Of a DNA stretch of 64,000 bases, positions 1-64,000 are shown piece after piece. Each line of letters starts with the position of its first letter. Within the stretch, counting starts at the first letter, position 1. Position numbers and translations under genes: made by a program. The notes below the pieces were generated by a model. It did no database searches. It saw only the letters and a list, made by a program, of their open reading frames with translations, and was not told the origin of the DNA. The stretch comes from Owenia fusiformis (lineage: Eukaryota; Annelida; Polychaeta; Sabellida; Oweniidae): assembly GCA_903813345.2 (NCBI GenBank), contig CAIIXF020000004.1:2625525-2689524 (forward strand), written 5' to 3'.

Positions 1-1000
1 TGATTATTTCCTTTAAATAGCACTGAGATCTGAGAAAAAGTTGAAATAATGATTCACCCTAATCTATAAGATACCGTCACAGGGCCGTCAGATGGGGGGG
101 TGCGATGGGTGCGACCGCACCCCCCTTTGTCACCCCCCAAAAAAAATTTGAAAAAAAAAATTTGAAAAAAAATTTTTTTGGAAAAAAAATTTTCTGTAAT
201 TTTTTTTTCATTGACTCATACACTTTGAAAGTACCCAGAAAGCACCAAATAGCATCTTAAAATTGTAAAATTTTCTAGAGGTATTGGCCACCCCTCACAC
301 CCCCCACAAAACAATGGAAAAGTTCTAAATTTATTTTAGTGTTTTGTCTCAGACACTTTTAAAGTGCCCAGACATTATCAAATAGCTCCTTGATATAGTT
401 AGTGTTTCCGGGGGACTTGCTCCCCCTCTTGCATCTTGCACTTGCATAGCCCCCCCCCCCTCTGGCGCCCCCCCCCCCTCTGGCGCCACCCCCCTTGACC
501 CCCCCCCCCCCCCCAAAAAAAAATGCCCAGAAAGCACCAAATAGCGTCGTAAATTTGTAAAATTTTCTAGGGGGAGTGGGCCACCCCTCACACCCCAAAC
601 AAAACAATGGAAAAGTTCTGAATTTAACACCCCCCCCCAAAAAAAAAATTGAGATTTTTTTTTATTGACTCATACCCTTTGAAAGTGCCCAGAAAGCACC
701 AAATAGCATCTTAAAATTGTAAATTTTTTTTGGGAAATAGGCACTTTTAGGCACAGACACTTTTAAAGTGCCTAAACTTCATCGAATAGCACCTTGATAT
801 TGTAAATTTTGATATAGGGGACTAAAACTTGCTCCCCCTCTGGCACCCCAGCCCCACCTCCCCTTCTGGCACCCCTTCCCCCTTTCACACCCCCAAAATT
901 TGAAAAAAAAATTGATTGTTTTTCAATGTTTTTATTGACTAGTACACTTTAAAAGTGCCCAGAAGCACCAAATATCATCTTTAAAGATCTAATAGCAAAG
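1..1000. repeat. Degenerate nested repeat block with poly-C and poly-A tracts
   Basis: At least four imperfect copies of one module are visible (about 215-330, 345-430, 515-640, 665-800, and a last partial at 940-985). Each starts near CACTTTGAAAGTGCCCAGA, continues with a CACCAAATAGCATCTT-like segment, and often ends in CCACCCCTCACACCCC followed by CAAAACAATGG. A second module flavour (CTTTTAAAGTGCCCAGACAT, then CTTGATAT) alternates with it and seems to be a diverged version of the same unit. Homopolymer C and A runs separate the modules. The short open frames here are low-complexity and not credible genes. Poly-C runs of this length may be miscounted in the assembly. Confidence 0.75.
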
Positions 1001-2390
1001 GTTTTGCAAAAATAAATCAATGCAGTGTAAAACAAATGTATGTATAATGAAGAAATAAATATTTAATGAAAAAAATAGATATGTGTTTGTAATATTGGTA
1101 TTAACTTAAAATTAAAAAGTGTCACTATCTCTTTCATTTTTCAACAAATATAGGCTCACGTGACATATGACGCGGGGCAGTCATTTTTGATCTATCGTAG
1201 ACCATATCAGTATCAAACTGCCGATATTTCAACCTCGTCTTGCGAGGCCATTTTTATTTGAAACATCTTGAATTTGGTGTCAAAATAAAGCTGGTCACGC
1301 CCACTTTCAGAGTTATCAATGAATCATTTACTACGACTACTATATTCATTTAGGAGGCGTGTAAAGTTAACCAATCAGAAAGACAATTGCTCCATATATG
1401 ACAGTTCATTAACATATTCAGTGTTTACTATTGTTTTTCGCGTCATGACAACACGAGTAGTAACCAATCAAAATGCCGTATTTTATCACGTGAGTTCAGA
1501 GTGACATGCACGACATGTAAGTTTAGTCTGAGCTGATCGCGATGTTGAACAATTTCTTCTCGGAATTTGTCCAGAGAAATCAGCGATTCTAAATTAAGGT
1601 AGGATCTCCCATTTCTTCCTGTACAAGTTTTAACTTATCTCTATCGAATCCTAAAGTTTTGGATGAAGATATGAAGCATACGTTTAAAAACGAAGCGATT
1701 AATTTGACGATCTGATTTTGCAATTTGCAATGGCCAATTTACTGCAAGTCTGCGTGTATTTGACAAGAGATAGCGCCAAGTCTTGTATCCGAATGCTTGT
1801 TAAGCCACTCAAAAACAAGATCCATATTTTCTAAATTTGATAACTTTGCAGAGAGCCCGTTTTCATAACCTGTTTTCCGCGTCTAAATTCAAACTGAGTA
1901 GGATTATAGGATCGCTGGGATTCTCAGTCAATGGCAACGGGTCTTCATTCCAGAACGCATATTTTTTAGTTGATTCTCCGTCATAGTACTTGTCTAAAGT
2001 CCATATCTGCTCTTTTACTGGCATACTTGGACATATTTCCCCTCCTTAAATTGTCCTCCTTAAATAACACCCTCTCGCCGATTTATATATAGCCATTTCC
2101 CAGAACCCGGGAGTCAGAATCGCTGATGTTTGCCATATTGAACATGTTGAAATATGTACTGTAATATCTGTAATACTAGGCATTGCCTGCTACGCGTAAG
2201 GGTCACGTGACTAGCGCGATACAGGAAAAATGGCGAATTTCGAAACAACAATTTTTGGGCACTTTTATTGCAAATTTCAGGTATTTATAAGTGTTTGTGG
2301 TATAAAATATAATCCACAGACATAAATGAACATCCAAACTACATATTTTATTACGTTTTGGAGCCTTTTTGCTTTTAAAATGACATCTTT
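1001..2390. other. Non-coding stretch, no gene recognised
   Basis: I see no open frame with coding character. CACGTG E-box hexamers occur near 1157, 1486 and 2203. The last lies about 25 bases before AAAATGGCGAAT, a YY1-like word in opposite orientation to GCCATTTT. A similar pairing recurs near 4190-4220, so these could be promoter-like or repeat-borne motifs. Confidence 0.4.
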
Positions 2391-2905
2391 AAATTGTAAA
2401 CTTTTCTAGGAGAGGTAGCCACCCCTCACATCCCCCACAAAACAAAAGAAAATATTCTGAATTTCATGTATTGTCTCAGACATTTTTTAAGTGCCCAGAC
2501 ATCATCCAATAGCACCTTGATATGGTCAATGTTTCTGGGGAACAACCCCTTGCTCCCCTACTGGCACCCCAACCCACTTCACCCTCTCATCCTCTTTGAC
2601 ACCCCCAAAAGAATTTGAAAAAAAATTCACATTTTTCTTATTGACTCATAACGCACAGGCGTACCAGATGGTTGCAAATTTGCTCCAAATACAACGAAAT
2701 TTCAAAATTTTCCTGGGGGAGAACCCCCAGTCCCCCTTGAATGCTTGGTTTTTTATTCACACAACTCTTATTCCCGTCGTGGTGTCGTACTACTTAGAAA
2801 CTTACACTTTGAAAGTGCCCAGAAACGCCTAATAGCATCTCAAAACTGTAAAATTTTCCTGGGGACCACTCCTCATACCCCCCACAAAACAATTGGAACG
2901 TTTGG
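2391..2905. repeat. Second block of the 1-1000 repeat family
   Basis: The modules of the first kilobase recur here: a CCACCCCTCACATCCCCC segment with CAAAACAA near 2410-2445, the TAAGTGCCCAGACATCATCC flavour near 2490, the CTTGCTCCCC and CTGGCACCCC words near 2550, and ACTTTGAAAGTGCCCAGAAA near 2805. Order and spacing match the left-edge block, so the 1-3 kb region is two pieces of one repeat separated by about 1.4 kb of unrelated DNA. Confidence 0.65.
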
Positions 2906-3075
2906 AAGTTGCATTTGTTAATTCCAAACTAATATAGGGACTAACTGACCCCCCCCCCCTCTGTTTCTTACGCGATTTGATTTACGCGGCAAAAAAATGG
3001 CAATTTTATATTTCTCTTTAGTAGGCTTAAGCTAAAAACCGCACCCCCCTTTAAGAAAAGTGTCTTACGGGCCTG

Positions 3076-3450
3076 CGTCATCGCAAACAACTTTATACAC
3101 AATGAGTTTTGCTTGCTAAGATACCTCGTCTTCTTTAATGCCAGTGACATCTATAATCGGCCTATAATCACGTCATCGGAAACAACTTTATACACAATAT
3201 GTTGTATATGCTTAGATACCGCGTCGTCTTGAATGCCAGTGACATCTATGAAATACCGTCATCGCAAACAACGTTATACACACTATTGTGATGTATATGC
3301 TTAGATACCTCGTCGTCTTGAATGCCAGTGACATCTATAAAAATGCTGTCATCGCAAACAACTTGATATATACACAATGTGTTGTGCATGCTTAGATACC
3401 TCGTCTTCTTTGATGCCAGTGTCATCTATAAGATACATCATCCCGAACAA
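3076..3450. repeat. Tandem repeat, about 90 bp unit, four to five copies
   Basis: Units begin at about 3076, 3172, 3258, 3348 and 3435 with a GTCATCGCAAACAAC-like word. They continue through TATACACAAT, a GCTTAGATACCTCGTC segment and AATGCCAGTGACATCTATAA. The period varies between 86 and 96 bases through small indels. No open frame runs through it. This looks like an ordinary minisatellite. Confidence 0.85.
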
Positions 3451-5199
3451 CATTTAACCCACCAATGCTCAGTCTCAAGCCTTAGAAACCTGCTTTTGTA
3501 AATGATGTGGAGTTTTATCTTACCAATCCTGAATTGAATATTAATATGGGTAGAACCTATAATTAATATGATATCTAAATTAAAACTTACCAAATATAAC
3601 TTTGATATTAAACAGGCAATGCGCCTATTTTTGAATGAAAAATGACAAAATATTGTTTGAGACATGTCACTCACACATTCACTCAAATATGATAAAAACT
3701 TTAATTTGGGATCATACTGAAGTGAAAAAAAAATTACTTGCATAGAAAACAGCATTTGAAGTTCAGAGATTGAAAAAAGTGAATTACCACTTTTCACAAA
3801 TAGTGTATGTATTAAATAACTCTTGGATTAAAGGATGGCGTGCTTGAAAATCCTGTCAAAAATGAATTCTCGAAATCGTTGTTCCCTCTTCAAAAGAGGA
3901 GACGCGAAAATCGTTCCTTATAAGGTCAAAATATTTCCCATGATGCAGTTCGCGGAGGAACAAATTTATACTTCCTTGTTTTCCCTCATAGGTTTAACAT
4001 GGGGATTTTCACACCTATTTTTCAAACGATATATTCGTTCACATTCCCGTACGAGAGTACAGAAAAAATTATTAGAAACGATTGGTCTCTTATTAGTCTT
4101 AATATAACAGCTATTTTTTTCATTGTATTGATTCATAGCGTGGTGAAAACGATGATTGAAAAGTGAGAAAATATTCCGGAAGAGAAGGTCACGTGATCAG
4201 TTGACTAGTCGCCATTTTGGAAAAAACAATTCCATTCGACTTTCAATACTTTCCTGACAATCTTACCGCACTACAAACTGCAACATCGATGCAGCAACTG
4301 AATAAAAGTATTCATCTTCAAATTACATTATAGAGTTACGTTGAAAACCCACAAACAACTGAGCAGTAGACCAAAGAAGACGCGTCGCTATTATCTAGTG
4401 TTATCTAGGTCAATCTGTTCAGTGGTCCGAAAGCAAATCTATAATACTCGTTTCCGAATTTTGTTGGTCATTGTACAATCTTTTATTGATTAAACTCGAT
4501 ATACTGACTATTAAAGCAATGACAACGAAGAATACTTCCGATGGTGTCATTGTTTTATTTAGCGTGCGGGTGTAAAAACAAAATTGCGTAATTAGTTTGA
4601 TTTAGAACTTTCGGGTCACGCAAATAGCTACGCGAAATGCATAGTGGGAAAATATTGACCAATCAAATGTTGTCCTTTTTGAGTGCTTTTTCAGTACATA
4701 TTTGCGAACGTTCTGATTCAAAGAGCAATCCGCGAAAGGGAGAATTGATAATTAATGCAAACAACAATGCCATCTTTCTATGGCATTGCTTAAAACTTGA
4801 CATATATAAATTGATAGATCAAAAATATTTTGTCATGATCAAGTGTCAACTCTGATGTGGTCTGTTTGAGCTTTTTTTGGTGTCAAATGAAAGATCGGGT
4901 ACTTATTAATCCATTGGAAATACAAAGAAGATCAAAAGTGAGACTTCATTTACGCACTTTGTCCCCTTAATGGTGTTAACTTAAACATGTGGAGCAGTGT
5001 ATCTATAAATTACAAGATCTCCGTCGAGTAGGTATAAATATGACTATAATTCCATACATGTTGTGCAAACAGGTTGTGTATATACTTTCGACAATTCTCA
5101 GTTTACGATATCCTAAAGATATGGTCAAACGCTTTGATTGAAAGTAAAGGTTTCTAGTTCACGATGTCCAAAGATATATTAATCTTCGTGGAAACTGCT
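3451..5199. other. Non-coding stretch downstream of the GPCR
   Basis: Short open frames at 3438-3797 (minus) and 3835-4107 (plus) lack recognisable domains. Near 4190-4220 a CACGTG E-box is followed by GCCATTTTGG, a good match to a YY1 site, but no coding first exon with a clear donor follows. The 3' untranslated region of the minus-strand receptor must lie at the right end of this stretch; I see no convincing polyadenylation signal close to its stop codon. Confidence 0.4.
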
Positions 5200-6213
5200 T
5201 CATTGAGCAGGTGCGGTCTCAACGTCAGTCTGATTCTGGATGTTGGATTGTGGGTCAATCTGGTTTCCCTTCCTCCACAACATTCTTCGAAGTTCTCGAC
5301 GAAATTTTGGCCCGGACAGGCAGTAAAGAAGAAAATTTATGGAATTATTTGTGTATACGAATAAATTACAGATAGCATCGTGGAGATCAGCCTTGGCAAT
5401 TGTAGATTCCTCATCATCCGGGTACCAAGTCGTCTTAAAATTGTAGTAGAGAACAATGGGCGATGTGCAGATAATGAACACGAAATTCACAGTGAGGAGC
5501 ATTGCCGTCATGGATGTCATCTTCGATTCGTTCGTTGAGGTCAGTTTCCGAACTTTGATAATAATGAGCACGTTGCTTGTGAACATGATGATGAATGGGA
5601 TAAAAGAGGCAATGCACGCGTCGATCAATGGCCACGTATACATGTCAAAATTCTTATATCTGTTACCGACAATATCACATTCAGGAATACCAAGATCGTT
5701 TATTTTAATACCGGATGTCCAGAAGAAGTGAAGGTTGATGAAAAGTAAAACAAAAGAGATGAGACAAACTGTTATAAATGCTATGAAACTAGAACAGTAT
5801 ATTCGAGCTTTGTGGGGGATATAAACAGCAACTAGCCTTTCAAACGTTACCGCAACTAAGATCCACGCAGAATGATGAACGGAAAAATAGATGAAGAATA
5901 AATGAAATTTACATCCCCCAGGTGTGATGCTCCGTATGTCTATGTCATATATGTGACGTATCCAATGTCGCAAAAGGCCGGTGTAAAGCACAGTCGTATC
6001 CACTACGGCCAGGACGCTGAGATAAATACTAGAAGTGATTTTTCGCATGTTCTTTCTTGTGAGTACGATAAGAGACAAAGTGTTTCCTATTGTGCCAAGA
6101 ATGATGATCAATGGCGCACAGTAGGTCCATAGTCCCTTTGCTATTGTTGTCTCTGTGTAAATCATGGTTACCGTTGAGTTAATATTTTCGGTAACTGTAC
6201 TTTCGTTGGTGAC
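5200..6213 (-). CDS. Rhodopsin-family (class A) GPCR, FMRFamide/neuropeptide-receptor-like; N-terminus split by a transposon
   Basis: This is a seven-helix receptor of the plasma membrane, expected to signal through G proteins. The intronless frame holds all seven helices. Numbering from an upstream ATG at 6485 (pre-insertion protein, 362 residues), the class A landmarks are: GN in helix 1 (Asn69), LAVVD in helix 2 (Asp97), Cys126 at the top of helix 3, ERL replacing DRY (Arg151), Cys204 in extracellular loop 2 as disulphide partner, CTSP in helix 6 (Pro277), and NFLLY in helix 7 replacing NPxxY (Asn318-Tyr322). The NSINFLLYC helix 7 and ERL motif are common in lineage-expanded FMRFamide-like orphan receptors of marine invertebrates. 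The ligand cannot be predicted. The outer N-terminus has Asn-X-Ser/Thr sequons (NES, NST). The frame runs into a 188 bp inserted element where no ATG exists; a TGA lies at 6262-6264. The first in-frame ATG is at 6165, only about 15 residues before helix 1. Confidence 0.9.
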   Translation of the reverse strand, partial: VTNESTVTENINSTVTMIYTETTIAKGLWTYCAPLIIILGTIGNTLSLIVLTRKNMRKITSSIYLSVLAVVDTTVLYTGLLRHWIRHIYDIDIRSITPGGCKFHLFFIYFSVHHSAWILVAVTFERLVAVYIPHKARIYCSSFIAFITVCLISFVLLFINLHFFWTSGIKINDLGIPECDIVGNRYKNFDMYTWPLIDACIASFIPFIIMFTSNVLIIIKVRKLTSTNESKMTSMTAMLLTVNFVFIICTSPIVLYYNFKTTWYPDDEESTIAKADLHDAICNLFVYTNNSINFLLYCLSGPKFRRELRRMLWRKGNQIDPQSNIQNQTDVETAPAQ

Positions 6214-6401
6214 CAAGGAGGATTGGCTCCCAGAATGCAACACCGATATTCTGCAAAACAATCACCTAGCGATAGCTTTGTTGGAGAGTATCGGGTCATT
6301 CTCCATGCAGTCGTACAAATTATACAGACACGAATAGCAAATGACGCATGCGTGGAGATTAAAGAATATCGAGTTGGAACCCTGGCTTCCAATCCTCCTT
6401 G
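6214..6401. mobile_element. 188 bp palindromic MITE inserted in GPCR coding sequence
   Basis: The element begins CAAGGAGGATTGG and ends with the exact reverse complement CCAATCCTCCTTG. The inverted similarity extends imperfectly to about 42 bp per arm and includes a CGATATTCT word. It is flanked by perfect 9 bp direct repeats, GTTGGTGAC at 6205-6213 and 6402-6410. A 9 bp duplication with long inverted repeats is typical of Mutator-like (MULE) elements, though other superfamilies can give 9 bp. On the receptor strand the element carries TTGTTTTGCAG (6251-6261), a fair splice-acceptor sequence. I saw no second copy in this window. Confidence 0.9.
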
Positions 6402-6410
6402 GTTGGTGAC

Positions 6411-6485
6411 TAAATTCGTATCGTTGGTAGAGGTCTTTATGGATAAATCAACGAATACCTGAAAGATATAACCAATTATTATCAT
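6411..6485 (-). CDS. Displaced N-terminal coding segment of the GPCR
   Basis: A minus-strand frame opens with ATG at 6485 and encodes a hydrophobic stretch (MIIIGYIFQVFV), then a Ser/Thr/Asn-rich segment with an NDT sequon, up to the 9 bp duplicate that encodes Val-Thr-Asn. Deleting the element plus one duplicate (197 bp) puts this segment in frame with the receptor core: the ORF ends differ by 224 bases, and 224 minus 197 is 27, nine codons. In the present sequence the frame instead reads through the element and stops at 6168. TTTCAGGT inside this segment could also be a splice acceptor, so the true first exon may lie further upstream. Confidence 0.6.
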
Positions 6486-6686
6486 GTGCTAATTTGAAGT
6501 GACTTGGAACCAAAAAGTGTACACAAGATCGGATCCGCTCATCCCTAATAACACGTCTTAAACTCCATTCTATTGTCAAAAGGTCATTCTCAACCGTCGT
6601 TGACTTGTTATAAATGTGTCTTCTTACATATTTTATGAATATGACATCAAATATGACCCAAAAAGATTTGTCTTCTAAGACATCTG

Positions 6687-7081
6687 AAAGGACGATTCTC
6701 GGTTTGGAGAACGAAGTTCATCAATCTATATGAGCATTATCCCTGCTTCGGACAAATTTGATTTTTTTTACATAACATAGATTTGAATGTCTTCTTTTGA
6801 ATAGTCATAATTTAATTTGGGTAATATTTCTAGATTTTTCGCAAAAAAATATTCGCGCAGTACACTGATGAACTTCTTTCCCCAAATCGAGATTTGTAAT
6901 TTATTGAATCGGTCAAATTGAGCGTTATCCCTGCTTCAGACCAATTTGTTATTTTTACATCTTGTAGATCTAAATGTCCTCTTTTGAATATTCATAGTTT
7001 AATTTGGGTAATATTTCTATATTTTTCATGAAGAAAATTATTAGCCCAGGAGACTGTTCTCCAAACCGAGAATCGTCCTTT
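6687..7081. mobile_element. 395 bp MITE with perfect 26 bp inverted repeats and an internal duplication
   Basis: The left end AAAGGACGATTCTCGGTTTG and the next six bases are exactly mirrored at the right end (26 of 26 bases). Inside, a block of about 120 bases occurs twice: once from about 6731 and again from about 6920, starting at GTTATCCCTGCTTC or ATTATCCCTGCTTC and running through TTTAATTTGGGTAATATTTC. I see no clear target duplication. It lies about 200 bp upstream of the GPCR N-terminal segment, so it may sit in that gene's 5' region. Confidence 0.85.
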
Positions 7082-7366
7082 ACAAATGACTGAATTTACT
7101 GAATGATTAGGCCTAGAAATGACTCCATTCAGCCATTAGATTTCATGGAGCCACATACAAATATAACACTTTACATACAAAAATATGTAGAGTCCAATAT
7201 TCTAGTATACTAGGTAAATAACTGATTTGCATCGTCAAGTAACATTGAAGATGTTTTGAATACATTGCTTTCCTTTCTATTGATAGCCTACGTGCTTTTA
7301 ACTTAATGCTTCAAAATGGTTAAATTGACCACGCCCACTTTTGCTCTACATTCCAGTGGTAGGGCA
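7082..7366. other. Short non-coding gap
   Basis: No coding or repeat structure recognised between the 395 bp MITE and the mariner fragment. Confidence 0.3.
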
Positions 7367-7994
7367 CTATGACGAGCCTTGCAAGATGTGTCGTCTATTC
7401 CTTTGCAACATAATTTTGTACTTGTTAAACCACCTGTAAATGTTTCTCTCAGCAATGGCAGCTTTACCATATGCCTTCTTTATCTGTCTTATAGTCTCTT
7501 TTACACCTTTCCCCAACTTTACACAGAACTTAATGTTTGTTCTTTGCTCTATTTTACTCTGACTTGGCGCCATCTTGAATTGGGTGGGTTAGTGTCCTTG
7601 GTCATGTTAGTATTTGTCATGGATGATGGAAGCAATTCAAAGAAATTGAAAGCTTTTTATGAATGCCTATTGTGACATCACAACTATTACTTATTTGTTA
7701 CCATGGCAACAAATATAAAAATCATAGAAAACAAACAATGAACATTTTCAAATGTTACTGACTTTTTAAATTAGAGAAATTCACAAAAACGTTATGGTTT
7801 CTCTTCAATTTGCCCCGGGTTACGCGATATCGGGTTACTATAGCAACCATAATTTCAACCAATGAAATGATTGAATTCCAATCTTTGAGATGGTAACTCA
7901 GAAATGTTGTGGGTACATGTATACCAAATGTCATGAAGATCTGATGAATACTTTTGAAATTACAATGTCTTTGACGTTACTTCTGGATCACCCT
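7367..7994 (-). mobile_element. Truncated mariner-type transposon, 5' part
   Basis: The minus-strand frame 7367-7573 starts with ATG and encodes 68 residues resembling the N-terminal helix-turn-helix of mariner transposases: KIEQRTNIKFCVKLGKG, then IRQIKKAYGKAAI and IYRWFNKYK. The element's outer end is at 7994, where the plus strand reads CCACTCTG-type mariner terminus as GGATCACCCTG followed by TA. About 420 bases of leader separate the terminus from the ATG. The catalytic DDE/D part is missing; the copy is cut near 7367. It is a dead relic. Confidence 0.75.
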
Positions 7995-7996
7995 GT

Positions 7997-8608
7997 ATAA
8001 TGCTTTCATTAGTGACAACTTCATCATCAATTTTCAATTGAATGGAATATCATTCCCAAAAAGAACAAGCAAAAATAATTAGTATTTGCAAAGTTGTGTT
8101 ACAAAATTAAGATGGTTGGTATTTTTGTGTAGAATTTAGGCGTGCCTGCAAAACACGGACAATATTTAGATCACATGATCTAACTGCGACGATTATAAAA
8201 GTGCATCTAGTTGAGCTAGTTATATATAGTCATCAGAACGTATTGAGGAATTGTTCCATGGAGCCTAGTTTTAAAGATTAATTTAGATATCGTGCAGACA
8301 GAAAAGTTATTCAACATTATATATGTCGGTGGCATTTTTTTATGTCACCCTATAGGTGAGACTAAACCAATAACATATAAATTGCATATTTTCTCATATT
8401 TTTACCTTTTCTGAGATTTATATAGATACCACTCTTTATCCTATGCCAAGTAGAGTTTTAGGGAGATAAGTTGGTAATATATATCCCGTATCCTGATTTT
8501 CCATATCCAGAATCTCCATATCTCCCGCCATATCTCCCGCTTCGGTGCATATCTTCCCGCTTCCAGTAAGTAGTGGAAATGCAATAAAATGACTTTGCAT
8601 ATGAATAA
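7997..8608. other. Non-coding flank of the LINE
   Basis: No gene is visible. A 14 bp word CCAAGTAGAGTTTT near 8445 is exactly mirrored just inside the LINE near 8651, about 200 bases away. The stretch 8480-8560 repeats CCATATCTCCCGC-like words. Confidence 0.35.
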
Positions 8609-8632
8609 TTTGTCTATTTTTGTATTATTGAA

Positions 8633-9370
8633 ATGACCATGCCCCAGAAAACTCTACTTGGTATCCGTGGCAAACTGTGGCGTATGCTTTATGATAATTA
8701 CCATAAATATGAATGTGCCGTTCGTGTAGGAAGTTCAAATACACTTTCTAAACCTTTTAATGTCATGCAGGGCGTCCACCAAGGGGGTGTCCTATCTATG
8801 CTATTTTATCAGTTGTACATGGCTGACCTTATTCAGGATCTATGTGAAATGAATATAGGTGGCCACATTGATGATGTAAATTGTGTATGTCCTTCTTATG
8901 CGGATGACATGACCATTATTGCCACAAATCAAAAGGATATGCAACTTATGTTAAACGCTGCCTTTGAACATAGTAGAAGATGGCGATATGAAATCCATCC
9001 AGCGAAATGTAACTTTCTGACATTTAATGATATGGTCACTGATTCAAGTGTTAAAGGTCATGTCGTTCTCAAGATAGGTGACACGAGAATTCCAAAGGTC
9101 AATTTCACTGTTCATGTTGGTATTCCAATATCTAGTAAAAATGATATCTCACAATATGTTAATGATCGCTGCACTAGTGGTAAGCGAAAATTCTGCTCAC
9201 TTTTGGGACTGGGGCACAAAACAGGTGGTTTGTCACCCTTAACAGCATCAAAACTGTACTGGGCCTTTTCTATTCCAACCATGCTGTTTGGGGCACCAGT
9301 TATAAATTACCAAGCGTCAGATGTTGAAAAGCTTGAATTGACTCATAGGGAGATTGGCAAACGTATCTAA
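8633..9370 (+). pseudogene. LINE reverse transcriptase, C-terminal part of the polymerase domain
   Basis: The frame shows the hallmarks of a non-LTR reverse transcriptase: NVMQGVHQGGVLSMLFYQLY (residues about 44-63), the catalytic YADD box (CPSYADDMTII, about residue 87), and a thumb segment ending LTHREIGKRI. It ends at TAA 9368-9370, but the same frame continues without shift into FFPKTSANPS and then LGWLSI, which normally follows in these proteins. The TAA is therefore one nonsense change inside one original reading frame, probably from CAA. The upstream fingers region is missing, so it cannot be active. Confidence 0.85.
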
Positions 9371-10147
9371 TTTTTCCCCAAAACCTCAGCCAATCCTAGT
9401 GCAACGATGCCGTTGGGATGGTTGTCAATAGACGGCTATATTACAGTGTTGCAGATGATGTATCTCTGGAGTTTACTTAGGTTTAATAATATTTACAGGG
9501 ATATAACTATAACACGGTTAGTAAAGATGTTTCATGTCACTTATGACAACCATGCCGATATTTTCTCTCCTATCCGGCGCATTTTCCTTAAGACCAAAAT
9601 GCTAGGAATTGAAAATCTGGTTAAAAATGCGCTGGACTCTGGATATCTTCCGTCGAAGAGGTCATGGAGACTGCAAATTGTCAATGCTGTAAGATCCGTC
9701 GAGGTCAAGCAATTTTTCTTGCAATGCTCATGTTATGGCAAACTTTTATACCTACGTGACTATGTCACAGACTTAAAACCTTGCATATGGTGGTTGATTT
9801 GTCAGAAATATCCTAAATGTCAAAGCCAGTGTAAAACTATGATGCAATTGATATGTAACGCCCATGTATTAAATACGAACAACTTCAATGGTTCAAAACG
9901 ATGTATATTGTGTAACCTGTGTGAAACTGAAACAATTGAACATTTTATATTAAGATGCCCTATGTATGAACCATATAGGCATAACATATTTGAAGCCCTT
10001 GGCAGTCGTGGTGACAGTATGGGTGTTATTATGAAGAAAGTTTTAGGTCTCTCAGATGTTTCATGTGAGACGTTAATAATTGTATCATCATGTGTACACA
10101 AAATGTACAATCACAGAGCCAACCTGTTGGCTCTGCTTGACACATAA
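9371..10147 (+). pseudogene. LINE ORF2 C-terminal region with Cys/His motif
   Basis: This continues the reverse-transcriptase frame after the internal TAA (the next ATG is at 9407, 774 bases or 258 codons after the 8633 ATG). The C-terminal part has CILCNLCETETIEHFILRCP, the CxxC...H...C motif found at the end of many LINE ORF2 proteins and thought to bind nucleic acid. It ends in a natural stop at 10145-10147. The minus-strand frame at 9820-10110 is only its shadow. Confidence 0.8.
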
Positions 10148-10305
10148 TTTCTCTATCACTTTATTTTCATGTTTTCCAAAACAACAACTTTTTTATCACA
10201 TAATTTAATCTTATCCTTGTATTTTATATTTTATATGTAAACCATATGTATACTAAAATGTATTCTCTCATATAAATGAGGCAATAAATATACAATACAA
10301 TATAG

Positions 10306-11150
10306 GATAAAGCAATTATGTACGGTCGGTTTTGGATATTGGGTTCACGGTCCCTACGGTCCCTCAGGTAGATATGCATATCTCCCTCTGGATAAACCCC
10401 ATATCCAAAACTTCCCGATACATAACCTTTATTTATCCCATGGTTGCAAGGATATAGATTGGATATCAGGTGAAGATATATTTGATATGTGGATTAAGAT
10501 ATCATATTTTAGAAAAAAGGCAATCAAGTATCACTAAGTAATTGTCGATAATTTGAAAAGTGATATTCAATGGTTGCGATTTTTCAAAGAAATGAAATTC
10601 TTAATTTTGCAAAAACGATTTTTTCAAAGATTGTTCAACTTTTGCTAGGCAATGATTTCCCATGGGATAAACGGACAATCCTATGGTTTTGAAAAATTAT
10701 ATCCATATTCATTGTATAAATTATAATATTATTCTTGCCAACATAAATCTATTATCTTTTGTAAATTATTTATGCAACTAGCAGGTATAGCGAAGTAACA
10801 CAATTGGTATTTTACAAAACCATGGGATAATCTTATACTAACTTAAGGATATAGATTACATCTCTTCTAGAAGTTATGCTGTAGAAATCATATCAATAGC
10901 AAATATATCCTTTATGTTATGAATGAATATTATATTAACCCCTGAAATCTTAGAAATTGAAATCAAATTCTGCCGTGAAAATTGTTTTTATCACTTTAAA
11001 ACCTATATTTTCTTGCACCTACCAGGTTATTCTAAAATGATGAATTGTCAACAAATATATTTCTTTTGACCTTCCGGTAAAGTTTGCAAGCCTCTGGTAC
11101 AAGATGTTTCTTCGAATTTCAATAAGACTTTTTCTATTATTTATACATAC
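10306..11150. other. AT-rich non-coding stretch
   Basis: No coding frame is seen. 10330-10410 contains a loose inverted pair, TTTTGGATATTGGG and CCCCATATCCAAAA, which may be the remains of a palindromic element. Confidence 0.35.
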
Positions 11151-11679
11151 TCACACCGGAATAGCCGGACAACGGTAAAGTCAGATACAGTTGTCACAAA
11201 TGGCGGACACAACCGTCGCTTCAACCCTTTATAATCAGTTGGTCCTCATTTCATGGGATTTTATCGTCGCTAATTCTTTGCATGTATTAAGCTCTTGTGA
11301 TGATGTATCACATGAAATCCCAATTTTGATCATATTGGGTCGTGAATCGCTACAATATAGCGTCTTCGATATTTTCAATGACAACGGAATCTGAATTTGA
11401 AATAATTTATAAAGATAACGGCATATGGTAATACAGTATCCGTTGTCCCGTAACACATTTTGATCGGTTAAATTAAAGACTTTATTTCGATGGTAGAACA
11501 TAATTAACTGTACAATGATCATAAAGACACTTTGATTGATTGTTGTTCCAAACGAATTTAGTTTAGGTGCTAGCTCTATTAAACATACAGTTCATGAAAA
11601 TCTAATTGAAGCGACGATCATATCCGCCATTTGTGACAACGGTATCTGACTTTACCGTTGTTAGGCTATTCCGGTGTGA
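11151..11679. mobile_element. 529 bp MITE with about 74 bp terminal inverted repeats
   Basis: The left arm (11151-11225) starts TCACACCGGAATAGCC and contains ACGGTAAAGTCAGATAC and TTGTCACAAATGGCGGA. The right arm (11605-11679) is its reverse complement with only a few mismatches. The interior encodes nothing recognisable; the short frames at 11191-11522 are incidental. No clear target duplication was found. Each arm carries AAATGGCGG, a YY1-type word. Confidence 0.9.
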
Positions 11680-14471
11680 TTATGGCAAACTTCCGAACAT
11701 TAAAGCAAGTAGACACTGAATGTCATGTGATACTCCTCTGGTTAAAATAGGTGTAGTGAAGTACTTTGCATCGCTATAATCATCTAAAAACTTACCAAAT
11801 AAATAAGTTACGTTTTCTGTCTTAGCACATCCAGTTGTATTAACAAACAACATTCAATAGCATTGACACTTTATATATACAGTAAACGTATGCTGCTTTG
11901 CTATTTATTGTCTCTAGAGATTAAAGCTTCCGCAGCATCCTCCTATGTGTGCTTTAACATATTCATTTAGTACATAAAAACGTGATTAAGTACATATCAA
12001 GATTGACCGTCTGGTAATTACAAAATAAAAAAATTATTTTACCCACCCAAAATGAATCTTTTTACTTTTTTTGAGTTTTCGATAGAGCTGGCACCTTTCG
12101 AACCCTGGTTTTCGTATCCACTAATTGCGACTCAAGAACAAGTTTTCCCAGGGAAAGGGATAAAATATGCTTGATAAAATGTTTGCAATTTAATTCTTTT
12201 CTGGAAACACCATTATCGAAATGAACTATAATTTTGAATAAGACTAAATGCGAAAATGACGTTCTTGGGAGCAAGCTTTCTCAAACCGGAAGTCAAACCT
12301 GCGCAAACAGACGTGAAAACCGACCCGGTAAGCTACTGCATCCTTAAAACCCATTTTTTGGACGAGTTTCTCGATTATTGCATACGTGCAGTTAGGTTAC
12401 GAGTTTTGGAAAATGTTCTTAGAATTCATCTAGCATCATCGAGAAACGAGAAACTCACGAGTTTAGTTCCTCACTTTTGATGCAAAAACACCACCCCGAA
12501 GATGCAAAATGACCATTCTATGCTTTGTGTAATGATGCAATTACACTAATTAAACCACATCATGGGCGTTCATATATTATAAATCAATTCATCGTATACT
12601 TTAAGAAGACCATACATCCCAGGGGGAGCAGATTTTTTTTTCATTACTGCAAACTATGGCATTTGAGCCAATAGATATCATTCAACATTTTTAGGCAATC
12701 GAGTCCAATTGTTTCCCACAATGCCCCATCGAGTCCAACGTGGAATCTCATGGGACACGAAGGGGCACAATTGGGGAAAGTCCGACGGAGTCCCATGGAA
12801 TCCCACGAAGTCCATGGGACAAAATCCCATGAAGTCCAAGGTCCAACGCAATCTTTAGGTCTAAGGAAGTCCCACCGTGTCTATGCGTGTATGTGATGTC
12901 GTATATATGGCCTATTTGCTACTTTTTTCCGGGGCTGTTTTAGTTTTTAAGCAAGTTCAATCCTTTTCTCGAATGTTTTCGCCCACTTGGTATTAATTGA
13001 AAAATCCTCGAAATGAACGTCTGTGGGTCTTTATAAAGAGGGGATAACTTTCTCCTACTCTCCTTTTCGAATAAACGCCCATGGGCATATTCGCGAGAAA
13101 CTCCGGTATACCGGTAGCCTACTTAACCACTAGCACTATATTTGCCGTTGTAATTTACGTAAACGTTAAATCGGTAGTAGGACCTCTAGCTCTTCTACTT
13201 TGCGATGGGTTTCTTTATGTTTTATTTTTAGATTCAAAGAAGTTTCAAAATTTAAGAAAACGCCGGAAGTCATTATCTAAATTGGTAATATTCATACAAA
13301 ATCATAAATATGTGATTAGTTTCAAAATTTGCTTCCTTAAAATTATAGATCGTGCCCATGGGCATTCAACTCCAAAATATCTTTCGAAAATGTATCACCG
13401 GAAGGCTGGCCACTTGAATCACGATACCCCCCCCCCCAGTGATTTCTCAAGAGGACTTCCGGCACCGCGTCTTATGATGACATCGTTGACAATGTTTTAT
13501 TTTTACAAACGTTTTATCTAATCGAGAGTCCCTCCTGCCCCGTGAATCGTTTTGCCCCACTAGCTCCCCTTCACCTAAAATTGCATAAAAAAATGAAACA
13601 TACCATAAAATGCCATAAATTAATGGAATTGCCGTGTAGTTGACGTCAAATCGGATGACAGTCAATTGCTCATTACAAGGATTGCAGTGACATACTGGGG
13701 CATTATATGGGATATGCCAAATCGCAACATTAAAATGATTTTCAGAATTGATGAAAACTTTATAATATACACTGTTTCGCCTTACCATCCATTAACATGA
13801 TATATGAGTTGATAAATGATTGCTTTTTATAACAATTTTACGTACGTTTGAAAGGATGTCAATTTATCAATGTTGAAGACAAAAAGACGGGTTTTCCCAT
13901 CTAACGATATAATCAGACAAAATTGGATCGAACAAGTTAAGATACATTGCTCAAACGACATCCCTATTAAACATTCTCAAATGTTCGATCGGAATGGGAT
14001 CAGGTACTTCGAAACGTTGAACACAATTATGTCACAACGCTATTAATGCTAAATCTGCAGATGCCGTGACATGGCACCTTTCCATGGTGCATTTCCTATG
14101 GATATTTGACCTTTAGACACCCCCTCCCCTCCGTCCATCTGTCAAAATCAGAATGGAAATTTTCGACATTTTCTATAGATGGCGTATTCAACAGGTGAGA
14201 TCTTTTGATTTTCGCGGGGAGTTTTGTTCCGAATTTTTTTGACTCACAAAAGACATGCATGCGTATGATGGCATTATAGCCAAACATGATTACAATTCTT
14301 ATTTATCTCTAAAAGACAGATCATTTGTTTGTGAAAAGCCATGTTACAACATTTGGTGGGAAGAAATCAGAGAACTCAATTAGATATTTATTGGGGTGAC
14401 ATCTATGTTTAGAGTTATTTCATATCTCCTTTTACTTATATATACTAGTATACGACTACATTTGGTGCTAA
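11680..14471. other. Non-coding stretch with no confident gene
   Basis: Two plus-strand frames were considered and not called. At 12256 an ATG opens a 74-codon frame whose first 24 codons are followed by a possible donor (CCGGTAAGC). At 13081 a 146-codon frame begins inside a palindrome-like CGCCCATGGGC and has no recognisable domain. 12720-12870 is a simple-sequence patch rich in GTCCCATGG and AAGTCCCA words. Poly-C runs are at 13429 and in the pyrimidine-rich 14120 region. Confidence 0.4.
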
Positions 14472-14533
14472 TACCGTGCGCGCAGAGTCTTGTAATAAAC
14501 TACGAAAAGACGAAGCTTTCTTTTAAGAAGTCA
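14472..14533 (+). repeat. Dispersed TACCCT/AGGGTA short element, copy A (partial)
   Basis: It matches the core of a short repeat found six times in this window: CGTGCGCGCAGAGTCTTG, then ACTACGAAAAGACGAAGCTT and TCTTTTAAGAAGT. The far end (TCAAACGAATGCAAAGGGTA in full copies) is missing here. Confidence 0.7.
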
Positions 14534-17500
14534 GGGGCGGATTTGGGAACCAAGAAGGGGGTGGGCAAATTTCTGGAAATTTTGAGTCCCATTTTCTTCA
14601 AAATTTGGCCTGGAATAAAAAATATGGCCTTAAAATGCTCAGTAATGACCAAAAACCCACTTTTTGGGCTCGTATGGCTTTGTTAGTCCCAAACTCTTTT
14701 CTCTGCCCCCCCCCTCCCCCCAGATCCACCAGTGGAAGTGCAGTTGGAGGGTACGGTGTTAACAAATGAAATAATATACTCAATTCATATCCTACTTTAC
14801 CTTACTTAGGCCTAATTTACGATTGTATACCACTACAACGACTAAATTGTTGTTCCATCTAAGCTAAAAGGGGGTATACGTAGACTGCAATTTCGTTACC
14901 ACTTTAATAGGTGGTTCAGAGACCTCTTAATATCAATAGATTACTAAATAGTATTGTTTCGGGAAAACTCCTCGATGTACTCAATTTTAGAATTTTGGAA
15001 TGTTTTTATACTTTTTACACCAGTTCTGAGTCATATACATAAATATAAAATCCTGCACATTCATCTCGATTCACAAGGTCGCAGTTCCTCCAAGCAGTCG
15101 TACCATGGGCTCTATGAAACACCTTGGAAGTCGAAGATGCTATATTCGGACAGACGTTGTCACCAATGGTTGCCCAAAGGTGGCAGGAACAAGTCGATTT
15201 AACGAATTGTCTTTATTCGAACATATCGCCGAGATATGAAACTGCGGGCTGCTTTCTATTCAAATGTTTTTGTTTGTACTTTGTAATGGGCTTTTTCTTC
15301 AGTCCTCTTTTGACCTTAAACTGTTAAAATGCTAGATATTATGAAATTCATTCAGTGTATTAATTTGGCTTATTTCCCAAAACTTCCAAATCGCATTATT
15401 AATGAAAATAATAATGGGATCTATTGTGACCTTAAATTACACTTAAATCAAAATATTTATAAAATATTCAATCATATATACAGGTATATTAATAATTCAC
15501 AAGCTTAATTGTTAGTTAGAATGTGGAGAGTTAAATGCAATATCGCTTGCAGACGGAAAGGGTGGAATGTAACTTTTATCACAAAAAGTGGAAATCGTCT
15601 AAAATATTCTGGAAAATATAACTGATATGGTTTGACAACAAAAGGCCAAAATAAATGGAAAATGAACATGTATGGCGTTTTGGATAGATTGCATGATTTC
15701 CAGTATTCGGCACTTTATAGACAATCGCATGTGATCAGAAGTGAACGGTCGCGAAAATTGTGACCTCTATTAATTAAATACACACAACAGGGATCGTTGG
15801 GTAATTCGGTACGTGCTTCCACGACTCAACACTGCATACTGAGGTCGTATATACGATGACGCAATGAAATGGACATTTTGACTTAGGTAATATAATGGGC
15901 TTTCAAGAGAAAAGCCCGTTGTAATATTGATTGTTTTTATTTTTACAAAATAATTATTTAACTCACTTATATATATAGGCTTACGTAATATAGTCAATGT
16001 ATACATGCATAGCTAAAACAATTGACATTTTTCATGAAAAACACCTTAACATATCCGACAATATTTGGGAGTCGCTCCATAGCTTATGCCAATGGTATCA
16101 CTGTATGTATGTGTTTACATATGTAGCTTAAAGCCTACTGTAATATTGTTCACATTTCTACACCTATTATTCTTGCGTGAACCACAAGGACTGGATCACA
16201 ATTATATCTATAAATATCATGAATGCATGGACTACTTTCTTTATTACCCGAGCTTGCATTGTATTGCTAAAGAAATTATTTTGCGACATAGATGTGATCT
16301 TGATTGAAGCCCTTAGAAATCCTCCCCTCCCAAACTCACATAACAAACTGGAGGTAAAATAGATGAGATTGGGATCCAGAAACTTGGTGCTGAACTATAT
16401 TTTATTATGCTTTTAGCGGGTCTGACCTATAGCTACACACTAGTATCCCCTGTGCCCCTCCCCCTCCCCTTCAAACCGAAGTCCCCAATTCTTTATGTAA
16501 CCCGTTTTATTGTTCAAAAGGTTCGTGATATGGAAACATATATCGAATAAATCAAAACATTACAATTTATAAGTGGACTTTGTCGTCATTTCCTTGAAGT
16601 TTGACGTGTGCGCTAAACTTGACCTTTCAAACCATCGTTCATAATTTTAGAATCCTTCAACGAATCAAAACAATAAAAATTTAAATGTAAACATTGACGT
16701 CAATTCTGGGATATTTGATGTGCATTTTAATAATCTTGCTTTTTCAGAATTTCACAACAAAATACGTATTAGCCTAGTCAGATATAAGACTTACGTACAA
16801 AGACGCGTACAAATTAATTGTATTCCGTGAACTGTGACTTGCACGACTCTCGGTGTGTTATTAATGTCAGGGTATCGTGTTAAACTTGTAAATGGGTGTA
16901 TCAATGGGCCTATATATCTATTCTACATCTACCTGAATTTCTTTCTAGGTATTTGATGCATTTCATTTGTGATAAATCCCCAAGCAGAGTTGCAACAACA
17001 CCTCTATGATCTAAGGCTCGAACGCGTCATCCAAGAACGACTGAAGATGGAGAGTGCAACTGTTGGGAGAATAGCATTGTTTAAGATGAATGGATAACAA
17101 GCATAGATGTAGGTATATGAATCACCGAATACTGAATAGATTTAACAAGTATGTGTATAGCCGTAATGCTTTGTATGGTCAATTGACAGAGCTTTACCAG
17201 GTAAAGTTTGGACAATGCTTGTGTAAACAAAACGTTAAGTGCATAGCGTATACATACACACTTTGAGAGACCAGTTTAACACATCCATGCGGACCGATAG
17301 GGTGGTTACGAAAACGCCCTGAATTTTGTGACACACTTGGTTAATTCATTCTGCACGTGTTTCTCTATGAGTGTACCAGGAGTTGAAACGCTTGGACGAA
17401 CATGTAACGAAAAGGAACCGTTTTTTGCAGTCGTACACTTGAATTAACCGGAAGAAGCTGACGCTTTCTTCAATCCGTTGTGCAGCACAGAATTGACGTA

Positions 17501-17535
17501 CTTTGAGAGACGTTGGACACAGGAACAATTTCAAC
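14534..17535. other. Upstream region of the SLC5 gene, no other gene seen
   Basis: Short frames here lack recognisable domains. The 5' untranslated region of the SLC5 transcript should lie at the right end (about 17340-17535), where composition becomes less AT-rich; no TATA box or initiator can be assigned with confidence. Confidence 0.35.
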
Positions 17536-17605
17536 ATGAGTGAACCAGCGCGTACGTTTCATTGGGCGGACTACCTGGTGTTCGCCTCCATCCTTGTAAT
17601 CTCAG
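17536..17605 (+). CDS. SLC5 exon 1 (start codon, first helix begins)
   Basis: ATG at 17536 gives MSEPARTFHWADYLVF, the expected short cytosolic or outer tail followed by the DYxVF start of helix 1. The exon ends in G before GTATGT (phase 1). Confidence 0.85.
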
Positions 17606-20600
17606 GTATGTATTTATATTACAGTACCAGACTAGAGTGTGATTCGATTTATTCCAAGACTTGGCGTGTAAAGGGGCTGCAAAAATGCAATATCGAAAAT
17701 CATCATTTTGCCCGAGGCAAGGGGCGGCCACACCCCCTGACAAGAACAAATTAATAACCTTTTGACAATTTGTTTTTATAGTTAAACCAATATAGATCGA
17801 TCTCTTGCAAGAATAACTGAAATTTAGGATTGTAGATTTAGATTCTCAAATATGCTCTGATCTGAAAACATCCGAAACTGAAAACCGTGGGAGCATGCCC
17901 CAAGATCCTTATACACTGCAACCTTCGCATAATCTATAAAATCAACCCCCACAACTTATTAAAAGTTACGGGCATGAAAACCCTCCCTCATAAACCAGCT
18001 TTTGAAATCTTGGTCTGACTTTGATATTCAGCGCGCACAGCGACTAATTTGCGTGATCTGTTGATCGCAATTATTTAGAACCTGTGATCACTGTCACAAA
18101 CATACTGTCATGTCGGTGTATTCCTGCAGGACACCCGTAAGCGCAATCGGGAGATGACAAATTACCAATGCCATATCCTAGTTTACCCTGCGTGTAGAGT
18201 CTAGTTAAACTACAGAAGACGAAGACGAAGCTCTCTTTTAAGAAGTGAAGTCAAACGAATGCAAAGGGTAATCCTAGTTTGATTACGCTTCATTGAAAGT
18301 GAGCAATCCATATTCCCATTTAGTAAAATCAACGGGGTATGTACCTACATTGCAATGGTCGTTTAGGCCCAGGAACAATACTTGTTTCGACCCCCTCCCC
18401 CACTCTTTCGGCCAAAATCAACGGGATATGTACCTACATTGCAATGGTCGTTTTTTAGGCCCAGGAACAATGTCTATTACCATACATGTACACATTTACA
18501 CAAGCGTATGACTAAATCAAGGTATCAGCCATAATATATTCACATAGTAAATATCCAGTCTGCGCGAGAAATGGTAATATCAAAATTTACATTTGCCTCG
18601 TTGTTCCCGTCGTTTCGTAATGAAATCCAGTGATTCTTTTTATATGCAGGAAAAATGATGCCCTAACCGTGCACACACGAAACAAATTTCTCGGTAATTC
18701 GTGTTTTTCCACGGTGAAATCCCCTATTAGACGTGGCCAAGTCAACATATTATGAATGGGAGATAATCAATTAGTATTGTAATTAACTAATGCGTAAGGT
18801 CAGGTGTGGTTTGTTATCGATGCACTGCAAATATTATAATAAGCGAAATAAGCATATCCTCCTACTATAATGTAATGTAGGGAGGAATCATATTGTAATC
18901 AAAATACCCCGAGGATCAAATCCAAGAAACAACGTTTTCGGTAACTCGTGTGATTTCATCGGTTTAAATTCCTATCAAACATGACCACATCTAAATTTTT
19001 CTTACCGTGAAGCTCTTTTAAGTGACGAGAAATTAAATTGAGATGAATTGATTTCTTGAGAAGTTGCAACAATCATTACATTCAATTTAAGGTTTCCAAT
19101 ACAGTAATTTGAGTTTGCTTCTTTAGATTTTTATATTCTAGGCTCCACCCTGTGCGGAGACTCTATAAGATGAAGCTCTCTTTTAAGAAACGAAGTCGAA
19201 CGAATGCAAAGGGTATTACCAGGCTCTGCCACTCAGGGTAATTTAGGTACTAGTATTCTCCAAATATCTAGTGATGAGCACTCAGAATTTTCACTAGCAC
19301 TCAAATTGTCATAGGATCTTCATCCAATATTTCCCTTTGCATTCGTTTGACTAAGCAGTAGCATTTGCGAATTCAACTGCCGGTTGACGGATTAACCGAC
19401 TAATTCATGGCAAACTCATTTAAATGAACCACTATTCCATTTATATTTAAATTAGTTGGCCATAAAAAGTAGGTTAAACCGTCAACCGGCAGTCGAATTC
19501 GCGAATTCAACGTTAGCTTATTCTGTGGTCATGGTATATAATGTTATCTTTAACATATTTAACGTAACGTTAACCACAACTGCGCTCGCATTGAATATTT
19601 CTCTTTGACATCAAATTTTATTTAAATCTCCCAATAAGCATTAGCTCCACCCCCCCCCTCCACCCCGCCAAGTATTTGACAAATGCTATAATTGCAACGA
19701 TTGTCCATTTCTCCAAGAGCGAATCTCCCTTCAGAATGTCATGTCATACGTGTGGTACTAATGTTTATATATATTTGGGTTTATATATAAAATGTTCCCG
19801 GTGCCCGGAGTATAAAGCACGTCATATGTTTACCTTTTATATGCAATTTGTGTTAGGTCGATTTGTCTAATCCCAAACGTATATCAAAATATCGCGTAAC
19901 AGTAAATGTCAATCAAGGATACGATCATTATTAGCAAAATTAGGTTACATATGTTGTTTTATGCATGACATCGACTTTGTTTTTCTTCCATTTATTTTGA
20001 GATCCCAGGGTGTAAATTAAACCCGTGTAAACCATGTCGCAGTTCATATGTTGCTTCACGAACGCAATTTCTTTCAAATTCATGCAGTTTTCACCACTCT
20101 GAGCACTTTCGCATGATTTTTTAGCCAAAACTGTTAAAAAGCTCCCCTTCCCTGGAAAAACCTCCCCTCGGTTAAAAACTGGCTACGGGCAAGTAAGTTA
20201 AACAGACCCCTTCCTTCATATTTTATGTTAACATAGTGCCTTTGCTGAAAAATGGAAATGTAGTCTCCCTTAAAGCCCTTGTTGAGAGCCGCCCCCCCCC
20301 CCCCAACTACAGAAATACTATTTCATATTGATGTACTCCCCAACCTTAAGCAAATTGGTGTTTCAATAGTATTTCCTATGATATATATCATATTTCATAA
20401 CATTCGATGAATAACATGTTATTTTCGAATGTGCTAATGAGAAATTAATAGATATACGCACAAAAATCTCTGATATTAAAAGTATCAAAGATCATTTTTG
20501 CAGTTGAGCAACAAACAGTTGTCTAGTTATTTATCTGATATGAATGACGATAATGATTATAAATCCATGGGGACAGTTCTTGAATAAAATAAACTCCACA

Positions 20601-23600
20601 GCCGACTCACATAATGTTGATGCCGAGTAGAATAACACACAACGATATTTTATTGCATTGGGATTGCATTACTGTGTATAATGTATACTACCATACACAT
20701 TTTTTTATTTAATATTTATTTATATTTCAATGAAACTCGAGTATATTTCAAAGATATTCCAAAATCGAAACTTTAAAAGATGTCGATTTTCGCAACAGGT
20801 GGCGAAGCAAAGCATTTGGATTGGAAATAATTTGTTCACAAAATATTATCATCATGTAATCAAATCTTTTAACCAAAGTTGTGATCTTTTGTTCGGACTC
20901 AATGACCAGCGCACTATTATTTTAAATGATGTAATAGTTGAATAGCATGAAACACCCTTTCATTGAAAAGGTACAATTTTGACGTAAGATATTAATGTGT
21001 GTTCAGGGGTTTAGTATGATCCTGCCAATTTCAATAAAAAGTTCCCTTGAAAATATGACTCTTTAGCTGGGAATTTCCATGAAATCGCCTTAAAAATAAA
21101 GTAAAGAGAAAAAGCAAAAGATGCGTTGTATATTACGAGTAAAAAGGATACACCCATGAACAACTAGTGACTTCAATGGCATTGCGTCCAAACGTTTAGT
21201 TATATTAACTTGTTTCCAATTCTGTCAGGGTATTTACTTTTCATTATATACTGTGAATGGTTTTATTTGCATGTACTGCATGTGCATTCAGATTATGTCA
21301 TGGGAAGTGGGAAATTCCGGGTGCAAAACTAGCACTATTTACTATCGTGCCCCTTCACATGAACAGAGTATGTTACAATTCAACTTTACTGAAACTGACT
21401 ACATCTGGAAAATAAATAGGCCCATTTCTCGAAAATGGCTATAATATAGGCCAGGGTGATAGATAAATGGTAAGATCAAATCAGACCCATTAAAAGTTTA
21501 CGTTTAATTTCCCAAAACGGTCCATTTTATTTGAAAATGAGCCAAAACACATTTACAACCAAAACTCTAAATAGATCTTATCGAACCAACCTAAGTTAGG
21601 ATAGTCTTGCTTCAAGACTCTAGACCCCCTTCCCCCACACCCTTTACACCCCACCCCACCCCCCCCCCCCTCCCCACACCCTTATCTACTTATCTACAGG
21701 GGTCTAGGGTCTTGAAGAGCTTGAAGAAAGACTAACCCGCTGGACTAATCTTAGGAGTTCTGACTCTTCATAACGTTTAGCCCATCTTTCTGTCTTCAGG
21801 TATTATAGGATGTGTAGCAGGACGCGGTCAGGACAGTGCAGAAGACTTTACACTTGCTGGAAGAGGCATGGGGCTGCTACCAGTGGCGCTATCTATTGTA
21901 GGATCATTAGGTATGGTATGGTTCTTTATTTCCTCCAATTTGGAGAGCAAAATTTTGTTTAGCCTGTAAAATGTAGTTGACAATCATTAAAAAACGCAAC
22001 TTCTATTACAATCTTTATTATGTGAAAGGGAGAAATGAGATCAAAACCTGATAAAATAAGGAAGTTAATGAATATTTAGTCCTTTTTGTATGTAAGATCA
22101 AACTAGAATTCAAATAGCGTCATCCACACAAAAGTACAGGGTGGTAAAAAATGGAAACCCTTACACCATTTTCCTCATATCTTTGTCATTTAAAGAAATA
22201 ACTCCCTGATATTTTACACATTTGTACATCATTCAATTTTCTACCAGCCTACTTTATGTCATTACCATCAGAGTGACAATCACAATGTTACAGCACTTTA
22301 AAGAATATGCCCAAGTGGCCGCTATTCAGTGGTTTCAGTAACTTTGTGTACAAGGGCCAGATGAAAAATACAAGAGGCGGCATTCAAAATAACCAATTTT
22401 ACGCTCCCGACAATGCAAATTCTTGTTATTTTAGAGTCCATGGACTGAAAGAAAGATGTCCAAGGTTTGTCAAAGTCATTTCCACGTGTGATGTGGCAAG
22501 ACATGGGCTCCACAAAATAACACCTGGAACTGTGGAATGACTAGGGCAACTTATATAGAATGTCATTTACCTTTTATAAGATAACTTACCCTTACACAGG
22601 TTGCATTTCACAAATCCAAATGCACCCGTTGAATTGAACACTTTTAATAGAACTCAAAATCTAGAATTGTCATTATTAAAATGAGAGTGATGTATTAATA
22701 GATGATTCACTTGTGATTATGTGTATATCAGATTCATTTTAGTTTTTACCGCCTCTAGACATTGCCAGAAATGGTGACATACAGGGTGTTCCAAAAGTAA
22801 CAGGACTGGTGCCGGTATTTTGTTAAATATGCACCAATTGTCTTCAAAATTTTACATAATGTACCTTCATGTTTTGTAACTAAAATTGCCGAATTAGATA
22901 ATTATTGTCGAAATTGATTTAGAAATCGGCCGATGACTAATCATCGGCCGGCGCCCGGCGCATATGTGGCCAAGGCATTAGAGAGAGACCGAGGTGGGAG
23001 ATATCCCCCTCCCCTCTACACCAAACTTGTTCTCACTACGTTTTCGAAAATTGCCTGAAAGGCCTCCTCACACATTATTAAGGAAAACATATCTACACAT
23101 TTTGCGCATTTAGCCATTTGATAACATATTGTGGATCTAATCTTAATTTGTTAATGTGAATTCACACCTTCATTTGCATGGAAGACTTTGATAAAATCCT
23201 TTAATGATGATTTTTGTTAGAAAGCTGATGTTTGGCTACTTCGAAATTCCAAATTGAACAGTCTACTAAGAATACCATGTTGTAAATATTGTTTTCAATA
23301 TGTCGAGCTAGGACTGCTCAAACAAATTCGCTTTTTGTAGCTACAAGTATTTAATTTCAATAGATGATAAACTTCTCAATATAAGAAATTACCCTCATAT
23401 AAGACATTGTTGCAAGGTGTGTTGCAATGAATGTGGCACCCCGCATTCCCGGGCTCGCATTATGTATTCTCGAAGAAAGCCATCATGATAAGCCATGACA
23501 TCTCATTTCTTCTCAGCCCTGTGTTTCAGGTGAAACAGAAAGATGCCATGAGTATCAGAATGGAAGAAAGCATATATTTGCATTGATGGTGTATAGATAG

Positions 23601-26600
23601 TTATTTTATATAGTGTTTCTAGTTGTACGTGGAAACCTATTCTAACCAGGAAGAATATTGCAACTTTTTTCAAGATCCTAAAGTTGCAATTCTCGTTATT
23701 GTGTTTCATTGTAAAGACGCACCTGTGAAAATGCGTCGCTTGTACAAAGGCGTAGTTCTACATAAATTTAAGATACACTTTTTTAAACTTGTACGTGAAC
23801 GTGTAGAATTATGGACCTGGTGGATTTTTTCTCCCTTTTGTACTGTTAATACTTGGCCGGTTGAGTATATAAAGGTATACATGTCCCAGCTTTTGGTAAG
23901 TGGGGGTCAAACCTCCTCCCCCCATCCACACATACACTTTTTATCATGCTTAAGTAACTTCGCATTGTAATTACAAGGGTGTTATAAACGAGACACCAGG
24001 ATGATAATGTCGGGGTACAATATATTTTGAGAAAATTAGGGCCCAAATCTTGAGAAAGAGTCGAAGGCATGCGAGGCGAATTCTGGAAACTCGGGTTCGG
24101 GAAAGCGGGGTTCACTGTTTGGTTCCGTTGACACCTGTGCGAAACTACATTCATAATTTATCCGACAGTCGCTTTGATAATGGAGAGGTTAAGCAAATAC
24201 GGTTTTTCAAAACGTATACGTAAACCCAAAGTACATTGAATCAACATAGGATTGTATCGCTTTAGTCTACTTCAGATACCCGTTCAACTTCAAAGTTGCG
24301 TGTTTAGAACGGGAGATTTAGAAATTTCACGTTGCTATCAACGGGAATCATTATACTCATGTCTGTTGAATACTATCCTTGCAATTTTGATTTCGATGCA
24401 GAGTATAATTCTTTCTGAAGAAGATGATGTATGTTACGCATGATTTAACTCCAATAATCTTACAAAACGAGCTCGTTTAAAATATGTATTAGAAAACCAG
24501 CTATTGAACTTCATCAATGGGATACTATGTAATCATTACAAGCTATGGTGTAGTCTAATGCCTGGGTCACATAGCCGCCGGGCGCCGGCCGATGAGTAGT
24601 CATCGGCCGATTTATAAATCGACCGGGCGCCGGTGACTTTTCACCGATGTCTTGATCTAATCGTGAGTATGGTCACATTAGTACAGGCACCGTACGGCGC
24701 CCGCAATCAATTGAATCTGAAAGACATCGCACGGGTATCGCAAGGCTATCGACCGATGGCCGTACGGGACCCGCCAGGACATCGGTCGATTTACAGGCCT
24801 CTAGATTTATACTTAATCCCTGTATTACCCAGTATGACTGTTCCACATGGCGTGAATGCAACATTTGAAAACGAAATACTTTGATAAACAGGACTTCCAG
24901 GATAATAATGTTTTCATGCAATAAAAATCAGAAAAAGAAGATCCTCTTTTGAGTAAATAGGTTCAATATTTAGAAAAAATGTTGACATGGGGTCCCTATT
25001 CATCATTTTTCGAATTGTTTGATTGATATTTTTATCATCATGGGTACTTCAATTGAAAGAAAACATATTGTTTTAATAAAAACACTCTATTTGTGCCCAG
25101 AAGGTACTCATGGTGAAAGATATGACCGTCTAAAATCACTTGCCATACTGGACGTGGTCTTTTCATCAAAGTGCACCCTGATCTTAATTCATTTTTAGAT
25201 CTTTCATATAAAAAAATACTATGTCTACCTGTCCATCCGATGCTATTAGCAAAATTCCCTATTTCTCCAACTTTCTTTCGTCTGTTCTTGTAAAGAGAAT
25301 TAGTTTGGTCATAAAAATATGGCTTCAAAGAAATTGGCCTTATCCCCTCTATCCTTAGCCTTTGGCATATTACGTTGTAATTGAGACGTAATTAATCGTA
25401 GTAAAATTGTGACCCTTGAAATTACTGTATTCACAAAAACATTCCGAAGGTTTTTAAAATAAATGATTTGTAATGGTATATGCATGAGTGAATATACGCA
25501 TAAAAATGTAACACTCTATTCAATGTATGACAGACATACACGATTAATGTCAATATAAGAACGACTAGATCAACCCACCCACCCAGCCATTCAAATGTGT
25601 GCCATTGTTTTATATACAGTAAGCTTAATCGTTCCATTTATATTTTATAAAAATCTCTGACAGTGTGTAGTAATTATAATTCCTTACCTCATTATTTTTA
25701 AAACCTTTATATCACTTTATAAGTAATCATTATTAAGATTTATCCAACAAATCAGCACGCAAAATCCAAAGATGACCGTGCGATGCCACCGGGCGCCGTA
25801 AGATAATCGTACGATGATCGGGCGGGACACGGCCGGGTAGGTACCGATGAGTTTGGTTGAGAAAAAATCGCCAAGACATCGGCAACTTTTATCTCCGCGA
25901 TGAAACTCTGCCGGCGCCCGTACGATGTCTAAAAATCGGCCGATGAGTGGCGATCATCGCCCGGCGCCCGTACGATGCCCGGGCTCGCCGGCCGATTTTG
26001 AACAAAATACTCATCGGCCGGGCGCCGCAGTGAAAATCGGAGCCTATGTGACCAAGGCATTAACAAACACTAGAGCTGAACGGCTATTTATGTGTGAACT
26101 CTACATGTATCTGTATAGGGCCGATTGATACGTTTAAGTTGCGTTTTGGATTTTAAACGGTAGCTTAACCTCTCCAATGTTTCTTTATCTCGTCTGCGAC
26201 TCCATAAAGAGGAATTATTAAATCTCATCAAGAATGGACGATCTAGCACAGGTACTCATATAAGAACCTCTATATCTTTTTAACACCAATATATAACGGA
26301 CACACCATGTTAAAAATAAAATGTTATATCTAATGTGCCAATTTAATGATTTAGCATATCGAAAATATTTTCAACCTAAGTGACCACATCGTGACATCAC
26401 TTAGGTGGCAACATTTTTCAATGTCAATATTTTCTAAATATGCTAAACAATAAACCAATTTTGACTGTCTAACCAGGTTAAAAGGATGAATATGTTTTTA
26501 ATATTAGTTTACCATTGGTTTCTATGAGAATTAAAATTTTGAAATGCATCTTTCCCTGAACCACTTTCATGCATGGATGAGTTCATTGCTCGCTCACCTA

Positions 26601-29600
26601 TCAACCAATTTTCTTGATTTTGTCGGCAAAAGAACAAGTGAGGATGATTGCTATACATCGGTGTGAATTATCGCTTTAAAGGATTAGTGTGACCTCTTAA
26701 AGTTAGTTTTGAATAAATTCACGATATTTTAAACAAAAAGTCCTTCAAAAACATTTTTGAAATTAATAAAAAGTTTCACATTTCACGCTTTGATAACATT
26801 GGATAAGACAAAAATATAAGCCAAAGTGGTTTAAACTTTATATGGGGCCTTTAACTGATTAATACAATTTTACACCCATTGGAAGGACTGTACTTACCCT
26901 TTGCATTCGTTTGACTTCACTTCTTAAAAGAGAGCTTCTTCGTCTTCAGTAGTTCAACTAGACTCTGCACGCACTGACGCAGGGTAGACTGTACTGTGAC
27001 TGGTTGGACAGAGTTGTATCAATCATACATGTAACTGCATGTCCAGTGAAAAATTACCAACTCTGATTATACCAAAGGTTGGAATTTGAATTATCATGCA
27101 CATGATAGTGGTCAGATAGTGATCTAAAATCCATAGCCCAAACAGGTACAAAATTGGACGGTGTTTACTACTATAATGAGATCAAGTGATCCTTACGATT
27201 ATAGTGAGTTCCATTGCAGTTCGAAACTGAGGTACAAATCATAGACAAGGAAGTGCAAAACAAGATCGCTGAATAAAATAAAGGATAGTGTATAGAAGAC
27301 TTATATTTTCCCCCAAAACTTAGACAATATTTGACTTCTAACAAACGGCGAATTATCGAAAACAAACGGCGATTTCGGACACTCGCCCCTGCTATTGAAA
27401 GCCCAGCTATTGCCCTGTCAGGAAACCTGTCATCGTCGTCTAAAATGTCCCTACCTGTAGAGATGGCAAAGATAGAGTATATGAGAATGACCTCAGGACA
27501 ATTGCAAACCTCAAAAGTGAGATCATCCGTGTCATTCAGGCCATACCTGCTGAGGAGTGCATTCGGGGCATTGACAACTGTGCTGTTTTGCCTACCAGCG
27601 CAATGATGGCCAAATCTGAAGCATGTTATTCAAAGTGCTGTAAAATTGTGACTATTAGACTGATGGTCATGAAATTAGGTAGGGTGGCAGGAAATTGAAT
27701 AATGTACAAATGTGTGAGATATCAGGGAGTAATTTTTCAAAATGACAAAGATATAAGGAAAATGCAGGGTTTCCGTTTTTTTTGACCACCCTGTATAACC
27801 AAATAACCAAGTCCACTTTATGAAATAAATCTTGAAATAAATCCTAACATTCGGACTTATTGAAAAAAATGGCACGAGTACATGTTGTCGGTAAAGAAAT
27901 TGTGACAGTTCTAATACTCTCGATCTTTCTTGCATATTTTATTTTAACGTTCATTTTTAATTGCAGCTGCTGTTTACGTGTTGGGAATCCCAGCTGAGAT
28001 GTATCTAGATGGTGTTCAACAATGGCACATCTTTATCCTGCCCCTCTTCGTTGCCGTCTTCGTGACAGCGCTGCTCTTTGTACCACTTTTCTACCCCCTC
28101 AAAATTGCCAGTATTTACGAGGTAAGTTATTTGAAAATTCAAAAAAAGATTTAGTTTGTCATTCATCGTGATCACATAGCATTTTCCATGCTCTGAGAAG
28201 ATATGAAAGTCCGATTATACTGTAGTTGAAGTTGACAAAGCACAATACCTCTAGTACATGAAATAATTTGGATTGGGTTAATGCTAAATTCATTTAGATA
28301 TTGAACTGTAACATTGAACTTAGACCTACAACATAACTTCCAGTGAATTATTTTGACTTTTTCTTTGCTTTCTAGTATTTGGAGCTGAGGTATAAATCAA
28401 AAGTTCCCAAGATTACGTCAACACTTTTGTTCATCCTTGCACTGGTAAGTAAACGTTTAATTAAATACATTTGATCCATAATGTTCCACACAACGATTTA
28501 GAGTAATTAGAATTCGAGTAGTAATGTTTTGGCCCTCAACTTCTTGATCTTTACAACTTTTGTCTCAAAAATTCCAAATACTGACAAAAAATTGAAATTA
28601 CAAAAATTATCTTACAAAATGAATTGTAGAACTAATATCCAGCATGATGCCGTGGTCACATTTGCTCCGATTTTCACTACGGCGCCCGGCCGATTGAGTA
28701 TTTTGTTCAAAATTGTATTCAAAATTGAACAAAATACTCATCGGCCGGGTGCCAGTGCTGAAAATCGGACCAGTTTCGTGTCCGTTTCTTTCGTTATATC
28801 CCAGCAGTTTATGTGTATGTGCCCATGTATTTACAAGCACGACAAACCTAATTTGTAACTTATATAACCTGCCTAACAAGAACGCCACTAGGACCAGCTA
28901 AAATGTTTGGATTAGCAGGTGTTAAAATTAGGTGTTCACATTGAGAGGTGTTCAGAATATAGAGGTGTTCATATATACAGGTTTCACTGTATATGTAAAG
29001 ATGACAAAATGTTCTGTCATTTGATAAAAGGAACTCTAGCACATGCAATTGTACCTTCAGATCATGAATATGGGTGTGTCACTCTTTACTCCGTCGACAG
29101 CGTTGGAATCTGTGACTGGCTTCCCAACATGGGCTTCCATTTTGGCCTGTTCTGGTATCGCCATTTTCTACACTACTACCGTAAGTAAACTATATTGCAT
29201 ATGCAATGCCTCACTTTGTATAATGAAGAACTATTATACATAATAAGTACGAGAACTTTTTTATTTAATTTTTAATTTGAAAAGTTGCACGAGAATTAAG
29301 AGGGAAATGTCCAAAATTTGTTAAAACCTATCATGAAAAGAAAAACAGTCAAAAGGGAAAATTAAAAACAGGAATGGTTGAATAATAGACTCCACAGTCC
29401 GTAGTACAGGTATAACACACCCACCGCCTCTAAAATGGCATAATGATCTTGCCGATGTTCAAATGGTAACTGAACGATGTGTGTGTTTTTCTAGGGTGGT
29501 CTTAAAGCAGTTATCTGGACTGATGCCTTCCAAGCGTTATTCACAATGGCCGGTCTGCTGGCAGTGGCAATTCAGGTGAGGCAAACCTCCATTCTCCATC

Positions 29601-32600
29601 AAACATCCTCCGATCACAGGGCTTCAAAATCCAGAATATATTCTTTCTTTTTACCCCCTGCGATAAGCAGTTAGCATTTCCCCGATTTAGAACTCGCAAT
29701 CTGATTGGCTGTCCCTACGCTGCGACAGAAATCATATATAAGTCATTGCGCATAATTAGACCACGTGTTTCAGTTTAATCGGGCGCTTCCAAATTGGTTA
29801 TAGCAGGGGGAAGAAGGAGGTACGGATTCTAGATACCTGCTTAGGAGGATGCGATCAAATAGATACATTAACCTCCGACTATTATGATAATTTTACATAT
29901 TCTTATGTTGTTTGCCTTCCAAACATGCATTATGCGACATCCTCTCATCGGGAAGTTGTTGAAATATTGACAATAGCCTTCAAAACGAAACGTCGAAAAT
30001 AAAACATTTTACTCTGAAATAAATGAACTTAAGTTATTATTAATATATTACCAGAGTGATGAATTTGCACAGAAATCAATAGCCTTGTTAACGTTTTTAA
30101 AAGAAGACGGACGTGAATGTGTTGAATTACATGTATTGTCCACTAGGGATTACTTACTTAATTCGCAGTGTTTACCTGTCCGATTGAGTATAATGTATAA
30201 GGAATTTAATTGTAATAAGTCGAACGTGTACAAAACCATTGAAAGGGAGACAGAAACCGCCGGGGTTCGTAATAGTACACGTTTTCGTACAGATTCTCCA
30301 AAACGCGTAGCTTTAAACCTCCCTCATATTTTGAAAATTATTTAATCTGTTAAGTGAATAAAAATCCAAAAGTAAAGAGGCTTTAACACGTAGTTCAATG
30401 GGGGAGCTAATGGACTTATGGAGGGGAGTGTGCATGTTTTTTCATCTGTTTGCATCATTGTATACACTGGTGACGTTCGTGATTCTATTGTAGGGAACAA
30501 TCGCCGTTGGAGGGTTTGCTGAGGTGTTTGAAATATCTGACAGAGGAGGAAGACTCAACTTCTTTGTGTAAGTCAATCATTTTTGATAAGATTTTACACA
30601 TAGTACCATCAAAACATTTTATTACACAATATTTATGCAATTTTACTGAAAAATATGTTTTAAGAAAAAAAATCACAAAAATTATAAATATTTGGACGTT
30701 TCAGTGGAACTTGACATCATGTCCGAAATTGTAAATAACCTCTGACTTTACTTTGCCTTGTCTATAGCTAGCTGTTTTAAGTCGCCTTGCCTTTCCGAAT
30801 CCTGTCAACGGCCTTTTACATATCACTTCTGCTTGATCAGAGTTCGGCCAATCGCTTTCAGCTCAATGGCACGAATTTCTTAACCGGTTTAATTTGTATT
30901 ATTTTTTATTTCAGGATGGACCCCGATCCAAGTACCAGAGTAACTTTCTGGGGTTGTTTCATCGGAGGAATATTCGGATGGTTAGGTTACTATGGTATTA
31001 ATCAGCCAACCTATCAACGTTACGCGTCATTGCCAAATCAAAGGAAGGCGAAATTGTGAGTAGATCTGTGGAGCGATTGTTCTGCCCTTGGACCCCAATA
31101 CCTTTGTCTGTTCAACACTTTCTACAGGGTCATCCCATAACTTTCTGGTCATTAGCCAAACTATTTCTTTGCCCTAATGGAAGTCTCCCGTGTTCATACA
31201 TTTTTACATGTTTTGCCATTTTAGAGTAAACGTATCAAGGCAATTTATTGTAGTAGATTAATAGATGTCGTTATTGAATTGTCTACATGCTTTTAGAAAA
31301 TCTAATTAGATATTCACCATAGTGGTTTCAAATCACGATTGGATTTCTTGATTGTTCTAAGAGTCGAATCCCTGAATAATTGCCTGAAAACGTTCATTTA
31401 AACATGCACAAGAGAATTCGAAGTGAATATAAATACCACTAGCAGGAGTGGAAGTAATTCTCCTCTGAGAATGTCTTCCATAGACCAACTGAATAAAAGT
31501 TCATTTCTACACATAAAGATAGGCTTTTAGAAAGATCATGGGATCATTATCACTCGCCACTCTTCACGGGCAGTCTGCGTTCTTGATTCACCACAATAAC
31601 GAACGTCATTCTTTTTAGGTCTGTGTTCTTGAACATTCCTGGAATCGCTCTGCTGATGACGGTCACCTGTTATTGCGGTCTGGTCATCTACGCTTACTAC
31701 GATAAGAAGGGGTGCGATCCCGTCATGAATGGGGAACTGGCTAACCCCAATCAGATTGCTCCATACTTCGTCATGGAAGTACTGAATTATCCTGGGATAC
31801 CCGGACTCTTCGTGGCTACACTTTTTAGTGGAACTCTGAGGTTTGTTTTTATTTTTAATTCTTTTATTGTGAATCTTACGCTAATGGTGCCATTAATGAG
31901 GAAATGTCACTTGGATCAAGTAAAGGTTCAACCTTAATGATTATTGTATTATTTAGATTTATTTTATTGTATTATAACAAGAATGGGAAGTCCGTGAACT
32001 TATTTTTGATTTTGTATTTCTTTTACATTTTGACCTAATGACAGAGAAAGTTTTGGCATTCTCTAGTTTAACATATAAACATCCTGTGAGAAATCACCAA
32101 ATTGAACAATATCCTAAATGTTATCGTTCACGCAAAATTTAACAGTAAATTGTTCTATGTATTCGTGCATTGTGTATATATGAAAAGTAAACAGTCTTTG
32201 GGCGAGATAAATATAAGCAATTTGAATTCTTGTGTCTTCCTGACGAGATAACTCGTCCAAAAGACATGATATTGATAAACGGCATAACCCAAGTTCAAAT
32301 TAAGTGAAATGGTGTGGATTAATGAAGGTAAATTGTAATAAAGAATATAAATGAGTCAAAATATATTCATTTTTTATTTCAGTACATGTGCTGCATCACT
32401 TGCTGGTATTTCCTCTGTTGTCTGGGAGGACCTCCTCAAGTGGAAATATGGTCATATCTCTAACACTAAGCAAGTCTGGGTTAACAGGGGACTTGGTAAG
32501 TGTGGTCACATCTTTTTCTCTAAGCACATCTGTTAGCACATCTATTCAGTCGATAAGTAATCTTCAAAAAGTAAAAGGAATGATATTTAATATGCAGTGT

Positions 32601-35600
32601 AAAAATATGTTATATATCAACTACCTCATTGTCCATTAAAGGTGCAACAATTAGTGCATTCAACGATCCTCGACTAGTGCCAAAATATATTTAAGTTTGG
32701 ATATTTCATCAAGACTAACATGTAATTTTATTATCTCCAAAGAAACCCCCTGGATGAACATTATTTCAGCTGATATTCCTCTTGAAACTTGGTAGATCTT
32801 AAAAATCTATAAGTGGGACTCCCTTTATAGAAACTTTGAACTGAAATTACACTTCTAAATGCTGATATTGATAGTTTATCCATACATTTTAAGAAAATAG
32901 GTATGTCAAAGAAGATGTTAAGCCAAATATTGACCTGAAAGCTCAGAAAAAATAAAAGATTTCGAATTTTCTCTCTACAGTCCTTGTTGCCTCTTTAATT
33001 GTTCATTAACCTCCAATAGATACACTCCAATTCTCCTTAAATCATCAAATCTTTCTTTCAATGCAAGATGCTTTGATTTAATAAGCTGAACGATACATTG
33101 AAATTCTATCCACATGTGCATATACAAAACTAATGCATTTTATGTGTTTCATTTCAGTGCTGATCTTTGGTATATTGGGAACAGGATTTGCTGTTTTGGT
33201 CACATTCCTCGAGGGAACAGTCTTACAGGTAACATATTCAACAGTAACGTAAATGTGTCAAATACCAATTACCCAAATGCGAGTAGGTAGTTACCAGTTT
33301 CACCACCAGGTGGCTGATTCGGGTCAATTAACATGGCAGGTATATAAGAAAGTTCCCTTAAACTTGAATATTATCAATTTAAGTGGATCAATTTTCATAT
33401 AACCCTTATGTGTCTGATACTTATACTAATGAAAATATGTCCAGTAAAGCAAAATATTATCTGTCCACTAAAAGAAAAGATATTTCATTTTTTGTGATTT
33501 TATAGCATGGAGTCTATGGCGAATCTCCCCGAGCTAGAAGTCACATTTTCAAAGAAAATAAATTTTTCAAAGTTGATAAACACTTTTTAAAACCACATTT
33601 CTAGATGTAATTTTACATGTAGATTTCAAATATGATATTAATTTGACTGAATTGTGAATTTTTAATGACGTAAATCAAGATTATTTCTACTCGCATCTGG
33701 GTTATTTTGCGGACCCATTCGAAAAGTACCCTGAATAAACCTGATTTGCAATTTTTGTTTTTGAATTTGGCGTGCTAGACAGAAAATCAGTCGTTCTACT
33801 CTAGAATATTTTTTCAATACATGTGATCATGAATATTACCATTCGGTCACGTGCACGTTTTACACTAATTAGGGTTTGTAACGTGACAGTGATAAGACAT
33901 ATTCGTATATGTTCGATGAATGTAATAAATGATTAAAAACGCTGATGTGTCCTCTTGTTTCAGTTCGCCTTCAGTTTCACTGGAGCTATCACCGGACCTG
34001 TCCTTGGAATGTACTTGTTGGGGGCTATATTTCCATGTGCTACGGGAATTGTAAGTAAACTAATATTTGATAATCGATACATTCAACACAATTAAGTATT
34101 AATCTTTTGGGATACTATTGCCATCAGGCCATAAACGTAAGCCCGACAAACCGACAAAAACAACCCAAAGAAAAGCTGTTGATGATACTTTAAGGGAGAC
34201 GGGCAATATACACAGATTTAAGATATTTTTCTCATAGTCAAGAAATATCAAAGAGTCCTGATCTTGGCAGTGATTCTAAAATCATGAACGCCCCTCCCCC
34301 ACTTTCAATTCTAATGATTTTGTCATGTCTACCTCTCAAATCTTGTAGACCAACTCTCTTGATCATGCATCTCTTTACGGGTACTTTTGTGATTGTGAGA
34401 AACACTGAAAAATACACTTCATCGCTTTGAATCAGCGTCTTAAATTGAGATTTTACGAATGTGTGTTATTTTTAGGGCGCATCAGTGGGCGCATTTGTAG
34501 CCCTTGGCGTCCTTATCTGGATCAACGTTGGCCAGTATTCCCTCAACACAAATCTATCCTTCAAACCGACTAGAATCGACATGTGCCCAGTAGCAAACAT
34601 CACAACGAACATGACCGAGTTGCTCACAACAACACAGATGATGACGACACAGAACATAACAACGCCAATGATGGAACCAGAGTAAGTGGAGCTTTTCAAT
34701 GAAATTAATAAATGGCTTATTCACAATGCTACTTGGTATAGTACAACATGTGAATGTGATGACGAGAGGTAAATCTAATAGACTTAATTAAATGGAAACC
34801 ATCAATGTAAATTAATTATAAATGTTGCATATTTCTCAATGATCTTAACATTTAGAATATTAAAGTAAATTATTTGATATCTACTGCAGAATTCAAGAAG
34901 AAAGCAAAAACCTTACTTGGAACCAACCCAGTATTACAATACGATCTCCCTTTGCTAGATCAAGAATATCTTGAAAGGACTCATAGTAATAAAGTTGATT
35001 CATCGATATTTGCTGAATGCAAGAAAAAATTACTAATTAGTAGTACCTAACTTGGAATCGAACCTGGACTCCGATATTAAGTACACAATCTCTTTTTGTT
35101 TCCAGGTATAATCCCCTAGAGAAGTGGTATGGGTTGTCTTACCTGTGGTACCCTATGCTGGGAACTGCTGTTACTATGGTTGTAGGCCTTCTATTTAGCT
35201 GCGTTGCAGGTAATGTCAGTGGAACCTGTAATCAATTAGCCCTTACTTGAAAATAATTTACACCCACGTACTTGAAAGTGGGAAAATCATATCTTTTTTT
35301 TTTTAATAATTTTTTTATTTCAAAGAATAAGCATGTTACAGCAATTGCAAAAAAACAATTACAGTACAGTTACATGGTAAACCTACATTTAACAATTTTA
35401 CAATACAGTACAGTGGTTAAATATTTCGATTTAAGAGACGTTATACCATTGGCATTTTTTTATTTATTTAAAGGAAAAAATCATCTTAGTTTGTATTGTG
35501 AAAAATTATAATTTTGTCACTTGAAAATTAATTTGCACCCACTTGAAAATGGGAAAATCATATTTTGAATTATGAAAATTAAAATTTTGTCACTTGAAAG

Positions 35601-36576
35601 TTAATTTGTACCCCTAGTTAATCGGAAAATCCTATTTTGAATTCTGAAAAATTTTAATTTTGTCACTTGAAAGTTAATTTGCACCCACTTGAAAATTGGA
35701 AAATCATAGTTTAGTTTGAATGTGAAAAATTAAAATTTTGTCACGTGAAAATTAATTTGCACCCCCTAGTAAATCGAAAAAATCATATTTTGAATTATGA
35801 AAAATTAAAATTATGTGACTTTGTTAATTTGCACCCACTTGAAAATGGGAAAATCATATTTTATTTTGAATTATGAAAAATTAAAAGTCCAAAACTAAAA
35901 TCTTAAGCAGTCCCATGTATATTAATTTGTTTTGCAGGTGTCCAGCGAACAGAAAACGTTGAGCCCCGCTATATGATGCCTGTTGCGAACATCTGCTGTT
36001 GTTGTCTTCCTAAATCTACACAGGATTGTCTCCAGTGTGGGATGGATCACGATGAGGAGGTATGGCGTTCTATCTAAAGAACTATAGATGAGGAAACCCT
36101 CATAACATTTGTATCTTAGATAGCACACAACTGGTAACATTTTTGTTGTTGCCATATCAGAAAAAGCTTTGCCACTCATTCATCAATTTCTTTTTCATTT
36201 GCTCTATCCTGGACGGTTTTTTAATTCTCCAATTTATATTGTAGTTGATTTTGGAACATTTTTAAGTTTGTTAAGCAGCATTTTCAGCATAGAAATCTTA
36301 CCTGCTTAGCTGAAATCAAGATTTATCTATGTTGAAAGAAAATCCATTTTTGATAACACTACTATTAGTTTGATTTGTCCTGCTATGTGGGTCAATGAAT
36401 AGTGGAGTTGTCACTTACATACTTATAAGGGAGCGTATAATAATCATATGTGCCATTTTCAGGCCATGGATGCTGACGTGCTTGACGAAAAGAGGGTTTC
36501 AACGATCAGTGGAGGAGACTACGTCAATGGAGGCATGGACAATATGGGAATGGAAATGGATAAGACTAAACTTTAA
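17536..36576 (+). CDS. SLC5-family sodium/solute symporter, SMCT (SLC5A8/A12)-like, 16 exons
   Basis: The gene encodes a sodium-coupled symporter of the plasma membrane, closest by eye to the SMCT/SMVT branch (monocarboxylates such as lactate, or vitamins). Exons: 17536-17605, 21800-21910, 27967-28121, 28376-28444, 29061-29180, 29495-29575, 30494-30567, 30915-31055, 31619-31840, 32383-32495, 33158-33228, 33964-34050, 34476-34681, 35106-35209, 35938-36059, 36463-36576. All introns are GT-AG and phases match. The total is 1860 nt, 619 residues plus stop, close to the roughly 610-620 of human SLC5A8/A12. Family signatures include LGIPAEMYLDG, GGLKAVIWTDAFQ, GGRLNFF, DPDPSTRVTFW, YGINQPTYQRY, PYFVMEVL and GLFVATLFSGTLST. 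Ser348/Thr349, formed at the exon 9/10 junction, align by my reading with the Na2 sodium-site pair in helix 8. The C-terminus ends T-K-L, a class I PDZ ligand like that of SMCT1. The exact substrate is inferred. Confidence 0.93.
18184..18270 (+). repeat. Dispersed TACCCT/AGGGTA short element, copy B (full)
   Basis: A full-length copy of 87 bp: TACCCTGCGTGTAGAGTCTA, then AACTACAGAAGACGAAG, TCTCTTTTAAGAAGTGAAGT and CAAACGAATGCAAAGGGTA. The ends TACCCT and AGGGTA are inverted with respect to each other. Confidence 0.8.
19146..19215 (+). repeat. Dispersed TACCCT/AGGGTA short element, copy C
   Basis: CACCCTGTGCGGAGACTCTA, then GATGAAGCTCTCTTTTAAGA and GAACGAATGCAAAGGGTA, with about 15 bases missing internally relative to copy B. 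Confidence 0.75.
19331..19352 (-). repeat. Dispersed TACCCT/AGGGTA short element, copy D (end only)
   Basis: TTCCCTTTGCATTCGTTTGA is the reverse complement of one end of the element; the rest is absent. It abuts the MITE that starts at 19367. Confidence 0.6.
19367..19502. mobile_element. 136 bp palindromic MITE in SLC5 intron 1
   Basis: GCGAATTCAACTGCCGGTTG and the following CGG-TTAACC are mirrored at the right end as GGTTAAACCGTC, AACCGGCAGT and CGAATTCGC, giving imperfect inverted repeats of about 30 bp. A further GCGAATTCAACG at 19501-19512 partly repeats the left end in direct orientation. Confidence 0.8.
21800..21910 (+). CDS. SLC5 exon 2
   Basis: Encodes residues 24-60, GIIGCVAGRGQDSAEDFTLA followed by GRGMGLLPVALSIVGSL. 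This is the loop and start of the conserved helix that in SLC5 proteins reads xxGRxMxxxPVxxSLxAS. Acceptor CTTCAG, donor GTATGG, phase 1 at both ends. Confidence 0.9.
22137..22335. mobile_element. Mariner-type left inverted repeat, fragment
   Basis: Starts TA-CAGGGTGGTAAAAAATGG and matches the roughly 190 bp arm of the complete element at 43302-43886 through ATTTTCCTCATATCTTTGTC, TCCCTGATATTTTACACA and TTACAGCACTTTAAAGAATA. The similarity ends near 22335. A separate terminus of another mariner type (TACAGGGTGTTCCAAAAGTA) is at about 22782. Confidence 0.7.
22921..22980. mobile_element. Right-end fragment of the GC-rich palindromic TAATGCC transposon
   Basis: AATCGGCCGATGACTAATCA, then TCGGCCGGCGCCCGGCG and GTGGCCAAGGCATTA match the terminal sequence of the long copies at 24556 and 46851. 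The inner part is missing. Confidence 0.75.
24556..26062. mobile_element. GC-rich palindromic DNA transposon, long copy 1 (1507 bp)
   Basis: The ends are TAATGCCTGGGTCACATAG and CTATGTGACCAAGGCATTA, imperfect inverted repeats, consistent with a TA target site. Both subterminal regions (about 24570-24790 and 25770-26050) are packed with GC-rich palindromic words (ATCGGCCGAT, CGGGCGCCG, CGTACGAT) in an otherwise AT-rich element. The interior (about 24800-25760) is nearly identical to copy 2 at 46851-48464. Relative to copy 2 it lacks 137 bp bounded by the 6 bp direct repeat ATTGGC. No intact transposase is recognisable. The long minus-strand frame near 25038-25328 has no ATG here. The superfamily is not assigned. 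Confidence 0.85.
26895..26995 (-). repeat. Dispersed TACCCT/AGGGTA short element, copy E (full)
   Basis: Reverse-complement copy of 101 bp: TACCCTTTGCATTCGTTTGA, TTCTTAAAAGAGAGCTTCTT, GTAGTTCAACTAGACTCTGC, ending CGCAGGGTA. Full-length, like copy B. Confidence 0.8.
27395..27793 (+). mobile_element. Mariner-type transposon, right half with transposase C-terminus
   Basis: The right end TTTGACCACCCTG followed by TA closes a fragment matching the right arm of the 43302-43886 element. On the plus strand, 27471 onward encodes RVYENDLRTIANLKSEIIRV and then IQAIPAEECIRGIDN, the C-terminal segment typical of Tc1/mariner transposases. The frame then diverges and ends at 27698. The catalytic part is absent. 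It may be the other end of the copy that starts at 22137, split by later insertions, but the middle cannot be found. Confidence 0.75.
27967..28121 (+). CDS. SLC5 exon 3
   Basis: Residues 61-112: AAVYVLGIPAEMYLDG, matching the very conserved LGxPAExY of the family, then a hydrophobic helix (IFILPLFVAVFVTALLFVPL) and FYPLKIASIYE. Acceptor TTGCAG, donor GTAAGT, phase 1 to 0. Confidence 0.93.
28376..28444 (+). CDS. SLC5 exon 4
   Basis: Residues 113-135: YLELRYKSKVPKITSTLLFI and LAL. YLExRF-type sequence after SxYE is a family hallmark. Acceptor TTTCTAG, donor GTAAGT, phase 0 at both ends. Confidence 0.9.
28645..28790. mobile_element. Short palindromic copy of the TAATGCC family in SLC5 intron 4
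   Basis: GATGCCGTGGTCACATTTGC, CGGCGCCCGGCCGATTGAGT and ATTTTGTTCAAAATTG are mirrored by CAATTTTGAACAAAATACTC in reverse and CATCGGCCGGGTGCCAGTG. The right terminus is decayed (AAATCGGACCAGTTTCGTG). It is close to the 146 bp copy at 46437. Confidence 0.75.
29061..29180 (+). CDS. SLC5 exon 5
   Basis: Residues 136-175: IMNMGVSLFTPSTALESVTG and FPTWASILACSGIAIFYTTT. Family members have VxLYAPALALxxVTG then a helix ending FYxTxGG. Phase 0 at both ends, donor GTAAGT. Confidence 0.93.
29495..29575 (+). CDS. SLC5 exon 6
   Basis: Residues 176-202: GGLKAVIWTDAFQALFTMAG then LLAVAIQ. GGLKAVxWTDxFQ is the most diagnostic SLC5 motif. Acceptor TTTCTAG, donor GTGAGG, phase 0 at both ends. Confidence 0.96.
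29604..29851 (+). mobile_element. 248 bp hAT-like MITE in SLC5 intron 6, copy 1
   Basis: The ends are CATCCTCC and GGAGGATG, a perfect 8 bp inverted repeat. Flanking 8 bp are CCATCAAA (29596-29603) and CGATCAAA (29852-29859), a target duplication with one mismatch. An inverted copy lies at 41175-41412 with its own perfect 8 bp duplication. Internal words shared by both include TTCTTTCTTTTTACC, GCGATAAGCAGTTA and CAAATTGGTTATAGCAGGGG. 8 bp duplications point to hAT-type mobilisation. It begins only 28 bases after the exon 6 donor. Confidence 0.88.
30494..30567 (+). CDS. SLC5 exon 7
   Basis: Residues 203-226 plus two bases of codon 227: GTIAVGGFAEVFEISDRGGR then LNFF. GGxxxVxxIxxxGGRLNFF is typical of SLC5A5/6/8/12. 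Acceptor TTGTAG, donor GTAAGT. Confidence 0.92.
30915..31055 (+). CDS. SLC5 exon 8
   Basis: Residues 227-273 plus two bases: MDPDPSTRVTFWGCFIGGIF, then GWLGYYGINQPTYQRYASLP and NQRKAK. The FDPDPxxRHTFW and GxNQxxxQRY motifs are conserved. The donor is GTGAGT after AAATT; the apparent stop in the unspliced frame is intronic. Confidence 0.95.
31619..31840 (+). CDS. SLC5 exon 9
   Basis: Residues 274-347: SVFLNIPGIALLMTVTCYCG, LVIYAYYDKKGCDPVMNG, ELANPNQIAPYFVMEVLNYP and GIPGLFVATLFSGTL. CDP, PYFVMxxL and PGLFVAxLxSGTLS are family hallmarks. The last codon (Ser348, possible sodium ligand) is completed by exon 10. Confidence 0.95.
32383..32495 (+). CDS. SLC5 exon 10
   Basis: Residues 348-385: TCAASLAGISSVVWEDLLKW and KYGHISNTKQVWVNRGL, the second half of helix 8 and the following loop. 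Acceptor TATTTCAG, donor GTAAGT, ends phase 1. Confidence 0.92.
33158..33228 (+). CDS. SLC5 exon 11
   Basis: Residues 386-409: VLIFGILGTGFAVLVTFLEG then TVLQ, a single helix. SLC5 relatives have the same helix ending xVLQ. Acceptor ATTTCAG, donor GTAACA, ends phase 0. Confidence 0.9.
33964..34050 (+). CDS. SLC5 exon 12
   Basis: Residues 410-438: FAFSFTGAITGPVLGMYLLG and AIFPCATGI, matching the conserved GxxGGPLLGLFxLGMxFPxAN segment. Acceptor TTTCAG, donor GTAAGT, phase 0 at both ends. Confidence 0.93.
34476..34681 (+). CDS. SLC5 exon 13, including a Thr/Met-rich glycosylatable loop
   Basis: Residues 439-506 plus two bases. It starts GASVGAFVALGVLIWINVGQ, a helix, then an extracellular loop with CPVANITTNMTELLTTTQMM. 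Four Asn-X-Ser/Thr sequons fall at about residues 464, 479, 483 and 498. The loop is unusually rich in Thr and Met compared with the short equivalent loop I expect in the family. Donor GTAAGT. Confidence 0.9.
35106..35209 (+). CDS. SLC5 exon 14
   Basis: Residues 507-541 plus one base: YNPLEKWYGLSYLWYPMLGT then AVTMVVGLLFSCVA. Yx(I/L)SYxWY followed by the last helix is conserved in SLC5A5/6/8/12. Acceptor TTTCCAG, donor GTAATG. Confidence 0.92.
35210..35937 (+). repeat. SLC5 intron 14 with a 65-80 bp minisatellite
   Basis: About seven degenerate units from 35245 to 35885 share TTGTCACTTGAAAATTAATT, TGCACCCACTTGAAAATGGG and AAAATCATATTTTGAATTAT. Unit two is interrupted by about 150 bp of AT-rich sequence containing ACAGTACAGT words. 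The array fills nearly the whole intron but leaves donor GTAATG and acceptor TTTTGCAG intact. Confidence 0.85.
35938..36059 (+). CDS. SLC5 exon 15 (cytosolic tail, cysteine cluster)
   Basis: Residues 542-582: a short tail with NICCCCLP (Cys561-564) and CLQC (Cys572, Cys575), then an acidic DHDEE end. The cysteine run directly after the last helix could be palmitoylated; that is inference. Donor GTATGG. Confidence 0.88.
36463..36576 (+). CDS. SLC5 exon 16 (C-terminus and stop)
   Basis: Residues 583-619: starts AMDADVLDEKRVSTISGGDY, then a Met/Gly-rich stretch and DKTKL followed by TAA at 36574. Thr-Lys-Leu fits a class I PDZ-binding C-terminus. Acceptor ATTTTCAG. Confidence 0.88.
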   Translation, partial: AMDADVLDEKRVSTISGGDYVNGGMDNMGMEMDKTKL

Positions 36577-37690
36577 TACATATATTATGAAAACATGTGC
36601 TTTATATAGGCATGGTGTATGTGTCTAAAAGACGTTAACATTTATAAAAACTTCAAAAGGTCATATCACCCTGTGAAAATGTACAGAGAAAGGTCAACTT
36701 ACGGAGATCTAGCGAGAACGAGGCTTGGATCGTTCTGATTGTAGGATGAAGATCTGTCACATTCCATTATTGCGTTCGAATTGCAGATGTGATGATCCAA
36801 TGATCACTTAGTTTAGACAGAAAATCGTTTATAGTACTAACTTCTAGGATCTTGTGATGTTAATTGAAGTTAATATTGCAATTATGATATGAGGACCAAA
36901 TATCTGATAAGAAGTGATAACTTTACATACCCGATAACATGCTCAATTGAAGTTTAGGTCCGATGCGTTTACAAAAAGTGACATGTATATAATGTTTTTT
37001 AAAATCAAAAGTATTTTGATATACCTGATAGCAGTTCATTCAGTGTGTTTCAAGGACGATTATCTACGATTGCACTGAACGAAGTGCTGTTTTTGTATGT
37101 GAGCACCGTGGAGGGAGTTTGACAACAAAAACTAGTCTAGTCCTGTAAATATTGATTCTTCTTTATTTTAGAATAGAATGTATATTAATTTCTTACACTT
37201 TATACCTCAAAATAAGACGACGCGTCTGTTTTACAAAACGTTTATTATCATCATATTAACTTTAAAATTTCTCTTACCATTATGAAACAAATTGCATGTA
37301 TCCATTCTCCGAGGAATTTTGTTTGTTTGTCGCATGAATAAAGCATCTAGAATTTAAAGAGAAAGTACGATCACACCGAACGAAGTGTTTGGCGATTACA
37401 ATGTATCGTGATTCTTGGCCATAGTACCCAACTAGGAGTCACATATAAGGAAACAAAATTGGAATTTGTTTATATTTCGATTCGATTCTTCTTTCGCCAT
37501 TCATTGTTATTTTAATAATAGTTCCTCATCAAACTATATGTTTCCGAAGAGAAAGGTGGAATTTTTATTATCATATTGAGTGCTTGACATTTTACATACT
37601 TTTGCTGTATTATAGAACTAGATTTTATAGGGATATTTTTAAAAATATATTATATAACATAGAGAGAATAAATATATTTAGATTTATAAA
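36577..37690 (+). other. Probable SLC5 3' untranslated region
   Basis: No coding frame follows the stop. Possible polyadenylation signals AATAAA occur at 37337 and 37667, so the transcript plausibly ends near 37360 or 37690. Confidence 0.5.
37337..37342 (+). promoter_or_regulatory. Possible polyadenylation signal for SLC5
   Basis: AATAAA about 760 bases after the SLC5 stop codon. A second AATAAA is at 37667. Confidence 0.35.
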
Positions 37691-37851
37691 TAGTGCAAGT
37701 GTCTATTATTTTAATGTTTAATTTCATTTTTATGTCACTTCCAGAAGTTTTGACATAGTGTTAGTCTCCAACTCTTTTGTGGACTGTGTTTGGCGGTTGG
37801 CGTTCGGCGTTTGTAAAAATGGCGGATATTTTTGATGATAGCCACACTATA

Positions 37852-37925
37852 TACACTCCCCTCCAAAAGTTTGGCAACCCCGGGTCTCTTTTTGGTGTAA
37901 TGTTACAGCCTGGTTGGGTTAATAT
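37852..37925 (+). mobile_element. Tc1-like solo terminus
   Basis: TACACTCCCCTCCAAAAGTT, then TGGCAACCCC, the type of terminus seen in Tc1-like elements. No partner end or transposase follows. Three similar termini occur at 41036, 46757 and 56393, all in the same orientation. Confidence 0.55.
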
Positions 37926-40900
37926 TTGATTTTTTCTTCAGTTAATAAAAGTCTGAAATGGAAATGTTTGTCAAATCTGATGAATTTGTGAAATCCCCCA
38001 AACATACGATGTACGATGTACGTACATAGATGTTAACACACGATCAAAATTAGAAATTGAAATTGTATATCCTCTATACCAAGGAACGTCGTGATTTGTT
38101 TGCGAGACATGTTATCGTGGTTGGGAATTGGTAGTTGGAAAATCGAACTTCCAAGAACAATGACTTAGTTATATTGTGTATGCCGCACAGACAAAAACAA
38201 AGACTTTCCATCTATAACAAACAACCGTAGACTGGGCCTCGCAAGAATTATAGATTGCTTTCAAAAAATTAAAAAGAAATTCATTAGGCGATTGTGAAAG
38301 AAGTTTCGAATTTCACGCAGCAATTCAAAGCATATTCGGCCTTGTATTGTTATAAAACGTTAGAATTACGACTCTTGAAAAGGTTTTTGTTCTTGGTATA
38401 TGAAAATGTAGTTAGTAATATGGATTATGTTGCAAATTCCCTGATAAAGTTGTCTGTATTCTTCAGCAGTCTTTAAATAGATGGATAAAAACTGCACTTT
38501 GCAACAGTACATATAGCTTGGCAGAATTAGTTCAATTTCAATTAAATATAACAAAGTGAAAAAGTGTTAATTGGTAATCGAGCATTATTGAACACTGAAC
38601 ATTACGTAAGCAGAACATGAATATACTGAACTCGAATAACTATTGATAAATAAAAAGATTAATGGCATATTAAGCTTGAAATCCTTATTAATAGCATTGC
38701 TTTATCGAAAAAATAGAAAATACAGTCGATTGATAATCTACGGATCAGCTCTATGATGTTTCGATATAGTGGGTCTGAGTTCGGAACCAAGGTTCAAAGG
38801 ACGCTAGCAGCTATCGGTTCGTATAATCTTGGTTAATTTATTCATTAATTCGTTTTATTAGTTGAGAGGTCAAATTGTTAAGTAAAATTAATGGGGGGTT
38901 AGTCGGATTCAATGATTGGATACTTCTGATTACGAATTTCTTTCATAATGATTCTGTTTCTAATTTTGAATATAAAGTCAAATTCAAAATGCTTTCGACA
39001 CTTAATCTAACGAATCAGCAAAATCATGTGACTTCATCCGACCAATCACAATTTCATCATTTTAGTTTGAGTTGTGATAAATGTTATTATTTGGCTAAAT
39101 TATATTAATTTTGTATTTTCAAAAAGTTATCATCATGAACTCGGGAATCGTAATCTGATATTAATAAACCTTACACTTCATGTAAATCATTTGTAGCTTG
39201 ATTAAAATGTGATTGTGGGTGGTTATAAATGGTTTCATTGGGCAAATAGCCTTGAAATGAAAACACCTTTGAACACAAAACGAAATCTGCCTACACGAAT
39301 CATGAAAAGTGCTATTTATAAAATGTTTAAAAAAATCAGAAGCGATGTCACTCATTTTTCTGGTCCAAAGTAGTTCATCAATTATTTTCACAGTCCTGTA
39401 AATTTTAATCGAGTCTCAACGACAGACGAGAGTTCCGCTGTATTCCGGAAACAAACTACATTTTAATTTAGCTGCGCGCGCATATTTGCCAATTCCGCAT
39501 TCCACTGGGGTAGAAAACACAATGCTATTCAAATTGATGGACTATTTTCTATAGATGTATTGTTACTATAATTGGTCGTTTCTGTGATGTCAGTGAAAAG
39601 AGAATATTGGCAGAGCCATAGATTTAATGAATTTTGTATTGCGGGGATAATTAGTAGCACCAACGTTTGTTCGTAGTGAAAGCGAGCTCGTTTAGACATT
39701 CAATGTAAATTCAATCACTATTGAATTCAGACAAAAAGCTGCATTAGTGATTTTCTGGCCAAAGCTCTGATTGCACTTGGGGAATAATCTAGGGTTCTTC
39801 GGCAATTGTCTCTTTCTTGTCTCTATCAATTTCTCCAATATGATTTCGAGTTGCTTTAGTTGCACCAACGTCATATCTATATGTAACTGTTTTGATTGCA
39901 CGGACGCTTCTCCTCTAGAACACAGTGATACACTTATCAAATATTTCAAAGTAAGAATATGAAACTATAGGATCAAGTCAGCGTTTATTAAGAGTTTTCG
40001 GAATCTGTGTTTCTGCCTTATTGATTCGTTTGACATTTATCATGATGTCCATCGACCCACTTAGTATGTTGACCAAGTATGAGGGCCCGATTGCAAGGTC
40101 AAACGGTCAGGGAGATGTTCGGACACGGAATGACTGACAAATGGGATGACAGACAATTACCGTGCTTTATAGTAGAATACAGATATTGCATCTGGACACA
40201 GTGTAATGGATGATCGTATCATCCTTCTTCAAAGGACTTCATTTATGCTTAAATTCAAGTAGTGAAATACCCTTGGTCCAAGGATGGATCGTATAAATAA
40301 TGGGCGTACTAACAATGGTCGAAATTAACTCCTCTTTGACTACCCGAGTGGTATCCAGGGGCTTATCACGAGCCCCTCGGTTCAGCGTGCTTCATTTTAT
40401 TTTCATGTTACCATCGGGGCTTAACACACTGGGATGCAGCGAGGGACTATAATCTCTTGAAAAATATTACGTATATATGTATTATGGACCCACACGACAA
40501 TTGAAAAGTACTGAGAAATAAATAATTTGCTATCAAACGACCACTTTGGTTACATTGTTTAGCCTACGAACAAGGTCATTAGCCTTTTTACGTAAAGAAT
40601 CAAAGAGGTATTCGATGGATGGACTTTGTCTTCGATCAAAATAATTCAATTTTGACAATAACGGCGCCAAATAGCTTCGTGTTGTATCCCTTCATCAAGT
40701 AACGGATTTGAACTTATTCATGACATAACGACGGAATTTAAAGTAAGTACAATTCATCTATTTGAAAGATAAATTGTTAGGTGATTTGATAAAGTTTTTA
40801 AAATTATCGATATGTAAAGGCAAAAAGGTTTTATGCAGTATCATGACAGCATTCATATCTGTATGTTTAGATTATAAATTCTGATTTCCTTGAATATATG

Positions 40901-41035
40901 AATTTTTTTCCTCGACCTCCCAGCCGTTTTTTTGTTGTTTTTATCTTACTTTCCCATCAAACCCTTTCTGATATCTCTAATAACCTGAATTTATTCATAC
41001 TGACTATGGTATAATGATTTAGAAGTACAATGGGT
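37926..41035. other. Non-coding stretch
   Basis: Only short frames without domains (for example 38875-39108, 39692-39949). No RNA gene recognised. An imperfect relative of 37745-37835 recurs near 45330-45420. Confidence 0.4.
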
Positions 41036-41160
41036 TACACTCCCCTCCATAAGTTTGGAAGCCGGAAGTTTCATTTTTGATTTTTGATCAAAGCCTGTTT
41101 GCGCTTAATTAACGATTGAAGAAAGTTCATCAAAATTGTTGCACATTTCCCAAATGTGAC
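41036..41160 (+). mobile_element. Tc1-like solo terminus, second copy
   Basis: TACACTCCCCTCCATAAGTT then TGGAAGCCGG. The similarity to the 37852 copy continues loosely with GAAGAAAGTTCATCAAAATT. It is followed at 41167 by the hAT-like MITE insertion. Confidence 0.55.
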
Positions 41161-41174
41161 AGGCTTCGAAATGC

Positions 41175-41412
41175 CATCCTACTAAGCAGGTGTCCAGAAT
41201 CCGTACCTCCTTCTCTCCCCCCCCCCTGCTATAACCAATTTGGAAATGCTCGATTTAACTGAATCACGTGATCTAATTATGCGCAATGACTTATACATGA
41301 TTTCTGTCGCAATAAGATTGCGAGTTATTAATCGGGGAAATGGTAACTGCTTATCGCAGGGGTAAAAAGAAAGAATATATTCTGGATTTTGAAGCCCTGT
41401 GATGGGAGGGTG
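41175..41412 (-). mobile_element. 238 bp hAT-like MITE, copy 2 (inverted)
   Basis: Reverse-complement relative of 29604-29851. It is flanked by perfect 8 bp direct repeats CGAAATGC at 41167-41174 and 41413-41420. The ends are CATCCTAC and GGAGGGTG. A C9 tract near 41217 lies where copy 1 has a run of five G (GCAGGGGGAAG). Confidence 0.88.
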
Positions 41413-41420
41413 CGAAATGC

Positions 41421-43299
41421 TTACCAATGAAAACTTCCAATTGACAAACCTATGAAGGGAAGAGTAAATCGACGTAACAATCAAGATGTTACAGGTTTGG
41501 GTCAGAGTGCCATACAAACTCTTTATGAAAGTTTAGAACATGAGCATATCCCTTTCATCCAGTTGTTTTATAGAGAGTGTATGGCGTAGCAATTACCAAC
41601 TCACACTGGCTGATAACCGCGACATAAATATCAGCGCGATACCAGCTTTATGCGCAATTGTGTAACGCCACTCTATAAGTGCGGATAGAGCACGTATGGC
41701 GAACGTTGAGTTTCAATTTAGAACTATGAAATGCGAGCAATTGTTTGATATTTGAGAGAAAAGGCATGAACATGTGTGGAATGAACGAGTTTTTTGGTCA
41801 GGTATCATAGATAAAATAACAATGGTTGAATAAAGAGATGTACGCATACAATTCAATTGTTAATTAATGTGAATATGTTAGGCATTATAGTGCTGTCAAC
41901 GCATGAATAGTCACGATTGTATAGCGCTATTCAACATCCCGATCAAACGAAAGCTTCATCCAAAATGATATTTCTCTCCGTTTCTCTTCAAATATACAAA
42001 ACGTTCGTAACTCTGACTGTAATCGTAAAACACTGAACGACAATCTGTATATACATTCAGTTAATCTCCTAAAACGTATCCCGTTTGTTCAAAATCAGGG
42101 AGAGAAAGGCGTTACACAGGGGAACGTTTTGCGCGAGGAACTATTCGGTATTTGAGGCTTTTGTCAAAATGCATCCATTTCACATCATCTGATATTGAGC
42201 TCTGATTGATGCGGATTAAAACAACAATAGGGAGATGGTAAGCTCTGGCGAACACGATATATAGCAAGTACGTATCCAATGCATTGGCTTAGATGTATGA
42301 AACTGTGTAAACACCTCGATATTAATTGGATATCAAAGCTGTATTGCATTTAGGATACTTATTGGTACGGCTTGATAAGGATATCACTTTTTGATGAACT
42401 TATTGTTGACGAATGGCAGCATGGAGTTACCGAATCGCTTTACAGTTATGTAACACGAATCGTTGTTTCGATTGCAAAGGATCTAAAACGAACGGTTTGA
42501 CTTATTTGTGGATACTGCGCCTACATGTACGTAGACTAATTCTTGCAACTTATCTTAATTGAGATTAGTACGGTCGATGACAGTTATAAATGTCATCAGT
42601 CACAAAATGAGATCAGAAGTGTGCAATGCCCTAGAAGTGCGCATGATGATCAAGGTACACGCTGATAAGATCAGTAAAGTGATCAGCAAAGATTGGAGCC
42701 CATCCTTTCCTTCGACCCTATCGGTTCTTTCCTTCGCGTTCGACACTACCGATATTATGATATTGATGGATGTTTCGAATTTGGTGAGTATAGGTCTTTG
42801 TCATAAATGTGCATATTCTTATCGTAAATTACACCAAAGTATGAAACTACTATAAACATATAATTTGCACCAACAGCTGAGATTGATACAAAACCTTTTT
42901 CTGTCAATATAACAGTGACAAGGTCCATAGAAATACATGTAGTTTGCATGTTTGTTTGTCATAGTGCTTTGGATTTTTGAAACTTTATATTTAATACAAT
43001 TATTTCGAGAAAAGAAAGCCGTCCTTTCTAAAATGGGGTTTATGTGGTCAGAGTTTCAGACCGAGGAACTTAGCGTATTCGTAATGATTTTTTAAGGGGA
43101 CGTCTTCGAATCAATTTAAAATGTCATAGAATGCCTTTAGCATGCTCTTAATAAGTGCACACCCCCTCCCCATTTTATTTGAGCTCTGGTGGATACTCTA
43201 TTGCAATCGTTTTACGAGGATTTAATTGTATTCCAAAAATGTATTTCAGGTAAACGTACGTATATGTAATGTATGTATTACAATAGCTTAATCATTACA
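41421..43299. other. Non-coding stretch
   Basis: No recognised gene. The 98-codon frame at 42559-42855 does not resemble a known domain. Confidence 0.4.
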
Positions 43300-43301
43300 T
43301 A

Positions 43302-43886
43302 CAGGGTGGTCAAAAAAATGGAAACCCTGCATTTTCCTCATATCTTCGTCATTTTGGGTAATTATTCCCTGAGATTTGACACACATGTACAACATTCAAT
43401 TTCCTAACAGCTAACGATATTTCATGACCATCAGATTGATAGTCACAATGGTACAGCACTTTAAACAAGATGCCCCAGTGTGGCCACCATCGCGCTATTG
43501 GCAAATCTGAACAGGTTGTCAATGATCTGACTACATTTTTCAGCAGGTATGGCCTGAATGACATGGATGATCTGCTTTTTGAGGTCTGCAGTTGTCCTGG
43601 GTTTATTCTCATACACTCTTTTTTGGTGTATCACCACAGGTTGAAGTTAGGTAGGGACATTTTGGATGATAGGTGCAGGTTTGCCGAAAGTGCAATATTG
43701 GCCAATGGAGCATGTTGTTTAAAGTGCTGTAAAATTGTGACTATCAATTTGATGGTCATGGAATATGTTATAGGCCGGTAGGAAATTGAATGATGTTCAA
43801 ATGTGCTAAATATCAGGGAGTAATTTCTTAAAATGACAAAGATATGAGGAAAATGGCGACAGGGTTTCCATTTTTTGACCACCTTG
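43302..43886 (-). mobile_element. Mariner-type element with about 190 bp inverted repeats (585 bp)
   Basis: Bounded by TA on both sides (43300-43301, 43887-43888). The left arm starts CAGGGTGGTCAAAAAAATGG and the right arm mirrors it. Similarity continues through ATTTTCCTCATATC, CATTCAATTTCCTA, GACCATCA and ACAGCACTTTAAAC for about 190 bases per arm. A remnant transposase C-terminus lies between on the minus strand. The N-terminal and catalytic parts are deleted, so it is non-autonomous. Confidence 0.85.
43461..43616 (-). pseudogene. Mariner/Tc1 transposase C-terminal remnant
   Basis: The minus strand encodes VYENKPRTTADLKKQIIHVI, then QAIPAEKCSQIIDN and, near the end, GHLV before a TAA at 43461-43463. 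VYxNxPRTxxDLKxxI and a terminal GGHxEHLL-like sequence are typical of Tc1/mariner transposase ends. It is homologous to the fragment at 27471. The stop lies inside the inverted repeat arm. Confidence 0.75.
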
Positions 43887-43888
43887 TA

Positions 43889-46436
43889 TTTTACTCATGA
43901 ATCTATTACAAATTAAGTACACATTTGGCAGGTATTCTCAGAAGTTATCGTTTATTTGTATTTTGATGGAATCCTTTATTGTTATGTCTATAACAGTCGT
44001 TTATATAACGTATCACATATTATTTTATTAGTCCCAACAGGGGAACATTTCCCAATGAATGATGGGATTGCTGTCCTCCCTCGAGGATTATCGTCACCTT
44101 AATTATAAACATCATGCCCAGAGTATCATCAAGGCAGGAAAACCTATTGTCGCCCCACAATAGTCGGTCTTACTAGTCCTTTGAACGAGGACAAAGGATC
44201 CCAATTCGCCGAGAATGATGTTATTCCTCTACAATGAATGTTCAATTTAAATAATGCACCCCCGATGAAATCAATTTTCGTTTTTTATTTACTTAATTGA
44301 CTAACTAGTTCAATTTATCAAGTCGATGTATGAGACGGATGGTTTACGTAATGTATATGTATTTTGTTGTAGCTTAGTATGGTCTAATATCGTCTTATTG
44401 GTTTTTAAAATGCAAGTGTCTGAAAATTGACACACGGGATGCCTATTTTCTCATTGGAATTTCTTTTGTAGCAGAAACAAAACCCGTCATCGTGTGTATA
44501 TCTCTGCATATCCGTCTCGCCCATCATTCAAACCAGTTCATTTAGGGGGTTTGCAGGATACCATGGTAACAAAGTCTGCATATTTAATAATATGTCTTGC
44601 ATCTCAGAAAATATTAGCTTGGGCCGTGAGGAATGAGACGTTGCGCAATTTTTGCATTGCTGGTGCGAAAACTAAGACGGTACTAAACACTCGATGGAAA
44701 TATAAAAAGACACGATGTGGCAAAGCAAGACACTATCAGAATGGTTTTGGCTAATGAACTAACTTGACGTTGCGCAAGCTTCGTTATGGTACAAAACGGA
44801 AAAAATGATGGCTCTAGAAAATATTGTCACAATCTATCAAAGGCACTGATAGCATGATAAAACACAATGCACTTTTGGACGATCCAAGTACTGTAGCATC
44901 ACAAATCCTATTATCGAGTCGTCTAATTTAAAGCTCTTGAATCATTTAGATTGATGGTATCTCATCTTCCAACTCCATCTATATTTGCGATCGGGTACTA
45001 TACATACGATCTATGATGACAGCGGAATCACCAATGCGCAGGACAAAACATGAATCGCAGTCTCGATCATGGTACAATGTACTCACTCAAAGAAATAAAA
45101 AGAAGGAGCTAGGATTGATGCCAATCAATGTAAACTTGGAGATCGATCAGTTAAGGAACATCCTAAATACAACATAATATTTCATTTTAACCATATTTTC
45201 TGTTTCATTTGAGAGAGAATTTGAGGAAAAAGTGACCATAGATTAGGAATAGTGCTCATCTCGACTGAAGGTAATAAGGTAATATTTCTCTGTTGAACGA
45301 AATCTAGTTTTGAAATGTCGATCAATTTCTGGCAATGTCATGGCCAGAAGTGGTGACATATTGCTATAGTCTACAACTTTTTGGGGGACGGCAGTTAATG
45401 TTCGGCGTTTGTACAAAAGGCAGGTGATGCCATTTTGCATGTTAATGCCTAGCTTGTTCTTATTTAGTGTAAAATTATGTAAAAAATTAAGTTAGATTGA
45501 ACGAAAGTTTAACTCCTAAATTACGTAGATGATTACTTTATCATTTTCAATGTATGCGCAATGACCAATCGACACGCGCCATCTATCGCCATATTTACAT
45601 AATATCGTCCCAAATCAGTGTCTGGTGGTTCGAAACTTACATCCTTAATTTACGTAGGTTAAATACGTTAAGCACACAATACACGAACCATTTATTAATG
45701 AATGTGTTTTAATATATCAGGACATGGTTATGGGCAATAAGCATTGATTTTATAAAATATCAAAGTCAGAGTATATTATCGTCTAGTTTGAAGCCTCCTT
45801 ACGACGTTAACACTGGCGCATTGTAGCCATAGATTTTACTACGCAGAAACAATAGAGTCCTAAGAGCACTGTCGATCCCGAGATAAGATGATACGTTTTC
45901 AAAGAATTTAATCTTTCGCCGAAAACAATAACATAGAAATTAGACAAAAGCGGCCAATAATTACGAACAAAAGAAGATCGATTTTCTTCGAACACAATAG
46001 AGAGTTAACTTTAGTGAAGTTATTCAGCTAAGCACGTTTCTACATTGTTTCCGTGTAACGTCAACTAAATCGGAATCAGATAGACGCGATACAACCCGTG
46101 GATAACGGACTTATCTCCGATGGAGTATAAGAAGCTAAAGAAACGGTGTAGTCTTGACCGGGGGGAAGGATGGGATCGAAGCAAAATCGAAGATACGATC
46201 CGGGTACTGTTTGGGACAGACACGACATTGCTAACGATAGACTTCGAGAAAAAGTGACACTGTTGTCCAGGCGCTAGCCTTTTTGATTATATCTGATATC
46301 GGATATATGAACTGAGGAAAATCATGACCGGAAATCCAAGACATGCCTATCTTGAGACCAAGAGACTCAGAAGAAATTCAAAATTCTTCGAGATGGAACT
46401 CGTTTCAGTAAGTGAACTTAGTTACCCGACCACCAG
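43889..46436. other. Non-coding stretch
   Basis: No supported gene. 45330-45420 contains CCAGAAGTGGTGACATATTG and GTTCGGCGTTTGTACAAAAG, related to CCAGAAGTTTTGACATAGTG and GTTCGGCGTTTGTAAAAATG at 37741-37830. Confidence 0.4.
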
Positions 46437-46582
46437 TAATGCCTTGGTCACATTTGCTGCGATTCATCGGCCGGCACCCGGCCGATTGAGTATTTTGTTC
46501 AAAATTGAATACATTTCTGAACAAAATACTCAATCGGCCGGGTGCCGTTGTGAAAATCGGAGTAAATGTGACCAAGGCATTA
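46437..46582. mobile_element. 146 bp fully palindromic MITE of the TAATGCC family
   Basis: TAATGCCTTGGTCACATTTG at the left and CAAATGTGACC-type AAATGTGACCAAGGCATTA at the right. The two arms are about 72 bp each and meet near 46510, so the copy is essentially one hairpin. It shares CGGCCGATTGAGTATTTTGT with 28645-28790, and its right end matches the right ends of the long copies. Confidence 0.9.
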
Positions 46583-46756
46583 GTATTCAAAATTATTACC
46601 AAGGGCATTCAACTTGAAATTGTCCAACAGGAACACAAAATGACGGCTATGTCACTTCAATTGTATAGGCGAACCACAGGCTGGAAATGAACCCCACTCT
46701 CAAAAAGATGGTTTTTTTCGAAAACGATGAATCGAACGTTTATACTAGCTATTTGG

Positions 46757-46850
46757 TACACTCCCCTCAAAAGGTTTGGTAACACCAAGTCCACTTTCGG
46801 ACAACGTTCGGTTATTCATAATCTCCCCATACACGTGTACAGTCAATGTG
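46757..46850 (+). mobile_element. Tc1-like solo terminus, third copy
   Basis: TACACTCCCCTCAAAAGGTT then TGGTAACACC. It lies between the 146 bp palindrome and the long palindromic transposon. Confidence 0.5.
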
Positions 46851-48464
46851 TAATGCCTGGGTCACATAGCCGCCGGGCGCCGGCCGATGAGTAGTCATCG
46901 GCCGATTTATAAATCGACCGGGCGCCGGTGACTTTTCACCGATGTCTTGATCTAATCGTGAGTATGGTCACATTAGTTAATCTGAAAGACATCGCACGGG
47001 TATCGCAAGGCTATCGACCGATGGCCGTACGGGACCCGCCAGGACATCGGTCGTTTACAGGCCTCTAGATTTATACTTTATCCCTGTATTACCCAGTATG
47101 ACTGTTCCACATGGCGTGAATGCAACATTTGAAAACGAAATACTTTGATAAACAGGACTTCCAGGATAATAATGTTTTCATGCAATAAAAATCAGAAAAA
47201 GAAGATCCTCTTTTGAGTAAATAGGTTCAATATTTAGAAAAAATGTTGACATGGGGTCCCTATTCATCATTTTTCGAATTGTTTGATTGATATTTTTATC
47301 ATCATGGGTACTTCAATTGAAAGAAAACATATTGTTTTAATAAAAACACTCTATTTGTGCCCAGAAGGTACTCATGGTGAAAGATATGACCGTCTAAAAT
47401 CACTTGCCATACTGGACGTGGTCTTTTCATCAAAGTGCACCCTGATCTTAATTCATTTTTAGATCTTTCATATAAAAAAATACTATGTCTACCTGTCCAT
47501 CCGATGCTATTAGCAAAATTCCCTATTTCTCCATCTTTCTTTCATCTGTTCTTGTAAAGAGAATTAGTTTGGTCATAAAAATATGGCTTCAAAGAAATTG
47601 GCATATTTCTTCTGTTTCAAGTGGAGTACCCGTCCCCTATAGACACATCTAAATCTTCATCATCTACCAGCTCAGTAGCATTGTTATTGTCTTTTTCCAC
47701 CTGTCTTCCCAAGGCCTTCCTCATATATGGCCCATTGGCCTTATCCCCTCTATCCTTAGCCTTTGGCATATTACGTTGTAATTGAGACGTAATTAATCGT
47801 AGTTAAATTGTGATCCTTGAAATTACTGTACTCACAAAAACATTCAGAAGGTTTTTAAAATAAATGATTTGTAATGGTATATGCATGAGTGAATATACGC
47901 ATAAAAATGTAACACTCTATTCAATGTGTATGACAGACATACACGACTAATGTCAATATAAGAACGACTAGATCAACCCACCCACCCAGCCATTCAAATG
48001 TGTGCCATTGTTTTATATACAGTAAGCTTAATCGTTCCATTTATGTTTTATAAAAATCTCTGACAGTGTGTAGTAATTATAATTCCTTACCTCATTATTT
48101 TTAAAACCTTTATATCACTTTATAAGTAATCATTATTAAGATTTATCCAACAAATCAGAACGCAAAATCCAAAGATGACCGTGCGATGCCACCGGGCGCC
48201 GTAAGATAATCGTACGATGATCGGGCGGGACACGGCCGGGTAGGTACCGATGAGTTTGGTTGAGAAAAAATCGCCAAGACATCGGCAACTTTTATCTCCG
48301 CGATAAAACTCTGCCGGCGCCCGTACGATGTCTAAAAATCGGCCGATGAGTGGCGATCATCGCCCGGCGCCCGTACGATGCCCGGGCTCGCCGGCCGATT
48401 TTGAACAAAATACTCATCGGCCGGGCGCCGCAGTGAAAATCGGAGCCTATGTGACCAAGGCATA
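46851..48464. mobile_element. GC-rich palindromic DNA transposon, long copy 2 (1614 bp)
   Basis: Nearly identical to 24556-26062 along its length, with the same TAATGCCTGGGTCACATAG left end and GTGACCAAGGCAT right end. Differences: it lacks about 31 bp after 46975 (the segment with CGTACGGCGCCCG in copy 1), has a few substitutions, and retains 137 bp between two ATTGGC words (47597-47733) that copy 1 has lost. The high identity with different surroundings implies recent movement of both copies, possibly driven by a transposase elsewhere. Confidence 0.87.
47617..47769 (-). CDS. 50-codon ORF inside the long palindromic transposon
   Basis: ATG at 47769 opens MPKAKDRGDKANGPYMRKAL, a basic start, followed by an Asn run and an acidic DDEDLD patch, ending in TGA at 47617. 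In copy 1 the 137 bp deletion removes most of it (the frame becomes MPKAKDRGDKAN plus seven unrelated residues). A second frame just downstream starts MPISLKPYFYDQ here but meets TGA after 20 codons; copy 1 has CGA at that point. I do not recognise either protein; they may be decayed parts of a transposon gene. Confidence 0.3.
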   Translation of the reverse strand: MPKAKDRGDKANGPYMRKALGRQVEKDNNNATELVDDEDLDVSIGDGYST

Positions 48465-51400
48465 AGGGAGCATTTCAAAAGATGAAAATCATGACATTAA
48501 CTGTATTTGAACAGTTAGGGGGGTTGGCGTTCCGACGTCGTTCCCGGGAATTTTATTAATGCTTGCTCTTTTCATCCAGTGCACTATCATCAAGAACACA
48601 GGATAACCATACAGAAATTGTATTGAATATATAATAAGGATTCTACAATGATTGAGATACAATACAAGAGATCATTTTATGCTGATACTACACTAAAATA
48701 CAGATTTGAAGAGTTACAAAAATTATTGTATTACATTATTATGTTAGATAAAGTGTGACTTTCGAAACAACAACAACAACAACAATTTCTCAAACACAGT
48801 TATGAGGGAGGGGTCACAGATTAATTGTTCAAATACAGTCAGTAGTCCTACATTGAACATTTGAGATGCTCCCTTCGCAGACCATGTGGCAATTCAAAGT
48901 CCCACGACAAAGTTAATGGTTTCTGTGTCCATCTCAAAGAAAACTGAATGTATCTCAATTTATATTTAGTTGTAGAAATCTCAATTAACAAAGCCAAGAC
49001 TCGCGGGTATCACCCCCTCCCCCTCATCTGCATTCAACTCTATCAGTACACTCAACTCAGGTTACTTGTCTGTCATCATATATTATACATAATTACAAGT
49101 TTATCGTGCATTATCTCAACTTTAAAGAACACTTCTGTCTCCTATTTCTTTTCCAAAAGACGTTGATAGGGGTTCTGGGATTTAGTGGATCAATCGGGGA
49201 TTTCGTTCCACTTCAATAACACGTTTTGTATCAAATCTTGGACATCTCTCTGAAATCTACAAGGATGCGCTCCTGAGAATCAGAACGTTCATCGACTTAA
49301 TCCTAAATACTAAAAATGGATCAAATGAGATCCCCTCCGCTCATGGAAATTGCCGAGAAAATTGTCCTCTACAAGAAAGATTTTCCACTTGTTCTTAATA
49401 TCATGCGTCATCGAGTAACATATAACATATACTCGAAGACACATGATATCCTGGTTACGGGGCTGAGAAAAAATACAAGTAGTCTCAAAGTCACTATAGA
49501 TTATGAGTATCGGTTCAGAGTTTATGTCTTATATCAAAATATAAAAAATATACGACGTTTCGGTTTCCTAGACACCTTATCCTACAAATAAAAAAACTCA
49601 TTGTATGAAAAATCCCTTTTTAGATAATTCTCGAAAAAATCTTAAAATACCCTTGCTCGATGTAATCTATTTCTGTCCTCATTTGGCCTACATTTTGAAT
49701 TGGCAATATTTTTCTGAAAATAAACTAATGTTTGTCGTTCATGTGGTCACTTTACTTTTGAAACAATAAGGAATGAAAATGAAAAGTTTTCTTCATCGGT
49801 AGCTGGCTGCGAAAAATAGTTCGACCCCCCCCCGCTCCCCCGCCTCACAAATCCTGGCTTCGCCACTGGATTATCTGCTTGAAGTGTATTGTAGCAACTA
49901 GGGGAAGAACAAGCAATACCTAACTTGATAAATATCATGTCTTATCATTTCCTGGGAGTTTTAGTCTCGATCCTAATTCCCTATTGAAGTCGCACATTCT
50001 TTTCTGTCACCAAGTGTTGTTTACATAAATGCTGAATGAGCTCACGGAATGAAAGTGAATGTTCTTTTATTTCTTCAAACTAGGCATGAAAAAACTGGAA
50101 ATTACTAGCTATAGTTCTTCCATATCTATTATATCGAATTGTAAAGATCTATTAAATGAGATTAGAATCCTATTTTATCATCATGCATGCCCTCTTAAGA
50201 CATTACGTCAATTCTTCAGTCCGTAAATATAATCCGCAGACGATCGTGTCATTTTTACACTAAATATATGAACGGCAGATAATTTGCAATAAAGAAATTG
50301 ATCATGCATGAAAAACGCACCTGACTGATTGTATAAACCAAAAATCCGAATTCACTTTTCTGATTTCAAATGAAAAAACTCAGAATTCCGTATAATTCTA
50401 AATTATTTGTCCAGGCAGTCCTTTTGTGGTCCCATCCCCATCACAATTCTTTCATCATCATTTACCAATCGGCATTTATTCTCGAGCACAAAAGGCTAAA
50501 TCCGGCCTTAAATTTCGCATTGAATTCTATTGAATCCGTCATCATCGTTCTGTTGTCTGTTTTTGTGTGCATTTGAAAAGGAGAGGATTTTCTATAGTAT
50601 CGTAATCTAATATATGGATAATAAGGTTATGTGCTTTTACGAGACATTTGGACTGATCAGGCCCTATTGAACCCGAGTCCTGCAGACGACAGAACTCTCG
50701 CAGACGATTTTCACGATTATTCTGATAATTCGGGAATCTTGCACGAAAATAATACGCTCATTAAAAGAACATCACGCATTCTTGTAATTTTAATTACATT
50801 AGGGTGTATTTCAATTTATGTCATCATCAAAGAGGTTTCAAAAGTGTTAGAAACCTGAAATTGCGAATCAAAGAAAGGGAGTAATCTGATATAAATTCCA
50901 ATACCATAATCATTACATCATGCAATTCTTAACAACCAATTGTAGACGAAGTATCTAAAATTAGACGTAAAGGATTCTGGGATAGAAAGGCCTCTCAGGG
51001 CTAATTTTCTTGTACACAGATCGCCAAACTCTGGGACTATCATATCGCAGAGTTAAGGGTCGTCTGAAACAGAGAGCAGACACCCCTCATGGGACCCTTA
51101 ACTGACAAATCGCCCAGAACATCATATGCTACGAGGAAAGGTACGACAGCGGTAAGTAATCAACTGTCAAATCGACATTAGCACAACACAAACAATTCAA
51201 TATCATCTTTATAAAAGTGAAGATTAAAAATTCGGCGGCTTATTGGCGTAAAATCAAAGCAAACGTGCTAAGTCGTTCTACGTTTGTGAAGAAATCTTGT
51301 GTCATGTGACAGATATACATTTAAACATTCGTATACGCCTATAATTCACCATGGAATGGATTTATTGAGCGACGTGACGAGCTCTTTCAGATGCTAAAGT

Positions 51401-52529
51401 TATTGCCGGTCTGTTTCCTGTTTATTTGTTTGAGTAAAGTAGTTTGTTCTTTTGTGCCCTTTCTTCGAAAATTTGATTTATTTTCGTTCATTTTGATGTA
51501 TCCTCTGAATCTTTTAAGCGTTGCAAAGACAAGAATAGAAGCTGTGGATACCATATTAATTTTCTTTAGTTTGTTTGTTCGCTTGCTTACTTGCTTGTTT
51601 GTTTGTTTGGTGTATTATATAATGTTCAGCCTTGTATGTCTGATTGTTTGGTTACTTCATTCACTCATTGTGAAAAACACAACTGCCTCATCAAAGATAC
51701 ACTGCGCTCCATCGTGTATTGTTCGCTTTTATACAACAATAATGACTATTTCTTTATAAACACAAAAGAATCTAAAAGACAACAATGAATAAAAGTCTAT
51801 TCAATTAAAAATATCTGTCTCACATTGTTATGAAGATTTGAAGTGACAATGGTCTATCACAAAGGACCATGTTCCTTTTCAAAGCAAAAACAAAAGCTTT
51901 CCGATCGGAAAATTATCGTCTGCTTATGTCTATTTCTCGCTTTTTCTCGAAATTATTTGAATGGGCTTTCTGATTTTTTAGCATTTATGTACAATTTGGT
52001 ATGTTGGGTATCCAGCTGGGTAGTTCATGTCTCTGCTTATCTTTTAATTGTTTCCGTATTTTGAAGTTTAAAATACGACTATCTATTGTTTGTTTTCTGG
52101 GTTTTATTCCCGGGGCAATTGCGTATTGGAGAGTGAGACAATGCGGACATTCATTTTCTTTAGAACTCTCTCAGAAAGAAATATTTCATATAAATTGCTA
52201 TGTGTATTGTTTGTTTCGCAAAAGAATTTCCATATTACTATATAGTTCTCTAGTTAGTATTGGCGGAAAGCTAGGAAAGGATCGAAGTAGACTGACAATA
52301 TGTATTTTTAGGAATTATTCCTGGACTACTTATTCGAAAACATGCCGTTTAGGACATTTACACATGTTCCAGATTCAATTTGGTAAGTAAAGAGAGGATG
52401 ATATCATTGTCCTGCTGTTCTTATGTATCATTGAATATGACTTGAACAAGTGATTCGATATAAAATACTTGGTACTGTACTAATATACATGTAAGCCTAC
52501 ATATATTGAACAAGACACTCGACATAAGT
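48465..52529. other. Non-coding stretch with simple repeats
   Basis: (CAA)n at 48767-48786, GTTT-rich tracts near 51575-51610, and many short frames without domains. A plus-strand frame ending at 50858 has a hydrophobic helix (ILVILITLGCISIYVII) but no ATG and no convincing acceptor, so it is not called. Confidence 0.4.
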
Positions 52530-53740
52530 TATGACTTGATCAGGAGACTCAAAATGACATATGACTTGAATAATAGAATCATTAGATGATATGACTCGAA
52601 AATGAGACTCTAAATGAGATATGGCTTGAATAGTAGAATCGTTAGATGATACTAATATATATGTATATATTAAACAAGATACTCGACATAATATATGACT
52701 TGAATAGGAGACTCAATTTGACATATGACTTGAATAATAGAATCGTTAGATTATATGACTTGAAAAAAAGACTTAAATGAGATATGACCTGAATATGAAA
52801 ATGAGATATGATTTGAATAAGAGACTTAAAATGAGATATGACTTGAATAATAGAATCGTTGTAAGATATGACTTGAATAAGAGACTCAAAATGAGATATA
52901 ACTTGAATAATAGATTCGTTTGATGATATGACTTGAATAAGAGACTTAAAGAGATATGAATTGAATAAAAAACTCAAATGAGATATGACCTAAATATGAA
53001 AATGAGATATGATTTGAATAAGAGACTTAAAATGAGATATGACTTGAATAATAGAATCGTTGTAAGATATGACTTGAATAAGAGACTCAAAATGAGATAT
53101 AACTTGAATAATAGATTCGTTTGATGATATGACTTGAATAAGAGACTTAAAGAGATATGAATTGAATAAAAAACTCAAATGAGATATGACCTAAATATGA
53201 AAATGAGATATGATTTGAATAAGAGACTTAAAATGAGATATGACTTGAATAATAGAATCGTTGTAAGATATGACTTGAATAAGAGACTCAAAATGAGATA
53301 TAACTTGAATAATAGATTCGTTTGATGATATGACTTGAATAAGAGACTTAAAGAGATATGACTTGAATAAAAAACTCAAATGAGATATGACCTAAATAAG
53401 AAAATGATATATGATTTGAATAAGACACTTAAAATGAGATATGATTTGAATAATAGAATCGTTGGAAGATATAACTTGAATAAGAGACTCAAAATGAGAT
53501 ATGACTTGAATAACAGATTCGTTAGATGATATGACTTGAATAAGAGACTCAAAATGAGATATAACATGAATAAGAAAATGAGATATGATTTGAATAAGAG
53601 ACTTAAATGAGATATGACTTGAATAATAGAATCGTTGTAATATATGACTTGAATAAGAGGCTCAATATGACTTGAATAATTGAATAGTTAGATGATATGA
53701 CTCGAATAAGAGACTCGGTGACGTGACTTGACTTGACTTG
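52530..53740. repeat. Minisatellite with 25-31 bp units and a 201 bp higher-order period
   Basis: The basic unit is GATATGACTTGAATAAGAGA followed by CTCAAAAT or variants. Units with AATAGAATCGTTGTAA or AATAGATTCGTTTGAT alternate with it. A block of 201 bp is repeated almost exactly three times (about 52786-52986, 52987-53187, 53188-53388), with diverged units on both sides. Because 201 is a multiple of three, the same 62-residue minus-strand frame recurs (52990-53178 and 53191-53379), but each is closed by a stop. This looks non-coding. Confidence 0.92.
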
Positions 53741-55860
53741 CAATAATGCCTGGGGAAGATATAAAAATGAACAAATCATTATTGTATTTAAGATTACTAC
53801 TATCTCCAAGAACGATAAATGTATATGGCCGCCGTATTTGAAATATGTAATTCAAAAAATTATATAAATTGAATAAAAATCCAATGCTAGATGACTTTCA
53901 GGTAAAATATTTTTATATTTTCAACTTCCTGTGTTTAAAAGTAGGATCTATCTTAACTCAATGATCGATGATATAGCATGACACATTCATCAATAATTTT
54001 CAGAATTCCTGGTGACATGAACGCCTTGCATTGTTGGCTATATGTATTACCTAACGTACGTGACACGGTGCGTAGGCCAGACGTGACGTGGACCACTATC
54101 AATACGGGCCTATATCCGACATGTAATGTAGCATTCATTCCACACAAAAGCAGAGATAAGTACCATTTACCCAACTAAATGGACCCTTTCTTCATGTCCA
54201 GTGGAATGAATAGAAAAACTTCCTGATCATGCAACGCTTACCCAAATTGACTGCATAATTATGTCAAAGCTACTAAATTCGCCTAGTGAACTCAAAATAA
54301 CTAAAGCCCTATTCAAATGGAAAGAAAAGATATGTGAAAAGGAAATGTTTAATACACTGAAGTATCGTTTTGAATAACATATTTTCCTACTCAACTAATG
54401 GCAAAGAAGTAGTTAAGGAAAATTGGTCGAACTAAAGTATGATAAAACTGAAAGGGGACAAACAAGGTGAGCTATTTTCGAAATATTTTCTTTCAATGTT
54501 TTTTAATTTATGAAATGTTTTAACTGAGTGTCAGCATTCTAATTTGCTGTATTTATTCATTGTTTAATTCGTAATGTATGTCCATATATAGAGTATGACA
54601 TTTGAAGTTATTTGGGTACAAATAGAAAATTTGGGATTTGAGTAATGCAGTCAATATACAACCGTTTTTTGTACTTCACGTACATGTACATATTCACAGA
54701 GATCCGAATCATATTAGAAAAAATGTATATTCTGATAAATAATTATATTGACTCAAGGTTTGGGGTAACTTAACGGGTTAAAAATGTTGGACTCTATTGA
54801 TCACCCTGTACGCGCGGGAACGAATTAAACTTCCGTACCTCCTATGCACACTATGGACGTCGACGCGTACGTGTACGTCGGTATGCAATTCCACTATTCC
54901 ACCAAACATTTTAGGTCGTCATACCCCCCCCCCCCCCCTCCTCCACCCTCTAAGTATGGCTTTGGCCCATTGTTAGAGGTGAACAGTTTAACTCTACTAC
55001 TCTACTACGCATATCTTACTCAGTACTATTTCATTGAGAATATCGCCTTCTGAATACAGTGATAGTCTCCAGGTGAAGCAGTCGCCATGGTAACATGATT
55101 AAATAAAAGAATTATCAAATATTAAAATCAGCCCAAATTCCATTTCGACGTGTCACTTTATTCAAGAATAATTGGTCAATTAATTTTAAACATCATGAAT
55201 ATCTCTGGTGTTGAGAGATGCATATTGGGGGCACGTGAACATTTAGGATCATAAACAACAGAAACAATTAGAGTTTCAATGCTTCACGGAGTCAATTTAA
55301 TTCGAGTCGCCAATGACAAAGATGGCTTTCTACCAGTATTCAAAAGACAGATATAAAAGCGTTTGTATCAAAATGAATACATTTCAGATTTGAATAGAAT
55401 TAAATATATTTTAGTCATTAGAAAAGGATGGCTCATTCAGATCCACATGTTGTGAGGCTATTTGGAATTGAATAGTTTCATTATATCTTGTTATTTAAAT
55501 GTCGTCTGCTAATCTCTATTCCACGGAATTTCTCTCTCAAATTTGATTGGACTGCCTAATTTTCAAGCAGTTCTATATCATTTAGCATGTGTTCTATATG
55601 TTTATGTAGTTTATTCTTTGATATCTTTATTTTAAGGATCATATTTTTCAATTAGAAAAATTACCTTCGCGACATTTTTTCCCGGGGATCCTTACAATAA
55701 CATATAATGCGCAAGTCGGGAAGCTAAACTATCGTTTTCATGAACATTCAATGCAAAATTATATATTGACTCGATTTTATGTATCACGAGAATAGAACGA
55801 AGAAAAGACTATAGAATCCTCATTCAGACCATGGTATAGAAACTTTAATATTTATTGCCT
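53741..55860. other. Non-coding stretch
   Basis: No supported gene. Overlapping frames at 53953-54178 on both strands have no recognisable domain. A poly-C run is at 54925-54939. Confidence 0.4.
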
Positions 55861-56070
55861 TTAGATAAAAAGCCTTACGAATTCTCTCTCTTTGGAACAT
55901 GTTCCTTTATTGTACGTATTCTCTTTCACTACAAAACTATTCAAAACTTTCAATACGGTTTCTAATATCTCACGGGGCAGTACGTTTGAAAACCACATTC
56001 TTGTTAAAGTCATCAGACATACGTCGGTAGCATCTTCCCGAGAAGATACATTCATGGATTTATCTGCCAT
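55861..56070 (-). CDS. Possible small gene or first exon, 69 codons
   Basis: The ATG at 56070 lies in a good start context (CAAGATGG) and opens MADKSMNVSSREDATDVCLM, then a helix-like segment (PREILETVLKVLNSFVV), ending at TAA 55861. Composition looks more protein-like than other frames nearby. GTAAGG at about 55876 could be a splice donor, making this a first exon. Upstream on the minus strand lies a GCGCAATGACGTAATAAC word with a CRE-like TGACGTAA. An in-frame ATG at 56103 is also possible. I do not recognise the protein. Confidence 0.25.
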   Translation of the reverse strand: MADKSMNVSSREDATDVCLMTLTRMWFSNVLPREILETVLKVLNSFVVKENTYNKGTCSKEREFVRLFI

Positions 56071-56392
56071 CTTGAAATACGAACTAAGGTTGTATTTCAC
56101 CATATGGTTGTTATTACGTCATTGCGCAATAAAATGATTGTGGATTATCGAGATTTTTTATTGGATTAATGATTCGTTAGAGGCCACACCAAAGATGGGT
56201 ATAGGATAATGCCATATACCAATGAAGTTCGTCACTTGCTAAGCATGTGCAGAACGCAGGTAGGATCGTGTTTTGTTTTGTCCCTTGGGTCTAACCATAT
56301 CGGGTACACAACGCAATATTTTTGTTAGAAAATAAAACATCATTTAAAGTTATAGAGATTTTTGAAGTATATAAATTCTGCGCGATTGGAGG

Positions 56393-56460
56393 TACACTCC
56401 CCTCCAAATGTTTGTCATTTCTATCTCACTGTTGGGTAGGTTGTTAAAGCGAGGGTGATT
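56393..56460 (+). mobile_element. Tc1-like solo terminus, fourth copy
   Basis: TACACTCCCCTCCAAATGTT then TGTCATTTC. Same orientation as the three other solo termini. Confidence 0.45.
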
Positions 56461-57135
56461 CGACCTATTGAACGTTCCAATCTGGACAAGAGGTCTAGAA
56501 ATTATTTATGATTTCTCTTGGTTCATTGTACCTTTCTCCTCTGTGGCCTTATTTGACCTCATCAATAATACACAGTAAGGGCCAGGTAGGCATGAATACA
56601 AACTAGGACTGTAATTCCTGGGGGACAATATTTCCTTTTACACCACTACCAGTTACATTTGATCTGGAATGGCTTATTTCAAGAGCATAAAATGGAAAAA
56701 AAACATGAAAACGTGTCCATAATTTAATGGTAATGGCATGATTACAAAACTCGTATTCTACATTTAGTTCAGTCCATGATTTAGACGCCCGCCCACCCGC
56801 TCATCCCCCCCCCCCCCATTTCTTCCCCCAAACAAATGAATTTGATAATATGATAGGATATGTGAGGTCAACTAGCTGTTTGGCGTTGGTGCCATTAATA
56901 TCGAACACCCTGTACATAATGTTAATGCAAATTGGGTTACTCTGTTTCAAATATATTCTTATCCTGCCTCACTCTTTACTATGATGTCAAAAATGTTGTT
57001 TATGTATCTTTCATTTGTCTTTATTACCTACTATATTTTGGGTGGTTGAAGCCAAATATGAACATAATTAATAAAGAATTCGGATTTTGAGAGCAAACGG
57101 TGCAGGACTGTTTGATCAACCCTCGTAAATTGAAG

Positions 57136-57179
57136 TACCCTTTGTATTCGCTCGACTTCAAGACTCTGCGCGCAGGGTG
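57136..57179 (-). repeat. Dispersed TACCCT/AGGGTA short element, copy F (internally deleted)
   Basis: TACCCTTTGTATTCGCTCGA then CTTCAAGACTCTGCGCGCAG and GGTG. Both ends are present but the central roughly 50 bp (the CTCTTTTAAGAAG part) is missing. Confidence 0.7.
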
Positions 57180-58845
57180 AAATTGGAGAGTACAGCATTA
57201 TAATGTCCAATAATAACATTCAAAACATTTAAAAATTTAATGAACTTATTGAAAAGGGTAAATATCCGACAAGATGATTTAGATTCCACACGCTGTCAAA
57301 TGAGGATTCGGATCGCCAAAAACATTTGGAATTGAGGGTATCATTGTGTAAGCGGAAGCATTGTATATTACCTCACCATACATACATATACATCCTAACT
57401 ATAGATTAGAGTATCTCTATATCAATACAATTGGCGTAATCAGCTCATAGGCAGACAGGAAACTTTCCAGTGAAATATCTTTAGTCATTTTGAAATTTAT
57501 GTCCAATAGTAAAGTGCAATTAGACCAAATGTGTTGTATCCTCTTAAGCTTTAAGTTTGCCGCTACTGTTCCAATTTGCCTCACCTTATCTTATTTGCCC
57601 CACCTATTCCAATTGGCCTCACCATTTTGGGACCAGTCTAATCTTCAGAATACTCCATAAAGCAAGCGAATTATCCTTGAAAGGTAAAATGCCAGCTTAC
57701 CAAGTCCCCAGGTCCCAATTAATCCTAATCTCTCTGTTCAACAATGTATCAATAGGGAGCCAGATTTATCTGTCCGTTTCCATCATATAATATATTTATT
57801 TTTGTTTTGCATGAATAAGCATGATATTTTATTGTATTTACAGAAAACCTGCCATCTGCATTACATGCACAATGAAGCTATATTAAGCAAATGGATTTAA
57901 TCACATTGTGATGTAGTGAACGCCTTGATGTCATCATCCTTGTATTCAACGGCATCGTGGTCATCGTCACCATCGGAATTGTCGACATCGTCGTCTTCGT
58001 TGCCATCAACAAAATGGATTATATTAATTTACATGGGTGATTCAATTAGTCATTCATATTTTAGTACAGCAATGTTTATAAGAAATTGTGCTATCATAAA
58101 AAAATGTGCTGAAATTGTGCTGAGTTCATTGTGCTCAATTTAGCATTGCTAAATGCGAGCTAATATATAAGAACTGTCGATATCTTGACGTCCATGAATT
58201 GGATAACGCATCATTACGTCATAGGCGTATTCTATAAATACGTCAATAACGTTAAACCGGTGACGGTTATTTCATGGATACTCAATTATGACGAGTAACG
58301 TCGAGTTATGTTTTGGATTACGTACCTTGACGCCATCATTTAGCTGAAAACTTCCTCGAAATCATGGAGTATCCTAAAAGTTAACATGTGGACTTTTGAT
58401 ATCAAATACCATTTGCAAAGAAAGACGCCAAAATCACACCGATTTTACATACATACATCATCGCATCAAAGAAGTGTGGAAAATAGGAAATACCTCAAAA
58501 ATGACGTGAATACGTGGATTAATTGTCAGATGTCACCTTTTTGGATTACCTGTCATTTGGTTCACCTTTCCACCAGGCTTTTTCCATGGACTCTCACGTC
58601 TATGGCCTGACGCGGCGTTCTACAGGATTATCGTGGATTAAAACATGAGTAGATGGATTTATGCATTTTTTAATCATAAACATCATAGCAATACTTCATC
58701 ATAAAAAAGCATTCTGGATTTATCTCAAATGACATCCAACGTGAGATACTCCTCAGTCTTCAGCCCATGATCTGTCCTCCAGAAATATATCTGGTAAGTA
58801 TCTATTTCAGCTAGTATGTTATACTTATGTGGCATTGTTATTGAC
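57180..58845. other. Non-coding stretch with one acidic frame
   Basis: On the minus strand at about 57900-58015 an open frame reads VDGNEDDDVDNSDGDDDHDA and continues to a TAA, with no ATG and no acceptor before it. It may be a GAC/GAT-rich simple sequence. Otherwise nothing is recognised. Confidence 0.35.
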
Positions 58846-59000
58846 GAATGCTTACTACATTCAAATGCATCATATAAATGCACGCTATAGTAAAATGCGT
58901 CATAAGATCCTTACTATAGCTATAATACATAATGCGTACTTTATCAAATAAACGCACACTATAATAAAATACATCATGTAAATGCTTACTTTAGTCATGA
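58846..59000. repeat. Degenerate short tandem repeat
   Basis: Repeated words of the type AATGCxxACTATAxTAAAAT with GCATCATATA or ACATCATGTA, at a period of about 30 bases, over roughly 150 bp. Confidence 0.5.
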
Positions 59001-59064
59001 TGTCTCATATCGCTGTCATCGAGCATTATACCTTTTCGAAAAACCCTGTCACCTTTTGGTATAC

Positions 59065-59238
59065 CAAAGAAGCTATAATATATTTGCTAGATTGATGCCA
59101 TTGGTTGTAGGTAGCAAAATCTTTCCAAGCAAACATATGTTTGACCCGGATGATTGACTTATAACTAATCAGTAATTTTGAAAGAAAATGTACAACCAAT
59201 GACATCATCAATCTAGCCAATATATCCTAGCTTCTTTG
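59065..59238. mobile_element. 174 bp MITE with about 48 bp inverted repeats
   Basis: Left arm CAAAGAAGCTATAATATATT, then GCTAGATTGATGCCATTGGT and TGTA. The right arm mirrors it as TACAACCAATGACATCATCA, ATCTAGCCAATATATCCTAG and CTTCTTTG. A few mismatches and a 3 bp indel separate them. No target duplication is evident. Confidence 0.85.
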
Positions 59239-60313
59239 CTGTTCCCTGCAATGAAATGTAGCCGACGTCTGACGGGAAAAACAAAACTTTGAGACATTAA
59301 TTATAAGTCTTAGGAGACAAGCACATTTTAGCGCCATCTATAAAACTAGTCGAACGCTATTTCATTTTAAATAACAAACACAGTGTGCATCCCTGTATGG
59401 TGCTGCCATCTAGAGTTAGAATTGTAAATGATATGATAGTAAAATGTAAGAATGAAGGTGCATAATTATACATGGCGCTTGCGTTTACGTTCATTCCATA
59501 TCATCATTTAAGTATTAATCAACTAATTGATCACACCTCACGATTGCGTAATAACATTGACATGTGTAAATAAATTATAAATTGTCATTTGCTGTATTTA
59601 TACAATTTGCAAAGTTTAATTATCGCCACTATCTTGGATGTCCCTATACTACAGTACGTGTAACTTATTTAGTTTAACTTTGTTTCATGTTCCTATCTTG
59701 ATCCATCAAGGTATGACTGGAGGAATACACTGGTTTAACAGTAGTATGCGATGTACCCTCTTGCCTTTTGATAAATTAGATATAGATTTAACTATTTTTA
59801 TATTTTTAATATTTGAATAACGGTTTGGCTGACTTGGCTCCATTGTTTGTTCATAATTTTGTTCATAATTTTGTTCAGGCCTCACTATGTCCAAGACGAG
59901 CGTAAGAAGTCATCATTTTTCATCCTCGGAAACCCCTCTGGGAATCCAGTTCTAAATATCATCCTATGAGGTTTCAGGACAAATAGTCAATATCTTTATT
60001 TCGTCCAACCATATAATTATTATAATATCAGGAAAACATGGCATTCTTGAGGCTAAAACACTTATTCGTCTCGTGTATCGTATAATTAGACTTAGCCATG
60101 TACATTTGTATATGGCTCGTGAAGATACGAACTCGTAAATTGTAAGTTTGGGTTAGATGTTTTGGACTCGGTTTTGGAAGTGTAAAAATATAACTTTGGA
60201 ATTTCGTGAATTTTTTACTAAAGTAATGTGTCGTTTATGAGCTCTGTGTTCCGTTAATGTTCATCTAACGTAGACGTTATGTTCAGCCTAAATATCCCAA
60301 TCTATCGAAACAA
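59239..60313. other. Non-coding stretch
   Basis: Nothing recognised. A direct repeat GTTCATAATTTT occurs twice at 59849-59872. Confidence 0.35.
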
Positions 60314-60389
60314 AAAGTTTTAATTTAAAACCCAATGATTTAGCATATTCTAAAGTTTTAATTTAAAACCCAATGATTTAGCATATTCT
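60314..60389 (+). repeat. Exact 38 bp tandem duplication
   Basis: AAAGTTTTAATTTAAAACCC then AATGATTTAGCATATTCT occurs twice in direct succession. About 28 bases later GGTTTTAAATTAAAACC (60419-60435) resembles its palindromic first half. Confidence 0.85.
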
Positions 60390-60435
60390 ACCATAGTGTT
60401 ATATAACTTCAGAATCTAGGTTTTAAATTAAAACC

Positions 60436-63399
60436 ATGGTGATAACGATGTCGATGGTTTCTCTAGCTAGTAATTTTAGACGGTAATATATTAAGTTCTT
60501 TCTTGAGGACGAAACAAGGCCAACACGACATGAAAAATAACACGAAATAAAAAAGAACACGTGAAATATGTTTACCCCTCGGTTCAACCCTCGCTGTGTT
60601 TGCTCACCAGAGCGAGGACACAAAATAGAGGAGACGACATTTTGATGGGTATCAAATTTTTAAGGACAATTAATTTCAGTGACACGAAACTGAAACGTAA
60701 AAATATTTTAGAAGGATCTAATGTACCCATAATGTTGTTCACTGTTGTAAACGTATAAATCAGTTTTGCTGTGTCAACTTTGAATCTGCGATATTTTATT
60801 TTTATTTTTTCCTGAACAAGTTTCTACTAATAAGGAGAATACTACACGTATATAGTACTGTCAACCGATGTCGATTGTGCACTTCTTTAGAGGTCAACTG
60901 GTACCCGTTTTTTATTGTTGACTGATTTGTGGATCATGGGCGGTCACGCAACTCCATTGCACCCCCCTCCCCCTCCCCTTCTATTAAAATCTCGTTTGCT
61001 TCTTGCGTTACTAGGGTTTATAGATTATAGGGATGGGACGGAGGATATGTTGACGCATTTCAGGAACAATAAGTATATGACGAGAATTTGTTATGACGTA
61101 CGAGATCGGTAGAGAATATCAACTTCAGATTTTTTCAAGGGGACCAAGGGATTTGATCTACCCAATGACCAACAATACAATGCAAATGGTGTAATATTTA
61201 TCTTCGAAAGATCGTCAACCATTATAAACAAACAAAAGGTCATCGTGTTTTCTATAATAAATCAAGATGTCTAGATACAGTAATTCTATTTCTGATCAAG
61301 GAGTTAGATCATATCAAGTCAGTCAATCTGGCATAGTCACATTCTACAAGTACACGGAACATGACAAAATGATAAGATAAAGAGCTCAGTGAATGCTTCT
61401 GGTGGATGTGCATAGAATGTATCTGTGTTAGACCAATTATTCACACACTGTACTCTCTGTACGTGTTAGAAAAGGTGTGATATTAGGAGAATTTCATAAC
61501 AATTCTCAAGATATTAATTATCAGATCAGTACATATAATATGTAGTGTTGATTTGTTGTCATTGCGTATACCTGGTACTCAATCCTTAAAGGTGACCGGG
61601 TTGTGATGTTATGGCAGTTTACACATGTAGAAAGCCCATTATATTCATTATCTTACGATGATCTTATCCACCAGGGCAACTTTTAGATATCCAGGAATTT
61701 GGTTATTTTCCAAGGTTTAAGATGGCGGAAGTTGTCGAAGAATGCCGACAATGTACTCTACGTCACCTCGTCGGAATTTAATGAGTGATCATGATATCCT
61801 CTGTATTTCAAATTAAAAGTACAGAAGTAAAAGGTATTCGTGAACCATGATGCAAACTCGTCATTACCATGTGATCATATTGTAAAACATCTAGGTGCTT
61901 CATGACCAAAAAGGCACGAACAACTATCAATTAGTCGTGTTTGAGATGTTACACTCGCCATGCCCATTTCTCCCCTGTCTCTATAGAATTCCATGAAATC
62001 TAGATGCTCAAAGTTTCCACCTAAATTCACGAGGTTAAATTTTATTTAAGTTTTCACAGTCGTTCTTGTAAGCTCATCAATTTTCACTTTAGTTCGCGTT
62101 TTAAAACATGACAATCGTTTAATTTTACACCCGGGAAGAAGATTCTTTACAGGTCCAGTAAAGCACGATTCTTACCCAACCATAAAGTTCCACGATGGTG
62201 ATGTATAAAACCAAAATAGACCAAAATGAAAATAAACTTATTGGAAAGAAAATGATCAATCATGTAGTATATATATCAAAGTATATAAAACACCAAAAAA
62301 TCAAGTACTTCATTCAAATTTTAAAGAGAAAAATGAGTATTTTGTTGACGCAGACGACATCTCTGTTTCTGCGAATAGTATGGATATGATGTTGTCTTCC
62401 GGCTAATTTCCTCGTAAGAAGATACTCATTAGCGCTTGATTAGAGAGGAATTGCGCTAATGGTAATCTCAGTGTCGTAGAAATGAACCTATTATTCGAAC
62501 TACTTTTTCAATTGGGCTATCACTTTCGCAAGTGAATAGGACGTTCTTACATCGTATATGTAACTATTGTTCTTTTGATAAGGGGTCTTGACTTTTGTCC
62601 TGGATAGAACATTTGTATTAGAAAGAGCTTTTTTCTTTGGATGTATATCATCTTCGACTCCGTCGATGTTTTCAGTAAGTAACAATGTGTATCCCCTCTC
62701 TTGTGTAGCCTACAATCAATTTGTATTTCGATTTAGTTTCGATCTATACTATATTGGTTTTGCAAATAAAAATAAAACTGGATATTAATCCTATGCTTCT
62801 AATTATGAAAACTAGGTGAATCATCTGGATAAAACCCATATTCATTCCTTCTCAGTCAATAACTGAAATACATTAGAAAATAATAATTATATAAGAAGAA
62901 GAATGAATGATAAAAATGCATAACTATGTCAAGTATACTATACTTTAAATTTGGGTTGATAAAATGAATAAAACGCAATAACAGATACAAAAACGTTATT
63001 TTGTACTTTAAGAGCAACCAGTTCAAGCGGATACAAACCAATACAAGGAGTGTTATAGGCGCCTTCACGACATCGTCCTTCTCATTCGAACTCAAACTTA
63101 AAAATATACATATTTCTTACTTCGGTTAACGTGGGCAATGTAAGTGGATTGACAGTAGCGTTTATCAAATTGATTACGTGATGAACGAATTCTAAATTCA
63201 ATGTAGTCCTAGGTGCAAGCCATGATAAGCTTGTACCTGTGCCGCCTTTATAAGCTCACATTTGAGATCTTTTCCAGGCTGGTATGCAGGACTTTACGAA
63301 AATGGGTCTAGTCTAGAGTACCATACCTGATATTTTGCGAAAGTAATTGGTGATCCAGCAAGGACAAGTACTGAAACATATCCGTGTACAAATTAAAAA
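60436..63399. other. Non-coding stretch
   Basis: No confident gene. At 61721 AAGATGGCGGAAG opens a 19-codon frame (MAEVVEECRQCTLRHLVGI), a first-exon-like context, but no donor ends it. A pyrimidine/C-rich tract lies at 60961-60982. Confidence 0.35.
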
Positions 63400-63720
63400 T
63401 TATTACTTGGATTTCCTTATATTGAGAAATTGTACTACTCATTTTAAGTCAAAAATTACTTAAATAATCTTGAATTACTGAATAATTTTTAAGTAATTTT
63501 TAAGTAATTCATTTATGGTGAATTTACTCATGCAAGGGGAGAAATTGAAATACTTACTGTAGTAATTGTAATACTCATTTACATAATTAAGCAATTAAAA
63601 AACTCAAAATGACAATATAAGTTAAACCTAAGTAAAATGAAGTAAAACTAAGTATTTAACTTTAAGTAATTTTTATACTTGGGAAATACTCAAGTAATTC
63701 ATTTTTAAGAGTGTTCAAAT
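63400..63720. repeat. AT-rich degenerate repeat of AAGTAATTTTTAAGTAATTC words
   Basis: Repeated TTAAGTAATTTTTAAGTAAT, TACTTAAATAATCTTG and CTAAGTATTTAACTTTAAGT words in both orientations over about 300 bp. It may form hairpins. No coding content. Confidence 0.55.
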
Positions 63721-63737
63721 TAAACACGTACATCTAC

Positions 63738-63875
63738 TAAATCCTCGGTCAAATTTGCTCACGGCGGGTGTACGACGGTCCTAGTTTCACAAAATCGGTA
63801 ATAGAAAGGTATCTCGATTTTGGGGACCTACAGCCGTCGTACGGTTGCCGTAGATCAAACGTGACTGAGGCATTA
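63738..63875. mobile_element. 138 bp palindromic MITE, divergent cousin of the TAATGCC family
   Basis: Left TAAATCCTCGGTCAAATTTG, then CTCACGGCGGGTGTACGACG. Right GCCGTCGTACGGTTGCCGTA then GATCAAACGTGACTGAGGCA and TTA. The arms pair imperfectly over about 50 bp. The GGCATTA end, the AAAATCG words and the CGTACGA core recall the long GC-rich elements, but the spacing differs. Confidence 0.75.
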
Positions 63876-64000
63876 CTTATTAGGGTAATAAAAGGGAGCA
63901 GATTTTATGGAACAAGAAAAATGGAAAATAAAAAATCTAAGCAATGAACTACACTAGTCCACTTGTATCAGATTGCTTGGTCGAAATCCATATTTTTGAT

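Follow-up and report, generated by a model that had tools for sequence, protein, structure and literature searches.

In the window analysed here (a 64-kb stretch of Owenia fusiformis DNA), a MITE (a non-autonomous DNA transposon with inverted ends) most likely sits within the 5′ leader of a class-A GPCR gene that is intact and starts at ATG 6165. We give this putative gene model a probability of about 64%. The MITE is placed in the leader because the first in-frame receptor ATG on the model is 6165. A member of a very recently amplified family has inserted with a 9-bp duplication into exon 2, at a point that matches the N-terminal sequence of paralogues; the window gene has lost the ATG of its close paralogues and, on the gene model, most likely starts at 6165. 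Two outcomes could follow. In the first, the MITE would add 188 nt and three upstream ATGs to the leader, which would lower translation. In the second, the first exon would splice to the MITE’s own acceptor at 6251, which would remove the three MITE ATGs. The seven-helix protein would be the same in both.

The insertion itself is a real transposon insertion. The element is non-coding, occupies 188 bp at 6214–6401 (no strand assigned), starts with CAAGGAGGATTGG and finishes with CCAATCCTCCTTG; its 13-bp terminal inverted repeats (CAAGGAGGATTGG) are perfect. Perfect 9-bp target-site duplications, GTTGGTGAC, flank it at 6205–6213 and 6402–6410. The genome searched (498 Mb in 525 contigs, including the window) contains 131 exact full-length copies (64 + 67) compared to 0 for the reversed control, and 3031 occurrences of the 13-bp end compared to 3 for its control; the insertion is, therefore, not a chance resemblance. 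These counts and the identical borders confirm the original prediction of a transposon insertion with perfect 9-bp repeats. Its description of the element as palindromic suits the perfect 13-bp ends and is otherwise loose: the longer inverted arms reported by a repeat finder span 41 nt, include two bases beyond the MITE on each side and are 76% complementary. The single-stranded DNA fold is stable (z = −5.95, with none of 200 shuffles as good), and positions 6100–6600 have no Rfam match at gathering scores. The element shares with MITEs in general its short length, lack of coding capacity, inverted ends, 8–9-bp duplications and many near-identical copies; its family differs in that no autonomous partner was found among the loci read. 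Insertion into a receptor gene is an ordinary kind of event.

The MITE family is very young and has amplified very recently, because 131 copies are identical and 209 fall within three mismatches of the element genome-wide. Mean change per site is ~0.25% (131/209 unchanged), which underestimates change in the family because copies with more than three mismatches are uncounted. The window copy is among the unchanged ones, which makes it probable that the insertion is still polymorphic. No allelic empty site was found in a genome protein search, which returned no near-identical second receptor copy and a next best match at 79%. Related size classes exist: many of the first 100 listed places with the 13-bp end pair at 185–305 bp, including examples of 304 bp (L032) and 299 bp (L034). 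Among 10 exact copies read with their flanks, including the window copy, six have perfect 9-bp duplications, three have perfect 8-bp duplications and one has a 9-bp duplication with one mismatch. Transposon growth in O. fusiformis is described, in a figure legend, as steady rather than bursting (PMC9977687); against that background, the expansion of this single small family would count as a recent burst. Literature matches for Owenia and MITEs look incidental, and we make no claim that the family is unpublished. A paper on mulberry (PMC6593561) deals with MITEs together with alternative splicing. Open frames of >100 codons are interrupted by two of the 10 read copies, a small number, namely those in the window receptor and in a hAT-like frame at L002. 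At L002 (C4:17503044–17503231), the identical copy lies within a 110-codon open frame that resembles a hAT transposase C-terminus, and a hAT dimer-domain match occurs 34 bp away from it. Elsewhere (G000 C6:26707915–26708102 and 26708107–26708294), two identical copies stand in the same orientation with 4 bp between them.

The receptor body is intact and has evolved under constraint. Its reading frame (5200–6213, minus strand) comprises 337 codons from 6213 to 5203 plus a stop at 5202–5200, and it encodes a rhodopsin-like 7TM protein with an above-cut-off Pfam 7tm_1 match at residues 45–297 (E 7.4e-20). The nearest solved chains are opioid receptors, at low similarity (best phmmer E 1.4e-13). 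The protein resembles rhodopsin-like GPCRs in its 7tm_1 domain and in the paralogue clusters that the genome carries; it differs in its low similarity to solved receptors. A genome protein search with the receptor listed 123 matches, of which the closest after itself are L012 (79%) and L013 (77%); comparison with L012 gives dN 0.128 and dS 0.607. These properties bear on whether the locus was already a pseudogene in which the insertion was neutral. The ATG of the close paralogues is gone here and the leader carries upstream ATGs, as might be expected of a decaying locus, but 337 codons without a stop, a domain match that covers profile positions 3–260 of 260 and a dN/dS of ~0.21 argue against decay, and we consider a pseudogene unlikely.

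When one duplicate is kept, both flanks of the MITE align gap-free with all five paralogues in the alignment (L012, L013, L055, L015 and L018), which confirms that removal of 197 bp restores frame continuity, as had been proposed. By this comparison, the five paralogues are related empty sites for the insertion. L014, L016 and L017 were kept outside the alignment, since the N-terminus of each differs or starts at another place; that of L017 (C10:25961587) has a run of near-identical TTEITNMA-type repeats ahead of the first helix. The segment of the receptor exon on the 5′ side of the MITE (6402–6458, minus strand; frame ..KTSTNDTNLVTN) aligns with the N-terminus or 5′ leader of the paralogues, and the frame across the joined flanks (..TNDTNLVTNEST..) has counterparts in them. 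Because the insertion is clean and very recent and the genome also holds related empty sites, its effects on the length of the leader, the upstream ATGs and the splicing of the receptor gene are directly measurable, probably between individuals as well.

Frame continuity also underlies the proposal that ATG 6485 (6483–6485, minus strand) is the true start and that the insertion has only recently knocked out the N-terminal part of a receptor that is otherwise functional. From this ATG, an open frame continues across the joined flanks into the receptor frame, which it joins exactly at the duplicate, and the joined frame encodes sequons; this continuity counts against the leader placement. The present frame from ATG 6485 stops at 6168 and the first ATG of the receptor frame is 6165, both as originally reported. 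However, 28 open codons arise by chance about one time in four (an arithmetic estimate), so the frame coincidence alone is weak evidence, and the ATG 6485 context is weak. At this position L012, L013 and L055 carry intron-end sequence, with their ATG further in; in-frame stops occur upstream in L012 and L013, and no aligned paralogue has a matching ATG. ATG 6485 is probably intronic, and a candidate first exon with a match in L012 is found 5.3 kb further upstream. The start proposed in the original prediction is not upheld by these comparisons, and the knockout reading is improbable.

The preferred gene model instead begins exon 2 at a putative splice acceptor, ATCTTTCAG (6459–6467, minus strand), just downstream of ATG 6485; its CAG occupies 6461–6459 and its last base is 6459. 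The acceptor aligns with TTTTTTAG of L012, L013 and L055, and the local match with L012 begins at it; the window and paralogue sequences both look like intron ends. The ATG of L012, L013 and L055 stands at AAAATG(A/G)CTACTACC, where the window reads CATAAAGACCTCTACC, with ATG changed to AAG. The ATG of L015 and L018 lies one step before the duplicate and is TTA in the window gene. The first receptor-frame ATG (6163–6165, minus strand) has the context GTAACCATGA, which is good by Kozak rules. It is residue 17 of a frame with sequons at residues 3 and 12; a receptor that starts there has ten residues before ‘GLWTYC’ and lacks both N-terminal sequons, a loss that may matter. Small exon-like pieces (ATTATTTCA..ATG..GTAAG) occur upstream of the receptor exon in L013, L055 and L056, apparently duplicated in paralogue introns.

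A putative promoter and first exon at 11755–11910 (minus strand) would supply the remainder of the leader. The block has TATA-like TATATATAA at 11879–11871 and a GTAAGT donor with its GT at 11795–11794, and it matches the region upstream of L012, which has a TATA-like sequence and ATTTGGTAAGT. Two collinear segments of the L012 block (89 bp, 73%, E 3e-8; 59 bp, 81%, E 1e-6) match window positions 11910–11755 on the same strand and in the same order, with GTAAGT in common. The only other window match of the L012 block is a weak one of 40 bp (77.5%, E 0.006) that falls around ATG 6485, at a different place in L012, and it counts against the model. For L013, L055, L015 and L018, ~3.5 kb of upstream sequence each gave no convincing match to the block, which also counts against the model. 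Genome searches returned only itself for the window block, and itself plus one 80% match of ~65 bp on C4, in the intron part and not the exon, for the L012 block; both searches are too insensitive to detect the match between the two blocks. These searches only rule out a common young repeat as the identity of the block. The first exon is proposed from one paralogue (L012) and the transcription start is assumed, which weighs against the model as well.

The implied intron spans 11795–6459 in the window compared to ~0.9 kb in L012. At 8609–10147 (plus strand), inside this proposed intron, an RVT_1 open frame (reverse-transcriptase-like at 8609–9370) precedes a second open frame that has no Pfam match, and the two account for part of its enlargement. 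If exon 1 starts just below the TATA-like box, three ATGs fall within it; their frames run for 7, 22 and 2 codons, all of them out of the receptor frame, and would clutter the leader even without the MITE. If it starts at ~11850, only the last of them falls within it. Confidence in the leader placement is reduced slightly because exon 1 may carry its own upstream ATGs. A 58-nt open stretch (11853–11796, minus strand) runs from ATG 11853 to the proposed donor and contains two sequons; it may be an upstream frame or the relic of a coding first exon. The 22-codon frame, which has two sequons, ends in phase 1 and so agrees with the open phase of L012 exon 2; its sequons and phase make an ancestral coding first exon, now lost, conceivable. 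Traced back from exon 2 into exon 1, the receptor frame is closed by a stop codon before an ATG is reached. When the exons are spliced as 11796|6458, the first receptor-frame ATG is 6165 with or without the MITE. Disruption of the gene, restart at an internal Met and use of a MITE acceptor had been offered as possible outcomes; the latter two stand better than disruption because ATG 6165 would be first in frame even in the absence of the MITE, with the leader changed more than the protein.

Within this putative leader, the MITE ATGs lie at 6349, 6306 and 6299, and a 43-codon frame begins at ATG 6299 and ends at 6168, 2 nt before ATG 6165. The predicted acceptor-like sequence in the MITE is TTGTTTTGCAG (6251–6261, minus strand); if used, the exon would begin at 6250. 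Splicing to TTGTTTTGCAG would extend the 22-codon exon-1 frame, if transcribed, to 46 codons, and the frame would still stop before ATG 6165.

The acceptor-like sequence raises the question of whether the MITE is introner-like. Introners are intron-creating transposon families, and some of those described in PMC9860276 carry a 3′ splice site and take the 5′ site from the target duplication. The window MITE could shift the existing 3′ splice site of the first intron to TTTTGCAG within the element, or could create a new intron from the GT of the duplicate to the CAG. This reading is compatible with the leader placement because the shifted-intron form is one of the two branches of that model. On the gene strand, 37 nt separate the end of TTGTTTTGCAG from the downstream end of the MITE, the gene-strand duplicate starts with GT, and splicing would remove all three MITE ATGs. 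Inverted ends, a target duplication, exon insertion and an internal 3′ splice-site-like sequence are shared with introners as PMC9860276 presents them. However, the splice sites are predicted from sequence, a new GT-to-CAG intron would leave 37 nt of the MITE in place and shift a coding frame, and another AG lies 15 nt ahead of the acceptor AG. Eight of the 10 read copies also lie outside long open frames, the exceptions being the window gene and L002. We regard introner-like behaviour at this locus as quite improbable. A wider claim would be that a 3′ splice site travels with the MITE, that splicing masks the upstream ATGs of a copy that lands behind an existing donor in a leader or exon, and that the family is a currently amplifying, introner-like one in an animal genome; this is more doubtful still. 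If the MITE acceptor is used, the locus would be a live animal case of transposon-made intron sequence; if the family is introner-like, the receptor locus would be a natural test.

An autonomous partner that would place the family in the MULE, Merlin, hAT or P superfamily was sought among transposase genes. No transposase within a pair of 13-bp ends occurs in the loci fetched from genome searches for Merlin-type, MULE, hAT and P-type transposases. Matches were read with ~1.5 kb flanks (4 of 4 for PF12762, Merlin-type; 8 of 8 for PF10551, MULE; 8 of 138 for PF05699, hAT; and 8 of 13 for PF21787, P-type), four MULE and two P loci were read further out, though short of both ends of the P-type element, and scans for the 13-bp ends allowed ≤2 mismatches in some fetched loci and ≤3 in others. 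One hAT locus (L046) has a separate 182-bp relative next to it. Two long end pairs (L019 and L035) were read from the first 100 places listed for the 13-bp end, and both were rejected as autonomous partners. The L019 sequence (C1:4239350–4243560) reads as nested elements that form a composite. L035 (C1:13399690–13408260) contains, at 39–8529, an 8491-bp element with the same 13-bp ends, a 9-bp duplication (CTAAATTGA) and tandem repeats of 134–193 bp; its sole frame of ≥100 codons falls largely in tandem repeat. Three P-type loci, L063–L065 (C4:29370493, C11:2203561 and C10:19101834), have transposase frames of 452–591 aa in copies that are 99.2–99.5% identical over 3.4 kb, and they read as a recently active P-like element.
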